Shown piece by piece: positions 1 to 48,631 of a stretch of 48,631 nucleotides of DNA. Both the position numbers and the translations under genes were made by a program. The stretch spans positions 1 through 48,631 of the forward strand of contig DATLFM010000094.1 of NCBI GenBank assembly GCA_035541015.1. Direction: 5' to 3'. The stretch is from Candidatus Thermoplasmatota archaeon (GTDB lineage Archaea; Thermoplasmatota; SW-10-69-26; JACQPN01; JAIVGT01). The notes below the pieces were generated by a model, which was not told where the DNA came from, did not search any database, and worked only from the letters and a program-made list of their open reading frames with translations. The number at the start of each line of letters is the position of its first letter. Within the stretch, counting starts at the first letter, position 1.

Positions 1-279
1 ATCGAGGTCGCGCCGCCCGAACCGACCGAGCCTGCGCCTGCGGCCTCCCCGCCGCCCCCGTCGCCCGCCTCCGACGAGCCGCTTCGGCGCGCCCTCCAGG
101 ACTTCCAGCTCATCTTCGCCGCCAAGGATCAGGAAAAGCAGGAGCTTTCCCAGCTTTGCGAGCGGATTGAAGCGCTTGAGGACCAGCTCTCCCGGACGGA
201 GGAGTACGTCCGCAGCGTGATCCTCGCCCGCCGGCAGAGCCGCCCCCCCGGGGAGCTTGGTCCCGGCCTTTCCCCCTGA
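1..279 (+). CDS. C-terminal part of an unknown coiled-coil protein (5' end outside window)
   Basis: The frame is open from base 1 to a TGA at 277-279, giving 92 residues. A Pro/Ala/Glu-rich linker (residues 1-27) is followed by a charged stretch from about residue 28 to 80 with heptad-like spacing (LQDFQLIF, LCERIEALEDQL) that should form a coiled coil, then a short Pro/Gly tail. No family is recognised. It ends 95 bases before the first archaellin, which has its own TATA box, so it is probably a separate transcript. An archaellum or chemotaxis role is possible from position only. Confidence 0.55.
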   Translation: MEVAPPEPTEPAPAASPPPPSPASDEPLRRALQDFQLIFAAKDQEKQELSQLCERIEALEDQLSRTEEYVRSVILARRQSRPPGELGPGLSP

Positions 280-332
280 TCCGGCCCGGGCTCCAAAAGT
301 CCCGATTTGGGGGATTCGTCCGTTTGCTCCGG

Positions 333-340
333 CTTTATTA
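333..340 (+). promoter_or_regulatory. TATA box of first archaellin gene
   Basis: CTTTATTA stands out in GC-rich surroundings. A start site about 25 bases downstream would leave a short leader that keeps the GGTGA Shine-Dalgarno at 365-369, just before the ATG at 374. Confidence 0.6.
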
Positions 341-373
341 GATTCTGACGCCGATCGGGCTTCCGGTGACGAG

Positions 374-1015
374 ATGAGAGCCAACCGGACAGCCCTACGT
401 TTGCGGAGCGAGCGGGCCGAGGTTGGCATCGGCACCATGATCGTGTTCATCGCGACGACGCTTGTCGCCGCGATCGCGGCCGCCGTGCTCATCGACACAA
501 GCGGCAAGTTGCAGGAGCGCTCCACGCGCACCGGCCAGGAGACCACGCAGCAGGTGGCCAGCAACCTCATGGTCGAATACATCGTCGCCCTGCGCGACGA
601 GTGGGACGGCCTTGGCAACCTCTCCTCCACCCTCAACTGGACCCAGATCTACCTCGGCCTTGCGCCGGGGGCAAGCAACGTGGACCTCGCGCAGATGCGC
701 GTCCAGGTCCGCGACGGCCACAACCAGCTCATCTTCCAGTACAGCAGCGAGAACCCTTGGACGGGCGCGGCGCTCGTGGGCACCTTCAACACGACGGCGA
801 TCCGAGACGCCGACGGCTCCTTCACGGCCGCCACGCCGGTCATGAACGCGGGGGACCTCATCCGCGTCTCGATCGCCAACGGACCCAACGGGTTCGATTG
901 GGGCCCGCGACGGGAGGTCTTGATGTACCTCATCCCCGAGGTGGGCAACCGCGTGCAGGTCGGTTTCCAGACGCCGGCGAGCTTCGGCACCGACTCCATC
1001 ATTACGCTGAAGTAG
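374..1015 (+). CDS. arlB: Archaellin 1 (archaellum filament protein)
   Basis: A 213-residue archaellin, the subunit of the archaeal swimming filament. The N-terminus is typical: a short basic leader (MRANRTALRLRSERA), then [20 protein letters not shown], the hydrophobic helix that packs in the filament core. Prepilin peptidase (ArlK/FlaK type) is expected to cut just before this helix. The C-terminal half is the beta-rich outer domain with conserved blocks RDADGSF and PVMNAGDLI. NxS/T sequons (NLS, NWT, NTT) suggest N-glycosylation. ATG 374 is chosen over an upstream in-frame start because of the GGTGA at 365-369 and because the same MRAN start recurs in archaellins 2 to 4. Confidence 0.95.
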   Translation: MRANRTALRLRSERAEVGIGTMIVFIATTLVAAIAAAVLIDTSGKLQERSTRTGQETTQQVASNLMVEYIVALRDEWDGLGNLSSTLNWTQIYLGLAPGASNVDLAQMRVQVRDGHNQLIFQYSSENPWTGAALVGTFNTTAIRDADGSFTAATPVMNAGDLIRVSIANGPNGFDWGPRREVLMYLIPEVGNRVQVGFQTPASFGTDSIITLK

Positions 1016-1144
1016 CGGCATCCATCAACAGGAAAATCGTGCGCCAGCGCGCGCTTTCTCGCCGACGGTCGCCGCGGTTGCGGCGGCCGTGTGTGCGGAC
1101 TTTCGAAAGCGGGTGTTTGTGCGGTTCTCCCATTCGATGGGGGG

Positions 1145-1152
1145 TTATTATA
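1145..1152 (+). promoter_or_regulatory. TATA box of archaellin 2
   Basis: TTATTATA lies about 35 bases before the ATG at 1185. A start near 1174 would place the GGTGA (1176-1180) at the extreme 5' end of the message. The 169-base gap after archaellin 1 thus holds a separate promoter; I see nothing else in it. Confidence 0.6.
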
Positions 1153-1184
1153 GCGGGCCGACATTCGATCCGCCGGTGACGAGC

Positions 1185-1796
1185 ATGCGGGCCAACCGCA
1201 ACGCCATTGACAAGCGAAGGGACCAAGCTGAGGTCGGCATCGGCACCATGATCGTTTTCATCGCCACCGTCCTGGTGGCGGCGATCGCGGCCGCCGTCCT
1301 CATCGACACGAGCGGGAAGCTGCAGGAGCGCTCCACGCGCACCGGGCAGCAGACGACTGAGCAGGTCGCAAGCAACCTGCAGGTGGACAGCATCATCGGC
1401 CTGCGCGACGCGGCGTCCGATGCTGGCATCAAGGACACCGAGGTCTACGTGGCGCTTGCGCCCGGCGCAAGCTCGGTGGACTTGAACGAGCTGCGAATCA
1501 TCGTTCGCACCGGCGCGGCCCAGTCGGTCCTCCGGTACGTGAACGGCGCCGCCTCGGCGACCGAGTTCTCGGCCGCAAAGGTGCGGGACGCCGACGGCGG
1601 CTGGACCGCCGCGAACCCCGTGATGAACGCGGGGGACCTCGTCAAGCTGCAGATCGACAACACGGCGATCAGCCAGGAATGGACCCCGCGCACGTCCGTC
1701 GTTCTCGAATTCTCGCCGGAGGTCGGCAACCAGATCGTCGTCGGCTTCCAGACGCCGAACAGCTACGGCGGGGACACCATCATCCGCCTCAAGTGA
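1185..1796 (+). CDS. arlB: Archaellin 2
   Basis: A 203-residue archaellin, very close to archaellin 1 in the leader and N-terminal helix ([20 protein letters not shown], then [20 protein letters not shown]) and divergent in the exposed domain. The blocks RDADGGWTAANPVMNAGDLV and the EVGNQIVVGFQTP end are shared. The MRAN start at 1185, with GGTGA upstream, is preferred over an upstream in-frame ATG at 1089, which would add 32 residues unlike any archaellin leader. Archaellin 3 follows after 24 bases, so both are probably on one message. Confidence 0.95.
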   Translation: MRANRNAIDKRRDQAEVGIGTMIVFIATVLVAAIAAAVLIDTSGKLQERSTRTGQQTTEQVASNLQVDSIIGLRDAASDAGIKDTEVYVALAPGASSVDLNELRIIVRTGAAQSVLRYVNGAASATEFSAAKVRDADGGWTAANPVMNAGDLVKLQIDNTAISQEWTPRTSVVLEFSPEVGNQIVVGFQTPNSYGGDTIIRLK

Positions 1797-1820
1797 GGAT
1801 CCTCGGAGAGTGACGAAACC

Positions 1821-2540
1821 ATGCGAGCCAACAGCAAGGCAATTCAACGCTTCCAAGACAAGGCCGAGGTCGGCATCGGCACCATGATCGTTTTCATCGC
1901 CACCGTCCTGGTGGCGGCGATCGCGGCCGCCGTCCTCATCGACACGAGCGGGAAGCTGCAGGAGCGCTCCACGCGCACCGGGCAGCAGACGACCGAGCAG
2001 GTGGCCAGCAACGTCCAGATCGAGAGCATCGTCGGCAAGCGCAACGCAACCTCCGCCGCCGGGCTCAACGAGACCGAGGTGTACATCACGCTGGCACCCG
2101 GCGCGAGCACGGTGGACCTGAAGCAGCTGCGCATCCACCTGTTCAACGGGACGAAGCAAACGGTGCTCGAGTGGTCCGGCACGAACCTCTGCACGGCCAC
2201 CGCGACGGGCTGCGCGGCCAACACCGCGTTTGCGACCGACACGGGAGCCTACGTGAACGCGACGAAGGGCAAGTACAACGCGACGGCCGTGCGCGACGCG
2301 GACGGCTCGTTCAGCTTCTCGTCGCCGGTCATGAACGCGGGGGACATGGTGAAGATCACGCTGAGCCTCTGGAAGGAAGGCCGTGACAACAACGGCGTGG
2401 CGCGCGAGGGCAACAACATGCCCTTCGAGCCCCGCGACGCGGTCACGATGATCTTCATCCCGGAGATCGGCAACCGCGTCCACGTCGGCTTCGTGACGCC
2501 GGCCACGTACGGCTCGGACACGTACATCACCCTCAAGTAG
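1821..2540 (+). CDS. arlB: Archaellin 3, long form with a cysteine pair
   Basis: A 239-residue archaellin, the longest here. The leader and core helix are almost the same as in archaellin 2, and the DNA of that segment is nearly identical, which suggests recent duplication or gene conversion. The outer domain has extra sequence around residues 115-155 that includes NLCTATATGCAAN, two cysteines seven residues apart that may form a disulfide; archaellins 1, 2 and 4 have no cysteine. Several sequons (NAT, NET, NGT) are visible. It is separated from archaellin 4 by a strong hairpin. Confidence 0.95.
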   Translation: MRANSKAIQRFQDKAEVGIGTMIVFIATVLVAAIAAAVLIDTSGKLQERSTRTGQQTTEQVASNVQIESIVGKRNATSAAGLNETEVYITLAPGASTVDLKQLRIHLFNGTKQTVLEWSGTNLCTATATGCAANTAFATDTGAYVNATKGKYNATAVRDADGSFSFSSPVMNAGDMVKITLSLWKEGRDNNGVAREGNNMPFEPRDAVTMIFIPEIGNRVHVGFVTPATYGSDTYITLK

Positions 2541-2565
2541 GGTGATCGCCGCATCGACGAACGCC

Positions 2566-2589
2566 GGGGCCGGCCACGCGGCCGGCCCC
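2566..2589 (+). terminator. Strong hairpin after archaellin 3
   Basis: GGGGCCGGCC and GGCCGGCCCC pair over 10 perfect base pairs around a 4-base loop (ACGC), followed by GTTTCTTTC. It sits 25 bases after the archaellin 3 stop and before the next SD and GTG. It may terminate or attenuate, lowering expression of archaellin 4. Confidence 0.6.
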
Positions 2590-2620
2590 GTTTCTTTCCC
2601 ATTCTCTCGAGCGTGACCCC

Positions 2621-3235
2621 GTGCGAGCCAACGCCTTTTCGCGGGACCGCCGCGGGCGGGCCGAGGTGGGCATCGGCACGATGATCGTGTTCATCGCGAC
2701 CGTGCTCATCGCGGCCATCGCCGCCGCCGTCCTCATCGACACGAGCGGCAAGCTGCAAGAACGCGCCACGCGAGCGGGGCAGGACACGACCACGCAGGTG
2801 GCCACCTTCCTCTCCGTCGACAGCATCGTGGGCCTTCGCAGCAGCGTCTCGGACGAGGGCCTCCAGACGCTCGAGGTGTACGTCTCGCTTGCCGCCGGCG
2901 CCGCGGCCATGGACCTCGACCCCCTGCGCATCCAGCTGGGCAACGGCACGATGCGCCTCACGCTTGCCTACACAAGCGGCGCGCCGGGCGCGGGAACCTA
3001 CGCGGCCGAGGCGATCCGCGACCCCGACGGCTCGTTCTCCGCGGGCAATCCGGCCGTCACGTCGGGCGACGTCGTGAGGCTCACGATCGAGCTTGGAGCG
3101 GGGGCCAACGAGATGCCGCTTCGTCCGCGCGACGAGGTCACGATGACCTTCCTTCCCGAGGGGGGCGCCGCGCTCAACGTGGGATTCTCGACCCCGCCAT
3201 CCTACGGATCGAGCCTCATCATCCCCCTTAAGTAG
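2621..3235 (+). CDS. arlB: Archaellin 4 (GTG start)
   Basis: A 204-residue archaellin with the same leader and helix ([22 protein letters not shown]). The outer domain carries RDPDGSFSAGNPAVTSGDVV and a C-terminus (PEGGAALNVGFSTPPSYG) that has drifted from the EVGNxVxVGFQTP of archaellins 1-3. The start is GTG at 2621, fixed by the MRAN motif. No clear TATA box lies between the preceding hairpin and this gene, so it probably depends on read-through from archaellins 2 and 3. It could be a minor or terminal filament subunit; that is inference. Confidence 0.93.
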   Translation: MRANAFSRDRRGRAEVGIGTMIVFIATVLIAAIAAAVLIDTSGKLQERATRAGQDTTTQVATFLSVDSIVGLRSSVSDEGLQTLEVYVSLAAGAAAMDLDPLRIQLGNGTMRLTLAYTSGAPGAGTYAAEAIRDPDGSFSAGNPAVTSGDVVRLTIELGAGANEMPLRPRDEVTMTFLPEGGAALNVGFSTPPSYGSSLIIPLK

Positions 3236-3302
3236 GGAGCCGGTTCCCGGGCCGCGACCGGGTTGATTGCTGCCAAGCGTCGGGGGACCCGGAGCAAGGA
3301 CC

Positions 3303-3309
3303 ATATACA
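3303..3309 (+). promoter_or_regulatory. TATA box of the divergent archaellin-like gene
   Basis: ATATACA lies about 29 bases before ATG 3335, fitting a nearly leaderless transcript from its own promoter. Confidence 0.5.
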
Positions 3310-3334
3310 GGGACCGCGAAAACCACGGCGCGGG

Positions 3335-4051
3335 ATGGGCATGGTCGAGCGCACCGTTCGTCGTTTCGTTGGCGCCTCCGCGCGCAAGGACGACGCCGGG
3401 GCCGCAAGCCTCCTCACCGTCGCCTTCGTGCTCGTGGGCATCGGCGCCGCAAGCTTGGGGGCAAGCTTCCTCATCAGCTCCGCCACGAAGATGGGCGAGG
3501 ATTCGCGCGCGTTTGCCGACGAGCGAACGGGGGGCAGCGATCCGGCCACGATGCAGGTCCTCGAGATCCGCGCGCGGGTGGACGCGCCGGGCCTCGAAAT
3601 CCGCGAACTCCTGGGCGTCCCGGCGTGGTCGGGGCCCGTGGACCTTCGCTCGGTGCGCATCGTGCTCGAGATCCGCGGGACCTCCCACACGTTCACGTTC
3701 TCCCAGGAAGCCGGTCCGGGCATTTTCGTCGCCTCCGCGCTTCGCGACAACGACGGCTCCACGTCGCAGGAGCCGCCGGTGGCAAACGCGGGCGACCTCG
3801 TCGAGATCCACCTGCGCGTGCCCGAGGGCATCTACGTGCCGGGCCGCGCGGTCGAGATCCAGCAGACCCTCCACGTGGGAGACTCCGTCGCCGTCCGCCA
3901 GACCGTCCGCGTCCCCGCGGCCCTACCCTCGGGTTCCATCGCCCGCATCACGGGACTTGAACCCGTCCCAGAGGACGGCCCAGGGGAACAGGACCATGGG
4001 TCGAGGGAGACCTGGGTCCCCGTGGCTTCCCGTCCAGCGTTTATCTCCTAG
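3335..4051 (+). CDS. Divergent archaellin-like protein
   Basis: A 238-residue protein with archaellin layout but poor identity. A basic leader ([21 protein letters not shown]) precedes a hydrophobic helix ([20 protein letters not shown]) and then a beta-rich domain in which ALRDNDGS and [12 protein letters not shown] match the archaellin blocks RDADGSF and PVMNAGDLV. The invariant EVGIGT is replaced, and a C-terminal tail of about 30 residues ([14 protein letters not shown] region) is extra. The start at 3335 is chosen from TATA spacing; ATG 3341 is possible. It lies between archaellins 4 and 5, so it may be a minor filament component, cap, adaptor or pilin. Function is unproven. Confidence 0.75.
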
Positions 4052-4082
4052 CACGAACGAAACGGGTTCGGGTGACATCGGC

Positions 4083-4691
4083 ATGAAGGCTTGCCGCAAG
4101 GCGTTGGAACGGAACGATCGCGCCGAGGTCGGGATCGGCACGATGATCGTCTTCATCGCGACGGTCCTCGTCGCCGCCATCGCCGCCTCGGTCCTCATCG
4201 ACACGAGCGGGAAGCTCCAGGAGCGCTCCACGCGCACCGGCCAGGAGACGACCCAGCAGGTGGCAAGCAACCTTCAGGTCAACAGCATCACGGGCAAGCG
4301 CGCCTCCCTGTCCGAGGCGAACATGACCATGATGAACATCACGCTTAGCGTGGCTCCGGGCGCGCAGAGCATCGATCTCTCGCAGCTCATGATCCAGATG
4401 AACACCGGGCAGCGCGTGACCGTGCTCGGCTGGACGAGCGGGACGGAGTCGCAGGGCAAGTTCAACACGACGGCCCTGCGCGACGCCGACGGGTCGTTCA
4501 CGTTCCTCAACCCGGTCATCAACGCGGGGGACCTCGTGGTCGTGAACATCAACCTCACGGCCGACAGCCTCCAGCTCTCGGCCCGCAAGCCCATGGAGAT
4601 CCTGCTCGTGCCCGAGATCGGCACGCACGTGCGCGCCGACTTCATCGCGCCGGCAAGCTACGGCACGAACCTCGTCGTGACGCTCCGGTAG
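4083..4691 (+). CDS. arlB: Archaellin 5
   Basis: A 202-residue archaellin with the conserved core helix ([21 protein letters not shown]) but a leader, [12 protein letters not shown], unlike the MRAN leaders of the others. The outer domain has [20 protein letters not shown] and several sequons (NMT, NIT, NTT, NLT). A TATA-like GTTTATC at 4039-4045 and GGTGA at 4071-4075 precede the ATG. Its different leader and own promoter suggest separate regulation. It is the archaellin nearest to the motor genes. Confidence 0.95.
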
Positions 4692-4704
4692 AGCGGTCGC
4701 CGAA

Positions 4705-4734
4705 GGGTTTACTGCGCATGTGCGCAGGAAACCC
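4705..4734. promoter_or_regulatory. Palindrome upstream of arlCE (copy 1 of a shared motif)
   Basis: GGGTTT-A-CTGCGCA-TG-TGCGCAG-G-AAACCC is a near-perfect inverted repeat. The inner 22 bases (4709-4730) match the site at 46287-46308 in 20 of 22 positions, differing only in the two central bases. A TATA-like CTTAAAG follows at 4737-4743 and a better one, GTTATATC, at 4811-4818. It could be a regulator binding site for the archaellum motor genes or a terminator for archaellin 5; the second copy favours the first. Confidence 0.55.
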
Positions 4735-4895
4735 GTCTTAAAGCGGCGGTGTTCTCCCGAAAGTCCGGTTTCCCCACCGACGCTTCCGGGAAAACGCCCC
4801 GTCCGTTCCGGTTATATCCCACCGCGCGTCGCAATACGTTCCCGGGTGACGGCGAGCCGACCGGCGGGATCGGCTTGCGCCCCGAGGTGAGACTC

Positions 4896-5948
4896 ATGTT
4901 CGGACGAGGGAAGAAGGAGGAGGGCCTCGCGGCCGCGCCGCCTGCGGCCGCCGCGCCGGCAATCGCCCCCGCGGCTGCGCCCGCGCCGCAGCCTCCCCCC
5001 GCGCCGCCGCCGTCGGCGCCCGCCGTTCCTCCCGCCGCTCCGGTTCCAGGCGCCGCGCAGCCCGAGCCGTGGATGCAGGACCTCTCCGAGAAGATCACGC
5101 TTCTGGCCAAGAGCGTCGACAGCGAGCGGGACACCATGAAGGGCTTCACCGACAAGGTGGGCCGCATGGAGGAGCGCATGAAGTTCCTCCTCAACCTCTC
5201 GGAAGTCCTCTCGATGAACTACAATCCGTTCCTCGGCCACGAGGAGGCCGAGCCCTTCGCCGGGGGCGCCAACATGACGCGCCCGACGCCGGGCAACGGA
5301 AACGGCGTCCGCGAGATCGTGCCGGTCGTGCCCGAAGACGACGCGCCCGTCGCGCTAGCCGTCCCGGGGATCGCCCCGGCTCAACCGGCGCCCGCCGACG
5401 CTGCGGCGCCCGCTCCCGCTCCGCCTTCCCTGGGCCTCGACGCGCTGCTTCCTCCCTCCGACCCGTCGCCCGGCTCCGCCGGGCCGGCCCCCGCGGCGAG
5501 CGCTCTGGCCCCGGCTCTCTCGTTCCCGCCGATGCCCCCGCTCATGAAGGCCCCATCCGTGCCCGTCTCGGGCATGTGGAAGGGCCCGCCGGGCGTGCCC
5601 GTGGCGGAGATGAGCGCGCAGGGATTGCGCGAGTCGTACGTCACGCTGCAATGGTTCGAGTACATGCTCCAGACGGTGGAGCCGCAAGACCTCCACCGCT
5701 TCATCGACTACTACCGCGAGGTGGGCTGGATCGGCGAGGAGGTGCACCAGTGGATGCGCAACCTCGCGCAGGGCATCGCGCCGCGGGACGAGTCCGCGCC
5801 GCCCTCGCGCGTGGTCGATCCCAAGGAGCTCGTCCACATCCACATGACAAGCCTCCGGTTCCTTGACTACCTCGCGGGCAACCGCCTCAACGAGGGCGAG
5901 GTCGTGCAGCTTGAACACGCGATCAAGCGCCTGGCCAAGCGCGGATAG
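4896..5948 (+). CDS. arlCE: Archaellum accessory protein ArlC/E fusion
   Basis: A 350-residue soluble protein of the archaellum motor switch region, thought to link chemotaxis input to the ArlH-ArlI-ArlJ motor. A Pro/Ala-rich segment (residues 10-55) leads to a helical ArlC-like region (about 60-110, SEKITLLAKSVDSERDTMKG), a long Pro/Ala linker, then the ArlD/E domain (about 225-345) with LRESYVTLQWFEYMLQ and FIDYYREVGWIGEEV. Fused C and E parts are typical of Euryarchaeota. ATG 4896 is preferred over an in-frame GTG at 4749 because GTTATATC at 4811-4818 lies between them and GAGGTGA precedes the ATG. Confidence 0.9.
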   Translation: MFGRGKKEEGLAAAPPAAAAPAIAPAAAPAPQPPPAPPPSAPAVPPAAPVPGAAQPEPWMQDLSEKITLLAKSVDSERDTMKGFTDKVGRMEERMKFLLNLSEVLSMNYNPFLGHEEAEPFAGGANMTRPTPGNGNGVREIVPVVPEDDAPVALAVPGIAPAQPAPADAAAPAPAPPSLGLDALLPPSDPSPGSAGPAPAASALAPALSFPPMPPLMKAPSVPVSGMWKGPPGVPVAEMSAQGLRESYVTLQWFEYMLQTVEPQDLHRFIDYYREVGWIGEEVHQWMRNLAQGIAPRDESAPPSRVVDPKELVHIHMTSLRFLDYLAGNRLNEGEVVQLEHAIKRLAKRG

Positions 5949-5971
5949 CCGAACGCGGGGGGTGTGGGGCG

Positions 5972-6406
5972 ATGGGGTTCAGCCTGATCGTGGTGGCGAC
6001 GATTCTCCTCACCGCGGGCCTGTTCGTGCTCACGCAGACGACAGGAGCGTTCCTCAACGCGCAGAAGAAGGTCCTGGAAGGCGTGAACGACGCGCAATCG
6101 CGCCTCGAGCGCGCCGCGCAAGGGGCCCTTCGCGTCGACGACGTCGTCTTCGAGGCATCGGGCACGCCGCGGGCGGTGATCACGGCCTTCAACGACGGCG
6201 CGGTCACGTACAACGCTAGCTTGGTGAACGTGCTGCTCGACGGCGTCGTGCGCGACGCCAACGTGACAAGCGTGCTCGTGGAAGGGGCGGAAACGCTCGT
6301 GTGGCCCCCCAAGACGACGCTTGTGCTGGAGGTCGCCAACCCGCAGCTTCCCGCCCACGTGGCGCTTGCCGCGCCCGACGGCAAGATGGCCTTCTGGAGG
6401 GAGTGA
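5972..6406 (+). CDS. arlF: Archaellum stator protein ArlF
   Basis: A 144-residue membrane-anchored protein. An N-terminal helix (GFSLIVVATILLTAGLFVL) precedes a beta-sandwich domain. ArlF and ArlG anchor the motor to the S-layer as a stator complex. It follows arlCE by 23 bases and precedes arlG by one base, so all are co-transcribed. The pattern MGFSLIVVATILLTAG followed by AFLNAQKKVLEGVNDAQSRL is usual for the family. Confidence 0.88.
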   Translation: MGFSLIVVATILLTAGLFVLTQTTGAFLNAQKKVLEGVNDAQSRLERAAQGALRVDDVVFEASGTPRAVITAFNDGAVTYNASLVNVLLDGVVRDANVTSVLVEGAETLVWPPKTTLVLEVANPQLPAHVALAAPDGKMAFWRE

Positions 6407-6407
6407 C

Positions 6408-6848
6408 GTGGCGTCGTCGGCCGTCACGGAGATGGTCTTCCTCATCGCCGGGATCCTCCTTGCGGGGTCGCTCGTCGTGATCGTAGGCGGCGTGTCAAAC
6501 GACCTTTCCGGAGGGCTCGACGCGCGCGGGGCGGGCGTCGCGCGGAGCCTGCGCACGGACGTCGCCATCGTGAACGATCCGTTCCAGATGAACTCGGACG
6601 ATCTCGTGCTCTACGTGAAGAACACGGGAACGGCCAACGTGCGCGTGACCCTGCTCACGGTCCTCCTCGACGGTCGTGTGTACACGAACGCGACCTTCGA
6701 CGTGCTCGGAAGCGACGACGACGACACGATCCGGCCCGGCGAGGTCGCGCAGGTCGCGGTCGCCGGGATCGTCCCGACGGGGGACCACCGGGCGCGCGTG
6801 GTGACGGAGAGCGGCATCGCCGCCGAGATCGAATTCCGGAGGAGCTAG
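6408..6848 (+). CDS. arlG: Archaellum stator protein ArlG
   Basis: A 146-residue protein with an N-terminal membrane helix (AVTEMVFLIAGILLAGSLVVI) and a beta-sandwich ending in GIAAEIEFRRS. In known systems ArlG filaments are capped by ArlF dimers and bind the S-layer. GTG at 6408 is chosen because it starts just before the hydrophobic helix and one base after the arlF stop. The next gene begins one base after its stop, indicating translational coupling. Confidence 0.88.
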   Translation: MASSAVTEMVFLIAGILLAGSLVVIVGGVSNDLSGGLDARGAGVARSLRTDVAIVNDPFQMNSDDLVLYVKNTGTANVRVTLLTVLLDGRVYTNATFDVLGSDDDDTIRPGEVAQVAVAGIVPTGDHRARVVTESGIAAEIEFRRS

Positions 6849-6849
6849 G

Positions 6850-7566
6850 ATGCAGCCGTACGGCTTCGGCCTCGACCGCGACGAGCTCTGCGAGCGCTTC
6901 GGGGGCGGCCTTCCCCGCGGCTCGCTCGTCATCGTCGAGGGCGAGTACGGGGCGGGCAAGTCCATCTTAAGCCAGCGTCTTTCCTACGGCCTCGTCCAGA
7001 ACGGCCACTCCGTGACCTACGTCTCGACCGAGCTCACGACGGCGGGCTTCCTCGACCAGATGGAGAGCCTCAAGTACGACGTCGAGAAGGCCGTCGTCGA
7101 GGAGCGCCTCGTCTTCATCCCCGTCTACCCGCTCCTCGGGGCGCGCGCGCCGCGTCACGACCTCCTCCGGCGCGTCGTGCGCACCCAGAAGATGTACACG
7201 AAGGACGTCATCCTCTTCGACAGCTTCTCGAAGTTCCTGGCCGACCACGAGCGCATGAGCGGCTCAAGCGCCGCGGCCATGGAGCAGATCGAGGAGGCCC
7301 TCTACCTCTTCAAGCGCCTGAACTCGCTGGGCAAGACGATCGTCGTGAACTTCGAGTCGGGCCAGGTGCGCGACGAGGTCGCAAGCCTGTTCAAGGAGAG
7401 CGCCGACATGTTCCTGTCGCTCAAGTTCGAGCTCCTGGGCAACGTGGCGGCGCGGCGCATCGTGGTGAACCGGCTGTCGCGGGCCCAGGGTCGCTTCGGC
7501 GACGTCATCGGGTACCGGGTCGAGCCGGGGGTGGGGATCGTGATCGAGATCAAGTCGGTCGTCTGA
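6850..7566 (+). CDS. arlH: Archaellum motor regulator ArlH (RecA-like ATPase)
   Basis: A 238-residue KaiC/RecA-fold protein that binds ATP and docks on the ArlI motor ring. Walker A EGEYGAGKS lies at about residues 31-39 and the Walker B-type strand VILFDSFSKFL at about 118-128. The length is usual for the family. Two ArlI paralogues follow, so this single ArlH presumably serves both. Confidence 0.93.
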   Translation: MQPYGFGLDRDELCERFGGGLPRGSLVIVEGEYGAGKSILSQRLSYGLVQNGHSVTYVSTELTTAGFLDQMESLKYDVEKAVVEERLVFIPVYPLLGARAPRHDLLRRVVRTQKMYTKDVILFDSFSKFLADHERMSGSSAAAMEQIEEALYLFKRLNSLGKTIVVNFESGQVRDEVASLFKESADMFLSLKFELLGNVAARRIVVNRLSRAQGRFGDVIGYRVEPGVGIVIEIKSVV

Positions 7567-7603
7567 GCGCCGCACGGGGGGAGAGGACACGCAGAACGAC
7601 GCG

Positions 7604-9238
7604 TTGGAGGACGCAGTCGCCCGCAACCCCCACCTCGGGGCCTACCTCGCCTCGCTTGCCGCCCAGGGGAAGCCCCAGCCGGCATGGAAGCCCGTCATGA
7701 CGCGCGACCTCAAGGCCGCCAAGCCCCTCGACTTCCTGTACCCGGTGGGCGACCCCATCTTCGTCCACCTGGTGAAGGACGGCACGAGCCTGTTCCCTCG
7801 CTACTACGCGATCGAGCCCGTGCTTGCGCCCGAGGAGGAATCCACGTTTGAGGCGTTGAAGATGCAGGTGTTCCTGCGCGCGCCCGAGGTGGCCGTCCCC
7901 GACGAGCCGGCGGAGTACAAGGACGCGCTCGGGAAGCTCCTCGACAAGATCCTCCAAGGCGGCGGCGTCACCGTCGGGACGGGCTTCCGCAAGAAGCGCG
8001 TGCCCGTGAACGGCCCGCTTCTCGAGAAGCTTCGGTACGCCCTCTTCCGCGACGTCGTCGAGCACGGGCCCATCGAGCCGGTCATGCGCGACACGTGGAT
8101 CGAGGACATCAACGGCCTTGGCATGCGCAACCTGCACGTCGTGCACAAGATCTTCGGCATGGTGGACACGAACATCAAGTTCCGCGACCTCTCCCACCTC
8201 GACCGCTGGCTCGAGACGATGGGCGAGCGCATGGGGCGACCCATCTCCGACTCGAGCCCCATCGTGGACGGCGCCCTCCCGAACGGCTCCCGCATCAACG
8301 TCGTCTACAGCGATGCGGTGAGCAAGGGCGGCTCGTCGTTCACGATCCGCAAGTTCAGCGACACGCCGCTTCCAGCCACGCAGCTCATCGCGTGGGGCAC
8401 CTGGTCGGCGCGCATCGGCGCGTACCTGTGGCTGTGCCTGGAGAACGGAATGTCCGTCTTCGTGGCCGGCGAGACGGCCTCCGGCAAGACGACCACCTTG
8501 AACGGCATCCTTCCCTTCATCAAGCCGCGGAGCAAGATCCTCACCGCCGAGGACACGCCCGAGGTCCTCCCGCCGCACGCGAACTGGCAGCAGCTCATCA
8601 CCCGCGACCGGGGCAACAAGGAGAGCAGCGTCACCATGTACGATCTCCTCAAGGCCGCGCTGCGCTCCCGCCCCAACTACGTGATCGTGGGCGAGATCCG
8701 AGGCGCCGAGGGCGCCGTCGCCTTCCAGGCCATGCAGACGGGCCACCCCACCATGGCCACGTTCCACGCCTCCTCGGTGGGCAAGCTCATCCAGCGCTTC
8801 AGCAGCGACCCCATCAACGTTCCGCTGCCGTTCATGGACAACCTGAACGTCGTGCTCATCCAGATGGCCGTGTACGTCCACGGCAAGATGCTCCGCCGCG
8901 TGCTCGCCGTGGAGGAGATCGAGGGCTACAGCAAGCGCACGAAGTCCGTCATCACGCGGCAGGTGTTCGCGTGGGACCCCGTGTCCGACAAGTTCCAGTT
9001 CAGCGGGCGCAACAACTCGTACGTCCTCGAGAACCTCGTCGCCGAGAAGATGGGCTTCAAGGACAAGCGCGCGATCTACGCCGAGCTCGACAAGCGCACG
9101 GCGATCCTCGAGGAGTTCGCCCGCCGCAAGGAGTTCGACTACCACCGCATGGCGCGCTTCTTCCAGGAATACGCCGAGAAGGGCGACGCCGTGCTTCCCT
9201 TCCGCATCGAGGAGGCGATGGCATCGCACAGCCGCTGA
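7604..9238 (+). CDS. arlI: Archaellum motor ATPase ArlI, first paralogue
   Basis: A 544-residue secretion-type ATPase that powers filament assembly and rotation. The N-terminal domain (residues 1-200) precedes the ATPase core with DGSRINVVYSD-like sequence, Walker A GETASGKTTT near 289-298, the glutamate-bearing EDTPEV, Walker B VIVGEIRGAEG near 360-370 and the histidine motif HPTMATFHASS. All key residues are present. A TTG start at 7604 is used because no ATG or GTG lies near the N-terminal homology shared with the second copy (EDAVARNPHLGAYLA against LEEALAADPELARYLA). A complete second arlI follows. Confidence 0.92.
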   Translation: MEDAVARNPHLGAYLASLAAQGKPQPAWKPVMTRDLKAAKPLDFLYPVGDPIFVHLVKDGTSLFPRYYAIEPVLAPEEESTFEALKMQVFLRAPEVAVPDEPAEYKDALGKLLDKILQGGGVTVGTGFRKKRVPVNGPLLEKLRYALFRDVVEHGPIEPVMRDTWIEDINGLGMRNLHVVHKIFGMVDTNIKFRDLSHLDRWLETMGERMGRPISDSSPIVDGALPNGSRINVVYSDAVSKGGSSFTIRKFSDTPLPATQLIAWGTWSARIGAYLWLCLENGMSVFVAGETASGKTTTLNGILPFIKPRSKILTAEDTPEVLPPHANWQQLITRDRGNKESSVTMYDLLKAALRSRPNYVIVGEIRGAEGAVAFQAMQTGHPTMATFHASSVGKLIQRFSSDPINVPLPFMDNLNVVLIQMAVYVHGKMLRRVLAVEEIEGYSKRTKSVITRQVFAWDPVSDKFQFSGRNNSYVLENLVAEKMGFKDKRAIYAELDKRTAILEEFARRKEFDYHRMARFFQEYAEKGDAVLPFRIEEAMASHSR

Positions 9239-10893
9239 AGGTCGCGCACGTCCCGGGCAACGGCGGCCCGCCCGCGCAGCCCCCCGAGACGCTCGAGGAG
9301 GCGCTTGCCGCCGACCCCGAGCTTGCGCGCTATCTCGCTCGGTACCGCTCCGAGCACGGGCGCGTCCCGCGATGGGCGCGCGTGCTCGTGCCGCAGGTGG
9401 ACGATGCCGAGGTGGACGTCGTCTACCCCACCGCGCCGGGCATGTACGCGCACGTGCACACGGTGGACCGCCGCCAGCTGTACACGGTCGTGGAGCCCGC
9501 GCTCGAGGGGCCCGAGGTGAGGCTTGCGCTTGCGGCCAAGGACGCCATCTTCCAGGCCGCCCTGTACGACAAGCCGCCCAAGGGCCAGGCCGAGCTCGAA
9601 GCCGCGATCCTCCGCCTCTTCGACAAGGTCGTCGCGCCGACGAAGAGCCCCGGCAAGGTGCAGGTGGACCCGGCGCGCGCCCCGATCCTCCGCTACCACG
9701 TGCTCCGCGACATCGCGCGGTACGGGCCGCTTGAGCCCTTCATGCAGGATCCCTACCTCGAGGACATCCAGAGCGTGGGAACAGGCTACATCCACGTCAT
9801 CCACAAGTTCTTCGACATGCTTCCAAGCAACGTCCGCTTCGAGGACGAGGGCTACCTCGACTCGTACCTTCGCAACCTGTCCGAGCGCATCGGACGGCCC
9901 GTCTCCGACGCGCGCCCGATCGTGGACGCGACGCTCTTTGACGGCTCGCGCATCAACGTCGTCTACAGCGACGACGTGTCCCGCAAGGGGCCGAGCTTCT
10001 CGATCCGCCGCGTGCACGAGAACCCCCTCTCCGTCACGCAGCTCATCGCGTGGAAGACCTTGACGGCCCAGATCGCCGCGTACCTGTGGCTGTGCCTGGA
10101 GAACTCCATGTCGCTGTTCGTGTGCGGCGAGGCCGCGTGCGGCAAGTCCACCACGCTGAACTCGATCCTGCAGTTCATCCCGCCGCGAAGCAAGCTCTAC
10201 AGCGCCGAGGACACGCCCGAGGTGCGGCCCGCGCACCCCGTCTGGCAGCGCCTGCTCACGCGGGAGTCGGGTCCCGAGGAGGCGCGCGTGAAGATGTTCG
10301 ACCTCCTCAAGGCCGCGCTGCGGTCGCGCCCGAACTACATCGTGGTGGGCGAGATCCGCGGCGCCGAGGGCGCCGTCGCCTTCCAAGCCATGCAGACGGG
10401 GCACCCGACCGTCGCCTCGTTCCATGCGAGCAACAAGGTGAAGATGATCCAGCGGCTCACGGCCGATCCCATCAACATCCCGCTCACGTTCATGGACAAC
10501 CTGAACGTGGCCGTCTTCCAGCAGGCGCTCTACAAGAAAGGTCGCCTCATCCGCCGCGTGACGGCCGTGGACGAGATCGAGGGCTACAGCGAGATGGACG
10601 GGGGCATCATGACGCGGCCCGTCTTCGTCTACGACGCCGCGTCGGATCGCCACACGTTCAAGGGGATGAACAACTCGTACATCCTCGAGAAGAAGATCGC
10701 CGAGCAGCACGGCTACGAGGACCCGCGACAGATCTACGCCGAGCTCGAGCTTCGCACGCGCGTGCTGCAGGGCATGGTGGACCACGGCATCCTGGAGACC
10801 CACGAGGTCAACCGCCTGCTGTTCGCCTACGCGGACAAGGGGCCCGCCTGCCTTCCCTTCAAGGTCGACATGCCGGAGGGGCTGCCGCATTGA
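9235..10893 (+). CDS. arlI: Archaellum motor ATPase ArlI, second paralogue (probable CTG start)
   Basis: A 552-residue second ArlI, homologous to the first over its whole length. Walker A GEAACGKSTT is near residue 298, and EDTPEV, VVGEIRGAEG and HPTVASFHASN are intact, so it should be active. The frame is -1 relative to the first copy. No ATG, GTG or TTG exists before GTG 9382, which would remove the conserved N-terminus (LEEALAADPELARYL). CTG 9235 overlaps the previous stop as CTGA, the same layout as TTGA at the arlI2/arlJ junction. A weaker option is ATC 9223, about 8 bases after GGAGG. Minus-one frameshifting into a fusion is also possible. Confidence 0.88.
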   Translation: MKVAHVPGNGGPPAQPPETLEEALAADPELARYLARYRSEHGRVPRWARVLVPQVDDAEVDVVYPTAPGMYAHVHTVDRRQLYTVVEPALEGPEVRLALAAKDAIFQAALYDKPPKGQAELEAAILRLFDKVVAPTKSPGKVQVDPARAPILRYHVLRDIARYGPLEPFMQDPYLEDIQSVGTGYIHVIHKFFDMLPSNVRFEDEGYLDSYLRNLSERIGRPVSDARPIVDATLFDGSRINVVYSDDVSRKGPSFSIRRVHENPLSVTQLIAWKTLTAQIAAYLWLCLENSMSLFVCGEAACGKSTTLNSILQFIPPRSKLYSAEDTPEVRPAHPVWQRLLTRESGPEEARVKMFDLLKAALRSRPNYIVVGEIRGAEGAVAFQAMQTGHPTVASFHASNKVKMIQRLTADPINIPLTFMDNLNVAVFQQALYKKGRLIRRVTAVDEIEGYSEMDGGIMTRPVFVYDAASDRHTFKGMNNSYILEKKIAEQHGYEDPRQIYAELELRTRVLQGMVDHGILETHEVNRLLFAYADKGPACLPFKVDMPEGLPH

Positions 10894-12548
10894 TCGACCT
10901 CGCGAAGACGTTCCAGACGCTCAACATGCCCCCGAGCCGGTACGTCACGTTCTACGCCGTGCCCATCGTGGCCGTCGGCATCGTGCTCGCCCTCCTGGTC
11001 CCGCGCCTGGTCGCGCCCCTGCTGCCCGAGTTCGTCGCGCCGCTTGTCCCGATTCTCCTCGTCGCTTTTGCCGCCGGCGTCGCGATCCTGCTTCCGGTCT
11101 CGCTCGCCGACAGGAAGCGCGCCGAGATCAACAACGCCATCCCGTTCTTCATGACGCACTTTGGCGTCCTCTCGACGTCGAACATCCCGCGCGCCGAGAT
11201 CATCCGCATCCTCGGCGAGAAGAAGGAGTACAACGCGCTCGCCGATGAGATGCAGCGCATCTACAGCCTCGTCTCGAACTGGAACCTGTCGCTCCCGCAG
11301 GCCTGCCGGTTCGTCTCGAAGACGACGCCCTCGAACATCCTCGCCGACTTCCTCGAGCGCCTGGCCCACGCGCTCGAGACCGGTCAGGACCTCGAGGTGT
11401 TCCTGCGCAACGAGCAGAGCGTCGTCATGAAGGAGTACGCGACGGTCTACGAGACGTCCATCTACCAGCTCGAGGGCATGAAGGACCTCTACCTCTCGAC
11501 GATGATGTCGGGCGTCTTCCTCGTGATCTTCGCCATCATCACGCCGCTTCTCACCGGCATCGATCCTTCGCAGCTCCTCGTCGGCATCCTGTTCCTGTTC
11601 TTCTTCCTCGAGGTCCTGTTCCTGTTCATGCTTCAGTCGCGCGCCCCCAGCGACCGCCTGTGGCATCGCCTCGACATCGTGACGAAGGAGCGCAACCAGA
11701 TCCAGCTCCTCGTGACCGGGGGCGCCGCCGCGGCCATCGTGATGTTTTTCCTGCTGCCGCGCCTGCTGGACGTGCCCGTCGGGCTCGCCCTTGCCGTCGC
11801 CGTCACGCCCATGGCCGCCGCCGGCCTCTTCGCCGAGACGGTCGAGGCGCGCGTGAAGCGGCGCGAGGACAACTACGCCGCCTTCGTCCGCTCGTTGGGC
11901 TCCTCGCTTGCCGCCAAGGGCGGATCGCTGCGCGAGGTCCTAAAGAAGCTCATGGCGCACAACTTCGGCCCGCTTACCACCCAGGTCCACAACCTCTTTG
12001 CGCGCCTGACGTGGCGCCTGCACGACGTGCTCGCCTGGAAGCACTTCTCGGCCGAGAGCGGCAGCAACCTCATCGAGAAGTTCAACGCCATGTTCATCGA
12101 AGGCATCCGCGCGGGGGGCAAACCGCAGGCCGTGGGCGAGATCATCAGCACGAACGTGACGCGCATCCTCAACCTGCGCAAGAGCCGCTACGGGACGGCC
12201 GGCACGTTCCGGCGCCTCATGCTCGGCTTCACCGCCGGCATGGCCTTCACGCTGTTCATCGGCATCGGCATGCTCGACGTGCTGAACTCGCTCTTCGGGC
12301 TTGCGAGCGTGCCCACCACCCTCGTTCCGATCCACCTCACGATCGACGTGGACACCTCGGGCATCGAGGAGATGCTCTTCTTCCTGCTCGTGTTCCACGC
12401 GCTTGCCGCGGCCGTCATGCTGAAACTCGTCGACGGCGGCGACTGGTCGGCAAGCTTCGTGAATTTCGTGGCCATGGTCTGGATCGCCGTGCTCATCAGC
12501 TACGCGAGCAAGGCGGTCATGGGCGGCATCTTCACGTTTGCCGGGTGA
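10890..12548 (+). CDS. arlJ: Archaellum membrane platform ArlJ
   Basis: A 552-residue polytopic membrane protein related to type II secretion PilC/GspF, the platform on which the ArlI ring turns. A hydrophobic pair near residues 22-70 is followed by a cytoplasmic domain (IPFFMTHFGVLSTSNIPRAE), paired helices near 205-250 and 275-315, and further membrane helices in the last 130 residues. TTG 10890 overlaps the arlI2 stop (TTGA) and has GGAGGGG upstream. It is the last gene of the archaellum operon; a GC-rich hairpin follows. Confidence 0.92.
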   Translation: MIDLAKTFQTLNMPPSRYVTFYAVPIVAVGIVLALLVPRLVAPLLPEFVAPLVPILLVAFAAGVAILLPVSLADRKRAEINNAIPFFMTHFGVLSTSNIPRAEIIRILGEKKEYNALADEMQRIYSLVSNWNLSLPQACRFVSKTTPSNILADFLERLAHALETGQDLEVFLRNEQSVVMKEYATVYETSIYQLEGMKDLYLSTMMSGVFLVIFAIITPLLTGIDPSQLLVGILFLFFFLEVLFLFMLQSRAPSDRLWHRLDIVTKERNQIQLLVTGGAAAAIVMFFLLPRLLDVPVGLALAVAVTPMAAAGLFAETVEARVKRREDNYAAFVRSLGSSLAAKGGSLREVLKKLMAHNFGPLTTQVHNLFARLTWRLHDVLAWKHFSAESGSNLIEKFNAMFIEGIRAGGKPQAVGEIISTNVTRILNLRKSRYGTAGTFRRLMLGFTAGMAFTLFIGIGMLDVLNSLFGLASVPTTLVPIHLTIDVDTSGIEEMLFFLLVFHALAAAVMLKLVDGGDWSASFVNFVAMVWIAVLISYASKAVMGGIFTFAG

Positions 12549-12552
12549 CCGC

Positions 12553-12568
12553 GGCGCCCGCAGGCGCC
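12553..12568 (+). terminator. Hairpin just after arlJ
   Basis: GGCGCC-CGCA-GGCGCC begins 5 bases after the arlJ stop and could end the archaellum transcript, although no T tract follows. It belongs to the CGCA-spacer class of palindromes seen elsewhere here. The rest of the 238-base gap to 12787 holds a TATA-like GTTAATG (12731-12737) and no gene I can support. Confidence 0.4.
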
Positions 12569-12786
12569 CGGGCGGGAGGAATTCGGGGGCCCCGTTTCGT
12601 GGCCAGCCGGGTGAGAACTCGGGTGGGTGACAGTGCGGGCCCGGGGCCCCACGGAATCCACGACGGGCGGGGGAATGACGGTTCCGCCAAGAACGTCACG
12701 TCGTGTGTGGAGAACGATCGTACAGGAATCGTTAATGCGGAAGGGGTCTACGAGAAGCGTCCCCTCGCCAGCGGGGGGACGATACC

Positions 12787-13431
12787 ATGCCGCCGCATCG
12801 CCCGCTGCAAGCCGCGATCCTCGTTCTCCTTCTCGCAGCGCTGTTCCTGGGCACCTTCTCGGCGGCAAGCGTCCTTCAGGGAAAGCGCGACCCGCTGGGC
12901 CTCGTGGAGGGAAGGCGCGAGGCGACGGCGCCGCCCGAGGAGCCGATCGCCGCCTCCGCGTGGGAGCCCCCGCCGGCCGCGCCGCCGCCCCCGCCCGACC
13001 TTGCGATCGAGCGCATGGAGAGGCAGGAATGCGTGGCGGCCGACGGCGGATGGCCCGGCCGCCTGCGCGTCACGATCCGAAACCTCGGGCCGGGACCCAC
13101 AGGCGGGTTCCTCGCATGGACCGAAGCCATCGTGACGGATCGCGCCTCCGGCGAGCGCGCCACGTACGCCTCCCAGGTGTGGGAGGAGGACCTCCTGCCA
13201 GGCCACGAGCGGACCTACGAGCTGCGCTACGGCTTCCCGCTGGCCTCCCTTGCTTCGCCGGCGCCCTTGGCGCCCGTCCCCGGCGAATACGACATCCTCG
13301 TGACGATCGACCGCCCGACCGACCCCGACTACGCCTTCCTCGGGGAGGCTGGCATCCTGCCGGAGGCAGACGAGACGAACAACGCCAAGACGGTGTCCTC
13401 CGACGGGCTTGCGCGCGGCGTATGCCGGTAG
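12787..13431 (+). CDS. Secreted protein with CARDB/Ig-like domain
   Basis: A 214-residue protein. A signal peptide or membrane anchor (LQAAILVLLLAALFLGTFSA) is followed by a Pro-rich linker and one beta-sandwich domain. The features RLRVTIRNLGPGPTGGF, a PGEYDILVTID block and a final EADETNNAK are typical of the CARDB family, in which the last strand ends with D/E-x-TNN. Such domains occur in archaeal cell-surface and adhesion proteins. The gene follows the archaellum operon but has its own TATA-like GTTAATG at 12731-12737. Specific function is unknown. Confidence 0.75.
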   Translation: MPPHRPLQAAILVLLLAALFLGTFSAASVLQGKRDPLGLVEGRREATAPPEEPIAASAWEPPPAAPPPPPDLAIERMERQECVAADGGWPGRLRVTIRNLGPGPTGGFLAWTEAIVTDRASGERATYASQVWEEDLLPGHERTYELRYGFPLASLASPAPLAPVPGEYDILVTIDRPTDPDYAFLGEAGILPEADETNNAKTVSSDGLARGVCR

Positions 13432-13437
13432 ACGTCC

Positions 13438-13941
13438 CTAGCGAAGCTTCGTGCCGTAGTCCACGTAGTTCGACGGCGGGGGCTCCACGTTCTGGTGCCA
13501 CAGCGACGCCAGCACCTCGCCGCGGTGGAGGTGCTCGTGCGTGAGGATGTGGAAGAGGATCTCCTCGACCGTGTAGTGCGAGCGCGCGGGCCGCGACTCC
13601 GCGTGCGTGGGGTCGACGGGCCCGCACAGGCGCAAGAGCCCGGCGTCGTCGAGCGACGCGACAAGGCCGTGCGTGCGCGCCCGGGCCTGCCGGGCGAAGG
13701 AGCGCACCGCGCCCAGGCCCGTGAACTCCGTCGGCTTGTGGCGTTCCCACTCGGGCGGCTCGCCGGCGATGACGTCCGCCCACGCCATCTCCACGTTGGC
13801 CACGTGCGTGAGGATCCCAAGCGGCGTGAAGTACGAGAAGTCGACGTTGGCGCGCAACGCCTCGGCGGGGACCCGGGCAAGGGAATCCCACCACCGCTCC
13901 GAGATGCTGTCGCTGAAGGCGAGGAAGCGTCGGACGTCCAT
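13438..13941 (-). CDS. DinB-family four-helix metal enzyme
   Basis: A 167-residue protein. The histidines in LGILTHVANVEM (near residue 45) and in ILTHEHLHRGEV (near 140) match the metal triad of the DinB/YfiT superfamily, whose members include thiol transferases and metal-dependent hydrolases. The start is placed at MDVRRFLAFSD, where the first helix begins; an in-frame ATG 48 bases upstream would add an unlike, basic leader. The substrate cannot be told from sequence. It is convergent with the CARDB gene, 6 bases apart. Confidence 0.8.
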   Translation of the reverse strand: MDVRRFLAFSDSISERWWDSLARVPAEALRANVDFSYFTPLGILTHVANVEMAWADVIAGEPPEWERHKPTEFTGLGAVRSFARQARARTHGLVASLDDAGLLRLCGPVDPTHAESRPARSHYTVEEILFHILTHEHLHRGEVLASLWHQNVEPPPSNYVDYGTKLR

Positions 13942-14035
13942 CCGATCCGGGCAAGCGCGCGCCCCTGCTTGAATCCGACGGGGCAGCAACCCTTGTCCCC
14001 AAGCTTGCTCGTCCCCCCGAGCCCTTGGCTTTCAC

Positions 14036-14275
14036 ATGCACGGTCAAGGACGCAAGCGGCCGACCGTCGCCGAGCATCCGGAGGAGCCGTCCGACGCGCA
14101 TCGGCCGGCAGACGACGTCGAGCGGGAGAAGCGCGCCGTCGCCGCGCAGGCGGAGACGGGCGCCCGGCCGCCGGAGATCGCCGGCGCCGCCCGCTCGCTG
14201 CCGCCGCCCGTCCGCGCGCACGTGGACCACCCGCCGCGGCGCCCGGGCCGCGCCTCGGGCAGGGGCGAGCCGTGA
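14036..14275 (+). CDS. Small charged protein, probably disordered
   Basis: A 79-residue hydrophilic protein rich in Arg, Pro, Glu and His (MHGQGRKRPTVAEHPEEPSD). No domain or membrane segment is visible. Support is the GTGA overlap with the next gene, implying coupled translation, and a similar make-up in the next two proteins. Low-complexity reading frames arise easily at this GC content, so the call is tentative. Confidence 0.4.
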   Translation: MHGQGRKRPTVAEHPEEPSDAHRPADDVEREKRAVAAQAETGARPPEIAGAARSLPPPVRAHVDHPPRRPGRASGRGEP

Positions 14276-14697
14276 CCGACGTCTTCGAACAGAGGCGTCT
14301 CGAGAAGGACCGCGCGGACCGGGAGGAGGCCGTGCCAAGCGACGACTCGGCGGCCGAATCGCTCGCAACCCGTCCCGACGAATCCGTGCGCGTGCTCTCC
14401 GATCCGAGCGTGGGCGACGTCGCGCGGGACGCGCGCGAGCGCGTGGGCCCCGAGGTTTCCCAGACCGAACGCGAGCTTGCCAAACGCGGGGGCGAGAGCG
14501 GGACCGCAGACGCCGGCAAAGACTACACGCGTCCCGGCTCCGCGATCCCGGCGGAAGATCCGCGCGAGCGCGCGGAGCGGCAGCACGAGGCCGCGCGCGC
14601 GAGCGCCTCCCGTGAGGCCATGGCGCAACCGCGGGCTCCCGACGAACTCTCCGCCGCCGCGCGGGAGCAGAAACGGCGGGACCGCCGGCTCCGCTAG
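14272..14697 (+). CDS. Small charged protein, probably disordered
   Basis: A 141-residue protein starting at a GTG that overlaps the preceding stop. It is dominated by Arg, Glu, Asp, Ala and Ser (QRRLEKDRADREEAV, AERQHEAARASASREAM) and ends in a basic cluster (QKRRDRRLR). It could form helix or stay disordered. No family is recognised. With its neighbours it forms a run of three hydrophilic small proteins beside the DinB gene; a nucleic-acid or stress role would be a guess. Confidence 0.45.
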   Translation: MTDVFEQRRLEKDRADREEAVPSDDSAAESLATRPDESVRVLSDPSVGDVARDARERVGPEVSQTERELAKRGGESGTADAGKDYTRPGSAIPAEDPRERAERQHEAARASASREAMAQPRAPDELSAAAREQKRRDRRLR

Positions 14698-14759
14698 CGG
14701 CCCGCCGACCGTGAACCGTCCCAACAGGCCTTTGCGGAACCACGGCAAACGCGGGACCC

Positions 14760-14954
14760 ATGGCCACCGACCGATCGCTGGACGAGATCCTCTCCACGCT
14801 CTACGACCGAAAGACCAAGCCGCCGGAGGCGTTCCTGCGCCCCGAGCGCCGCGAGGAGTCGGCCATCGAGGGCAACGGCCCCCTCGGCCGCGCATCGCCG
14901 ACGGACCCCCCCGGCACCTCGCGGCAGCGCGAGCGCGAGCAAGCGGAATCCTAG
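14760..14954 (+). CDS. Small hydrophilic protein
   Basis: A 64-residue protein (MATDRSLDEILSTLYDRKTK) with one predicted amphipathic helix at the N-terminus and a polar, Pro- and Glu-rich tail. The ATG fits a real start, and the helix has more order than the two proteins before it. Its end overlaps by 4 bases the convergent gene that ends at 14951. No family is recognised. Confidence 0.45.
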   Translation: MATDRSLDEILSTLYDRKTKPPEAFLRPERREESAIEGNGPLGRASPTDPPGTSRQREREQAES

Positions 14955-15877
14955 GCGACGGCGCCGCCTTCGCCCGCGCCGACGACGAACGCCTCGAGCT
15001 TGGCGGCGTGCGTCGGCCCTCCCTGCGGCGCGCGCGCCGTGACGGAGAACTCCACGTGCTCGCCCGCGCGCGCGCCCGCCGGCGACCGCACGAGAACGTA
15101 GAGGGTCCGCTCCTCGCGCGGATCGAGCTGCACGTCGGGCATGGCGAGGAAGGCCGTCCACCCTTCGGCGCCGCCCTGCACGTCGAGCCGCAGCGTCGCC
15201 CGTTGCGAGGAGCCGTTGCGCAGGCGGAGCGGGAACGAGACGCCCTTGCCCGGCTCCACGTTCTTGCGGGGCTCGGGCGCCGACAGGAGCGGAGGCGCGC
15301 CCATCGACCGCAGGTACCACCACGCGCCGGCGCCCACCGCGGCAAGCGCCAACGGGAAAAGAAGAAGGACGCCAAGGCCCACGCCGCCCCCCGAGGGCGG
15401 CACGAAGGGGGGCGGCGGAACCTCCAGGGACGCCGTGACGGTCTGCGTGAGGACCGGCCCCGAGACAGGCGGCGCGCCGGGCACCGGAATCGGCGGGGGA
15501 CAGGTGACGGACGCAGTCGCGGTCACGCCGGCAAACCGCGCGGCACCCACGCTCTGCGGCGCGGTGAGACGCAGCACCACGGTCTTCGTCGAGCCGGGCG
15601 CAAGCGTGAACTCCTCCGCTTCGGGCGCTCGCGACCACTCCGCCGCGTCGGGCTGCGAGAACGACAGCCGCACGCTTGCCGTGACCGCGTCCGTGCTCGC
15701 GAGCGTGACGTTGTACGCGGCCGTCTCGCCCGGGGGCAGCCGCGCGGTCGCCGGATCGACCGCAAGCGCGTACGAAGCGGCCGCGCACACGGGCTGCTGC
15801 GCGCCCGTCGGCGCCGCGAAGAAAAGGGAAGCGCACAGCATGGCGCCCACGAGGATTCCCCGCCGCAGCACGCGCAT
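14951..15877 (-). CDS. Membrane-anchored Ig-like (NEW3/COG1470-type) protein
   Basis: A 308-residue protein with signal peptide RGILVGAMLCASLFFAAP, a first beta-sandwich (about 25-145) with LPPGETAAYNVTLAS and FTLAPGSTKTVVLRLTAP, a Pro/Gly-rich linker, a membrane helix near 185-210 (LGVLLLFPLALAAVGAGAWW), and a second similar sandwich (NVEPGKGVSFPLRLRNGS, LDPREERTLYVLVRSPAGA). The repeated pattern of proline-glycine turn, strand, then added-constraint strand is the NEW3-like module of archaeal surface proteins. One domain on each side of the membrane is unusual. The start is 25-30 bases from the shared CTTAAAG, so the message is probably leaderless. Confidence 0.75.
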   Translation of the reverse strand: MRVLRRGILVGAMLCASLFFAAPTGAQQPVCAAASYALAVDPATARLPPGETAAYNVTLASTDAVTASVRLSFSQPDAAEWSRAPEAEEFTLAPGSTKTVVLRLTAPQSVGAARFAGVTATASVTCPPPIPVPGAPPVSGPVLTQTVTASLEVPPPPFVPPSGGGVGLGVLLLFPLALAAVGAGAWWYLRSMGAPPLLSAPEPRKNVEPGKGVSFPLRLRNGSSQRATLRLDVQGGAEGWTAFLAMPDVQLDPREERTLYVLVRSPAGARAGEHVEFSVTARAPQGGPTHAAKLEAFVVGAGEGGAVA

Positions 15878-15899
15878 CGCGCGCCCATGCCACCGGCGT

Positions 15900-15906
15900 C
15901 TTAAAG
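15900..15906. promoter_or_regulatory. Divergent TATA element between the Ig-like gene and hef
   Basis: CTTAAAG reads as a TATA-like box on both strands. It is about 25 bases from the minus-strand start (15877) and about 30 from the plus-strand TTG (15933), so both transcripts could be nearly leaderless. Confidence 0.5.
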
Positions 15907-15932
15907 CACTTGCGTTGCGTTGCGCCGGCCCG

Positions 15933-18350
15933 TTGCCCGAGTTCGTGCAGCATCCCCGGATCGCCGCATCGACCCTCGAGCGCCGGCCGTTCCAGGAAGC
16001 GATCGCGCGCGCGTGCCTTTCCCGCAACACGCTTGTCGTGCTGCCCACCGGCCTTGGAAAGACCGCCATCGCGCTTTCGGTCCTCGCCGAGCGACTGCGG
16101 CAGCGCCCCGGCCAGAAGGCGCTGTTCCTCGCCCCCACGAAGCCCCTTGCCGAACAGCACGCCGCCTTCCTCTCCCGCGCGCTCACGCAGCCGCGCGTGG
16201 TCGTGCTCACCGGCGAGACGCCGCCCTCCGAGCGCGCGCTCCTGTGGAGCTCGCACGAGGCCATCTGCGCAACGCCGCAGGTCGTTCACAACGATGTCCT
16301 CGCCGAGCGCGTCGACCTCGCCGACTGCGCGATCGTTGTCTTCGACGAGGCGCACCGCGCAGTCGGCGACTACGCGTACCCGTTCCTCGCGGAGCGCTAC
16401 CGAGCCCGCGCGCCGGAAGGCCGCATCCTGGGCATGACCGCCTCGCCGATGCGCGCGGCCTCGGCGCCCGGCGAGGCCGCGCGCATCGGCGAGGTCTGCC
16501 GCAACCTTGGCATCGAGGGCGTCGAGATCCGCACGGAATCGGACCCCGACGTCCGACCGTACGTGCCCGGCATCGCGCTCGAATGGCTCGAGGTTCCCAT
16601 GCCCGACCAGCTCCGCGCCGTCGCGGACCCCATCCGCCGCGCGCTCGAAGAGGACGTCCGCGCGCTGCGCGAGGCGAGCCTCGTCCGCGCCCCGCGCGTG
16701 GGCGCCGCCGAGCTCCTGAAGGCGCAAGCCGCCATCCAGGCGCGCCTTCGCGAGGCCGGCGACAAGGCCCCCCGCGAGCTCTACCGCATGGCGAGCCTCC
16801 AGGCGCGCGCGCTCAAGGCCAACCACGCGCTCGAGCTCGTCGAGACGCAGGGCCTCCAGGCGCTGCAAGCGTACTTCGAGCGGCTGGAGCAGGATCGTTC
16901 GAAGGCGGCAAAGGCCCTCCTCGACGACCCTCGCATCCGCCAGGCGCGCATCCTCGCCGAGGGCACGCGGGTGGAGCATCCGAAGCTGCGGCGCGTCGCC
17001 CTTCTCCTGCGCGAGCAGCTCGAGAAGAAGCCGGACTCGCGCGCGATCGTCTTCACGCACTACCGCGACACGTGCGAGCTTCTCCACCAGAAGCTCGCCG
17101 AGGTCGAGGGCCTCCGCCCCGCGCGCTTCGTGGGGCAGGCCAGCCGCGGCGAGGACAAAGGCCTCTCGCAGAAGGAGCAGGCCGCCGTCCTGCAGGCGTT
17201 CAAGGACGGCGCGTTCAACGTGCTCGTCGCGACGAGCGTCGCCGAAGAGGGGCTCGACATCCCCGCCACCGACCTCGTCCTTTTCTACGAGCCCGTGGCA
17301 AGCGAGATCCGCACGATCCAGCGCCGCGGCCGCACCGGCCGCCTGCGACCCGGCCGCGTCGTGGTGCTCCTTGCCAAGGGCACGCGCGACGAGGCCTACT
17401 ACTGGAGCGCGAAGAACAAGGAGAAGCGCATGCGCGCGCAAGTCGACGACCTGCGGAAATCCTTCGCGGCCGTGAACGCAAGCCTGAGCGCAAGCGCCGC
17501 CCGCGCGCCCCCGAGCGCCTCGCAGGCGCCCCTCGAAGCCTTTGCGCCGCCGAAGTCCGGCGAATCGGAACCCGACGGGCCGCCGGGGGGCCAAAGCCCT
17601 GGAGGAAGCGAAGCTTCCTCCGGGCCCTCGGAATCGCCCGCGGCGATTCCGCAAGGCCGCCCGCCGGCGAAGCCGGCGCTCGGCTCCACGGCCGCCGCCC
17701 CGCCGACCCGCCTGGAGATCATCGTCGACCATCGCGAATTCACGAGCCCCGTCGTGCGCGAGCTTGCGGCAAGGGACGTCGCCGTGAAGCCCGCGCAGCT
17801 CCCCGTGGGCGACTTCGTGCTCTCCGACCGCCTGGGCGTCGAGCGCAAGACCGTCGACGACCTCGTCGACAGCCTCGTCGACGGACGCCTCTTCGCGCAG
17901 GTGAAGCTCCTTCGCCAAAGCTACGCCGCGCCCGTCCTCGTCGTGGAAGGCGAGGACCTCGCCCCCGCGCGCCGCATCCCGCCCGCGGCCCTGCACGGCG
18001 CGCTCGCCTCCGTCGTCGCCGACTTTGGCGTGCCCGTGCTGCGCACGCGCGACGCGCACGAGACGGCCGCCCTCCTGTACGGCATGGCGCGGCGCGAGCA
18101 GAAGGAGGCCGGGCGGCCCGTCGCGCTGCGCGGGGACAAGCGCGCCTCGGATCCCGACGACGAGCTCCGCGTCGTGCTCGAAGGCGTGCCGGGCGTCTCG
18201 GCCGTCCTCGCCGAGCGCCTGCTGCGCCGCTTCCGCACGCTCTCGGCCGTCGCCGCCGCCGACGAGGCGGAGCTTCGCGAGGTCGAGGGCATCGGCGAGG
18301 TGCTCGCGCGCCGAATCGCTGAAATCTTCCGCCGCACGTACCGGGGCTGA
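15933..18350 (+). CDS. hef: Hef helicase-nuclease (XPF/FANCM family)
   Basis: An 805-residue fork-processing enzyme that unwinds and cuts stalled or branched DNA. The N-terminal superfamily-2 helicase has LPTGLGKT near 39-46, FDEAH near 136-140 and QRRGRTGR near 462. After a linker (about 510-590) comes an ERCC4 nuclease with GDFVLSDR and ERKTVDDLVDSLVDGRLF near 635-655, then a tandem HhH at the C-terminus. All catalytic residues are present, as in euryarchaeal Hef. TTG 15933 gives MPEFVQHPRI, a normal N-terminus, and suits the TATA box. The linker DNA is packed with perfect palindromes. Confidence 0.93.
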   Translation: MPEFVQHPRIAASTLERRPFQEAIARACLSRNTLVVLPTGLGKTAIALSVLAERLRQRPGQKALFLAPTKPLAEQHAAFLSRALTQPRVVVLTGETPPSERALLWSSHEAICATPQVVHNDVLAERVDLADCAIVVFDEAHRAVGDYAYPFLAERYRARAPEGRILGMTASPMRAASAPGEAARIGEVCRNLGIEGVEIRTESDPDVRPYVPGIALEWLEVPMPDQLRAVADPIRRALEEDVRALREASLVRAPRVGAAELLKAQAAIQARLREAGDKAPRELYRMASLQARALKANHALELVETQGLQALQAYFERLEQDRSKAAKALLDDPRIRQARILAEGTRVEHPKLRRVALLLREQLEKKPDSRAIVFTHYRDTCELLHQKLAEVEGLRPARFVGQASRGEDKGLSQKEQAAVLQAFKDGAFNVLVATSVAEEGLDIPATDLVLFYEPVASEIRTIQRRGRTGRLRPGRVVVLLAKGTRDEAYYWSAKNKEKRMRAQVDDLRKSFAAVNASLSASAARAPPSASQAPLEAFAPPKSGESEPDGPPGGQSPGGSEASSGPSESPAAIPQGRPPAKPALGSTAAAPPTRLEIIVDHREFTSPVVRELAARDVAVKPAQLPVGDFVLSDRLGVERKTVDDLVDSLVDGRLFAQVKLLRQSYAAPVLVVEGEDLAPARRIPPAALHGALASVVADFGVPVLRTRDAHETAALLYGMARREQKEAGRPVALRGDKRASDPDDELRVVLEGVPGVSAVLAERLLRRFRTLSAVAAADEAELREVEGIGEVLARRIAEIFRRTYRG
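17515..17678. repeat. Four perfect short inverted repeats in the hef linker
   Basis: Within 164 bases lie GCGCCT-CGC-AGGCGC (17515-17529), GGAGGAAGC-GAA-GCTTCCTCC (17601-17621), CGGAATCGCC-CGC-GGCGATTCCG (17629-17651) and CGCCGGC-GAA-GCCGGCG (17662-17678). All have 3-base spacers, and the arms differ in sequence. They fall exactly in the Pro/Gly/Ser-rich spacer between the helicase and nuclease domains. Confidence 0.7.
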
Positions 18351-18352
18351 CC

Positions 18353-18898
18353 ATGCGACGCACGACCACGCGCGAGAGTCCGGGTCCCGCGAACTCGCTG
18401 CAGTACTGGCGGCGGATCGTCCCGCTGCGCCGCGTGGCGCGCAACTGGCTTTGCAACAAGCTCGCGCGCGACCTGCCGAGCTTCCGCGCCAAGAACTGGC
18501 TGTACCGTCGCATGGGCGTGAAGGTGGGCGACAACGTGAGCGTGGCGTGGGCGGCCACGATGGACGTCCTGTTCCCCGAGCTCATCACGCTCGAAGACGA
18601 TTGCATCGTGGGCTACAACACGACGATCCTCACGCACGAGTTCCTGCGGCGCGAGTGGCGGACGGGGCCGGTCGTCGTGGGCAAGGGCGCCACGATCGGC
18701 GCCAACTGCACGATCCTGCCCGGCGTGAAGATTGCGCCCGGCGCGGTCGTCTCCGCGCATTCGCTCGTGAACTCGGACGTCGAGGGATTCGTCGGCGGCG
18801 TGCCCGCAAGACCGTTGCGCCAAAGCGGCCGCGAAGCGGCCGCAGAGAGCAAGAAAGAGGGGGGCGTGGGGGGATTCTTCCCCCCACACGGGCGGTAG
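18353..18898 (+). CDS. Hexapeptide-repeat acyltransferase (left-handed beta-helix)
   Basis: A 181-residue protein of the maltose/galactoside O-acetyltransferase fold. Three-fold repeats such as VGDNVSVAWAATMDV, VVVGKGATIGANCTILPGVKI and APGAVVSAHSLV form the beta-helix, and the TH in ILTHEF is the usual active-site region. The substrate could be a sugar or a lipid-linked precursor. It starts 2 bases after the hef stop. The last 25 residues (REAAAESKKEGGVGGFFPPHGR) are low complexity and encoded by palindromic DNA, so the true enzyme may once have ended near 18820. Confidence 0.82.
   Translation: MRRTTTRESPGPANSLQYWRRIVPLRRVARNWLCNKLARDLPSFRAKNWLYRRMGVKVGDNVSVAWAATMDVLFPELITLEDDCIVGYNTTILTHEFLRREWRTGPVVVGKGATIGANCTILPGVKIAPGAVVSAHSLVNSDVEGFVGGVPARPLRQSGREAAAESKKEGGVGGFFPPHGR
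18825..18887. repeat. Two perfect hairpins in the 3' end of the acyltransferase gene
   Basis: GCGGCCGC-GAA-GCGGCCGC spans 18825-18843 and GTGGGGGGA-TTCT-TCCCCCCAC spans 18866-18887. Both lie in the tail-coding region. The second could end the hef transcript. The first has the GAA spacer seen in hef. Confidence 0.65.
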
Positions 18899-18908
18899 CA
18901 AGCGCCAG

Positions 18909-18948
18909 ATGTATACGTATGCATACATTGGTATACGTATGTATACAT
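18909..18948. repeat. AT-rich, nearly palindromic GTATAC-type repeat in the gap before the B12-binding gene
   Basis: Forty bases of almost strictly alternating purine-pyrimidine sequence contain GTATACGTATG twice and ATGTATAC at both ends in inverted order. It is far richer in A+T than the surroundings. It lies 11 bases after the acyltransferase stop and 36 bases before the next TATA box, so a regulator site or DNA-melting element is likely. Confidence 0.65.
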
Positions 18949-18983
18949 GGTCCGCAACATCGCGGTTCCTCCCCCCACGGAGT

Positions 18984-18990
18984 TTTAAGT
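18984..18990 (+). promoter_or_regulatory. TATA box of the B12-binding mutase subunit gene
   Basis: TTTTAAG lies about 26 bases before ATG 19013, fitting a leaderless transcript. Confidence 0.6.
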
Positions 18991-19012
18991 ACCCGGGTCC
19001 GATTTCCCCCGC

Positions 19013-19546
19013 ATGGGCAAGCTCAAGGGCAGTCGGCGCGACCGGCCGGACCCGTCGGCGATTGCGCCGCGCTCGGACGCACGCGCGCCGGGGGGCCGCA
19101 GCCCCCCGAGCCCCCCGCTCTCTGCGGACGCGCTTCGCGCGTCTGCCACGACGCGCCCCCGGCGCATCCTCGTGGCAAAGCCCGGCCTCGACGGGCACGA
19201 CCGCGGCGCAAAGGTGATCGCGCGCGCGCTCTCGGACGCGGGCTTCGAGGTCATCTACACGGGGCTTCGCCAGACGCCCGAGCAGATCGCCGCTGCCGCC
19301 GTGCAGGAGGACGTGGACGCCGTCGCGCTCTCCATCCTCTCGGGGGCGCACATGGCGCTCTTCCCGCGCGTGCTGGAGCTTCTCCGCGAGCGCGACGCGG
19401 GCGACATCCCCGTGGTGGGCGGGGGCGTCATCCCGGAGGACGACGCGCGCGAGCTCAAGCGCGCGGGCGTGCGGGAGATCTTCGGGCCGGGGACGAGCAC
19501 GCAGGAGATCGTGGCGTTCTTCCGCAAGGAGCTCGACGCGGCGTGA
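19013..19546 (+). CDS. Methylmalonyl-CoA mutase, cobalamin-binding (small) subunit
   Basis: A 177-residue B12-binding domain. After a polar N-terminal extension (about 45 residues) comes [20 protein letters not shown], holding the DxHxxG motif whose histidine binds cobalt, then LSILSGAH and PVVGGGVIP, the other cofactor-contacting loops. In archaea the catalytic subunit is often a separate gene; it is not in this window. It overlaps meaB by 4 bases (GTGA), so the pair serves methylmalonyl/succinyl-CoA conversion together with cofactor protection. The extension is encoded by two palindromes and may be a later addition. Confidence 0.92.
19089..19143. repeat. Two perfect hairpins in the 5' part of the B12-binding subunit gene
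   Basis: CGGGGGGC-CGCA-GCCCCCCG spans 19089-19108 and GACGCGC-TTC-GCGCGTC spans 19127-19143; the latter is the GAA-spacer type on the other strand. Both encode the disordered N-terminal extension ([18 protein letters not shown]), not the folded domain. Confidence 0.65.
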
Positions 19547-20517
19547 CGTCGTCGGCCCCTTCCGTGGCGCAGCTCGTTTCGCGCCTTCGCGAAGGCGACG
19601 CGCGCGCGGCCGGGCGCCTCATCACGCTTCTTGAGAACGACGGCGGGGGCGCCTCGGAGGCGCTCTCGCTCCTGCACCCGCTGGGCGGGCGCGCGCACGT
19701 GATCGGCGTGACGGGAGCGCCGGGGACGGGCAAGAGCACGCTTGTGGACAAGCTCGTGGCGCTCGCGCGCACGCAGGGGCGGACGGTGGGCGTCGTGGCG
19801 GTGGACCCGTCGAGCCCGTTCACGGGCGGCGCGGTGCTGGGCGATCGCATCCGCATGCAGAGGATCGCGACGGACCCGGGCGTGTTCGTGCGAAGCCTTG
19901 CCACGCGAGGCGCGCTCGGCGGGCTCTCGCGCGCGACGGGCGACGCGGTGGCGGTGCTCGACGCGATGGGCAAGGACATGATCTTCGTCGAGACGGTGGG
20001 CGTGGGGCAGGACGAGGTGGACGTCGTGAAGACGGCCGACACGGTCGTGCTCGTCACGGCGCCCTCGCTGGGCGACGAGATCCAGGCGTTCAAGTCGGGC
20101 ATCATGGAGATCGGCGACGTGTTCGTCGTGAACAAGGCGGACCTTCCCGGCGCCGATCAGGCCGCCGTCGAGATCGAGTCGGCGCTCTCGCTTGCGGAGG
20201 AGGCGCACGGGGCGTCGCCGCGTTGGCGTCCGCCGGTGCTGCGCACGGACGCTTCGCGGGGCGAAGGCGCCAAGGAGGTCCTCTCCGCGTGCGGTCGCCA
20301 TTGGGCCTGGCTTGCGGAGGCGGGGGGGCTCGCGCAACGCCGGGCGAGCAAGCGCGAGGCCGAGATCCTCGATCTTGCGCGCGAGCGCGTGGCGCAGTGG
20401 GCGCGGTCCGACCCGCAGGCGCGCACGCTCTTGGCCGCGCTGGCGCGCGAGGTTGCGCAGCGGAGGATCGACGCGCGTAACGCCGCAAGCGTGCTTCTGT
20501 CACGCTTTCGCGAGTAG
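19543..20517 (+). CDS. meaB: MeaB/ArgK-type GTPase, chaperone of methylmalonyl-CoA mutase
   Basis: A 324-residue G protein of the SIMIBI class that loads and protects the B12 cofactor of the mutase. Motifs in order: P-loop GAPGTGKST near 65-73, [18 protein letters not shown] (family signature), [12 protein letters not shown] (switch II region), and the guanine-specific NKAD near 193. GTG 19543 overlaps the previous stop, giving coupled translation. The length is normal. Confidence 0.93.
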
Positions 20518-20589
20518 ACAAGAAACCCATCCATATCGAACCTAGGATTTAAGTGCGGCCAGCCAAATGCCCGCCCCGGTGGAAAGCGC

Positions 20590-21933
20590 ATGCGCTTGTT
20601 CCGAACGTCGTCCGGATTCCCGATCGTGACCGTCGCGCTTCTCGTTGGCGTCGCCCTTGCGGGCTGCACAACGCCTGGACCGGGGCCGGGCCCCGGAGGG
20701 GATGGCCAGCCCATTCGCATCGGCACGCTGCTGCCCATGTCCGGCGGGCTTGAGCAGTACGGCCCGTCGATGCGCAACGGCGCCATCCTCGCCATGGAGC
20801 AGATCAACGCGGCCGGCGGCGTGCTGGGTCGGCAAATCCAACTGTTCCACGAGAACGACCAAACGAACAACGACGCTTCCGTGGCCGCCGCGCGCACGCT
20901 TGTCAACACGCACCGCGTGGTGGCCGTGATCGGGCCGGCCGGTTCCCCGATGGTCATCGCCTCGGGACCCACCATGTGGGACAATCGCATCCTCCACATC
21001 TCGCCCTCGGCGACAAGCCCGCAGCTCACGGAGCTTGCGCGCGACGGCACGACGGGCGGCTACTGGTTCCGAACGGCGCCCGACGACGGCCTCCAGGGCA
21101 AGGTCGCCGCGGCCTACGCCATCGCAAAAGGCTACGCGCGCGTGAACATCCTGGCCAGCAACAACGCCTACGGCCTGGGCCTGGCCGAGGCGTTCAAGGC
21201 GTCCTTCGAGAACCAGAGCTCGGTGCCGCCGCGCGTGAGCAACATCGTCACCTACACGGACGATCCCATCCAGGCGAGCTACAGCGCGGAGGTCGCGCAG
21301 GCCTTCACGGGCGCGCCCAACGCCGTCTTCTTCGTCGGCTATCCGGGCGCGGCGGCCGTCATCATGCAGGACTGGTGGGCCAACCGCCAGCTTCCGGGCT
21401 ACGACGCCCAGTGGATCTGGAGCGAGGGCGTCTACAGCCAGGCGCTCGTGGACGACATGCGCGGCCGCGACATCGACGTGCGGGGCGTGACGGGCACGGC
21501 GCCGCAGAGCCCGGGCGATCGCGAGGCGACGTTCAACCAGGCGTACCGCGCCCGCTTCAACGAGGCTCCGGGCCTCTTTGCGTCGAACACCTACGACGCG
21601 GTCATGGTGATCGCGCTTGCGATCCAGAAGGCCGGCAGCACGGACGGCCCGGCCGTCCGCGACGCGGTGCGCACGATCGCGCGAGCGCCCGGCCAGGAGA
21701 TCGGTCCTGGCCAGTGGGCGCAGGCGCGCCAGGCGCTCGCCAACAACACGGACATCAACTACCAGGGCGCTTCCAACGAGGCGGACTTCGACCAAAACGG
21801 CGACGTCGCGAGCGCGTACATCATCTGGGTCGTCAACGACGAGTGGCGTCTTACGACGCTGTGCGCGATCCCGGGCGCCGACGTGCTCACGAATCCGGTT
21901 CCGATCGCAGACGCTTGTCTGGGCCAGGCGTAG
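20590..21933 (+). CDS. livK: Branched-chain amino acid-type ABC transporter substrate-binding lipoprotein
   Basis: A 447-residue periplasmic-binding-fold protein. A lipobox-like VALLVGVALAGC lies near residues 15-27, so it is anchored to the membrane outside the cell. The mature part has IRIGTLLPMSGGLEQYG and MEQINAAGGVLGRQI, typical of the LivK/AmtR-like class, and later an RARFNEAPGLFASNTYDAV block. The ligand may be an amino acid, amide or urea. ATTTAAG at 20547-20553 is the TATA box. It faces the livHMGF genes and its 3' end overlaps livF by 47 bases. Confidence 0.92.
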   Translation: MRLFRTSSGFPIVTVALLVGVALAGCTTPGPGPGPGGDGQPIRIGTLLPMSGGLEQYGPSMRNGAILAMEQINAAGGVLGRQIQLFHENDQTNNDASVAAARTLVNTHRVVAVIGPAGSPMVIASGPTMWDNRILHISPSATSPQLTELARDGTTGGYWFRTAPDDGLQGKVAAAYAIAKGYARVNILASNNAYGLGLAEAFKASFENQSSVPPRVSNIVTYTDDPIQASYSAEVAQAFTGAPNAVFFVGYPGAAAVIMQDWWANRQLPGYDAQWIWSEGVYSQALVDDMRGRDIDVRGVTGTAPQSPGDREATFNQAYRARFNEAPGLFASNTYDAVMVIALAIQKAGSTDGPAVRDAVRTIARAPGQEIGPGQWAQARQALANNTDINYQGASNEADFDQNGDVASAYIIWVVNDEWRLTTLCAIPGADVLTNPVPIADACLGQA

Positions 21934-22639
21934 CGGGGCCCGCGGGCCCGAGGTAGGACCGGCCCATTTCCGGGTCGGCGAGCACCTCGGGGCCCCGCCC
22001 CTCGAAGCGGTTGCGGCCCCGGTCCAGCACGTACGCGCGATCGGCCATCGAGAGGATCCGCCGCGCGCGCTGCTCCACGGCCAGCACGGCCGTCCCGCCG
22101 TCCCGGATGGAGGCGAGGCGCTCGAACACGGAATCGGCCACGACCGGAGCCAGGGCCGCCGCCGGCTCGTCCACGACAAGCAGCCGGGGCTCGGACATGA
22201 GCGCCTTGCCAAGGGCGAGCATCTGGCGCTCGCCGCCGGAGAGCGAGCCTGCGCGCTGCAAGGCGCGCTCGGCAAGCTTGGGGAAGGCCGCGAGCACCGT
22301 CTCCAAAAGCTCCGCCTCCCGCTCGGGGCGGACGAAGGCGCCCATCGTGAGGTTCTCCCGCACGGTGAGCGAGGGAAAGACGTTGCGGACCTGGGGCACG
22401 TACGAGATGCCCAGGCGCACGCGCGAGGAGGCGGTCCGGCGAAGCAGGTCCTGCCCGTCGAACGTCACCCGGCCTTCGAAGACGCGCGCGACGCCGACCA
22501 CCGCCTTCACGAGCGTGCTCTTGCCGGCTCCGTTGGGGCCCACGACGGCGACGAGCTCCCCCGGCTCGACGCGCAGGTTCACGCCGTGCAGGATGCGGCT
22601 TTGACCGTACCCGGCGGTCAGGTCTTCGACGGCAAGCAG
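21887..22639 (-). CDS. livF: Branched-chain amino acid-type ABC transporter ATPase LivF (probable CTG start)
   Basis: A 250-residue ATPase. Walker A GPNGAGKST and the ABC signature LSGGERQM, followed by VVDEP, are intact. The only canonical start is GTG 22582, which would delete the first strand and the base-stacking loop (EDLTAGYGQSRILHG). CTG 22639, 10 bases after the livG stop in the same frame, gives MLAVEDLTAGYG, the normal N-terminus of this family, so CTG initiation is inferred. It is the last gene of the operon, and its 3' end runs 47 bases into livK. Confidence 0.88.
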   Translation of the reverse strand: MLAVEDLTAGYGQSRILHGVNLRVEPGELVAVVGPNGAGKSTLVKAVVGVARVFEGRVTFDGQDLLRRTASSRVRLGISYVPQVRNVFPSLTVRENLTMGAFVRPEREAELLETVLAAFPKLAERALQRAGSLSGGERQMLALGKALMSEPRLLVVDEPAAALAPVVADSVFERLASIRDGGTAVLAVEQRARRILSMADRAYVLDRGRNRFEGRGPEVLADPEMGRSYLGPAGPATPGPDKRLRSEPDS

Positions 22640-22648
22640 CGCCGTGCT

Positions 22649-23392
22649 TCAGCCCCCCAGGTAGCTTTCGAGGAGCCGCGGATCGGCGCGGACCTCCTCG
22701 GGCGTTCCTTCCACGAGCTTGCGGCCTTCGTGCATGGCGACGACGCGGTCGCACCGACGCAGCACGACCTCCATGTCGTGCTCGACGAGCAGGAAGGTGA
22801 GGCCCTCCCGTCGCAGCTGCTCGAGCCGGTCGAGGATCGTGGCGGCAAGCGCGGGGTTCACGCCGGCCACGGGCTCGTCGAGCAGCACCATGCGCGGCTT
22901 GGCCATGAGCGCGCGGGAGAGCTCGAGGAGCTTCTTCTGGCCGCCGGAGAGCTCGTGGGCCGGGAGCTCCGCGACGCCCGCAAGGCCCGTCGTTTCGAGA
23001 AGCTCGGTCGCGCGCGTGCGCACCTCGCGCTCGAAGGCCTTCCAGCGGCGCGGCCGCAGAAGCCCCCCGAGGGTCTCGCCCGGATGCCCGGGCGCGGCGA
23101 GCACGACGTTCTCGAGCACAGTCAGGCTCCCGAACTCGCGGGGCGTCTGGAAGGTGCGGACGAGGCCGCGCGCTGCGATCCGGTGCGGCGGAAGGCCGGC
23201 GATCCGCTCTCCGTCGAACCGCACGTCCCCCGCGTCGGGCGCAAGCTCGCCGGCCACGATGGAGAAGAGCGTGGTCTTGCCCGCGCCGTTGGGGCCGATG
23301 AGCGCCACGATCTCCCCGGGCCGGACGTCAAACGAAACGCCGTCGACGGCGCGCAGGCCCCCGAACGACTTCGTCACGCCGCGCAGCGACAG
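22649..23392 (-). CDS. livG: Branched-chain amino acid-type ABC transporter ATPase LivG
   Basis: A 247-residue ATPase with Walker A GPNGAGKTT, the QTPRE loop, signature LSGGQKK and VLLDEPVAGVNP, the last being characteristic of LivG. The start is uncertain. CTG 23392 gives MSLRGVTKSFGG, which restores the first strand; GTG 23377 gives MTKSFGG and loses it. No ATG, GTG or TTG lies between livM and these. It follows livM by 14 bases. Confidence 0.88.
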   Translation of the reverse strand: MSLRGVTKSFGGLRAVDGVSFDVRPGEIVALIGPNGAGKTTLFSIVAGELAPDAGDVRFDGERIAGLPPHRIAARGLVRTFQTPREFGSLTVLENVVLAAPGHPGETLGGLLRPRRWKAFEREVRTRATELLETTGLAGVAELPAHELSGGQKKLLELSRALMAKPRMVLLDEPVAGVNPALAATILDRLEQLRREGLTFLLVEHDMEVVLRRCDRVVAMHEGRKLVEGTPEEVRADPRLLESYLGG

Positions 23393-23406
23393 GAGCCCGT
23401 CGGCGG

Positions 23407-24363
23407 CTAGGTTCTCGATACGACCCTCTCCTCGGGAAGGATCCCGGACGGCCGCCACAGCACGACGACGATGAGGAAAACGCCGATGAGCGCGAGGCGC
23501 ACGAAGTCGATCTTGGGCTGAAGGAAGTCGGGAAGCTGGTCCTTGAAGCGGAGGAGGCCGTAGGTGACGCCCCAGAGGGCAAAGGCGCCCAGCGCCGCGC
23601 CGCGGTGGTTGCCAAGCCCGCCCAGGATGACGGCCGTGGCCACGAAAAACGTGTCGACGGGGGTGAACTTGCTCACGGGCTCGATGAAACGCGTGAACAG
23701 CGCGTAGAGAGCCCCCGCAAGACCCATGAACGAAGCGCCCATGGCAAAGGCCGAAAGCTTGAGCCGGAACGCGTCCTTCCCCAACGCCTGCGCGGCGGCC
23801 TCGTCGTCGCGCACGGCGCGCAGCGACCGCCCCCACGGGGAGCGCGAGAGGTACTGCGCGAGCACGAGCAGGACGAGGAACAGCCCGACGACCACGAGCA
23901 TCATGTACACCTCGGCCTCGGCGGCGCGAAGATCGGGGAACGGTCGGGGAATGGGGCCGATGGGTCCCACGCCGTGCACGCCGCCCGTGATCGATTGCTC
24001 GTTGACGAGGAAGCGGCGGAAGATCTCCGAAAAGCCGATCGTGACGATGGCGAGGTAGTCGGCCCGGAGGCGCAAGGCCGGATAGGCCACGGCCACCGCA
24101 AACACGGTCGTGAGCGCGATGGCGCCAAGGATGCCCACGGGGATCGGAAGGCCATGGCCCCAATGGCCCGGGTAGGCAAGGCTCGGGTCGGCGTGCCGCG
24201 ACGAGAGCCAGACGAACCCGTAGGCGCCCATGGCCCAGAATCCGGCCACGCCCAGATTGAAGAGACCCCCGTAGCCCCATTGGAGGTTGAGGCCAAGCGC
24301 AAGGAGCATGTACAGCCCCGCGAAGGTCAGGAAGAACGCGAGGTCGGGATCGAGGAACGTCAC
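23407..24363 (-). CDS. livM: Branched-chain amino acid-type ABC transporter permease LivM
   Basis: A 318-residue permease with about eight to ten membrane helices. LGLNLQWGYGGLFNLGVAGF near the N-terminus is the hallmark of LivM, and the cytoplasmic SPWGRSLRAVRDDEAAAQALG contacts the ATPases. GTG 24363 overlaps the livH stop (GTGA). Together with LivH it forms the channel. Confidence 0.92.
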   Translation of the reverse strand: MTFLDPDLAFFLTFAGLYMLLALGLNLQWGYGGLFNLGVAGFWAMGAYGFVWLSSRHADPSLAYPGHWGHGLPIPVGILGAIALTTVFAVAVAYPALRLRADYLAIVTIGFSEIFRRFLVNEQSITGGVHGVGPIGPIPRPFPDLRAAEAEVYMMLVVVGLFLVLLVLAQYLSRSPWGRSLRAVRDDEAAAQALGKDAFRLKLSAFAMGASFMGLAGALYALFTRFIEPVSKFTPVDTFFVATAVILGGLGNHRGAALGAFALWGVTYGLLRFKDQLPDFLQPKIDFVRLALIGVFLIVVVLWRPSGILPEERVVSRT

Positions 24364-25292
24364 GGGGCCGCCTCCGTGGGGCTCCTCCTCCGGAAGCGCG
24401 CCAGAAGCGGCGGGGCGCCGGCGCCCAGGATGCCCGTTGGGCGCAACAGCAGAACGACGATCATGACGACAAACGCCACGGCAAGCGAGTAGGTGGCGTT
24501 GAGGTTGAGCGCGAAGAACACGGGTTTGCTCACCTCGGTGGAAAGCCCGATGAGAAAGCCCCCGAGCACCGCGCCGTAGGGGCTGCCGATGCCGCCCAGG
24601 ATCACGGAGGCGAACAGGAGCAGCAGCATGCCAAAGCCCATCGTGGGGGACAGCTGCGTCGTGGCGGCGAGGAACACGCCGGCCAGCGCGGCAAGCGCGC
24701 CGCCCAAAAGCCACACCGCCGCCACCACCACGCGCGTGTCGATGCCCGTCGTGCGCGCAAGCTCGACGTCGTCGGCGGTGGCGCGCATGGCGATGCCAAG
24801 CCGCGTGCGCGTGAGCAGGACGTGCAGACCGATGGCCACGAGGACGGCCACGGCAAGCGCCAGCAATCGCGTGGGCGTCACCGCGACCGGGCCCAGCCGC
24901 ATGGCCGTCTCGGCGGGAAGCCGGAACGTAAGCGGGCTTGTGCCCCACACCATGCGCACGACGTTCTGCAGGACGAAGCTTAGCCCCACCGTGGCGATGA
25001 GGGGGGGCAACGGGCCGCGGCCCTCGAAGCGCCAGAACAGCCCGTGCTCAAGCGCAAGCCCAAAGAGCGCGATCGAGACCATGGCCACGATGGCGGCGAC
25101 GACGACGTCGAGCCCCATCTGGACGTTCACCACCCACGCGACGTACGCGCCCAGGGTGAGGAAATCGCCGTGCGCGAAGTTGGCGAAGCGGCGGATGCCG
25201 TAGACGAGGGTGAGCCCGACGGCCCCCAGTACGAGGATGCCCCCGACGACAAGCCCGTTCACCACGAATTGGAGGAGGCTTGCGTCAACCAT
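24360..25292 (-). CDS. livH: Branched-chain amino acid-type ABC transporter permease LivH
   Basis: A 310-residue permease. The N-terminal LVVGGILVLGAVGLTLVYGI and RFANFAHGDFLTLGAYVAW are typical LivH sequence, and the RTRLGIAMRATADDVELARTT region is the ATPase-coupling loop. It is the first gene of the minus-strand operon livH-M-G-F. The start is about 30 bases from the TATA element at 25318-25326. Confidence 0.92.
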   Translation of the reverse strand: MVDASLLQFVVNGLVVGGILVLGAVGLTLVYGIRRFANFAHGDFLTLGAYVAWVVNVQMGLDVVVAAIVAMVSIALFGLALEHGLFWRFEGRGPLPPLIATVGLSFVLQNVVRMVWGTSPLTFRLPAETAMRLGPVAVTPTRLLALAVAVLVAIGLHVLLTRTRLGIAMRATADDVELARTTGIDTRVVVAAVWLLGGALAALAGVFLAATTQLSPTMGFGMLLLLFASVILGGIGSPYGAVLGGFLIGLSTEVSKPVFFALNLNATYSLAVAFVVMIVVLLLRPTGILGAGAPPLLARFRRRSPTEAAP

Positions 25293-25317
25293 GCGGAGGG
25301 GGGCATGGCGTTCGGCG

Positions 25318-25326
25318 AATATAAAG
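25318..25326. promoter_or_regulatory. TATA element shared by livH (-) and the membrane-protein gene (+)
   Basis: AATATAAAG is a good TATA box on + and reads CTTTATATT on -. The minus start at 25292 is about 30 bases away (nearly leaderless). The plus gene would have a leader of about 50 bases. Confidence 0.55.
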
Positions 25327-25400
25327 CGCCGGCCGTTTTTTCGAATCGCACGAAGCCGGTTCCTTCATCCGTCTCCTGGCCTGTCTGGCCGCGGGTCTCC

Positions 25401-25937
25401 ATGACCGCCAAACCGCCCGCGTTCCCGACCGCCGCGCTCGCTCTGATGGCCGCCCCGCAGCAAACCTACACGCCGCCCCCGCCGCCGCAGCAGTGGGCGC
25501 CGGCGCCCAAGCCCCGTCCGCTTGGCGTCACCATCCTTGGCGTCCTCTACCTGCTCGGCGGAGCGTTGATGGCGCTTGCGGGGTTGGCGTTTGTCGCCGG
25601 CGGCGCGGCCATGAGCGCCGCGTTTGCGCCGTTCCTGCCCCTGCCGGGCGCGCTGCTGGGCGCGGCGCTTGCGGTCGTGGGCATCGTCGTGCTTGGAATC
25701 GGCGTGCTCTCCATCGTCGTGGGCAAGGGTCTCCTCGACGCTCGGCCATGGGCCTGGACGGTCGCGCTCGTCCTCACCGCCATCGGCCTACTCATGGGCG
25801 TCCTCAACCTCGTGACGGGGAACGTCGGCGCCATCGTGAACGTGGCCATCTCGGGCTTCATCGTCTGGTACCTCTACCAGGACGGGGTCAAGGCCTGGTT
25901 CGGCCAGGGCCACATGGCCACGCCGTGGGCCCGCTGA
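25401..25937 (+). CDS. Multi-helix membrane protein with Pro-rich N-terminus
   Basis: A 178-residue protein. About 45 polar residues with a PPPPPQQWAPAPKPRP segment precede four hydrophobic helices (GVTILGVLYLLGGALMALAG; ALLGAALAVVGIVVLGIGVL; WTVALVLTAIGLLMGVLNL; GAIVNVAISGFIVWYLY). The layout resembles small archaeal and bacterial integral proteins of unknown role. ATG 25401 is used; ATG 25446 is also possible. No operon partner; a hairpin follows. Confidence 0.72.
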   Translation: MTAKPPAFPTAALALMAAPQQTYTPPPPPQQWAPAPKPRPLGVTILGVLYLLGGALMALAGLAFVAGGAAMSAAFAPFLPLPGALLGAALAVVGIVVLGIGVLSIVVGKGLLDARPWAWTVALVLTAIGLLMGVLNLVTGNVGAIVNVAISGFIVWYLYQDGVKAWFGQGHMATPWAR

Positions 25938-25951
25938 ACGCCCGCGCACGC

Positions 25952-25981
25952 CCGGAAGGATCGGCCCGCCGATCCTTCCGG
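25952..25981 (+). terminator. 13-bp perfect hairpin after the membrane-protein gene
   Basis: CCGGAAGGATCGG-CCCG-CCGATCCTTCCGG begins 14 bases after the stop and is followed by CATATCCTTT. It would make a strong RNA stem, and it ends just before the TATA box (25989-25996) of the next gene. Confidence 0.6.
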
Positions 25982-26023
25982 CATATCCTTTAATACGGGT
26001 CGCCCATTCGCGCCCCGTCGACC

Positions 26024-26296
26024 ATGTCCGACAACGACGCGCGACTGTTCCTCGCCGACGACGTCCTGGGCTGGATCTCGATCTTCCTCCTTTTCCTTGG
26101 CGTCATGTTCGTCCTCGCGCAGCTTCCGCACGTCCTCGCCGGCACCGCCCAATTCTCCGGGTGGCAGTACGTCTTCCCGATCACGGCCTTCGTCGCCGGC
26201 ATCAAGAGCAAGCGCGACGCCGTCGCCTGGGCCGCCGTCCTCCACTTCAGCCTGCTCTTCCTCGTGGACGTGTTCTACGGCGTCGGCGGGATTTGA
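26024..26296 (+). CDS. Small membrane protein (three helices)
   Basis: A 90-residue protein with hydrophobic stretches at WISIFLLFLGVMFVLAQL, WQYVFPITAFVAGI and WAAVLHFSLLFLVDVFYG. TTTAATAC at 25989-25996 lies about 30 bases before the ATG, so it has its own nearly leaderless promoter. It is one of the better supported small genes. Function is unknown. Confidence 0.7.
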   Translation: MSDNDARLFLADDVLGWISIFLLFLGVMFVLAQLPHVLAGTAQFSGWQYVFPITAFVAGIKSKRDAVAWAAVLHFSLLFLVDVFYGVGGI

Positions 26297-26492
26297 CAGA
26301 GCCGCTCGGCTACCGCCTCGCGGAGCGGTCCGCCTCGCGCTCCGCCTAGCTGCGCGCTCGGCCTCCGCGCCGCCAAGTGGACCGCGCAGCGGTCCGCGAG
26401 TGCGCGCCGGAAGCCGCAGCTTCCGCCAGCGCTTCGCCCAGCTCGCGGCGCCGGCCCGCCTCCGGGGCGTTAGGGTCATAAAGGCGGCGCGC
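26297..26492. other. Hairpin-rich intergenic region
   Basis: This 196-base gap separates the convergent small membrane-protein and pepA genes. It holds AGCCG-CT-CGGCT, GCGGAGC with GCTCCGC 12 bases on, GGACCGC-GCA-GCGGTCC (26379-26395) and CGGAAGC-CGCA-GCTTCCG (26408-26425). No gene is evident. It may be a two-way terminator, a structured RNA or a cluster of palindromic elements. Confidence 0.5.
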
Positions 26493-28067
26493 TCACCAAT
26501 CTCGCAGCATCTCCACCATGAGCCGCACGCCAACGCCCGTCGCGTGCGGGCTTGGCGAGTATTCGGGGTTGAACTTCGCGGCGGAGCCCTCGTCCCATGC
26601 AGTCGACGCGATGTCGAGGTGCACCCACGGCGTGTCCTTCACGAACTTTCGAAGGAAGCGCCCGCCCGTGATCGTGCCCGCGCCGCGTCCGCCCAGGTTC
26701 TTCACGTCGGCCACGGGCGTCTTGATCTGCTCGTCGTACTCGTCCCAGAACGGAAGGGGCCAGACGCGCTCGTGGCAGGCCTCGCCCGCCTCGCGCACGC
26801 GCGAAAGGAGCTTCTCGTCCGTGCCCATGCCCGCGATCGCAAGGCTCCCGAGCGCGACGCTGCAGGCGCCCGTGAGCGTGGCAAGGTCGACGATGGCGTC
26901 GGGCGCGAAGGTCTCCTCGGTCCAGGCGAGCGCGTCCGACAGGAGGACGCGCCCCTCGGCGTCGGTGTTGAGGACCTCGATCGTCTTTCCGTTGTAGGCT
27001 CGAACGATGTCGCCGGGCTTGTACGCGCTGCCCGAGGGCAGATTGTCCGTGAGCGGCGCCACGCCCACCACGTGGACGGGGAGGTCCAGAAGCGCGGCCG
27101 CGCGAAGCGCCCCGAAGACCGCCGCGGCGCCGCTCTTGTCGTGCTTCATCTTGTCCATGGCCTCGCCGGGCTTGATCGAGATGCCGCCCGAGTCGAACGT
27201 GATCCCTTTGCCCACGACCGCCACGGTGCGCTTGGCGCGGGGGTTGTGCTCGAGCACGACAAGCCGCGGTTCGTTTGCGCTGCCGGAATTCACGGCGAGG
27301 ATGGCGTTCATGCCCTTGCGTTCCAACCATCGCCGGTCGTACACGGTGCACTTGAGCCCGACCTTGCGCGCCATCTCCTGCACGCGCCGCGCGATGACCT
27401 CGGGCCGCCCGTCGCGGCCGCTCTCGTTGGCCACGTCGCGCGTGAAGTTCACCGACTCGGCGATGGCGACGCCCGCCTCGACGCCGCGCGCGAGGCGAGA
27501 GACCTCCCGCGCCTCGGGCGCAAGGACCGTGATGCGCGCGAGCTCCACCGGCCGGTCCTCCGGCTTCTCGGGCGCGCTCTTGTACTTCTCGAACTTGTAC
27601 GTCGCGAGGATGGCGCCCTCCGCGAAGGCCTGCGCGGCGCGCTCGGGCCGAAGCCCTCCAATGCCGGCGCTCGTGGAACGCCTCCGGCGTTCCCCGGCGC
27701 CGTCGCCGGCTTCGCCGCCGCCGGCCCCATGCACGATGGACGCGTAGCTTCGGATCTTGAGCGAAACGGCCCGCTTGGCCACCGCAGCGGAAACCTGCCG
27801 CGCCGCGTCCTCGTCGAACTTCTCCTTCTTGCCCAAGCCCACGAGCAAGATGCGCTTCGTCCGCATCCCTTCGGGATAGATGAGGTAGATCTCGCCCCGG
27901 CGCGCCTTGAAGTCGCCCATGCGCAGGTGCTTGCCGATCACGCCGCCGGCCGCCGCGTCCACGGCGCCCGTCGCGCCCCCCGGACGCGTGACGCCCTCGA
28001 ACGCGTTCACCACGATGGCCTCGTCGGAAGCTTGCTCGATGCGGCCGCGCCGGACTTCGATGCGCAT
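26493..28067 (-). CDS. pepA: Leucyl aminopeptidase (M17, cytosol aminopeptidase)
   Basis: A 524-residue di-metal aminopeptidase that trims N-terminal residues from peptides. The C-terminal catalytic domain has VVGKGITFDSGGISIKPG, MKHDKSGAAAV and the family signature NTDAEGRVLLSDAL near residue 370, with the metal-binding Lys, Asp and Glu residues all present. The N-terminal domain carries an extra segment of about 25 residues (near 115-140) rich in Gly and Arg, encoded by palindromic DNA. ATG 28067 gives a normal N-terminus (MRIEVRRGRIEQ). It is divergent from trm1. Confidence 0.92.
   Translation of the reverse strand: MRIEVRRGRIEQASDEAIVVNAFEGVTRPGGATGAVDAAAGGVIGKHLRMGDFKARRGEIYLIYPEGMRTKRILLVGLGKKEKFDEDAARQVSAAVAKRAVSLKIRSYASIVHGAGGGEAGDGAGERRRRSTSAGIGGLRPERAAQAFAEGAILATYKFEKYKSAPEKPEDRPVELARITVLAPEAREVSRLARGVEAGVAIAESVNFTRDVANESGRDGRPEVIARRVQEMARKVGLKCTVYDRRWLERKGMNAILAVNSGSANEPRLVVLEHNPRAKRTVAVVGKGITFDSGGISIKPGEAMDKMKHDKSGAAAVFGALRAAALLDLPVHVVGVAPLTDNLPSGSAYKPGDIVRAYNGKTIEVLNTDAEGRVLLSDALAWTEETFAPDAIVDLATLTGACSVALGSLAIAGMGTDEKLLSRVREAGEACHERVWPLPFWDEYDEQIKTPVADVKNLGGRGAGTITGGRFLRKFVKDTPWVHLDIASTAWDEGSAAKFNPEYSPSPHATGVGVRLMVEMLRDW
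27675..27709. repeat. Two adjacent perfect hairpins inside pepA
   Basis: GGAACGCC-TCC-GGCGTTCC spans 27675-27693 and CCGGCG-CCGT-CGCCGG spans 27694-27709, directly abutting. They encode part of the low-complexity insert (GAGERRRRSTSAG) in the non-catalytic domain. Confidence 0.6.
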
Positions 28068-28155
28068 GGACGATCACGCGCGGATGGCAGGCGGGCGGAA
28101 AACCTTTTTGGGCAAGCGCGCAACCCTTATCCGCGCCCTTTGCCTCCTTCGCGCG

Positions 28156-29310
28156 TTGACCGCCTCGCATGTCCTCGTGGAGGAAGGCGCCGTCTCGCTG
28201 CGCGTGCCCAGCCGCGGCAAGGCGCGCGGGCCCGCGGCGCCCACGCGCGCGCCGTTCTACAGCGAGGCCGCCACGCTCACGCGCGACCTCTCCGTCGCCT
28301 TCGTGGCAAGCCTGCGGCGGCCGGACCTTCGCGCGCTCGACGGCTTGTGCGGCTCGGGCGTGCGGGCGATCCGTTGGTGGGTCGAGGCGGGGCTTCGAAA
28401 CGTCGCGGCGTGCGACAAGAACCCGCGATCCGTCGAGCTTGCGCGCGAGAACGCGAGCGCCGCCGGCGCGGACGTGCACGTCGAGCGGGCGGACCTGCGC
28501 GCGTACCTCAGCCAGACGCTGTGGGAGCACGTCGAGATCGACCCCTTCGGCTCGCCGGCGCCCTTTGCCGACGCGGCCATTCCGGCGCTGAAGCTTCGCT
28601 CCACGCTTGCGCTCACGGCGACCGACGGCGCCGCGCTTGCCGGCCAGAGCCCCGCCGCGTGCCGGCGCAAGTACGGCGCGCGAAGCCTGCGCTGCGACAT
28701 CCGGCACGAACTTGGCCTTCGCATCCTCGCGGGCTTTGGGATCGTCACGGCCGCGCGGCACGAGCGCGCGGCGCGGCCCGTCCTCGCCCACGTCGCCGAC
28801 CACTACTACCGCGTCTACTTCGAGCTTGCGCCCGGCGCGCGGCGCGCCGACGCGCTCCTCGACCGGCTGCGATTGGCGTGGGTCTGCGGCGAGTGCGGGC
28901 GGCGCGGCTGGTGCGATGAACATTCATCGCAACCGGTGGGGCACCCTTCGGACTGCCGAGGCGCGCCCGGCCTTGCCGGCCCGCTCTACGCCGGCCCGCT
29001 CACGGATCCCGCCTGCGCTCGGGCCATGCTGGAGGCGCTGCCGACCCTTCCGTGGCAACCCGATCGGGCGAACCGCGCGCGGACGCTTCTTGGCACGGTC
29101 GCGGAGGAGGCGTCCGTGGACGCTCTGCCGGTCGCGCTCTCGACGCTCGCACGGCTTCACGGCGGCGGTCCTCCCAAGCCCGCCGAACTCCTCGCCGCCC
29201 TGCGGGGCGAAGGGCATGAGGCGGTGCGGGCGCACGCTGGCGACGTGCTCGTCAAGACGGATGCGCCGTGGGACGATCTCCTGCGGGCGGTTCGTCGGAC
29301 CGCCCCTTGA
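28156..29310 (+). CDS. trm1: tRNA (guanine26-N2,N2)-dimethyltransferase Trm1
   Basis: A 384-residue SAM enzyme that dimethylates G26 of tRNA. The N-terminus VLVEEGAVSLRVPS is typical. LDGLCGSGVRAIRW binds SAM, and EIDPFGSPAPF near residue 135 is the catalytic DPFGSP-type motif. A zinc-type CGECGRRGWCDEH lies near 245. TTG 28156 is chosen because CCTTATCC (28125-28132) is 28 bases upstream, giving a leaderless start, and the length then matches archaeal Trm1. Upstream in-frame ATGs would add an unrelated leader. Its 3' end overlaps the convergent rlmE by 59 bases. Confidence 0.92.
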   Translation: MTASHVLVEEGAVSLRVPSRGKARGPAAPTRAPFYSEAATLTRDLSVAFVASLRRPDLRALDGLCGSGVRAIRWWVEAGLRNVAACDKNPRSVELARENASAAGADVHVERADLRAYLSQTLWEHVEIDPFGSPAPFADAAIPALKLRSTLALTATDGAALAGQSPAACRRKYGARSLRCDIRHELGLRILAGFGIVTAARHERAARPVLAHVADHYYRVYFELAPGARRADALLDRLRLAWVCGECGRRGWCDEHSSQPVGHPSDCRGAPGLAGPLYAGPLTDPACARAMLEALPTLPWQPDRANRARTLLGTVAEEASVDALPVALSTLARLHGGGPPKPAELLAALRGEGHEAVRAHAGDVLVKTDAPWDDLLRAVRRTAP

Positions 29311-29896
29311 AGCCCTTGGCGACGACGTAGACCTCGCTCGAAGAGCTGCGGCTGGCCTCCGGGTGGTGGGCCTTCACCATGGCAAAGTGGCGGCGGGCCT
29401 GAACGAGGAAGTCGGCGAAGAGGTCGCCTTCGAACACCTTCACGACGAAGACGCCGCCCGGCTTTAGGACCTGCGTGGCAAAGGCGAGCGCCTGTTCGCA
29501 CAAGTGGATGCTTCGCGCGTGGTCGGTCGAGTAGTTCCCAGAGATGTTCGGGCTCATGTCGCTCACCACGACGCTTGCCTGCCCGATCATGTCACGAATC
29601 CGTTGGGTCGTTTCCGGACGGGTGAAGTCCCCCCGCACCAACTCGGCGCCGGAGAGCGGCTCGATCTCCTGAAGGTCGATGCCCACCACGCGGCCGGGCG
29701 AGGAAAGCTCCACCGCGACCTGGCTCCATCCGCCCGGCGCCGCGCCCAGGTCGACCACGACGTCGCCCGGCCGGAAGACGCCGTATCGCTCGTGCATCTG
29801 GAGAAGCTTGTAGGCGGCGCGCGAGCGGTAGCCTTCGCGCTTGGCCTTCCGGTAGAACGGGTCGCTCCGACGCTCGCGGACCCACCGGCGGACCAT
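29252..29896 (-). CDS. rlmE: FtsJ/RlmE-type ribose 2'-O-methyltransferase
   Basis: A 214-residue SAM-dependent RNA methyltransferase. DPFYRKAKREGYRSRAAYKL (first catalytic Lys), VVDLGAAPGGWSQVA (SAM loop), VVSDMSPNISGNY (Asp), LKPGGVFVVKVF (Lys) and SSSSEVYVVAKGF (Glu) give the K-D-K-E tetrad. The likely substrate is 23S rRNA or tRNA. It is convergent with trm1, another RNA methyltransferase, with a 59-base overlap. Confidence 0.93.
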   Translation of the reverse strand: MVRRWVRERRSDPFYRKAKREGYRSRAAYKLLQMHERYGVFRPGDVVVDLGAAPGGWSQVAVELSSPGRVVGIDLQEIEPLSGAELVRGDFTRPETTQRIRDMIGQASVVVSDMSPNISGNYSTDHARSIHLCEQALAFATQVLKPGGVFVVKVFEGDLFADFLVQARRHFAMVKAHHPEASRSSSSEVYVVAKGFKGRSDEPPAGDRPTAHPS

Positions 29897-30166
29897 GCGG
29901 TCCTCACCGCGCCCCAGGCAAAGAAGCTTGCCGCGCGCGACACTTTCGGTCTCCCCCCGGACCGAGTTTTATGGCCGACGAGCGCAAAATGTCGGCTTTG
30001 AGAACGCTTAAGACGTCCGGAAACAGGCGAACCCGCGGCGAAGGCTTGATGCACGCCCGTCGCGCTGGAAACGGCGCTTCGGGGACACAACGGTATTCGC
30101 GCGGCCCACGCGCGCTGCTTCGTTTCGTCCTGAGCCTCTTACGGTCACGTATCCCGGGATGCACGC
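29897..30166. other. Intergenic region between rlmE and mcm
   Basis: A 270-base gap between divergent genes. It contains GTTTTATGG near 29965, ACGCTTAAGACG near 30005 and CTCTTACG at 30136-30143, the last about 27 bases before the mcm ATG. An ATG-led frame from 29971 has archaellin-unlike, Arg-rich sequence that runs on into mcm in another frame, so I do not call it. A small RNA is possible; I see no tRNA. Confidence 0.35.
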
Positions 30167-32287
30167 ATGGCAGAGATCCAAGTCCAACCGACCGAGGAAC
30201 AACTCGTCCGCAACTGGGAGCGCTTCTTCCAGAAGTACTACAAGCCCAAGATCAACGAGGCCGCGCTCGCCTATCCCGAGAAGCGCAGCGTCGAGGTGGA
30301 TTTCTGGGACATCGACCGCCACGATCCCCAGCTCGGCGAGTTCCTTCTCCAGAATCCCAACGTCGCCATCTTCACGGCCGAGCAGGGACTGCGGGCGATC
30401 GACGTTCCCCTCGACGAGAAGCCCGCCCTCCACTTCCGCCCACGGAACCTCCCGCCCTCGACGGCCAAGGTGGACGTGCGCAACTTGCGCGCCCGCCACC
30501 TTGGGAAGCTCGTGGCCATCGAAGGCCTCGTCAAGCGCGCCTCCGACGTGCGGCCGAAGATCCAGGACGCGGCCTTCAAGTGCCTTCGGTGCGGCGCCAT
30601 CATCAAGGAGCCCCAGGACGAGCACATGGTGTTCAAGGAGCCCCTCGAGTGCTACGAGGACCAAGGCGGGTGCGCGCGACAATCGAACTTCAAGCTCCTG
30701 ACCGAACGCAGCCGTTTCGTCGATTCCCAGGTCCTCGACATCCAGGAGGCGCCCGAGACCATGCGCGGCGGCGAGCAGCCGCAGCGCCTCAAGGTGCACG
30801 TCGAGGACGATCTCTGCGGCCAGCTCTGGCCCGGCGACCGCGTGCTCGTGAACGGCATCCTCCGAAGCTCCGTGCAGAAGAAAAGCGGTGTCAAGCTCAC
30901 CGTATTGGAGATCCACCTTGAGGTCGTCAGCGTCGAGCCGCAGCAGAAGGAGTTCCAGGAGATCGACGTGACGCCCGAGGACGAGGCCGAGATCATCCGG
31001 TTCTCGAAGGACCCCGAGATTTACTACAAGATGGTCCGATCGCTTGCGCCGGAGATCTACGGCATGGAGACCGAGAAGCTCGCCTTGGTGCTCCAGCTGT
31101 TCGGGGGCGTCGAGAAGCGGACCGAGAGCGGCACCCACCTTCGCGGCGACATCCACATCCTCATGGTAGGCGATCCCGGCGTCGCGAAGTCGCAGCTTCT
31201 GCGCTACGTGACGCGCCTGGCGCCGCGCGCCATCTACACCTCGGGAAAGTCGTCGACGGCCGCGGGCCTTACGGCAAGCGCCGTGCGCGACGAGACGGAC
31301 GGGCGGTGGAACCTCGAGGCGGGCGCGCTCGTCCTGGCCGACCGCGGGGTCGCCGCCATCGACGAGATGGACAAGATGGACGAGAACGACCGCTCGGCCA
31401 TGCACGAGGCCATGGAGCAGCAGACGATCTCCATCGCCAAGGCCGGCATCACGGCCACGCTCAACTCCCGCTGCTCCGTCCTTGGCGCCGCCAACCCGAA
31501 GGATGGACGGTTCGAGGAGTACGCGTCGATCCCCGAGCAGATCGACATGCCTCCGGCGCTCCTGTCGCGCTTCGACGTGATCTTCCCGCTCACCGACAAG
31601 CCGGAGGTTCGGCGGGACGACGCGCTTGCCAGCCACATCCTCGGCGTGCACCGCGCGGGCGGGATCCGTCGGTACCGCGAACAGAACGAGGAGGGTCTTT
31701 ACACCGCCGAGCAGCAGCGCGAGGCGTCCGTCCACATCGAGCCCGACATTCCGCGGCCGTTCCTTCGCAAGTACGTCGCGCACTCCAAGCGCACGTGCTT
31801 TCCCGTGCTTGGCGAGACGGCCATGGCGCGCATCCGCGAGCATTACGTCGGCCTGCGGCGCCAAGCCTTGGCGCAAGGCGGCCCGATCCCGATGACGCCA
31901 CGCCAGCTCGAAGCGATCGTGCGCCTGGCGGAGGCGAGCGCCCGGCTGCGCTACTCCAACGAGGCGACCGTGGAGGACGTGGACCGGGCCATCGGCATCG
32001 TCGACTACTACCTCAAGCGCGTGGCGGGCGACGAGCGCGGGATCGATGCGGGCATGCTCGCGACGGGCGTGTCGCAGAGCCAGCGCGACCGGATCCACGC
32101 GATCCTCGAGATCGTGCGCGAGCTGGCGGCCGGCGAGAGCGAGGGGGCGGCGGTGGAGGACATCGTGGCCAAGGCGCAGGAGCGCGCGAGCATTCCACCC
32201 GAGAAGACGAGGGAGACTCTCCAAAAGCTTAACGAACAGGGCCGTTTGTACAAGCCGCGCGAGGGCCGATTCAAGCCGCTGCACTGA
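30167..32287 (+). CDS. mcm: Replicative DNA helicase MCM
   Basis: A 706-residue MCM, the archaeal replication-fork helicase. The N-terminal OB region contains the zinc-type CLRCG near 138 with later cysteines (LECYEDQGGC). The AAA+ core has Walker A GDPGVAKSQ near 335, Walker B AIDEMDKM near 402, sensor 1 GAANPKDGRF and the arginine finger LLSRFD near 466. A winged-helix tail ends the protein. No intein is present. ATG 30167 lies about 27 bases after the TATA-like CTCTTACG, fitting a leaderless start. DUF424 and nmd3 genes follow closely. Confidence 0.95.
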   Translation: MAEIQVQPTEEQLVRNWERFFQKYYKPKINEAALAYPEKRSVEVDFWDIDRHDPQLGEFLLQNPNVAIFTAEQGLRAIDVPLDEKPALHFRPRNLPPSTAKVDVRNLRARHLGKLVAIEGLVKRASDVRPKIQDAAFKCLRCGAIIKEPQDEHMVFKEPLECYEDQGGCARQSNFKLLTERSRFVDSQVLDIQEAPETMRGGEQPQRLKVHVEDDLCGQLWPGDRVLVNGILRSSVQKKSGVKLTVLEIHLEVVSVEPQQKEFQEIDVTPEDEAEIIRFSKDPEIYYKMVRSLAPEIYGMETEKLALVLQLFGGVEKRTESGTHLRGDIHILMVGDPGVAKSQLLRYVTRLAPRAIYTSGKSSTAAGLTASAVRDETDGRWNLEAGALVLADRGVAAIDEMDKMDENDRSAMHEAMEQQTISIAKAGITATLNSRCSVLGAANPKDGRFEEYASIPEQIDMPPALLSRFDVIFPLTDKPEVRRDDALASHILGVHRAGGIRRYREQNEEGLYTAEQQREASVHIEPDIPRPFLRKYVAHSKRTCFPVLGETAMARIREHYVGLRRQALAQGGPIPMTPRQLEAIVRLAEASARLRYSNEATVEDVDRAIGIVDYYLKRVAGDERGIDAGMLATGVSQSQRDRIHAILEIVRELAAGESEGAAVEDIVAKAQERASIPPEKTRETLQKLNEQGRLYKPREGRFKPLH

Positions 32288-32328
32288 GGACGTCGCCGTC
32301 CCGCAGGGCCAAGCGGTCCGGGGCCGAC

Positions 32329-32625
32329 ATGTTCGTCTTCAAGGTCTACCAGCGGGGCGCGGAGCGGGTGCTCGCCGCGTGCGACGCGGCCATCTTGGGT
32401 CAGGAGTTCCGCGAGGGCGAGATCCGGCTTCGGGTGCTCGAAGGATTCTACGGCGGCGAGCGGATCGAGAGGCGGGAGCTCGCCGCGCAGTTGCGCGTGT
32501 GCACGATCGCGAACCTCGTCGGCAACGAGGCGGTGGCCGTTGCGGTCGAGCTGGGCCTCGTCGACCCCCAGCGGGTGCTTCGCGTCGGCGGCGTCGCGCA
32601 TGCGCAGCTTGCCAAGGGGCTCTGA
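32329..32625 (+). CDS. DUF424 family protein
   Basis: A 98-residue archaeal protein. FKVYQRGAERVLAACDAAILG, the EGEIRLRV strand, FYGGERIE and CTIANLVGNEAVAVAVELG match the small conserved family DUF424, found widely in archaea and often next to translation genes. Its role is unknown. It abuts nmd3 with no spacing, so the two are translationally coupled. Confidence 0.85.
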   Translation: MFVFKVYQRGAERVLAACDAAILGQEFREGEIRLRVLEGFYGGERIERRELAAQLRVCTIANLVGNEAVAVAVELGLVDPQRVLRVGGVAHAQLAKGL

Positions 32626-33654
32626 ATGTTCTGCGTCGAGTGCGGACGGGAAGGGCTGGCCCTGGCCGAGGGCGTCTGCGCCGATTGCCTCGTGCGGACG
32701 CAGACGCTTGCCACGTTTCCGGACCGCGTGGCGGTGGAGATCTGCGCCCACTGCGGGTCGTTGCGGCGCGGCAGCGCCTGGGAGGACTACGGCGGCTCGC
32801 GCCAAGCGACGCTGCAGGCGCAGGCGCGCCAGGCGACGGAGGTCGACCCTCGCGTCGAGGACGCCAAGGTGGAGGTGGACGTGCGCGCGGAGGACGAGCG
32901 GCACCATCGGCTGTCGATCACCGTCACGGGGCGCGTGCAGCAGGTTCCCGTGCGGCTGGATCGCGAGATCCGGGGCACGATCCGTCCCGCCACCTGCCTT
33001 CGCTGCTCGCGCGTGTTCGGGGGGTACTACGAGGCGATCGTGCAGCTGCGCGGCGAGGGCAAGCTGCGACCCGACCAGGTGGACCGCGCCGGCGCCATCG
33101 TAAGCCGCGTCCTGGACCGCATGCAGGCGGCGGGGAACCGCGACGCCTTCCTCGTGGAGGCGCGCGAGGAGAAGGGCGGCGTCGACTACTATCTGGGGAC
33201 GACCGCGTCGGCCCGAATCGTGACGAAGGCGCTCACCGAGGAGATGGGCGCGCGGCTGTCCGAATCGGCGAGCCTCGTCGGCCGCAAGGACGGGCGCGAA
33301 ATGTACCGCGTCACCTTCCTCGCCCGGGTCCCCGAGTACGCCCCGGGCTCCTTCGTCGGCCTCGACGATCGCATCCATCGCGTGCAGACCGTGGGGCCAA
33401 AGCTCGTCTCGTTGGTCGACTTGGCAACGGGCCGCAGCGTGACCGAGGAGCGCGAACGGATGCGGGGCGCCCGGGTGTTCCTGCGGGAGGAAATCGCGCG
33501 GGCGGTTGTTGTTTCCGAGACGGAAACGGACCTTCTCGTGGTGGACCCTGCCACCATGCGGACGGTCGAGCTGCGGAAACCCGCGGGCTTCGCCCGTTCC
33601 TCGGGCGAGGTGCCGGTCCTCCGCTGGAACGACGAGCTTTACCTGGCGTCCTAG
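32626..33654 (+). CDS. nmd3: NMD3-like ribosome-associated zinc protein
   Basis: A 342-residue protein with two N-terminal zinc pairs (CVECG with CADC; CAHCG) and a later CLRC, then the NMD3 core, including VDYYLGTTASARIVTKAL and LVGRKDGREMYRVTF. In eukaryotes NMD3 exports the 60S subunit; the archaeal protein probably acts in late large-subunit assembly. The start codon directly follows the DUF424 stop. Length and cysteine order fit archaeal members. Confidence 0.88.
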   Translation: MFCVECGREGLALAEGVCADCLVRTQTLATFPDRVAVEICAHCGSLRRGSAWEDYGGSRQATLQAQARQATEVDPRVEDAKVEVDVRAEDERHHRLSITVTGRVQQVPVRLDREIRGTIRPATCLRCSRVFGGYYEAIVQLRGEGKLRPDQVDRAGAIVSRVLDRMQAAGNRDAFLVEAREEKGGVDYYLGTTASARIVTKALTEEMGARLSESASLVGRKDGREMYRVTFLARVPEYAPGSFVGLDDRIHRVQTVGPKLVSLVDLATGRSVTEERERMRGARVFLREEIARAVVVSETETDLLVVDPATMRTVELRKPAGFARSSGEVPVLRWNDELYLAS

Positions 33655-33697
33655 CAGCAAGGTTTTTGGCCCGGTCGTGGCTTCGGGCACCGAAACC

Positions 33698-34309
33698 ATG
33701 CGCCACCCCGACCTTCTCGTGGGCTCGGTCGGCGTGCTCGTCGTGGCGGCCGCCGCCGCCGGCGTGCTCCTCACGCCCGCCGGCGAGGCCTTGCGCGACT
33801 TCCGCGTCCAATGGCAGGAGACGGAGGTTCTCTCCCAGCGAGGCGCCCCCTACGCGCTGTCCTTCTCGACCGCCAGCGAGAACGCCTTTGTCGTCGACGT
33901 ATCCAACCTCACGGCGGTGAACGTCGGCCTCGAGATCCGATCGGGCGGCTCGCGCGTCCACAACGCCCTCTTCACGGTGATGGTGCGCGCGCCCTCGGGA
34001 CAGGAATCGACGGGTCAGGTCCGCTTCACCGCGGGCACGCAGGGCGCGGTGCAATCGCGGGAGTTCCCCTTCGTGCTGGCCCAGGTGCCGGCGATGGACG
34101 TCGTGACGGCCTCCTCGACGGCCGAAGCCTGGGAAAGGCTCTCCGAGCGCGCTTCGGACGCGGGCCGCGGAACGTGGGTGGTCCGCATCGTCGGCCAGGC
34201 CGAGGGTCCGGTGGGCGCCGTCGGCGGCGGCCTCGACGCCTACACGGCATCCACCGGCGTACGCGCCATGGCCTACCGCGCGGTGCTCGATCCGCCCGTG
34301 GCCGGCTGA
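33698..34309 (+). CDS. Membrane-anchored extracellular protein, unknown
   Basis: A 203-residue protein with one N-terminal helix (LLVGSVGVLVVAAAAAGVLL) and an all-beta exposed domain (VVDVSNLTAVNVGLEI, ALFTVMVRAPSGQ). No family is recognised. GTTTTTG at 33662-33668 may be its promoter. ATG 33698 is chosen because the hydrophobic helix starts at once. Its 3' end overlaps the convergent HAD gene by 37 bases. Confidence 0.68.
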   Translation: MRHPDLLVGSVGVLVVAAAAAGVLLTPAGEALRDFRVQWQETEVLSQRGAPYALSFSTASENAFVVDVSNLTAVNVGLEIRSGGSRVHNALFTVMVRAPSGQESTGQVRFTAGTQGAVQSREFPFVLAQVPAMDVVTASSTAEAWERLSERASDAGRGTWVVRIVGQAEGPVGAVGGGLDAYTASTGVRAMAYRAVLDPPVAG

Positions 34310-34995
34310 GGAGCGAAGGCCACGCGTTCGAAGAGCTCGTGCAGTTCGCGCAGCGCGAAGTCTCCCGGGAATTCGCTCGGCCGCGCGGCGCCCCGACGGT
34401 TGAGCCAGGCGGCGGCAAACCCGGTCCGCTTGGCGCCCACGACGTCGTCCACGAGGCTGTCCCCGACGTGAAGGATCGATTCCGGCGGCAACCCGAAACG
34501 ACGGGCCGCAAGCTGGAAGATGCGAGGATGCGGCTTGTAGGCGCCCGCCTCCTCGCTCGACAACGCGAAGGCGACACGGCTGCCAAGGCCCGTGGCCGCC
34601 AGGATCGCCTCGAGGTGGGCCTGGTCCACGTTCGACACGATGCAGGCGCGAACGGGCAGGCGGTCCATGCAGGGAAGCACGTCGTCGTAGAGGGGGCGCG
34701 AGCGCCAGAACTCGAGGAGTCCCTCCATCCAGGGACCCACGCGATCGGGGATGTTGCGCTCGCGGAAAATGCGCTCGAGCCCCTCGCGCAGGCTGTCCTC
34801 CAGGGTGACGAAGCTCTCGCCGGAGCGCGCGCGAACGGACTCGCCGATCCACCGTGCCAGGAGATCCACGCCGGAAAGCGGGACGCCCCGCTCCCGCGCG
34901 AGGCGGTCCAGGAACTGGCCTCCGTCTTGCCACACGTCGTACGAGAGGAGCGTGCCGAACAGATCGAACGAGACGGCGGAGACGCGACGCGTCAT
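34273..34995 (-). CDS. HAD-superfamily hydrolase
   Basis: A 240-residue haloacid dehalogenase-fold phosphatase. SFDLFGTLL near residues 9-17 is motif I, but the second acidic residue, usually Asp or Tyr at DxD(x)T, reads DLFGT, which is common in this subgroup. ACIVSNVDQ is motif II, and YKPHPRIF with HVGDSLVDDV are motifs III and IV. A helical cap lies near 30-100. The substrate is probably a small phosphorylated metabolite. Upstream on the same strand is the TatD-like gene. Confidence 0.88.
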   Translation of the reverse strand: MTRRVSAVSFDLFGTLLSYDVWQDGGQFLDRLARERGVPLSGVDLLARWIGESVRARSGESFVTLEDSLREGLERIFRERNIPDRVGPWMEGLLEFWRSRPLYDDVLPCMDRLPVRACIVSNVDQAHLEAILAATGLGSRVAFALSSEEAGAYKPHPRIFQLAARRFGLPPESILHVGDSLVDDVVGAKRTGFAAAWLNRRGAARPSEFPGDFALRELHELFERVAFAPQPATGGSSTAR

Positions 34996-35197
34996 GGACC
35001 GCTCGACAACGCGCCGGCACGGCTTGAGCGTGACGCTAGGCCATCGGACGCCGGGCCGGCGCAGGCCGGGGGTCCTGCCGGCACTCTGCGAAGCCGCCGC
35101 TTCATGGGCGATGGCCGGTCGGCTCGCGCGCCCCGCGCCGATCCCGAGCGCTGCGCCGCTACGCTGTACTCGCGTTGCGCGACACGTCCGAGGCGGC

Positions 35198-36052
35198 CTA
35201 GACGGCCACGTCGACGCCGTAGGCTTTGCGCGGGTTCTCCGCGTGCACGACCCGCATCTGGCTCTCGTTGGCAAGACCCTTCTCGAGCAGCTCGAACGTG
35301 CGGCGGGGTACTGTTTTGGGTCCAAGCACGCCGCCAGGCCGCCGCGGGTCGTCCATATAGTCCGTCTCCATCAGGAACCGCGTCCCTTGCGCGATGGCCC
35401 GCTCGGCCTGATCCTTGCCAACGATGACGCTGGGCAGGAGGCCATGGTTGAGCGCCGGGTCTACCAGCGGCGCGCTGTAGTGCTTGACGGCCTTGTCGAA
35501 GGGAAGACCGGCCTTGCGCACGTGCACGGCAAGGTCGGCGAAGACCTCAGGCGTGGCGCTCTCGGTGTGGAGGATGGCGGCGAGCCCGTGGTCCCGACAG
35601 AGCGCGAGTCCCAGGTCCATGAGCGCGTTGGCCCTTTCCCAGACGGCGGGCTCGACGGGATAGTGCGGCCGGCCGATCTCACCGAGGGCGACGGCTCCTG
35701 CGTCCTGCGCGACGGCAGCCGCCAGACGTAGCGAAGCCTCGTACGTTGCGGCGGCCTCGTCAAGCGACAGTCCGGAGCGCAGCATCTCCGTGAATTCGGC
35801 GGGATGCGGGGCAAGCGCGAGAAACGGAACGACGCCCGCTTCGCGAACCCAGCCGGCCATGCGGACCGTCCGCTCCAGCGCTTCGCGCGTCCGGTCGAGG
35901 TCGCCCGGCGGGAGGTCGTGGTAGGGCTTGTGGACGAGGAGAAGGTGCGTGCCGCCGGCGCGCTCAAAGTCCTTGACCGCCTCCTTGCCGCGGCCGGCGG
36001 GATCGAGGTGGAAGTGGTTGTCCCACACCGGGAACCGCGACGCCGGCCGCAC
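35198..36052 (-). CDS. TatD-like metal-dependent hydrolase
   Basis: A 284-residue amidohydrolase-fold protein. DNHFHLD near residue 10 (metal-binding HxH), LGEIGRPHY near 145 (Glu), ILHTESATP near 180 (His), VKHYSAP and METDYMDDP near 230 (Asp) give the TatD metal set. In other organisms such enzymes act as DNases or on nucleic-acid ends; archaeal members remain untested. It is followed at 202 bases by the HAD gene on the same strand; the gap holds nothing I recognise. Confidence 0.82.
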   Translation of the reverse strand: MRPASRFPVWDNHFHLDPAGRGKEAVKDFERAGGTHLLLVHKPYHDLPPGDLDRTREALERTVRMAGWVREAGVVPFLALAPHPAEFTEMLRSGLSLDEAAATYEASLRLAAAVAQDAGAVALGEIGRPHYPVEPAVWERANALMDLGLALCRDHGLAAILHTESATPEVFADLAVHVRKAGLPFDKAVKHYSAPLVDPALNHGLLPSVIVGKDQAERAIAQGTRFLMETDYMDDPRRPGGVLGPKTVPRRTFELLEKGLANESQMRVVHAENPRKAYGVDVAV

Positions 36053-36110
36053 GCCGCGTCAGCGGGCGCGCAGGCCAAAGCATTTCCGGCAGGATCTCGC
36101 ATGGGCACGC

Positions 36111-36479
36111 GTGCGCGTCTGGGACCTTCCGCCCGCAGAACTGTGCGACCGCCACCTTCTTGGCGAGCACCGCGAGGTCCACGCGCTGTGGACCATCCTG
36201 GCCGAGGGCCGACGGGGCTACGCAAGACACCCTGAAACGGCCCGATGGCGGGGCTCGCTCGCAGCGCTGCGGTTGCGGCACGACCGGCTTGCGTCCGAGA
36301 TGGAGACTCGCGGCTTCCGCCACGCGACGCCGCTCCATGCGGCCCTCGCACGCGGGCGCCGGTCGCCGCGCGGGCGGCTGCTGACGCTGCGGGAACAACG
36401 GGAGCGGCTCTTGGCCAAGGGGTGTCGATGCCCCGAGCGCTGGCCTACAGAAGCCCGAGAGCCTTCAGGTCCTCGGTGA
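36111..36479 (+). CDS. T4 endonuclease V-like pyrimidine-dimer DNA glycosylase
   Basis: A 122-residue protein. VWDLPPAELCDRHLLGEHRE resembles the N-terminus of T4 endonuclease V and its cellular relatives (PF03013 type), and ALRLRHDRLASEMETRGFRH matches the later helix. These enzymes cut the glycosidic bond at UV dimers with the N-terminal amine and a Glu; here the Glu in LGEHRE is present. The start is GTG 36111, about 30 bases after an AAAGCATTTC element. The reading frame is open further upstream, but that part overlaps the TatD gene. The 3' end overlaps tbp by 35 bases. Family assignment is by memory. Confidence 0.68.
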   Translation: MRVWDLPPAELCDRHLLGEHREVHALWTILAEGRRGYARHPETARWRGSLAALRLRHDRLASEMETRGFRHATPLHAALARGRRSPRGRLLTLREQRERLLAKGCRCPERWPTEAREPSGPR

Positions 36480-36990
36480 TCTTGTCGACCGCCCGCTCGG
36501 CGTCCTCGGGTTTTCGGGCGCCCGTGCACACGAGCTTGCCCGAGCCGAACAGGAGCACCACGACCTTCGGGTCGTCCAGGCGGTAGACGAGGCCGGGGAA
36601 CTGCTCCGGCTCGTACTCGACCTTCTCGAGGCCCAGTCCGATGGCGATGGCGTTCAAGTTGAGCTCGGCTCCAAGGTCCGAGGAGGCGACGATGTTCTGG
36701 ACCGTGATCTCAGGGTGACGGTTGACCTTGATGCCCGACGCCTCGATCTTCTGCGTGACGATGTCGACGGCCTTGCCGACGGCGTCGATGGACTTCGCGC
36801 CCGTGCAGACGACCTTCCCGCTGCGGAAGAGGAGGGCGGCCGTCTTGGGCTCCTTCAGGCGACAGACGAGGCCCGGGAACTGCTCGGGCTCGTACTCGGC
36901 ATTGTCGAGGGCAAGCGCGATGGACTGGAGGTCAAGTTCGGTCCCAAGCGACGTGGATGCGACCACGTTTTCGATCTTGATCTTCGCCAT
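36445..36990 (-). CDS. tbp: TATA-box binding protein
   Basis: A 181-residue saddle protein made of two direct repeats. Repeat 1 has IKIENVVASTSLG, AEYEPEQFPGLVCRL and FRSGKVVCTGAKS; repeat 2 has ITVQNIVASSDLG, VEYEPEQFPGLVYRL and FGSGKLVCTGAR. It recruits TFB and RNA polymerase to promoters. The gene lies downstream of the TIM/HPS/TraB-like operon but has its own AT-rich promoter at 37026-37064. The sequence is very conserved, so confidence is high. Confidence 0.97.
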   Translation of the reverse strand: MAKIKIENVVASTSLGTELDLQSIALALDNAEYEPEQFPGLVCRLKEPKTAALLFRSGKVVCTGAKSIDAVGKAVDIVTQKIEASGIKVNRHPEITVQNIVASSDLGAELNLNAIAIGLGLEKVEYEPEQFPGLVYRLDDPKVVVLLFGSGKLVCTGARKPEDAERAVDKITEDLKALGLL

Positions 36991-37025
36991 CGCGCAAACG
37001 CTCCTTCGAATTCCCGGCGAGTCGG

Positions 37026-37064
37026 GTATTAAAAGGCCTTATAAGATGGGTGCTTATATACTTT
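37026..37064 (-). promoter_or_regulatory. tbp promoter with three stacked TATA-like boxes
   Basis: Reading on the minus strand: AAAGTATATAAGC (37064-37052), CTTATAAGGCC (37045-37035) and CTTTTAATAC (37035-37026). The last is best placed for a start near 37003, just before the SD GGAG. The other boxes lie 10 and 25 bases further up and could bind TBP itself. An AT-rich stretch continues to about 37175. Confidence 0.55.
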
Positions 37065-37153
37065 ATCAAGTCGGCAAGCGGCGAATTTTCTAACGACGGA
37101 TGGATAATATTGATCAAAGACCGTACGGAATCCAAATTTCAGCACATTCTTCG

Positions 37154-37864
37154 TCAAAAAGCCGAATCTTTCGCTCTTCCGCCTTCGTCCGCGAGTTTTG
37201 CCGCGGTCCCCGGCACGCGCGCGAGGTCCACGACGGCCAGCAATCGCCGATGTTCTTTCGCGAACGCCCGCAGGCGCGCGCCCATGGCATCCTCGCGCGC
37301 CTGCTCGATCCGTCGGAACCCTCCGATGCGGCAGACCTCGCGGTCCCAAGCCAAGGCGTAAGCCTGGGGCGTGCGCGTGGCGGCCAGGCGGGACGGAAGC
37401 TTGTGGATGCGCGCGTTGTACCGCAGGAGGTCGACCGCGCCGACCTCCCGGGTGAATGTTTCGACGTACGCGTCCGCCGCAAGGTCGAAGGCCAGCAACG
37501 GCAAGCCGCGCTCGTCGGCCCGACGGGTGAGCCACAGGAGCTCCGCCGGCGGCAGGCGCACCTCCCCGAAGCGCCGGAGGCCCTCCCCATAGGCCTCTTC
37601 CACATCGGTCATCTCGTACTCTTGGTCGTCGAGCTCTCCCGCGAGGATGGCCCGGAGGCCGGCCAGGTCCTCGTCCGGCACGCCCACGGCCACGGCGGCT
37701 GGTTCGATCTCCTCGAACGCGGCCGCCATGCGCTCCTCCTCCGATGCAAGCCCCGAGACGACGCCCAAGAGGTGGACTTCGGCGCCGCCTGCTCGTACGA
37801 GACGACGCGCGTGGGCGGCCGCTTCCTCCTCCGTGGGCAGCCGGCGGCCGAGCAGGGGCCTCAT
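37154..37864 (-). CDS. Unknown protein, possibly TraB-like N-terminal fold
   Basis: A 236-residue soluble protein. The N-terminal pattern VHLLGVVSGLASEEERMAAA and IEPAAVAVGVPDEDLA resembles TraB/GumN proteins (strand, helix, PxxVAVEL), though the usual histidine and glutamate are replaced by Val and Gly, so enzymatic activity of that type is unlikely. The rest is helical with many Arg residues. ATG 37864 overlaps the HPS-RraA stop (ATGA). As third gene of the TIM/HPS operon it may act in the same pathway; no function is assigned. Confidence 0.7.
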   Translation of the reverse strand: MRPLLGRRLPTEEEAAAHARRLVRAGGAEVHLLGVVSGLASEEERMAAAFEEIEPAAVAVGVPDEDLAGLRAILAGELDDQEYEMTDVEEAYGEGLRRFGEVRLPPAELLWLTRRADERGLPLLAFDLAADAYVETFTREVGAVDLLRYNARIHKLPSRLAATRTPQAYALAWDREVCRIGGFRRIEQAREDAMGARLRAFAKEHRRLLAVVDLARVPGTAAKLADEGGRAKDSAF

Positions 37865-39171
37865 CCGACGATCTTCTCCCACTTCTTGAGCTTGAGCACC
37901 TTCGAGAGCGTGCCGCCGCGCTCGATCTCCGCCCGGAGGCGATCCTCCTGCTCCTTCACGTCGAGCCCCCGGTTGGCGACCTCCTGCGCCCGCTCCTGCG
38001 GCACCACCACGACCCCGTTGTCGTCGGCCACGATCCAGTCGCCCTGCCGGACCCGTTGTCCGCCGCAGACGATCTCCACGCCGACCTCGCCGAAACCCTT
38101 GGGGTCGCCGGCGTTGGGCAGGATCGTTCGCGCCCAGGCAGGAAAGCCGATGCGACGGATCTCGTCGACGTCCCGAACGGCCCCGTCGACGATCACGCCG
38201 GAAAGGCCTCGCCGCTTGGCCGTGTGGCTTGCAAGCTCGCCCCAAACGGCCTTCGTTGCTCCGTCCACCTGCACGACGAGGACGTCGCCGGCCCGCGCCT
38301 CGTCGATGGCCTCGACGGGCTTGGCCCAATCGCCGTCCATGGCGTGCACCGTGACGGCGCGGCCCACCGCCTTGACACCCTGCTGGACGGGGTGAATGCC
38401 CGCCATGGCTCCCTCCCGGTGCATGGCGTCCGAAAGGTTGGGCGTGCTCGCCTGCACGAGCGCCTTCTCGATCTCCTGCGCCCCGTACTTGCGCATGCCC
38501 ACGCTCGGAAGTGCCGTGCCCGAGCGCACCGCCTCGCGGATGCGCGCCGTGGCCTCGCGAGCGTCGGGAGCCTTCGTGATCGCGCCGCCCACGACAAGGA
38601 CCGCCGCGCCGGCGGCGCGCACCGCCGGCGCCGTCTCGCTCGTGAGCCCGCCGGCGACCACGATGGGAAGGCTCGTCGCCTTGGCGACGGCGTGCACGAG
38701 CTCGACGGGCGTCCGCGCCTTCATCTGCTCGTCGACGCCCACGTGCAGGCCTACGTAGTGGGCGCCCAGGGTCTCCGCCTCGGCCGCGCGGCGGGGCTTG
38801 TCGGAAACGCCCAGAAGATCGACCACGACCTTGCCCCCGTATTTGCGCGCCGCCTCGACGGCCTCGCGGATGGTCCCGTCGTCCGAAGCGCCAAGCACCG
38901 TGACGACGCTTGCGCCGGCCTTGAGGGCCATCTCCGCCTCGAGGCCTCCCGTGTCCATGATCTTCATGTCGGCGACGACGACGCGGTCGGGGAAAGCCTT
39001 CTTGAGCGCGCGCACGGCCTCGAGCCCCTCGCTCTTGATGAGAGGCGTGCCCGCCTCGATCCAGTCGGCTCCGCCCTCGACGGCCTCGCGTGCGATCTCG
39101 AGCGCGCGGTGGAGATTCATGAGGTCAAGCGCGACCTGCAGCACGACCGGGGCGTCGGCGCGCTCGCTCAC
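37861..39171 (-). CDS. Bifunctional 3-hexulose-6-phosphate synthase / RraA-like protein
   Basis: A 436-residue fusion. The N-terminal HPS barrel (about 1-215) has LQVALDLMN, VVADMKIMDTGG (catalytic DxK) and VVAGGLTSET; it makes hexulose-6-P, or in reverse feeds ribulose-5-P synthesis, the usual archaeal source of ribose. The C-terminal RraA/HMG-aldolase-like domain (about 230-430) has LSDAMHREGAMAG and GLSGVIVDGAVRD. This fusion is known in archaea. GTG 39171 overlaps the tpiA stop (GTGA), and the next gene overlaps at 37861-37864, so three genes are coupled. Confidence 0.92.
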   Translation of the reverse strand: MSERADAPVVLQVALDLMNLHRALEIAREAVEGGADWIEAGTPLIKSEGLEAVRALKKAFPDRVVVADMKIMDTGGLEAEMALKAGASVVTVLGASDDGTIREAVEAARKYGGKVVVDLLGVSDKPRRAAEAETLGAHYVGLHVGVDEQMKARTPVELVHAVAKATSLPIVVAGGLTSETAPAVRAAGAAVLVVGGAITKAPDAREATARIREAVRSGTALPSVGMRKYGAQEIEKALVQASTPNLSDAMHREGAMAGIHPVQQGVKAVGRAVTVHAMDGDWAKPVEAIDEARAGDVLVVQVDGATKAVWGELASHTAKRRGLSGVIVDGAVRDVDEIRRIGFPAWARTILPNAGDPKGFGEVGVEIVCGGQRVRQGDWIVADDNGVVVVPQERAQEVANRGLDVKEQEDRLRAEIERGGTLSKVLKLKKWEKIVG

Positions 39172-39845
39172 GCGACCGCCCCCAGCAAGTCCCGAAGCGC
39201 CGCCCCTGGGTCCTTGGCGGCCGTGACGCCGCTTGCAAGGAGCACGCCGTCGGCGCCAAGGTCCAGCGCCGCGGCCAAGTCCTTCCCCGTCTTCACGCCC
39301 GCGCCACAGAGCACAAGCGAGCCCGGGCGGATGGACTTGACGGCCCGCACGGCGTCCCGCACGATCGCCGGGTCGGCGCTTGTGACGCTCACCGCGCCCC
39401 CGATGAGCTCGGGCGGCTCGACGGCCACCATGTCCGGCTCCCGCCGTGCGGCCTCGCGCGTGGCCTCGACGTCGTTTGCGCACACGACGCTTGCCAGCCC
39501 GGCGGAGCGAAGGCGCGCGACGGCGCCGCCGACGCGTTCCCAGGGAATGCGATTCTCCGCGTGGTTGAGCAGGGAGCCCTTGGCGCCCGCCTCGGCGATC
39601 GCCTCCACGGGCACGCGCCCCGTGCCCGCGCCGGGGGGGTCCGGATCGGCGTGCTGCGCAAACGTGGGAAGCCGCGTCGCCTGCGCAACGGCCCGCAGGT
39701 CGACGGCGTTCGGGCAGACGACGACGGTGGCCGACGTCCGCTCGGCGGCGCGCTCGAGCGCCGCGGTAAGCGAAAGCGCGCCGCGCCCGACGGCCTGGGC
39801 GTAGATTTTGTAATTGACGATGACGATCGGCGGACGCAGCGCCAT
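39168..39845 (-). CDS. tpiA: Triosephosphate isomerase (archaeal type)
   Basis: A 225-residue TIM, the short archaeal form. VIVNYKIYAQ at the N-terminus replaces the bacterial NWK loop, LNHAENRIP holds the catalytic His, VAVEPPELIGGA the catalytic Glu, and VLCGAGVKTG with GVLLASGVTAAKDP the phosphate loops. It interconverts DHAP and glyceraldehyde-3-P. The TATA box at 39867-39876 is about 26 bases away, so it is leaderless. It is the first gene of an operon with HPS-RraA, linking triose and pentose metabolism. Confidence 0.94.
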   Translation of the reverse strand: MALRPPIVIVNYKIYAQAVGRGALSLTAALERAAERTSATVVVCPNAVDLRAVAQATRLPTFAQHADPDPPGAGTGRVPVEAIAEAGAKGSLLNHAENRIPWERVGGAVARLRSAGLASVVCANDVEATREAARREPDMVAVEPPELIGGAVSVTSADPAIVRDAVRAVKSIRPGSLVLCGAGVKTGKDLAAALDLGADGVLLASGVTAAKDPGAALRDLLGAVA

Positions 39846-39866
39846 CGCCGTTCGATCCGGCTCGCC

Positions 39867-39876
39867 GTATAAATAG
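39867..39876. promoter_or_regulatory. TATA element between tpiA (-) and a membrane-protein gene (+)
   Basis: GTATAAATAG is a consensus-like TATA box on +, and its complement CTATTTATAC serves on -. It is about 26 bases from the tpiA ATG. The + gene at 39930 would have a leader of roughly 30 bases. Confidence 0.65.
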
Positions 39877-39929
39877 GCTCGCGGCGCGGCGAAGGCACCT
39901 ACAAGTAGGGCGACCCCGTACGCGCGCCG

Positions 39930-40667
39930 ATGGTGGATTGGCAGGTCGTCCTCGCCGGGTTGCTTGGCATCGTGCCGGCGTTTGGGATCCTCGTCCTCGC
40001 CTACGGCCGGTACGACGGCAAGTTCCGCGACGAGACCATGTTCCTCCTGTTCATGGCCGGGCTGTTCGCCGGGTTTCCCGTCGGGCTCGTGGAGGCGTGG
40101 CTGTTCTACGCGCTTGTGGTGCTCCTTGGATTCCCGCTGTTCGAGCAGCTCCTGAAAACCGTGGTTCTGAATCTGCGCCGGTACCAGGGCCAGGCGACCA
40201 TGCGATTCTACGGCGGAAGCTTCGGCCTTGGACTTGGGACCATCCTCGTGTTCGTCCCCGCCGCGCTCCTTCTTCGCCAACGCGGCCTGTACGCGGACCT
40301 CGGCGGCGTCGTTGCCGATCCCATCCCGCTCCTTGCCCTCCTTGCCATGGGCGTGGGAACGCTTCTCATGCACTTTGCCACAGGCATCGTCATCGGGGAG
40401 GGCGTCGCCGTTGGCAAGCCGTTCCGGGGCGCCGCGTTTGCGATCGCGGCCGCCCTGCCGCACCAGGTCCTGTGGTACGAATTCTTCGCCGGCGCCCGCG
40501 ACCCCGCCGGCGGCGTGTCGCTTCTTTGGCCGGCCGTGGCGCTTGCGTACGGACTCGTGCTGACGCGCCACGTTCTCCGAAACGTCCTGCCCAACGCGCT
40601 TCCGCCGGGCGAACGGCGGAAGCTGAAGAAGCTCTTCGCCGGCTGGAAGACGGGCGAACCGGGCTAG
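39930..40667 (+). CDS. Polytopic membrane protein, unknown (PrsW-like features)
   Basis: A 245-residue protein with about seven hydrophobic helices (VVLAGLLGIVPAFGILVLAY, FLLFMAGLFAGFPVGLVEAW, LGLGTILVFVPAALLL). FEQLLKTVVLN and a following FYGGSFGLGLG recall the EExxK and GFxxG patterns of PrsW/CAAX-type intramembrane proteases, but the second glutamate is Gln, so activity is doubtful. It may be an inactive relative or unrelated. Its stop overlaps the convergent zinc-protein gene by 4 bases. Confidence 0.68.
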   Translation: MVDWQVVLAGLLGIVPAFGILVLAYGRYDGKFRDETMFLLFMAGLFAGFPVGLVEAWLFYALVVLLGFPLFEQLLKTVVLNLRRYQGQATMRFYGGSFGLGLGTILVFVPAALLLRQRGLYADLGGVVADPIPLLALLAMGVGTLLMHFATGIVIGEGVAVGKPFRGAAFAIAAALPHQVLWYEFFAGARDPAGGVSLLWPAVALAYGLVLTRHVLRNVLPNALPPGERRKLKKLFAGWKTGEPG

Positions 40668-41158
40668 GCCGGCACGGCGCGGTACCGGCCGGGCCGCGCC
40701 TCCACGACGGAGCCCTCCTCCAGGAACCGCCGCAGGAAGCCTGGCCCCTTCTCGGCTGCGATTCCCAACGAAGCGAGCGCCTCCACGAACCGGTCCTCGC
40801 CGAAGGCTCCCGCGTGCTCGGTGAGGCCGCGCGCCAGCGCAAGCGCGCGGGCCGCCTCGCCGCCGCGCGGAGGCACGCGGGCCACCACCGCCTCGAGATC
40901 GCGCGGGGGGCCCGGGGCCCTGCGCGGAACGACTTGCGATTCGAGCAAGGCCCCCTCCTGCGCGCCGCGCGCGCGGGCTTCGTTGTGTCGCGCAAGCGCC
41001 TCCTGCAGCTCCGCGACGGAGGCGGCCCGGGCGAGGATGCGAAGCGAGGCGATTTCGAGGCGCCGGCCGCAGCCGTTGCACTCGGTAGTCTTGCGGGAGA
41101 GATCGACGCCCTTGGGGGTCTTGCACGAGAAGCAGGCGACGAGGCCGTACTCCGTCAT
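40664..41158 (-). CDS. Zinc-ribbon protein with C-terminal winged-helix-like end
   Basis: A 164-residue protein. N-terminal CFSCKTPKGVDLSRKTTECNGCG is a four-cysteine ribbon like that of the small archaeal DUF1922 proteins. A charged helical middle follows, and the C-terminus (FLRRFLEEGSVVEARPGRYRAV) looks like the wing of a helix-turn-helix. This could be a nucleic-acid-binding protein or a regulator. ATG 41158 overlaps the pdaD stop (ATGA), so it is translated with pdaD. Confidence 0.7.
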   Translation of the reverse strand: MTEYGLVACFSCKTPKGVDLSRKTTECNGCGRRLEIASLRILARAASVAELQEALARHNEARARGAQEGALLESQVVPRRAPGPPRDLEAVVARVPPRGGEAARALALARGLTEHAGAFGEDRFVEALASLGIAAEKGPGFLRRFLEEGSVVEARPGRYRAVPA

Positions 41159-41622
41159 TCCATGAACACCACGGCCGACAAGCACGTGCCGTAGTGGTCC
41201 ATGGGAATCGACAGTTCTTCGATCGAGTAGGTGACGTTCTTCAGGCGCACGGCGCGAAGCTTGCAGACGCCCTCGATCTTCCACTGAAGGACCTCTCGCA
41301 GCGCCTTCTTCTCCATGTGGCCGTGGCCCTCCACGACGTAGCCGCCCTGTCCGTCGTCGCGGAAGCCGTAGGCGACGCCCGCGCTGATCGTCTCGCCCTC
41401 GCTCCCCCGCTGCTGGGCGAGGACGCAGTGCGTGATCGCGCCCATGGGAAGCTTGACCTTGGGCACCTTCTTGATGCCGATGGGCAGCACGGAGGAGACG
41501 TACACGAGGTTCTGCTCCCCGATCCCCGCGCGGACGAGCGCTTCGTCGAAGGCGTTGAGGTCGGAGACCTTGCTGACCGCTCGTCCGGAAGTCACAAAGA
41601 ACCGGGTGGGGACCGGAAGCAT
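41155..41622 (-). CDS. pdaD: Pyruvoyl-dependent arginine decarboxylase
   Basis: A 155-residue proenzyme that turns arginine into agmatine for polyamine synthesis and for agmatidine in archaeal tRNA-Ile. VYVSSVLPIGIKKVP holds the self-cleavage site between two serines; the second becomes the pyruvoyl group. GAITHCVLAQQRG and GYVVEGHGH are also typical. ATG 41622 gives the usual MLPVPTRFFVTSG start. GATTTAAGC at 41654-41662 reads as a TATA box on -. Confidence 0.95.
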   Translation of the reverse strand: MLPVPTRFFVTSGRAVSKVSDLNAFDEALVRAGIGEQNLVYVSSVLPIGIKKVPKVKLPMGAITHCVLAQQRGSEGETISAGVAYGFRDDGQGGYVVEGHGHMEKKALREVLQWKIEGVCKLRAVRLKNVTYSIEELSIPMDHYGTCLSAVVFME

Positions 41623-41715
41623 CGGGAATCGCGCACCCGAAAAAGGGGGTCTTGATTTAAGCCTGACGGAACGGGGGAACTTTTATCCCGCGCGCCCCCA
41701 TGGAGGTCGTCGCGC

Positions 41716-43014
41716 ATGACGCTTGCTCCCGTCCCCATCGCGGCCATCCGTTCCGGCGCGTTCGAAGGAAAGCCCGCCCGCGTCCGCGGCTGGGTCCACC
41801 GGGCCCGAAGTTCCGGCGGAATCGTCTTCCTCGTGCTTCGCGACGCCACCGGGCTCCTCCAAGCGACCGTGAAGAAGGGAGCGGCCGACGACGGAAGCTT
41901 CGCCGCCGCCAAGGACCTGCAGCTGGAGGCCGCCGTCGACGTCGAGGGCGTCGCCCACAAGGACCCCCGCGCGCCGGGCGGCTGGGAGCTGCGCACCGCC
42001 GCGCTGCGCGTGGTGGGCGGCTCGCACGAATTCCCCATCACGGAGGACCAATCCGTCGAGTTCCTCCTCGACAAGCGCCACCTCTGGCTTCGCTCGCGCA
42101 AGCTCACGAACACCTTCCGCGTGAAGGCCCAGATGCTCAAGGCCTTCCGCGAGTGGTTCGACGCGAATGCGTTCTACGAGGTCACGCCGTCTGTCATCAC
42201 GACAAACGCGTGCGAGGGCGGCTCCACGCTCTTCGAGTTCGACTACTTCGACCAGACGGCCTTCTTGTCCCAATCGAGCCAGATGTACCTCGAAGCGCTC
42301 ATCTTCAGCCTCGAGCGCGTCTGGTGCCTTGCGCCCTCCTTCCGCGCGGAGAAGAGCCGGACGACAAAGCACCTCACGGAGTTCTGGCACCTCGAAGCCG
42401 AGGAGGCCCACGTCGACAACGAGGGCAACATGCGCATCCAGGAGGAGCTTGTCGCCCACGTCGCCAACGCGGTGGGCGCGCGGTGCGCAGACGAGCTTCG
42501 CGAGCTCGGGCGCGACCCGGACGACCTGCTGCGCATCAAGCCGCCTTTCAAGCGCCTGCACTACGACGAGGCGATCGACCTCCTGAAGAAGAAGGGCTTC
42601 CCGATCGAATGGGGCGAAGATTTCGGGCAGCCCCACGAGCGCGCGCTCGTCGAAGGCGAGACCCAGCCCATCTTCGTCACGCACTTCCCCGCCGAGATCA
42701 AGGCCTTCTACATGGAGCGGGACGACTCCGGCGAGCACGCGCTGTGCGCCGACATGATCGCGCCCGAAGGCTACGGCGAGATCATCGGCGGGTCCCAGCG
42801 CTCGCTCGACGTCGAGGCCATGCGCGAGCGCCTGCGCAAGGAAGGCGCTCCCGTGGAGGCCTACGAGTGGTACTTCGACCTTCGCCGCTACGGCAGCGTG
42901 CCCCACTCCGGGTTCGGGCTTGGCACCGAGCGCGTGCTCACGTGGCTGTGCAAGAACGACCACATCCGCGACGCGACGCCGTTTCCAAGAACGATCAACC
43001 GGGCGTATCCGTGA
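41716..43014 (+). CDS. asnS: Asparaginyl-tRNA synthetase
   Basis: A 432-residue class II synthetase. The N-terminal OB fold (RVRGWVHRARSSGGIVFLVLRD) binds the anticodon. FRAEKSRTTKHLTEFWHLE is motif 2 and GFGLGTERVLTWL motif 3. Archaeal AsnRS and AspRS are close; lack of the AspRS insertion pattern and TTNACEGG favour AsnRS. GGAGGT at 41702-41707 supports ATG 41716, and CTTTTATC at 41680-41687 is the TATA box. The next gene overlaps its stop by 4 bases. Confidence 0.9.
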   Translation: MTLAPVPIAAIRSGAFEGKPARVRGWVHRARSSGGIVFLVLRDATGLLQATVKKGAADDGSFAAAKDLQLEAAVDVEGVAHKDPRAPGGWELRTAALRVVGGSHEFPITEDQSVEFLLDKRHLWLRSRKLTNTFRVKAQMLKAFREWFDANAFYEVTPSVITTNACEGGSTLFEFDYFDQTAFLSQSSQMYLEALIFSLERVWCLAPSFRAEKSRTTKHLTEFWHLEAEEAHVDNEGNMRIQEELVAHVANAVGARCADELRELGRDPDDLLRIKPPFKRLHYDEAIDLLKKKGFPIEWGEDFGQPHERALVEGETQPIFVTHFPAEIKAFYMERDDSGEHALCADMIAPEGYGEIIGGSQRSLDVEAMRERLRKEGAPVEAYEWYFDLRRYGSVPHSGFGLGTERVLTWLCKNDHIRDATPFPRTINRAYP

Positions 43015-43706
43015 GCAATCCTCTAAAGCAAGGGATCAACGGTCGATTGGACGACCTTTTTGTTGAGTGGGAAAGCCGGGTTCCGCAAGGGCGGTTTTGC
43101 AAGGACGGGCTCGTCTCCGAAAGCGATTGGCATGAGCTCGATCCCGCCAAGCGCCTCTTGATCGTGTGCAAGGACGTGAACGTACGCGACCAAGATGCGA
43201 TTGACATGAGGGTTCGTCTCGACCCAGAAAAGACGTGGACAGCGAGGCGAAGAGTAGGTTTCGACACGAACATCGCGCACTGGTCACAGATTCTCACTGT
43301 GGATCCAAACACACGATATCCGGATTCAGAGGATGCCCGACGAGACGCGCGCCAAGTTCTGAAACAGATCGCGTTCATGAACCTCAAGAAAGAGGCAGGG
43401 AAATCATCCGCAGAATCACGTAAGGTCAAGGAAGCCGTCAGTCGTGATCGCGACCTGATTCTTCGCGAAGTCGAAACGATCGACCCTTCAATCGTTCTTG
43501 CGGGTGGCGCGGAGGTCAACAATCTCTTGCAGCAATTAGCGGGCCTCCCAAAAGTAGGGCCATATGACAGCTGGTTGTGGGGGAACCGCCGCGTCGTTGC
43601 GACGTATCATCCCTCTCATCGCAAGAGCGTTGAACAAGCGGCCGAGGTTCTCAGGCGAAGCGCCCGTCAGATCCTTCATGAGTTTGGCGCCCCGGACGGG
43701 ATTTGA
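43011..43706 (+). CDS. Uracil-DNA-glycosylase-like protein, low-GC, running into a tRNA gene
   Basis: A 231-residue protein. RLLIVCKDVNVRD, IDPSIVLAGGAEVNNLL and VVATYHPSHRKS match the strand-loop, middle strand and HPS motif of the UDG superfamily, though the catalytic first loop is not obvious, so it may bind rather than cut. Base and codon use differ from neighbours (many A/T third positions, AGA-free but AAA- and TCT-rich), which suggests transfer. GTG 43011 overlaps the asnS stop. The last seven codons (EFGAPDGI with the stop) lie within the tRNA-Leu 3' end, as seen when elements integrate at tRNA genes. Confidence 0.72.
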   Translation: MSNPLKQGINGRLDDLFVEWESRVPQGRFCKDGLVSESDWHELDPAKRLLIVCKDVNVRDQDAIDMRVRLDPEKTWTARRRVGFDTNIAHWSQILTVDPNTRYPDSEDARRDARQVLKQIAFMNLKKEAGKSSAESRKVKEAVSRDRDLILREVETIDPSIVLAGGAEVNNLLQQLAGLPKVGPYDSWLWGNRRVVATYHPSHRKSVEQAAEVLRRSARQILHEFGAPDGI

Positions 43707-43770
43707 ACCCGTGAGGCAAGTACGCCACTGGTTCCTGAAACCAGCGCCCTACCTGCTAGGCGACCGGGGC
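43685..43770 (-). tRNA. tRNA-Leu (anticodon CAG)
   Basis: Acceptor GCCCCGG pairs with CCGGGGC. The D arm is GCCTAGCAGGTAGGGC and the anticodon arm CTGGT-TTCAGGA-ACCAG with CAG at 34-36. A long variable arm (GGCGTACTTGCC) marks a type II tRNA, and the T arm is ACGGG-TTCAAAT-CCCGT. The discriminator is G and CCA is encoded (43687-43685). GCAAAATAGG near 43787-43796 (minus strand) is the probable TATA box. No intron. Confidence 0.93.
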
Positions 43771-43843
43771 GTGGGAGCATATCACCTATTTTGCTCCCGG
43801 CGGCCCAATAGCCCCGAAAGATATAACGGTCCTCCGGAGGTTC

Positions 43844-43885
43844 CTTCCTTGGCAAGGAAGCCATTGGCCTCCTGCTAGGCAACCG
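43844..43885 (-). pseudogene. tRNA-like 5' fragment upstream of tRNA-Leu
   Basis: On the minus strand GGTTGCCTAGCAGGAGGCC resembles the tRNA-Leu D-arm region (GGTCGCCTAGCAGGTAGGG), followed by a perfect arm CTTCC-TTGCCAA-GGAAG that could present anticodon GCC. No T arm (TTCAAAT) follows, so it is not a complete tRNA. It may be a decayed duplicate, an integration scar or, less likely, a split-tRNA half. A perfect GGGCCCGC-CAAC-GCGGGCCC hairpin is adjacent at 43891-43910. Confidence 0.4.
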
Positions 43886-44045
43886 CGAGCGGGCCCGCCA
43901 ACGCGGGCCCCTCACAGTCCTTTTCCGGAAGTCGCAGCGCCATGCTTCTCTCGGTTCCGGCTGACGCGCGGTCGAACCATCCTACGTTACGGCAAAACGC
44001 GCAAACGGCGGTGGAAAACCCGCGACCGGCACCGGGAGCGTTTTC

Positions 44046-44309
44046 GTGTCCACCATCTTCCGCTGCGAGAATCCGCGCGGGCCACCGTGCGAATCGTCGC
44101 TGTGGCACTACGTACTGTATTGCGAGTCCGACAAGCCCGTCGTGTACTACATGGTCCTGTGGGGGTTCTTCGGCCTCGTGGTACCGCCCGCGGCCGCCTT
44201 CTATCTGATTTGGTGCATCTACTACTACGCGACGCGTCCGGTGCCGAACCCTCCGCACGCGCTGGACGGACAAGAGCCAGAGGCGTGGGTCGTATTCCCC
44301 CTCCGCTAG
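44046..44309 (+). CDS. Small membrane protein, unknown
   Basis: An 87-residue protein starting at GTG 44046. A polar N-terminus with three cysteines (FRCENPRGPPCESSLWHYVLYC) precedes one or two helices (YYMVLWGFFGLVVPPAAAFY, LIWCIYYYA) and a short tail. Composition is biased to Tyr, Trp and Phe, unlike shadow frames of this GC-rich DNA, which supports a real gene. No family is recognised. Confidence 0.5.
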   Translation: MSTIFRCENPRGPPCESSLWHYVLYCESDKPVVYYMVLWGFFGLVVPPAAAFYLIWCIYYYATRPVPNPPHALDGQEPEAWVVFPLR

Positions 44310-44390
44310 GCGCCCAGCATTTCGGCTCGTCCATTGACGCTTGGGCGCCCCTACGGTGAGGCTTAAGCCAGCGCGGACCATGGCCTGCAC

Positions 44391-44942
44391 GTGTCCATCG
44401 TCTCCGAGCTCCTCGAGGGCAACGCGCGCTTTGTCGCCAACGACTGGGACCCGCACGACCGCGAGCTTCTGGCCGTGCCCGCCAAGCACTTGGCCGTGGT
44501 CGCGTGCATGGACACGCGCTACAACGTGGAGAAGGTGCTGGGCCTCTCGCACGGCGACGCGAAGATCGTCCGGAACGCGGGCCCTGTCCTCGACGACGGC
44601 ACGCTGCGCAGCCTCGTCGTGGCGATCCACCTCCTCGAAGTGCGCCACGTGGCGATCCTGGGGCACACGAAATGCGGCATGACCGTCGTGGGCCGCGGCG
44701 AGTTCCGCATCGCCCACAGCCTGGCCCGGCGCGCGGGCGTGCCGCTGCACGAGGCCATGCGGCCGGACTTCCAGCGGTGGCTGGGCGGCTTCCACGATCC
44801 CGAGGAGCACGTCCGGCGCTCGGTGGAGATTCTCCGCCGCCACCCGTACGTCCCGCAGGACGTCGAGGTGTTTGGGCTCCTGTACGACAACGACACGGGC
44901 CGCGTGAATCGCGTGGCGCCCGCCGCGGGCAAGACTCCGTGA
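44391..44942 (+). CDS. Beta-class carbonic anhydrase
   Basis: A 183-residue zinc enzyme hydrating CO2 to bicarbonate. VVACMDTRYN near residue 37-46 supplies the first Cys and the Asp-Arg pair, and AILGHTKCGM near 87-96 the His and second Cys. Length and motif order match the short (cab-type) archaeal and bacterial members. GCTTAAGC at 44361-44368 is about 27 bases before GTG 44391, so the message is leaderless. A LysE-type exporter follows after 4 bases. Confidence 0.92.
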   Translation: MSIVSELLEGNARFVANDWDPHDRELLAVPAKHLAVVACMDTRYNVEKVLGLSHGDAKIVRNAGPVLDDGTLRSLVVAIHLLEVRHVAILGHTKCGMTVVGRGEFRIAHSLARRAGVPLHEAMRPDFQRWLGGFHDPEEHVRRSVEILRRHPYVPQDVEVFGLLYDNDTGRVNRVAPAAGKTP

Positions 44943-44946
44943 TGGC

Positions 44947-45588
44947 ATGGCGGAGCCCGCGTACGCGATCCTGCTTGGCGCCGGCCTTGGCCTCTCGCTC
45001 GCGGCGCCCCCGGGCCCCGTTCTCGCCTTCTCGATGCGCCGCGCGGCCGAGCACGGGTTCTGGCCCGGCGTGTTCGTCCCCTTCGGGGCGATCTGCGCCG
45101 ATGCCACGCACGCGGCCTTCGTCGGAGTGGGCGTGGTTCCGCTTCTCGTCGCGCATCCTTGGGCGATGAAAGCGCTCGCCGCCGCGGGCGCCGCGCTCAT
45201 GGTGTACCTGGCCGTGGGAGCGTTCCGCGCCGCGCGCACCGGGCCGCCGGACCCTTCGCGGCCGGTCGTCGCGGCTCGGCCCTGGTCGCGCCGCCTCACC
45301 TCGTTGGGCCTGCTTGGCGGCGGCTTTGCGGCGGGCTACGCGCTTGCCATCACGTCGCCCATGAACCTCGCCTGGTGGGTGAGCGTCGGCACGCATCTGT
45401 TCGCCGAGCACGGGATCGCCGTCTTCGCGGGATTCTTTGGCGCGCTCGTCGCCTACTCGTTTGCGTTCACCGGCGCCGTCGTGCTGGCGACGCAAAAAGC
45501 GGCGCGCGCGATCCCCATCTTTGCGGCGGCAAGCGGCGTCGTGTTCGTCGCCTTCGCCGCGTACCTCGTCTGGACGCTTTTCACCTAG
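44947..45588 (+). CDS. LysE/RhtB-family exporter
   Basis: A 213-residue membrane protein with six predicted helices. LGAGLGLSLAAPPGPVLAFS at the N-terminus holds the family PGP motif, and ITSPMNLAWWVSVGTHLF lies near residue 140. Members export amino acids or cations. It starts 4 bases after the carbonic anhydrase stop, so the two are probably co-transcribed; the functional link is unclear. Confidence 0.88.
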   Translation: MAEPAYAILLGAGLGLSLAAPPGPVLAFSMRRAAEHGFWPGVFVPFGAICADATHAAFVGVGVVPLLVAHPWAMKALAAAGAALMVYLAVGAFRAARTGPPDPSRPVVAARPWSRRLTSLGLLGGGFAAGYALAITSPMNLAWWVSVGTHLFAEHGIAVFAGFFGALVAYSFAFTGAVVLATQKAARAIPIFAAASGVVFVAFAAYLVWTLFT

Positions 45589-45608
45589 CCTAGAGCGCGG
45601 CTTGGCGG

Positions 45609-46232
45609 CTACGATTCGGCGCGGACCGTCGGCGAGAGGCTTCGCCAGAGGTACCACGATCCCGCGGAGCGGTACGGGCGCCACGGCTCCGCGATCTCGC
45701 GCATGCGTTCGGGAAGCGGCAGCGCGCGGAGCCCGTAGAGCCGTTGCATGCCTTTGCGCACGCCGTAATCGCCCACGGGCAGGACGTCGGGGCGCCCGAG
45801 GCTGAAAATCAAGAACATCTCCGCCGTCCACCGCCCGATGCCGGGAAGCTCGACGAGCCGCTCGACAACGGCCTCGTCGTCCTCGCGCGAAAGCCGCGAG
45901 AGATCGAGCAAGCCGTCGTCCACCTCGCGCGCGAGCGCCTTCAGGTACGACAGCTTCTGCGGGCTCACGCCGCACGCGCGCAACCGGCGATCGGAGAGGG
46001 CGCGAAGCTCCGCGGCGTCGGGGAACCGCCCCCCGTTTGCCTCGCGCACGCGGCGCACGATGGATTCGGCGGCGGCGCCGGCAAGCTGCTGGTAGAGGAT
46101 GGACTCGGCCAACGCCTGGAAGCGGTTGCGCTCGACCGCGAGACGGACCGGGCCCACCGTGCGGACGACGGGGCGAAGCCGCGCGTCGCGGCGGGACAGG
46201 TGCGCGTGGGCGCGGGGCCAGGGCGAGGACAC
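45609..46232 (-). CDS. DNA-3-methyladenine glycosylase II (AlkA-like HhH-GPD)
   Basis: A 207-residue base-excision enzyme that removes alkylated purines. LAESILYQQLAGAAAESIVRR is the usual start of the HhH-GPD fold, LVELPGIGRWTAEMFLIFSL is the helix-hairpin-helix, and the catalytic Asp is in LPVGDYGVRKG. It lacks the extra N-terminal domain of E. coli AlkA, as most archaeal members do. GTG 46232 is about 27 bases from CAAATAGG (46256-46263, minus-strand TATA), fitting a leaderless start. Confidence 0.9.
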   Translation of the reverse strand: MSSPWPRAHAHLSRRDARLRPVVRTVGPVRLAVERNRFQALAESILYQQLAGAAAESIVRRVREANGGRFPDAAELRALSDRRLRACGVSPQKLSYLKALAREVDDGLLDLSRLSREDDEAVVERLVELPGIGRWTAEMFLIFSLGRPDVLPVGDYGVRKGMQRLYGLRALPLPERMREIAEPWRPYRSAGSWYLWRSLSPTVRAES

Positions 46233-46286
46233 GCGAAGGTCAACGCCGCCGCGCGCAAATAGGTTCCCGCCGGAGCGCCGGAAGTC

Positions 46287-46308
46287 TTACTGCGCAATTG
46301 CGCAGGAA
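46287..46308. promoter_or_regulatory. Palindrome upstream of the HEXXH gene (copy 2 of a shared motif)
   Basis: TTACTGCGCA-AT-TGCGCAGGAA matches 20 of 22 bases of the site upstream of arlCE (4709-4730). It ends 30 bases before the TATA box CTTTATG (46339-46345), a typical place for an activator. It also lies 55 bases from the alkA start. Confidence 0.6.
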
Positions 46309-46370
46309 TCGTGGGAGGCGGCCGGCCGCAAACCCAGTCTTTATGCCGCCGCGGGACCCCATGACCTCGC

Positions 46371-46871
46371 GTGAACGCACGGTTGGCGGCCCGGCTCGAC
46401 CAAGCGGCAAGCCTGGCGGAGATCTTCGAGGTGGTCAAGCGCGCCGCCGCGCAGGTGCTAAAACAAGAGCGCGCGGGGCTCATGCTCGCGCTTGCCGACC
46501 TTGGCAACGCGCCCGGCGGCTTCTTCGGCGGCTTCCACTACGTCGGCAGCAACTACATCGTCATGAACAAGCTGCCGCTGCTTCGAATCCGCGACACGCG
46601 GCCCGAGCTGTACAACGCGTACGCGTTCCACGTGCTCCTGCACGAGTACATCCACACGCTTGGCGTCCTCGACGAGCGGCGAACGCGCGAGCTTGCGCTT
46701 CGCGTCTCGCAGGCGGTCTTTGGTCCCGAGCACGTCGCCACGCGCATCGCCGGCAACATCGAGGAGTTCTTCCCCAATCTCGTCTTCCCGGACGTCACGT
46801 GGCGGCCCGAAGCGTTGCACCTCGAGATCGACAAGAGCTTTGGCATCGGGGACGCAAGCTACATTCAGTAG
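46371..46871 (+). CDS. Predicted metallopeptidase with HEXXH motif (COG4900-like)
   Basis: A 166-residue cytosolic protein. LLHEYIHTLG near residues 88-97 is a zinc-binding HEXXH helix, and a later acidic segment (NIEEFFPNLVFPD) may supply the third ligand. The layout matches the small archaeal predicted metallopeptidases. GTG 46371 lies about 29 bases after CTTTATG, so it is leaderless. The upstream palindrome is shared with the archaellum locus, which suggests a common regulator. The substrate is unknown. Confidence 0.78.
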   Translation: MNARLAARLDQAASLAEIFEVVKRAAAQVLKQERAGLMLALADLGNAPGGFFGGFHYVGSNYIVMNKLPLLRIRDTRPELYNAYAFHVLLHEYIHTLGVLDERRTRELALRVSQAVFGPEHVATRIAGNIEEFFPNLVFPDVTWRPEALHLEIDKSFGIGDASYIQ

Positions 46872-46919
46872 ACTCGAGCTTGTTTGAGCACAGATCGAAT
46901 CCGAACCTTGGCCATCTCG

Positions 46920-48614
46920 TCAGGTCTGCAAACGGCACTGTGGAAGGATTCCGCATGCAAAGGTCAGTTCGAAGTAGCCTTGGATTCCCGGCCTTTGCAA
47001 GGTCTCATCCTTGCTGCCGACCGTGACCCGGGGATCGATGCCGGGCGCGCACACGTTTCCCACGATGCAAACGCCTCCGCCGGGCGCCACGCGCGGGTCG
47101 GCGCTTGGATGGGGGCGCGAGACGGTCGTGGTGGTCCATTCCAGCCGGAAGCAGGCGTTCGTCAAGGCTTGCGGATTGTACGGGACGCAGGTGTTCGACG
47201 CCGGGAGAAGGCCCACCGCGATGGCTTCGTTGGACGCAGCGCCCTCGCCCGCTTCGTTGACGGCGGTCACGACATATACGCAGGTCTGAATCACGGGGCA
47301 ATCGCGATCATAGATCCAAGGGAACCAGTCGGTCACATGCATCCGCTCACCGATAAACTCCTTGGGACCGCCGAGGGTGGTCCCGCGGTAGACATGGTAT
47401 TTGCTGACCGGAAGCCCGCCATTTGACGCGGGGGGTTGCCACGTGAGGAAAACGTTTTCGTCGGACGGGGTGGCCACAAGCGCCGAGGGAGCCGATGGCG
47501 CAGCATGCGTCCGCGCGCCTGCCAGATTGCTCATGGGTCCCTCGTCGCGGCCGGCGTTGACTCCCGAAACCCGGTAATAGCGCGTCGCGCCGCTCGGCAA
47601 CCCCGAATCGACAAACGAGGTCTCAGTTCCAATCTCCGCAATCTGCTCGACTGGACCCCCCGGGGTTTGACTTCGGTAGACGTGATAATGGGAAAGGACC
47701 GAGTACGTGTTGTTCGCAGGCGGCGCCCACGACAGGGTGATCTGCCCTGCGCCGGGACCCGGTGAAGCTACGAGGCCCCCCGGCGCGGCAGGAGCGAGGT
47801 TGTATCGGAAGATCCGATCAGCGTACCCACCCCAACTCCCGCCCCCGAATACGTAGGCGTTGGCTCCGTCCCAGATCGCGCTTGTGCCGTAGCGGCTGCT
47901 CGGCAGTGTCGCGCTCATCACCGTGACCATGTTTGTGGATGGGTTGTATCGGACAATCTCATTAATAGGGCTTCCACCGATCCAACCTCCGAAGATGTAG
48001 GCGTTCGTGCCGTCCCACACGGCGCTCGTTAAAAACCTGGCGCTTGGGAGTGTGGTGCTCATGGCCGTGACGGTGTTCGTGGCGGGGTTGTACCGGACGA
48101 TCTGATTGAGAAGGTTGCTGCCGTCGTAGCCTCCGAAGATGTACGCGTTGGTTCCGTCCCAAACCGCGCTCGTGCCATCTCGCATGCTGGGAAGTTTGGC
48201 GCTCATGGTTGTGACGGCATGTGTGGCCGGGTTGAACCGGACGATCTTGTCGAGACGGCCGCTGTTGCTGTCGCCGCCGAAGATGTACGCGTTGGTTCCG
48301 TCCCAAACCGCGCTCGTGCCCTCTCCCTTGATGGGAAGTGTGGCGCTCAAGGTCGTGAGGCTGTCCGTGGCAGAGTTGTAGCGGAGGATTTCGTCCAGAC
48401 GACTAGAAGGGCTCGAAATCCATCCACCGAAGATGTAGGCGTTCTCTCCATCCCAGATGGCGCTGGTCAGGTCACGCCCCGTCGGCAACACGGCCTCGGC
48501 GACCGTCGCCGAATCCGCGGTGACGCCCGGGAACGGCGTCAGCACCGGCAGAACCCCTGCAAACACCGCAACGACCATTGCAATAGTGCCGATCTTGCGC
48601 GTCCATCGAGCCAT
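46920..48614 (-). CDS. Secreted Kelch-repeat and fibronectin type III protein
   Basis: A 564-residue surface or secreted protein. A signal peptide (IGTIAMVVAVFAGVLPVL) precedes five Kelch-type blades of about 47 residues (TSAVWDGTNAYIFGG, then IVRYNPATNTVTAMS), residues 50-275. Two FN3 domains follow (about 280-370 and 375-470) with GGPVEQIAEIG and TWQPPASNGGLPVSKYHVYR. The C-terminus has four cysteines in two pairs. A short beta-propeller would need six or seven blades, so it may oligomerise or be a partial propeller. ATG 48614 is chosen for its GGTG; a GTG lies 9 bases upstream. Confidence 0.85.
   Translation of the reverse strand: MARWTRKIGTIAMVVAVFAGVLPVLTPFPGVTADSATVAEAVLPTGRDLTSAIWDGENAYIFGGWISSPSSRLDEILRYNSATDSLTTLSATLPIKGEGTSAVWDGTNAYIFGGDSNSGRLDKIVRFNPATHAVTTMSAKLPSMRDGTSAVWDGTNAYIFGGYDGSNLLNQIVRYNPATNTVTAMSTTLPSARFLTSAVWDGTNAYIFGGWIGGSPINEIVRYNPSTNMVTVMSATLPSSRYGTSAIWDGANAYVFGGGSWGGYADRIFRYNLAPAAPGGLVASPGPGAGQITLSWAPPANNTYSVLSHYHVYRSQTPGGPVEQIAEIGTETSFVDSGLPSGATRYYRVSGVNAGRDEGPMSNLAGARTHAAPSAPSALVATPSDENVFLTWQPPASNGGLPVSKYHVYRGTTLGGPKEFIGERMHVTDWFPWIYDRDCPVIQTCVYVVTAVNEAGEGAASNEAIAVGLLPASNTCVPYNPQALTNACFRLEWTTTTVSRPHPSADPRVAPGGGVCIVGNVCAPGIDPRVTVGSKDETLQRPGIQGYFELTFACGILPQCRLQT
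47789..48464 (-). repeat. Tandem Kelch-blade repeats
   Basis: Five copies of about 140 bases encode DGTNAYIFGG-type blades. Copies 2 to 4 are highly similar at the DNA level (the GCGTTGGTTCCGTCCC core recurs), which suggests recent expansion or conversion. Confidence 0.65.
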
Positions 48615-48631
48615 TGCACGCACCTTTGGGC

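Follow-up and report, generated by a model that had tools for sequence, protein, structure and literature searches.

To our knowledge, few sequence-specific landmark systems are known in archaea outside the Sulfolobales. Among the proteins that read such sites in other organisms, Noc is ParB-like and SlmA is TetR-like. Bacterial chromosomes carry about 70 palindromic Noc sites (NBS) or 24–52 SlmA sites (SBS), which make up no single regulon and are depleted near the terminus (PMC4726725). In the Sulfolobales, SegB of the SegAB segregation system has 46–49 short palindromic sites scattered over the archaeal chromosome among diverse neighbours; its 13-bp motif, TCTAGA-S-TCTAGA, is degenerate, occurs in several genera and is intragenic in 83.7% of cases (PMC12284271). 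REP elements are likewise short intergenic palindromes (PMC12306157). Spaced intergenic motifs, described as pairs of 5–8-base words, occur in dozens of copies, many of them convergent and with no functional link; CCTAC-N19-TAGGT of Desulfatibacillum alkenivorans, for example, has 57 copies, 18 of which are convergent (PMC5217627). Here we describe 51 copies of a 22-bp palindrome that lie almost exclusively between genes of a single archaeal genome and may serve its chromosome as a whole.

Two palindromes in the window

The window, i.e. the whole stretch of DNA that was analysed, is contig DATLFM010000094.1 (48,631 nt) of a 2.21 Mb draft genome (114 contigs, 96% complete). It holds just two copies of the palindrome, with the following features around them.

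4083..4691, + strand, archaellin/ArlG-like protein gene, neighbour of Site 1 (NCBIfam flagellin PRK08541, 1.9e-45, under its curated cut-off)
4709..4730, no strand, Site 1, TTACTGCGCATGTGCGCAGGAA, a 10-2-10 inverted repeat read as TTACTGCGCA-TG-TGCGCAGGAA
4737..4744, + strand, TATA-like sequence CTTAAAGC, 6 bp off the Site 1 edge
4749..5948, + strand, ArlCE-type gene, neighbour of Site 1 (Pfam Arch_fla_DE, 3.4e-14); ATG 4897 is its probable true start
45609..46232, − strand, HhH-GPD base-excision repair protein gene, neighbour of Site 2 (Pfam HhH-GPD, 2.2e-17)
46287..46308, no strand, Site 2, TTACTGCGCAATTGCGCAGGAA, a 10-2-10 inverted repeat read as TTACTGCGCA-AT-TGCGCAGGAA
46338..46345, + strand, TATA-like box TCTTTATG, 29 bp off the Site 2 edge
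46371..46871, + strand, gene call for a 166-aa protein with a HEYIH (HExxH) motif, neighbour of Site 2

Site 1 lies between the archaellin/ArlG-like gene and arlCE and begins 17 bp past the stop codon of the gene ending at 4691, and Site 2 lies inside the divergent gap 46233-46370. Both are thus intergenic, at exactly the positions given in the first-pass annotation, and their 20 of 22 identical bases were confirmed, both differences falling in the central pair. That annotation had further described shared outer bases outside the palindrome; the bases are indeed shared, but each arm reads TT[A/C]CTGCGCA, so they belong to the palindrome itself. A second TATA-like sequence, GTTATATC, was found near 4812 by Site 1. 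The 166-aa HEYIH protein had zero matches in Pfam and NCBIfam. The archaellum cluster, with neighbouring genes, includes an ArlI/FlaI-type ATPase gene at window positions 7604-9238 (NCBIfam archaellum motor, 682 bits).

Copy number and sequence anatomy

Genome-wide, there are 51 copies of the full site TT[A/C]CTGCGCA-NN-TGCGCAG[T/G]AA. The 16-bp core CTGCGCANNTGCGCAG had 51 exact matches in the genome, compared to none for the reversed control, and every one of them extends outward to TT[AC]...[TG]AA. Chance is thereby excluded as the source of the two matching palindromes, as the first-pass annotation had argued from the pair. When as many as three mismatches were permitted across the 22 bp, the genome again gave exactly 51 sites, i.e. 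zero copies with one to three mismatches, and the same arms were not found at any other spacer (0–30 bp searched), the spacer always being 2 bp. The site set is thus all-or-none. The palindrome does not continue into the flanks.

Eighteen of the 22 positions are invariant, variation being confined to position 3, its mirror position and the central pair. Among the 102 half-sites, nine of ten arm positions are fixed, position 3 is A in 69 and C in 33 but never G or T, and a T stands directly outside the arm in half of the cases. The central pair is mostly AT (18 copies), TA, GT/AC or CA/TG, while GC, AA/TT and GG/CC were never seen. The A/C choices in the two arms (26 AA, 17 mixed, 8 CC) are compatible with independence (p about 0.09, our own estimate from these counts). 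Because A and C are tolerated at position 3 but the commoner A-to-G transition is not, this position suggests a protein contact, A and C both presenting an amino group in the major groove. Variation limited to position 3, its mirror and the centre, together with arms compatible with independence, is as expected under selection on such a contact.

The sites have an Rsequence of 38.6 bits, compared to about 15.4 bits required to locate 51 sites. LexA, for which 17.4 bits are needed and 20.3 are found, already counts as over-specified, and a fully conserved motif leaves all sites alike, with no differential regulation possible (PMC2680408). The present sites hold more than twice the information needed for locating them, and the case bears on why.

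Placement relative to genes and promoters

Gene calls came from a simple gene finder, with the loci around the sites as training data, and 88% of the sequence was called coding. Fifty of the 51 sites are nevertheless intergenic. A single copy inside a coding region speaks in favour of the first-pass reading, which many such copies would have refuted. Clean gaps hold 46 of the sites, 13 of them between convergent, 12 between divergent and 21 between tandem genes; of the other five, four either lie at the edge of a contig or overlap a gene start or end that is uncertain, and one is truly intragenic. The sites in convergent gaps (at least 13) are often 0–5 bp from both stops, and in several of these gaps both genes are recognised by Pfam. 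At least one start codon is faced by 33 of the 46 clean-gap sites, mostly from 40–95 bp upstream.

On the stop-codon sides, 45% of distances are at most 5 bp (3.5% under the null), and on the start sides 67% are 40–95 bp (20% under the null). A model with uniform placement within each gap and the 39 bp before starts forbidden fully accounts for the start-side count (22 observed, 21.1 expected) and explains the stop-side count in part only (17 observed, 9.8 expected, z 4.2). The last ~35–39 bp before start codons are avoided. Clear TATA-like boxes tend to lie ~30–45 bp before starts, and their distance to the motif varies widely across all sites. A TATA-like box does follow both palindromes of the window, as first noted, but the fixed distance to TATA boxes that further copies were expected to show was not found. 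Site placement is promoter avoidance, with no fixed operator geometry.

The intragenic copy lies in the following gene.

L048:4523-5518, − strand, DUF72 gene with the site at 4998 and a Pfam match on both sides of the motif

Here the motif encodes VTAHVRSK and forms the edge of a lineage-specific, in-frame insertion of ~31 aa and low complexity (TAHVRSKSPSAAASGSASRAPPGSALDAPAG), which is absent in six homologues from relatives and in PDB 1vpq. Copies can therefore arrive within inserted DNA.

Spacing and neighbouring genes

The sites average 43 kb apart, and the closest pair is separated by 6,874 bp. No pair is closer than 6.8 kb, compared to about 6 expected at random (P = 0.00085), and 43 of the 114 contigs are occupied, compared to 38 at random (range 33–43), i.e. 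an even or better spread, under a null in which 26 contigs lacking individual lengths were treated as equal.

Pfam analysis of about 70 proteins adjacent to sites gave no common function; they are largely housekeeping. They include AglB, a TrpE-like protein, aldehyde ferredoxin oxidoreductase, a HerA-like ATPase, a histone-deacetylase fold, ArgRS, HisRS, RibD, Nre, rhomboid, a trypsin/PDZ protease, and ABC and amino-acid transporters, among others. HTH_20-type regulator genes adjoin about eight sites, by our own estimate roughly three times their genome share. Their orientation is mixed, so this excess was not counted as evidence of autoregulation, but it leaves room for a regulatory role. The HTH_20 winged-helix family is large, with 96 domain matches in the genome (e.g. 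L020, L025, L030, L032, L038, L041, L047, L061), and several of its proteins combine an extended N-terminal part with two HTH domains in tandem. Six sites (L028, L039, L040, L044, L054, L059) have tRNA genes no more than about 300 bp away, a mild excess over expectation, and those of L017 and L056 possibly do as well; several of these tRNA genes have GC-rich hairpin repeats around them.

Distribution in other genomes

Not a single copy of the core was found in 40 relatives, among them one from the same family and three from the same order, and none of 389 other genomes sampled from the phylum has a comparable set; the conservation that had been looked for in relatives is thus lacking. Only one other of 390 phylum genomes (G062) contains the 16-bp core, with two matches that both lack the full outer bases. 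Among 84,980 species the 22-bp site had three further matches, one each in unrelated bacterial MAGs, and in IMG/VR it occurred in two viral contigs that share one identical flanking sequence; these matches look like about chance level. A few stretches of orthologous neighbours in relatives G001 and G002 contain no such palindrome, and samples of four relatives (160–580 kb each, the smaller ones giving a weak test) contain no other comparable repeated palindromes. A few neighbours had close matches in the portion of the same-family genome that was sampled, at a protein identity of about 60–80%. As the set is absent there, it is younger than this split, or was lost or altered in that relative.

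Possible functions of the sites

The first-pass annotation had proposed a transcription-factor site that links archaellum expression to one HExxH gene. A real, shared palindrome of the protein-binding type is supported, whereas a transcription switch that joins the archaellum to one other gene is not: there are 51 copies, and the 13 convergent ones have no promoter to regulate. Unrelated neighbours, no fixed distance to TATA boxes or starts, no two sites less than 6.8 kb apart, no graded copies and confinement to one genome likewise make an operator joining arlCE to the protease gene unlikely.

We also consider it unlikely that the sites are operators of one global transcription regulator with a regulon of dozens of genes. 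Such a regulon would suit sites that are almost all intergenic and that mostly face a start, and it could draw on the HTH_20 genes beside about eight sites, on dozens of HTH_20 candidates and on a possible resemblance of the perfect 10-2-10 repeat to the 12-2-12 repeats of SmtB/ArsR-type dimers. However, promoter avoidance alone explains the start distances, and the convergent-gap sites, the neighbours without functional theme, the variable TATA-to-motif distance, the lack of degenerate sites and the 6.8-kb minimum spacing all argue against it. An RNA hairpin or terminator was rejected on account of the A.G mismatch in mixed copies and of sites that also lie between divergent promoters, and so was a bound roadblock as terminator, which by our reasoning would truncate the gene's own message at 0–5 bp past the stop.

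Somewhat on the unlikely side is a palindromic mini-element dispersed over the genome (of REP or MITE type, or the footprint of one) that spread as a 22-bp unit and survived where harmless, the minimum spacing resulting from target immunity. Whole copies without intermediate or decayed forms, their absence from relatives, a placement mostly compatible with harmless insertion and the position of the sole intragenic copy, at the edge of an insertion that relatives' homologues and 1vpq lack, are all consistent with such an element. Against it, there is no target-site duplication and no flank common to all sites, and neither a Y1_Tnp REP transposase nor a serine recombinase was detected. Moreover, four positions vary widely and 18 not at all, unlike either recent copying or old neutral copies, and the excess 0–5 bp from stops is strong even allowing for purging. 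It is very improbable that the sites, with their 2-bp centre, are targets of a site-specific recombinase, an endonuclease or a DNA modification system. The 10-2-10 geometry with its variable central pair recalls the crossover sites of serine recombinases, but no PF00239 protein was detected in the genome, the 18 central-AT copies would recombine among themselves, and a cutting endonuclease would destroy the chromosome.

The observed copy number, invariance, placement, spacing and restriction to this genome lead us to infer one dimeric protein that reads the site and a role at chromosome scale. The explanation that we favour, with our confidence evenly balanced, is that the palindrome is a strict, all-or-none site of a putative homodimeric sequence-specific DNA-binding protein, serving the chromosome as a whole rather than particular genes. 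Each monomer would read a half-site of ~10–11 bp, with a flexible central pair between the two halves, and the about 51 sites would be kept between genes, clear of core promoters. Like Noc, SlmA and SegB sites, they might help to organise or segregate the chromosome or to couple it to division. Against this explanation, the missing partial copies suggest that the sites arrived as complete units, and known chromosome-scale sites tolerate mismatches, unlike this set, those of SegB being mostly intragenic (PMC12284271).

Candidate readers of the site were searched for in the genome. It contains no match to ParB (ParB_N), which also counts against the favoured explanation, as do the two best ParA-type hits, which resemble ArsA/Get3 and Mrp proteins; close to the C15 site, the ParA-type hit looks like ArsA/Get3. 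Serine recombinases (PF00239) were undetected at 96% completeness, and so were REP transposases (Y1_Tnp, RAYT). The cognate protein is thus probably of another family. Given the 10-2-10 geometry, a winged-helix protein, a type abundant in this genome, is a plausible reader; SmtB/ArsR-type winged-helix dimers bind 12-2-12 imperfect inverted repeats.

Tentatively, the set may represent a previously undescribed archaeal chromosome-landmark system, pairing a single dimeric protein with about 50 invariant and spaced sites of 22 bp, which would have arisen in one lineage, perhaps by insertion of units, and would now be under near-absolute selection. The 51 identical spaced sites without weaker copies are an unusually clean handle, and one short oligonucleotide would be enough to capture the protein. 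Two wider questions are touched by the case: the appearance of a strict set of sites within one lineage when intermediates are missing, and chromosome layout and partitioning in archaea.

Comparison with known systems

Neither a constrained distance upstream of the promoters of related genes nor graded site strength, as in the operators of a regulon, was found here, and the genome has no detected resolvase-family protein as would accompany serine-recombinase sites. Short intergenic palindromes are shared with REP elements (PMC12306157), but there are no target-site duplications or degenerate copies as in REP or MITE families, no REP transposase was detected, and mixed copies, with their A.G mismatch, speak against a hairpin role. 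The spaced intergenic motifs (PMC5217627) are alike in their dozens of intergenic copies, many convergent, and differ in sequences and spacers and in being word pairs rather than a 22-bp invariant site. Unlike the SegB motif (PMC12284271), the present site is 22 bp long, invariant, intergenic and restricted to one genome, in which a SegAB pair was not identified. Noc and SlmA sites (PMC4726725) are bacterial, whereas this set comes from an archaeal draft of 114 unordered contigs in which a ParB-family protein was undetected; as no cognate protein was found, we do not claim membership in the SegB, Noc or SlmA families. The likeness to all three lies in number and dispersion: tens of palindromic copies are spread chromosome-wide (51 on 43 of 114 contigs), and their miscellaneous neighbours, with 13 sites in convergent gaps, belong to no single regulon.

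Follow-up and report, generated by a model that had tools for sequence, protein, structure and literature searches.

Tandem, diverged arlI genes in an archaellum operon of Candidatus Thermoplasmatota suggest a mixed two-subunit motor ring

A doubling of arlI, the archaellum motor ATPase gene, was confirmed in the archaellum operon of a Candidatus Thermoplasmatota archaeon; the doubling is real and conserved, and is an exception to the published one-ATPase description. Both products, ArlI1 and ArlI2, are ordinary members of the ArlI family, and their two-subunit arrangement is a departure from the archaellum motor as described. The archaellum has been taken as a one-ATPase machine, in which ArlI drives assembly as well as both directions of rotation; the two-copy ArlI suggests a mixed two-subunit motor ring, a proposal that is open to test.

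The window, that is the whole stretch of DNA analysed (48,631 nucleotides), is contig C94 of G000, a 2.2-Mb genome assembly of 114 contigs (completeness 96%, contamination 1.9%), and the archaellum operon forms its left end, with all genes on the + strand. Five archaellin genes were identified with PF01917, at positions 257..1015 (E 2.8e-29), 1089..1796 (E 9.6e-34), 1821..2540 (E 3.1e-33), 2621..3235 (E 4.7e-32) and 4122..4691 (E 8.6e-33); the true starts of the first two are possibly further in, and the start of the fifth is approximate. These are followed by an arlC/D/E-type gene with FlaC-like and FlaD/E domains (4749..5948, start approximate; PF04659, E 2.7e-14), for which the Pfam search covered 4896-5948 and a PF05377 match falls under its cut-off. 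A probable arlF (5972..6406), without a match in the Pfam search, was named from gene order and position only, and a probable arlG (6411..6848), with an archaellin-like fold (PF01917, E 2.3e-12), was likewise named from gene order. Next come arlH (6850..7566; NF052589 ArlH, 240 bits, cut-off 215), arlI1, the canonical motor ATPase copy (7604..9238), arlI2, the P-loop-altered copy (9235..10893), and arlJ (10890..12548; NF004704 ArlJ/FlaJ, 577 bits, cut-off 550). Both arlI products exceeded the 550-bit cut-off of the NCBIfam archaellum-motor FlaI model (NF058587), with 682 and 665 bits respectively. An earlier sequence-only reading had placed two arlI genes head to tail between arlH and arlJ, each of the latter being single; the gene positions and model scores bear this out, with only one arlH and one arlJ in the operon. 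The arlJ gene starts with a TTG that overlaps the arlI2 stop (TTGA, 10890-10893) and, since the genes of the operon overlap or nearly abut, their translation is likely to be coupled.

The predicted arlI1 product has the 544 amino acids read previously, and its TTG start is the first ATG, GTG or TTG of its open frame. No such codon was found in the arlI2 frame near the position homologous to the start; the frame begins with a CTG that shares bases with the arlI1 stop codon (CTGA, 9235-9238), so that the 552 residues given for ArlI2 presuppose a CTG start at 9235, and the start codon is uncertain. At the same junction the relative L036 has ATGA. A true CTG start or a base error in the assembly are both possible, the latter because the assembly contains at least one frameshift, in rpoB. 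That gene (G000:C63:626-1760) is present as two overlapping frames, which points to indel errors in the assembly.

The two copies are only 48.6% identical, and are therefore not an assembly duplicate. Both align with FlaI crystal structures over almost their full length, and an AlphaFold model of ArlI2 (mean pLDDT 83) had FlaI as its best fold match. Against TIGR01420, the PilT/PilU family, they scored 67 (ArlI1) and 46 bits (ArlI2), and with a cut-off of 319 neither is a member. The N-terminal region and the catalytic residues are retained by both, including K295, T/S296, E320, R354, E364 and H388 of the nucleotide site, where residue 296 is a serine in ArlI2. Other secretion-ATPase matches in the genome, at 38-41% identity to ArlI1 and approximately 300 bits or less, were read as pilus-type, whilst both ArlI copies sit with arlH and arlJ in the archaellin operon.

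Divergence between the copies is visible at conserved motifs. ArlI1 carries a canonical TIRKF strand (residues 247-251; 8342..8356), a canonical P-loop, GETASGKTT (residues 289-297; 8468..8494), and a canonical His box, QTGHPTMATFHA (residues 378-389; 8735..8770). The corresponding ArlI2 segments are SIRRV (10000..10014; T247S, K250R, F251V), GEAACGKST (10126..10152; T291A, S293C, T296S) and the His box QTGHPTVASFHA (10393..10428), in which T379 and H381 are unchanged and T386 is replaced by serine. The Walker A strings quoted in the sequence-only reading, GETASGKTTT and GEAACGKSTT, were correct.

The order arlH-arlI-arlI-arlJ, with single arlH and arlJ, was read in 33 loci from several lineages. 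A search of relatives for tandem pairs, proposed alongside the original observation, recovered this order in the independent metagenome-assembled genomes (MAGs) L036 (G151) and L037 (G076). Archaellum-type ArlI was found in 162 of the 390 genomes searched in the window's phylum, mostly as one match, whilst families f16 and f34 of the same phylum regularly carried two ArlI, which adjoin behind arlH in the 17 genomes read. Two f16 loci, L137 and L143, were assembled with a split upstream arlI, through either early decay or sequencing error. Tandem pairs were also present in Methanoperedens-like archaea (seven loci) and in Hydrothermarchaeota (six loci, among which G881 has the order of the types reversed); in G879, a further Hydrothermarchaeota genome, the two arlI copies lie on different contigs. 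Within the order of the Methanoperedens-like G390, ArlI was encoded by 97 of 150 genomes and tandem pairs by seven, and within its wider phylum ArlI was found in 158 of 394 genomes, with pairs in two. No relatives of the pair were found in viral contigs. Among the closest genomes of the order to which the window belongs, G003 and G004 each have a single arlI, and G001 and G002 lack it; single-copy relatives together with a decaying copy had been named as evidence against a kept pair, and the former do exist, but neither copy here decays.

Phylogenetic analysis separated I1 and I2 of the window, grouping I1 with the I1 copies of L036 and L037 and I2 with their I2 copies (100/100 for both clades). 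For close genome pairs, dN/dS was 0.01-0.10 for both copies, like that of arlH and arlJ; the comparison of the window with L036 was left out, as synonymous sites look saturated. The suggestion of an old, kept duplication thus holds, given the full support for separate clades and purifying selection in those lineages where it was measurable. In the trees, the I1 clade of f16/f34 is sister to the I2 clade of the same families, the Methanoperedens-like I1 and I2 clades fall among Methanosarcinales-type ArlI, and those of the Hydrothermarchaeota are a group of their own. A single ancient duplication, with all I1 forced together, was rejected by the AU test (delta lnL 381, p ~1e-100), as was orthology of the window-lineage and f16/f34 pairs (delta lnL 328, p 2e-46, 26 of 27 segments agreeing). 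Since these constrained trees were rejected, the phylogenies indicate that there were at least four separate doublings, in the window lineage, f16/f34, the Methanoperedens-like archaea and the Hydrothermarchaeota. Gene conversion sparing the P-loop was considered as the source of the S293C common to the window lineage and f16/f34, and was rejected: no segment around the P-loop favours orthology between the two, and members L139 and L186 of the f16 I2 clade still carry S293. Between the two Hydrothermarchaeota arrangements, the altered copies have T291S, S293C and T297S in common and the partners D412G, and orthology of the altered copies was only marginally rejected (p 0.048). In view of these shared changes and the marginal rejection, the two were counted as one origin. 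For the window-lineage doubling, dates before and after the split from G003/G004 are both compatible with the data (p 0.15); in the arlH+arlJ tree, the single-copy G003 lies just outside the three doubled operons.

The operon and the genome have different histories. In an RpoB tree G000 grouped with G001-G006, whilst G151 and G076 grouped together (100/98) and then with f16/f34 (100/100). In the ArlI1 and ArlH+ArlJ trees the window was instead sister to G151, and a G151+G076 clade was rejected (p 0.003 and p 0.0001, respectively). A mis-binned contig was considered and rejected: the MCM and Asp-tRNA-synthetase-like genes, at 30 and 42 kb, are nearest to those of G001 and G002, within the genome's own family and order, Hef on the same contig is nearest to that of G003, of the same order as G000, and the GC content of the arl region is similar (67%, against 69%). 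A chimeric join left of approximately 15 kb is a slight possibility. On the basis of these gene trees, the contig is assigned to G000 and the arl operon, including the pair, is considered to have been exchanged between classes, since the contig is native but the operon on it has its sister in another class.

The pattern of substitution was assessed against 97 single-copy ArlI (68 representatives below 90% identity), which defined 80 invariant positions in ArlI1 numbering. Window-lineage I1 departs at one of these (H464F), and I2 at eight: T247S, K250R, F251V, T291A, S293C, T296S, T386S and T297, the last being mixed across the lineage and kept as threonine in the window itself. At six P-loop-side positions (T247, K250, F251, T291, S293 and T297), which are a conservation feature of single-copy ArlI and not a formal family definition, ArlI1 of the window keeps every residue and ArlI2 changes five. 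Other duplicated lineages have one copy altered in the same region. The f16/f34 I2 copies carry S293C (13 of 15), E290G, K250R and R334K, one Hydrothermarchaeota copy carries T247S, F251Q, T291S, S293C, T297S and R334V, and Methanoperedens-like I1 carries T297A, T318A and R334K; S293C is thus seen three times among the duplicated lineages. The partner copies keep the P-loop-side positions that are altered in the other copy, and in two lineages are changed in the His box, with T379A and H381N in all seven Methanoperedens-like I2 and T379A and H381R in all five Hydrothermarchaeota I1 (H381L in I2 of G881). The partner copies of the window lineage and of f16/f34 have intact His boxes, and only the P-loop half of the pattern is visible there. 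The P-loop-side overlap between lineages exceeded a uniform permutation null (p 0.0015 for at least two lineages, 0.0004 for at least three), which takes positions as equally mutable when real positions differ; the P-loop-type copy was named after inspection, and an eightfold correction gives p ~0.01 and 0.003. Changes at T379 and H381 in the partners of two lineages gave a permutation p of 0.001, and the P-loop-side and partner position sets do not overlap across lineages. All copies inspected keep the Walker A lysine and the glutamates and arginines of the nucleotide site, and S293C, T291A/S and T297A need not change ATPase activity.

A structural meaning for these two sets is offered by PilB (5tsg), in an alignment with which T291, T379, H381 and H388 of ArlI correspond to T327, T411, H413 and H420 (numbering offset checked with E357). 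T327 in one PilB packing unit contacts T411 in its neighbour, and T411 itself is flanked by H413 and H420 of the His box, to which cooperativity between chains has been tentatively attributed (PMC5424180). By this contact, the two sets of changes would sit on opposing sides of a single contact between subunits. We consider there to be about an even chance that a single archaellum motor is built from two specialised, co-expressed ArlI paralogs, likeliest as a mixed ring. ArlI1 would supply a canonical nucleotide site, and ArlI2 a site with its catalytic lysine, glutamates and arginines retained and its P-loop side remodelled (GEAACGKS, SIRRV). Mixed under a single ArlJ, they would form interfaces of two kinds, canonical and altered, as opposed to six equal ones. 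With strict 3+3 alternation, all altered faces would fall in the same three interfaces: an A3B3 ring would bring A's altered P-loop together with B's altered His box at three interfaces and keep the remaining three fully canonical, whereas either homohexamer would have one altered side at all six contacts. That alternation confines both alterations to the same three interfaces is the main argument for a mixed ring; in addition, duplication of a protomer is expected to yield heterohexamers by default (PMC6711533). The argument from complementary P-loop and His-box changes rests on the Methanoperedens-like and Hydrothermarchaeota pairs, the window contributing the P-loop half; the hetero-hexamer raised as a possibility in the sequence-only reading has thereby gained indirect support, from interface changes in other duplicated lineages. 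Co-assembly of ArlI1 and ArlI2, their stoichiometry and any gain in torque or switching are inferred. A stricter proposal is put forward tentatively: on at least four independent occasions in the archaea, a homohexameric motor would have given rise to an alternating ArlI-a3/ArlI-b3 rotary motor, in which three of the inter-subunit nucleotide sites are canonical and the other three altered. F1-type rings keep catalytic sites apart from non-catalytic sites, and the ArlI-a3/ArlI-b3 motor, if true, would be a natural counterpart of that split.

Of the other explanations, the one that survives best, though we regard it as unlikely, is that the copies form two separate homohexamers with divided labour, alternating on or stacked under ArlJ, with filament assembly assigned to one and rotation, high load or the opposite direction to the other, in the manner of PilB/PilT or PilT/PilU; the sequence-only reading had also raised a split between assembly and rotation. 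Two full-length intact ATPases with one ArlJ and one ArlH are compatible with such a division, and type IV pilus ATPase paralogs do split tasks, PilT and PilU as homohexamers (PMC6821130). However, both copies retain the N-terminal region, and in FlaI it is the loss of this region that uncouples swimming from assembly (PMC12019362). Some of the residues invariant in 97 of 97 single-copy motors are missing from each member of the Methanoperedens-like and Hydrothermarchaeota pairs, which makes lone homohexamer motors harder to explain. Less probable again is constructive neutral evolution or dosage, in which the duplicate was retained for its expression level or because the subunits of mixed rings came by drift to depend on one another, and the motor gained no new property. 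Heteromers as the default result of duplication (PMC6711533), catalytic residues untouched by the changes and the sufficiency of one copy in most lineages all accord with it, but alteration of the same positions, and even to the same residue (S293C), in separate duplications is poorly predicted by drift alone, and dosage alone predicts no copy-specific changes. It is highly improbable that one ATPase serves another filament, such as a pilus, and is merely placed in the arl operon: the genome does encode further pilus-type secretion ATPases and filament systems can share parts, but curated models call both copies ArlI, far above pilus models, and the placement between arlH and arlJ is constant in 33 of 33 loci, without a second platform gene. 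An artefact, whether a chimeric contig or the assembly duplication against which the sequence-only reading had cautioned, can be given almost no credence, for despite the operon's position at a contig end, the rpoB frameshift and the non-standard arlI2 start codon, the copies differ at over half of their residues, independent MAGs have the same order, and the closest relatives of the conserved genes located 30 and 42 kb along the contig belong to the genome's own family and order.

Repeated tandem doublings, with interface changes that are specific to one copy and recur across lineages, are natural experiments on which interfaces must fire and whether six equal sites are needed. The doubled arlI also bears on whether assembly and rotation can be divided, and on how hetero-oligomeric rotary ATPases evolve from homo-oligomers.

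Other rearrangements of the same genes were observed. At a contig end of G006, which also has a normal arlH-arlI, L121:4490-5887 (G006:C137) holds a second arlH and a divergent (35%) arlI, possibly a second, diverged archaellum locus in the same class. The ANME/Methanosarcinales-type loci L078, L082, L084, L085, L088, L093 and L096 have the opposite pattern, with two tandem arlH genes upstream of one arlI. The arlI gene of at least three Methanosarcinales-type genomes (L147:1126-4449, L148:1206-4532 and L149) ends in TAG and is directly followed by an in-frame arlJ GTG, with an arlJ ATG nine bases further on, and in about a dozen genomes arlI-arlJ is an open frame of approximately 1107 codons with one TAG; if TAG is read as pyrrolysine in those genomes, read-through would fuse ArlI to ArlJ.

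Published descriptions agree with the premise that known archaellum operons have one arlI: FlaI is single-copy in archaella (PMC4858521), all known archaella encode one ATPase according to a 2025 paper (PMC12448462), and ArlI has been called 'the sole archaellar ATPase' (PMC6711533). No report of a two-ArlI archaellum was found in the open-access literature, and one may exist elsewhere; papers on Marine Group II archaella mention the operon, and in their passages on it no tandem doubled archaellum ATPase was found. The pair shares full-length homology, arlH and arlJ neighbours and catalytic residues with ArlI/FlaI of S. acidocaldarius (4ii7/4ihq), but the published protein is single per archaellum, whereas this operon encodes a diverged pair in which ArlI2 is remodelled on its P-loop side. 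Cuniculiplasma divulgatum CdiPE1/CdiPE2 are likewise two ATPase paralogs in one archaeal filament operon; that operon, however, encodes a pilus and not an archaellum, its platform protein is split, and it was reported as unique and enigmatic (PMC12448462). Neighbouring pilus-type secretion ATPase pairs were observed at L122:2484-5193 (G016:C26), G025:C115:20100-23094 and G018:C11:31386-34471, and such pairs thus occur in several genomes of the phylum, in contrast to the reported uniqueness of the C. divulgatum pair. Bacterial PilT/PilU and PilB/PilT are also paralogous type IV filament ATPases on one platform, but have extension and retraction roles outside the archaellum, and Vibrio PilT and PilU form separate homohexamers (PMC6821130). 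Methanosarcina, with its double archaellum loci (PMC4858521), has two arlI per genome through duplication of whole loci, whereas in the operon described here only arlI has been doubled, within one locus.
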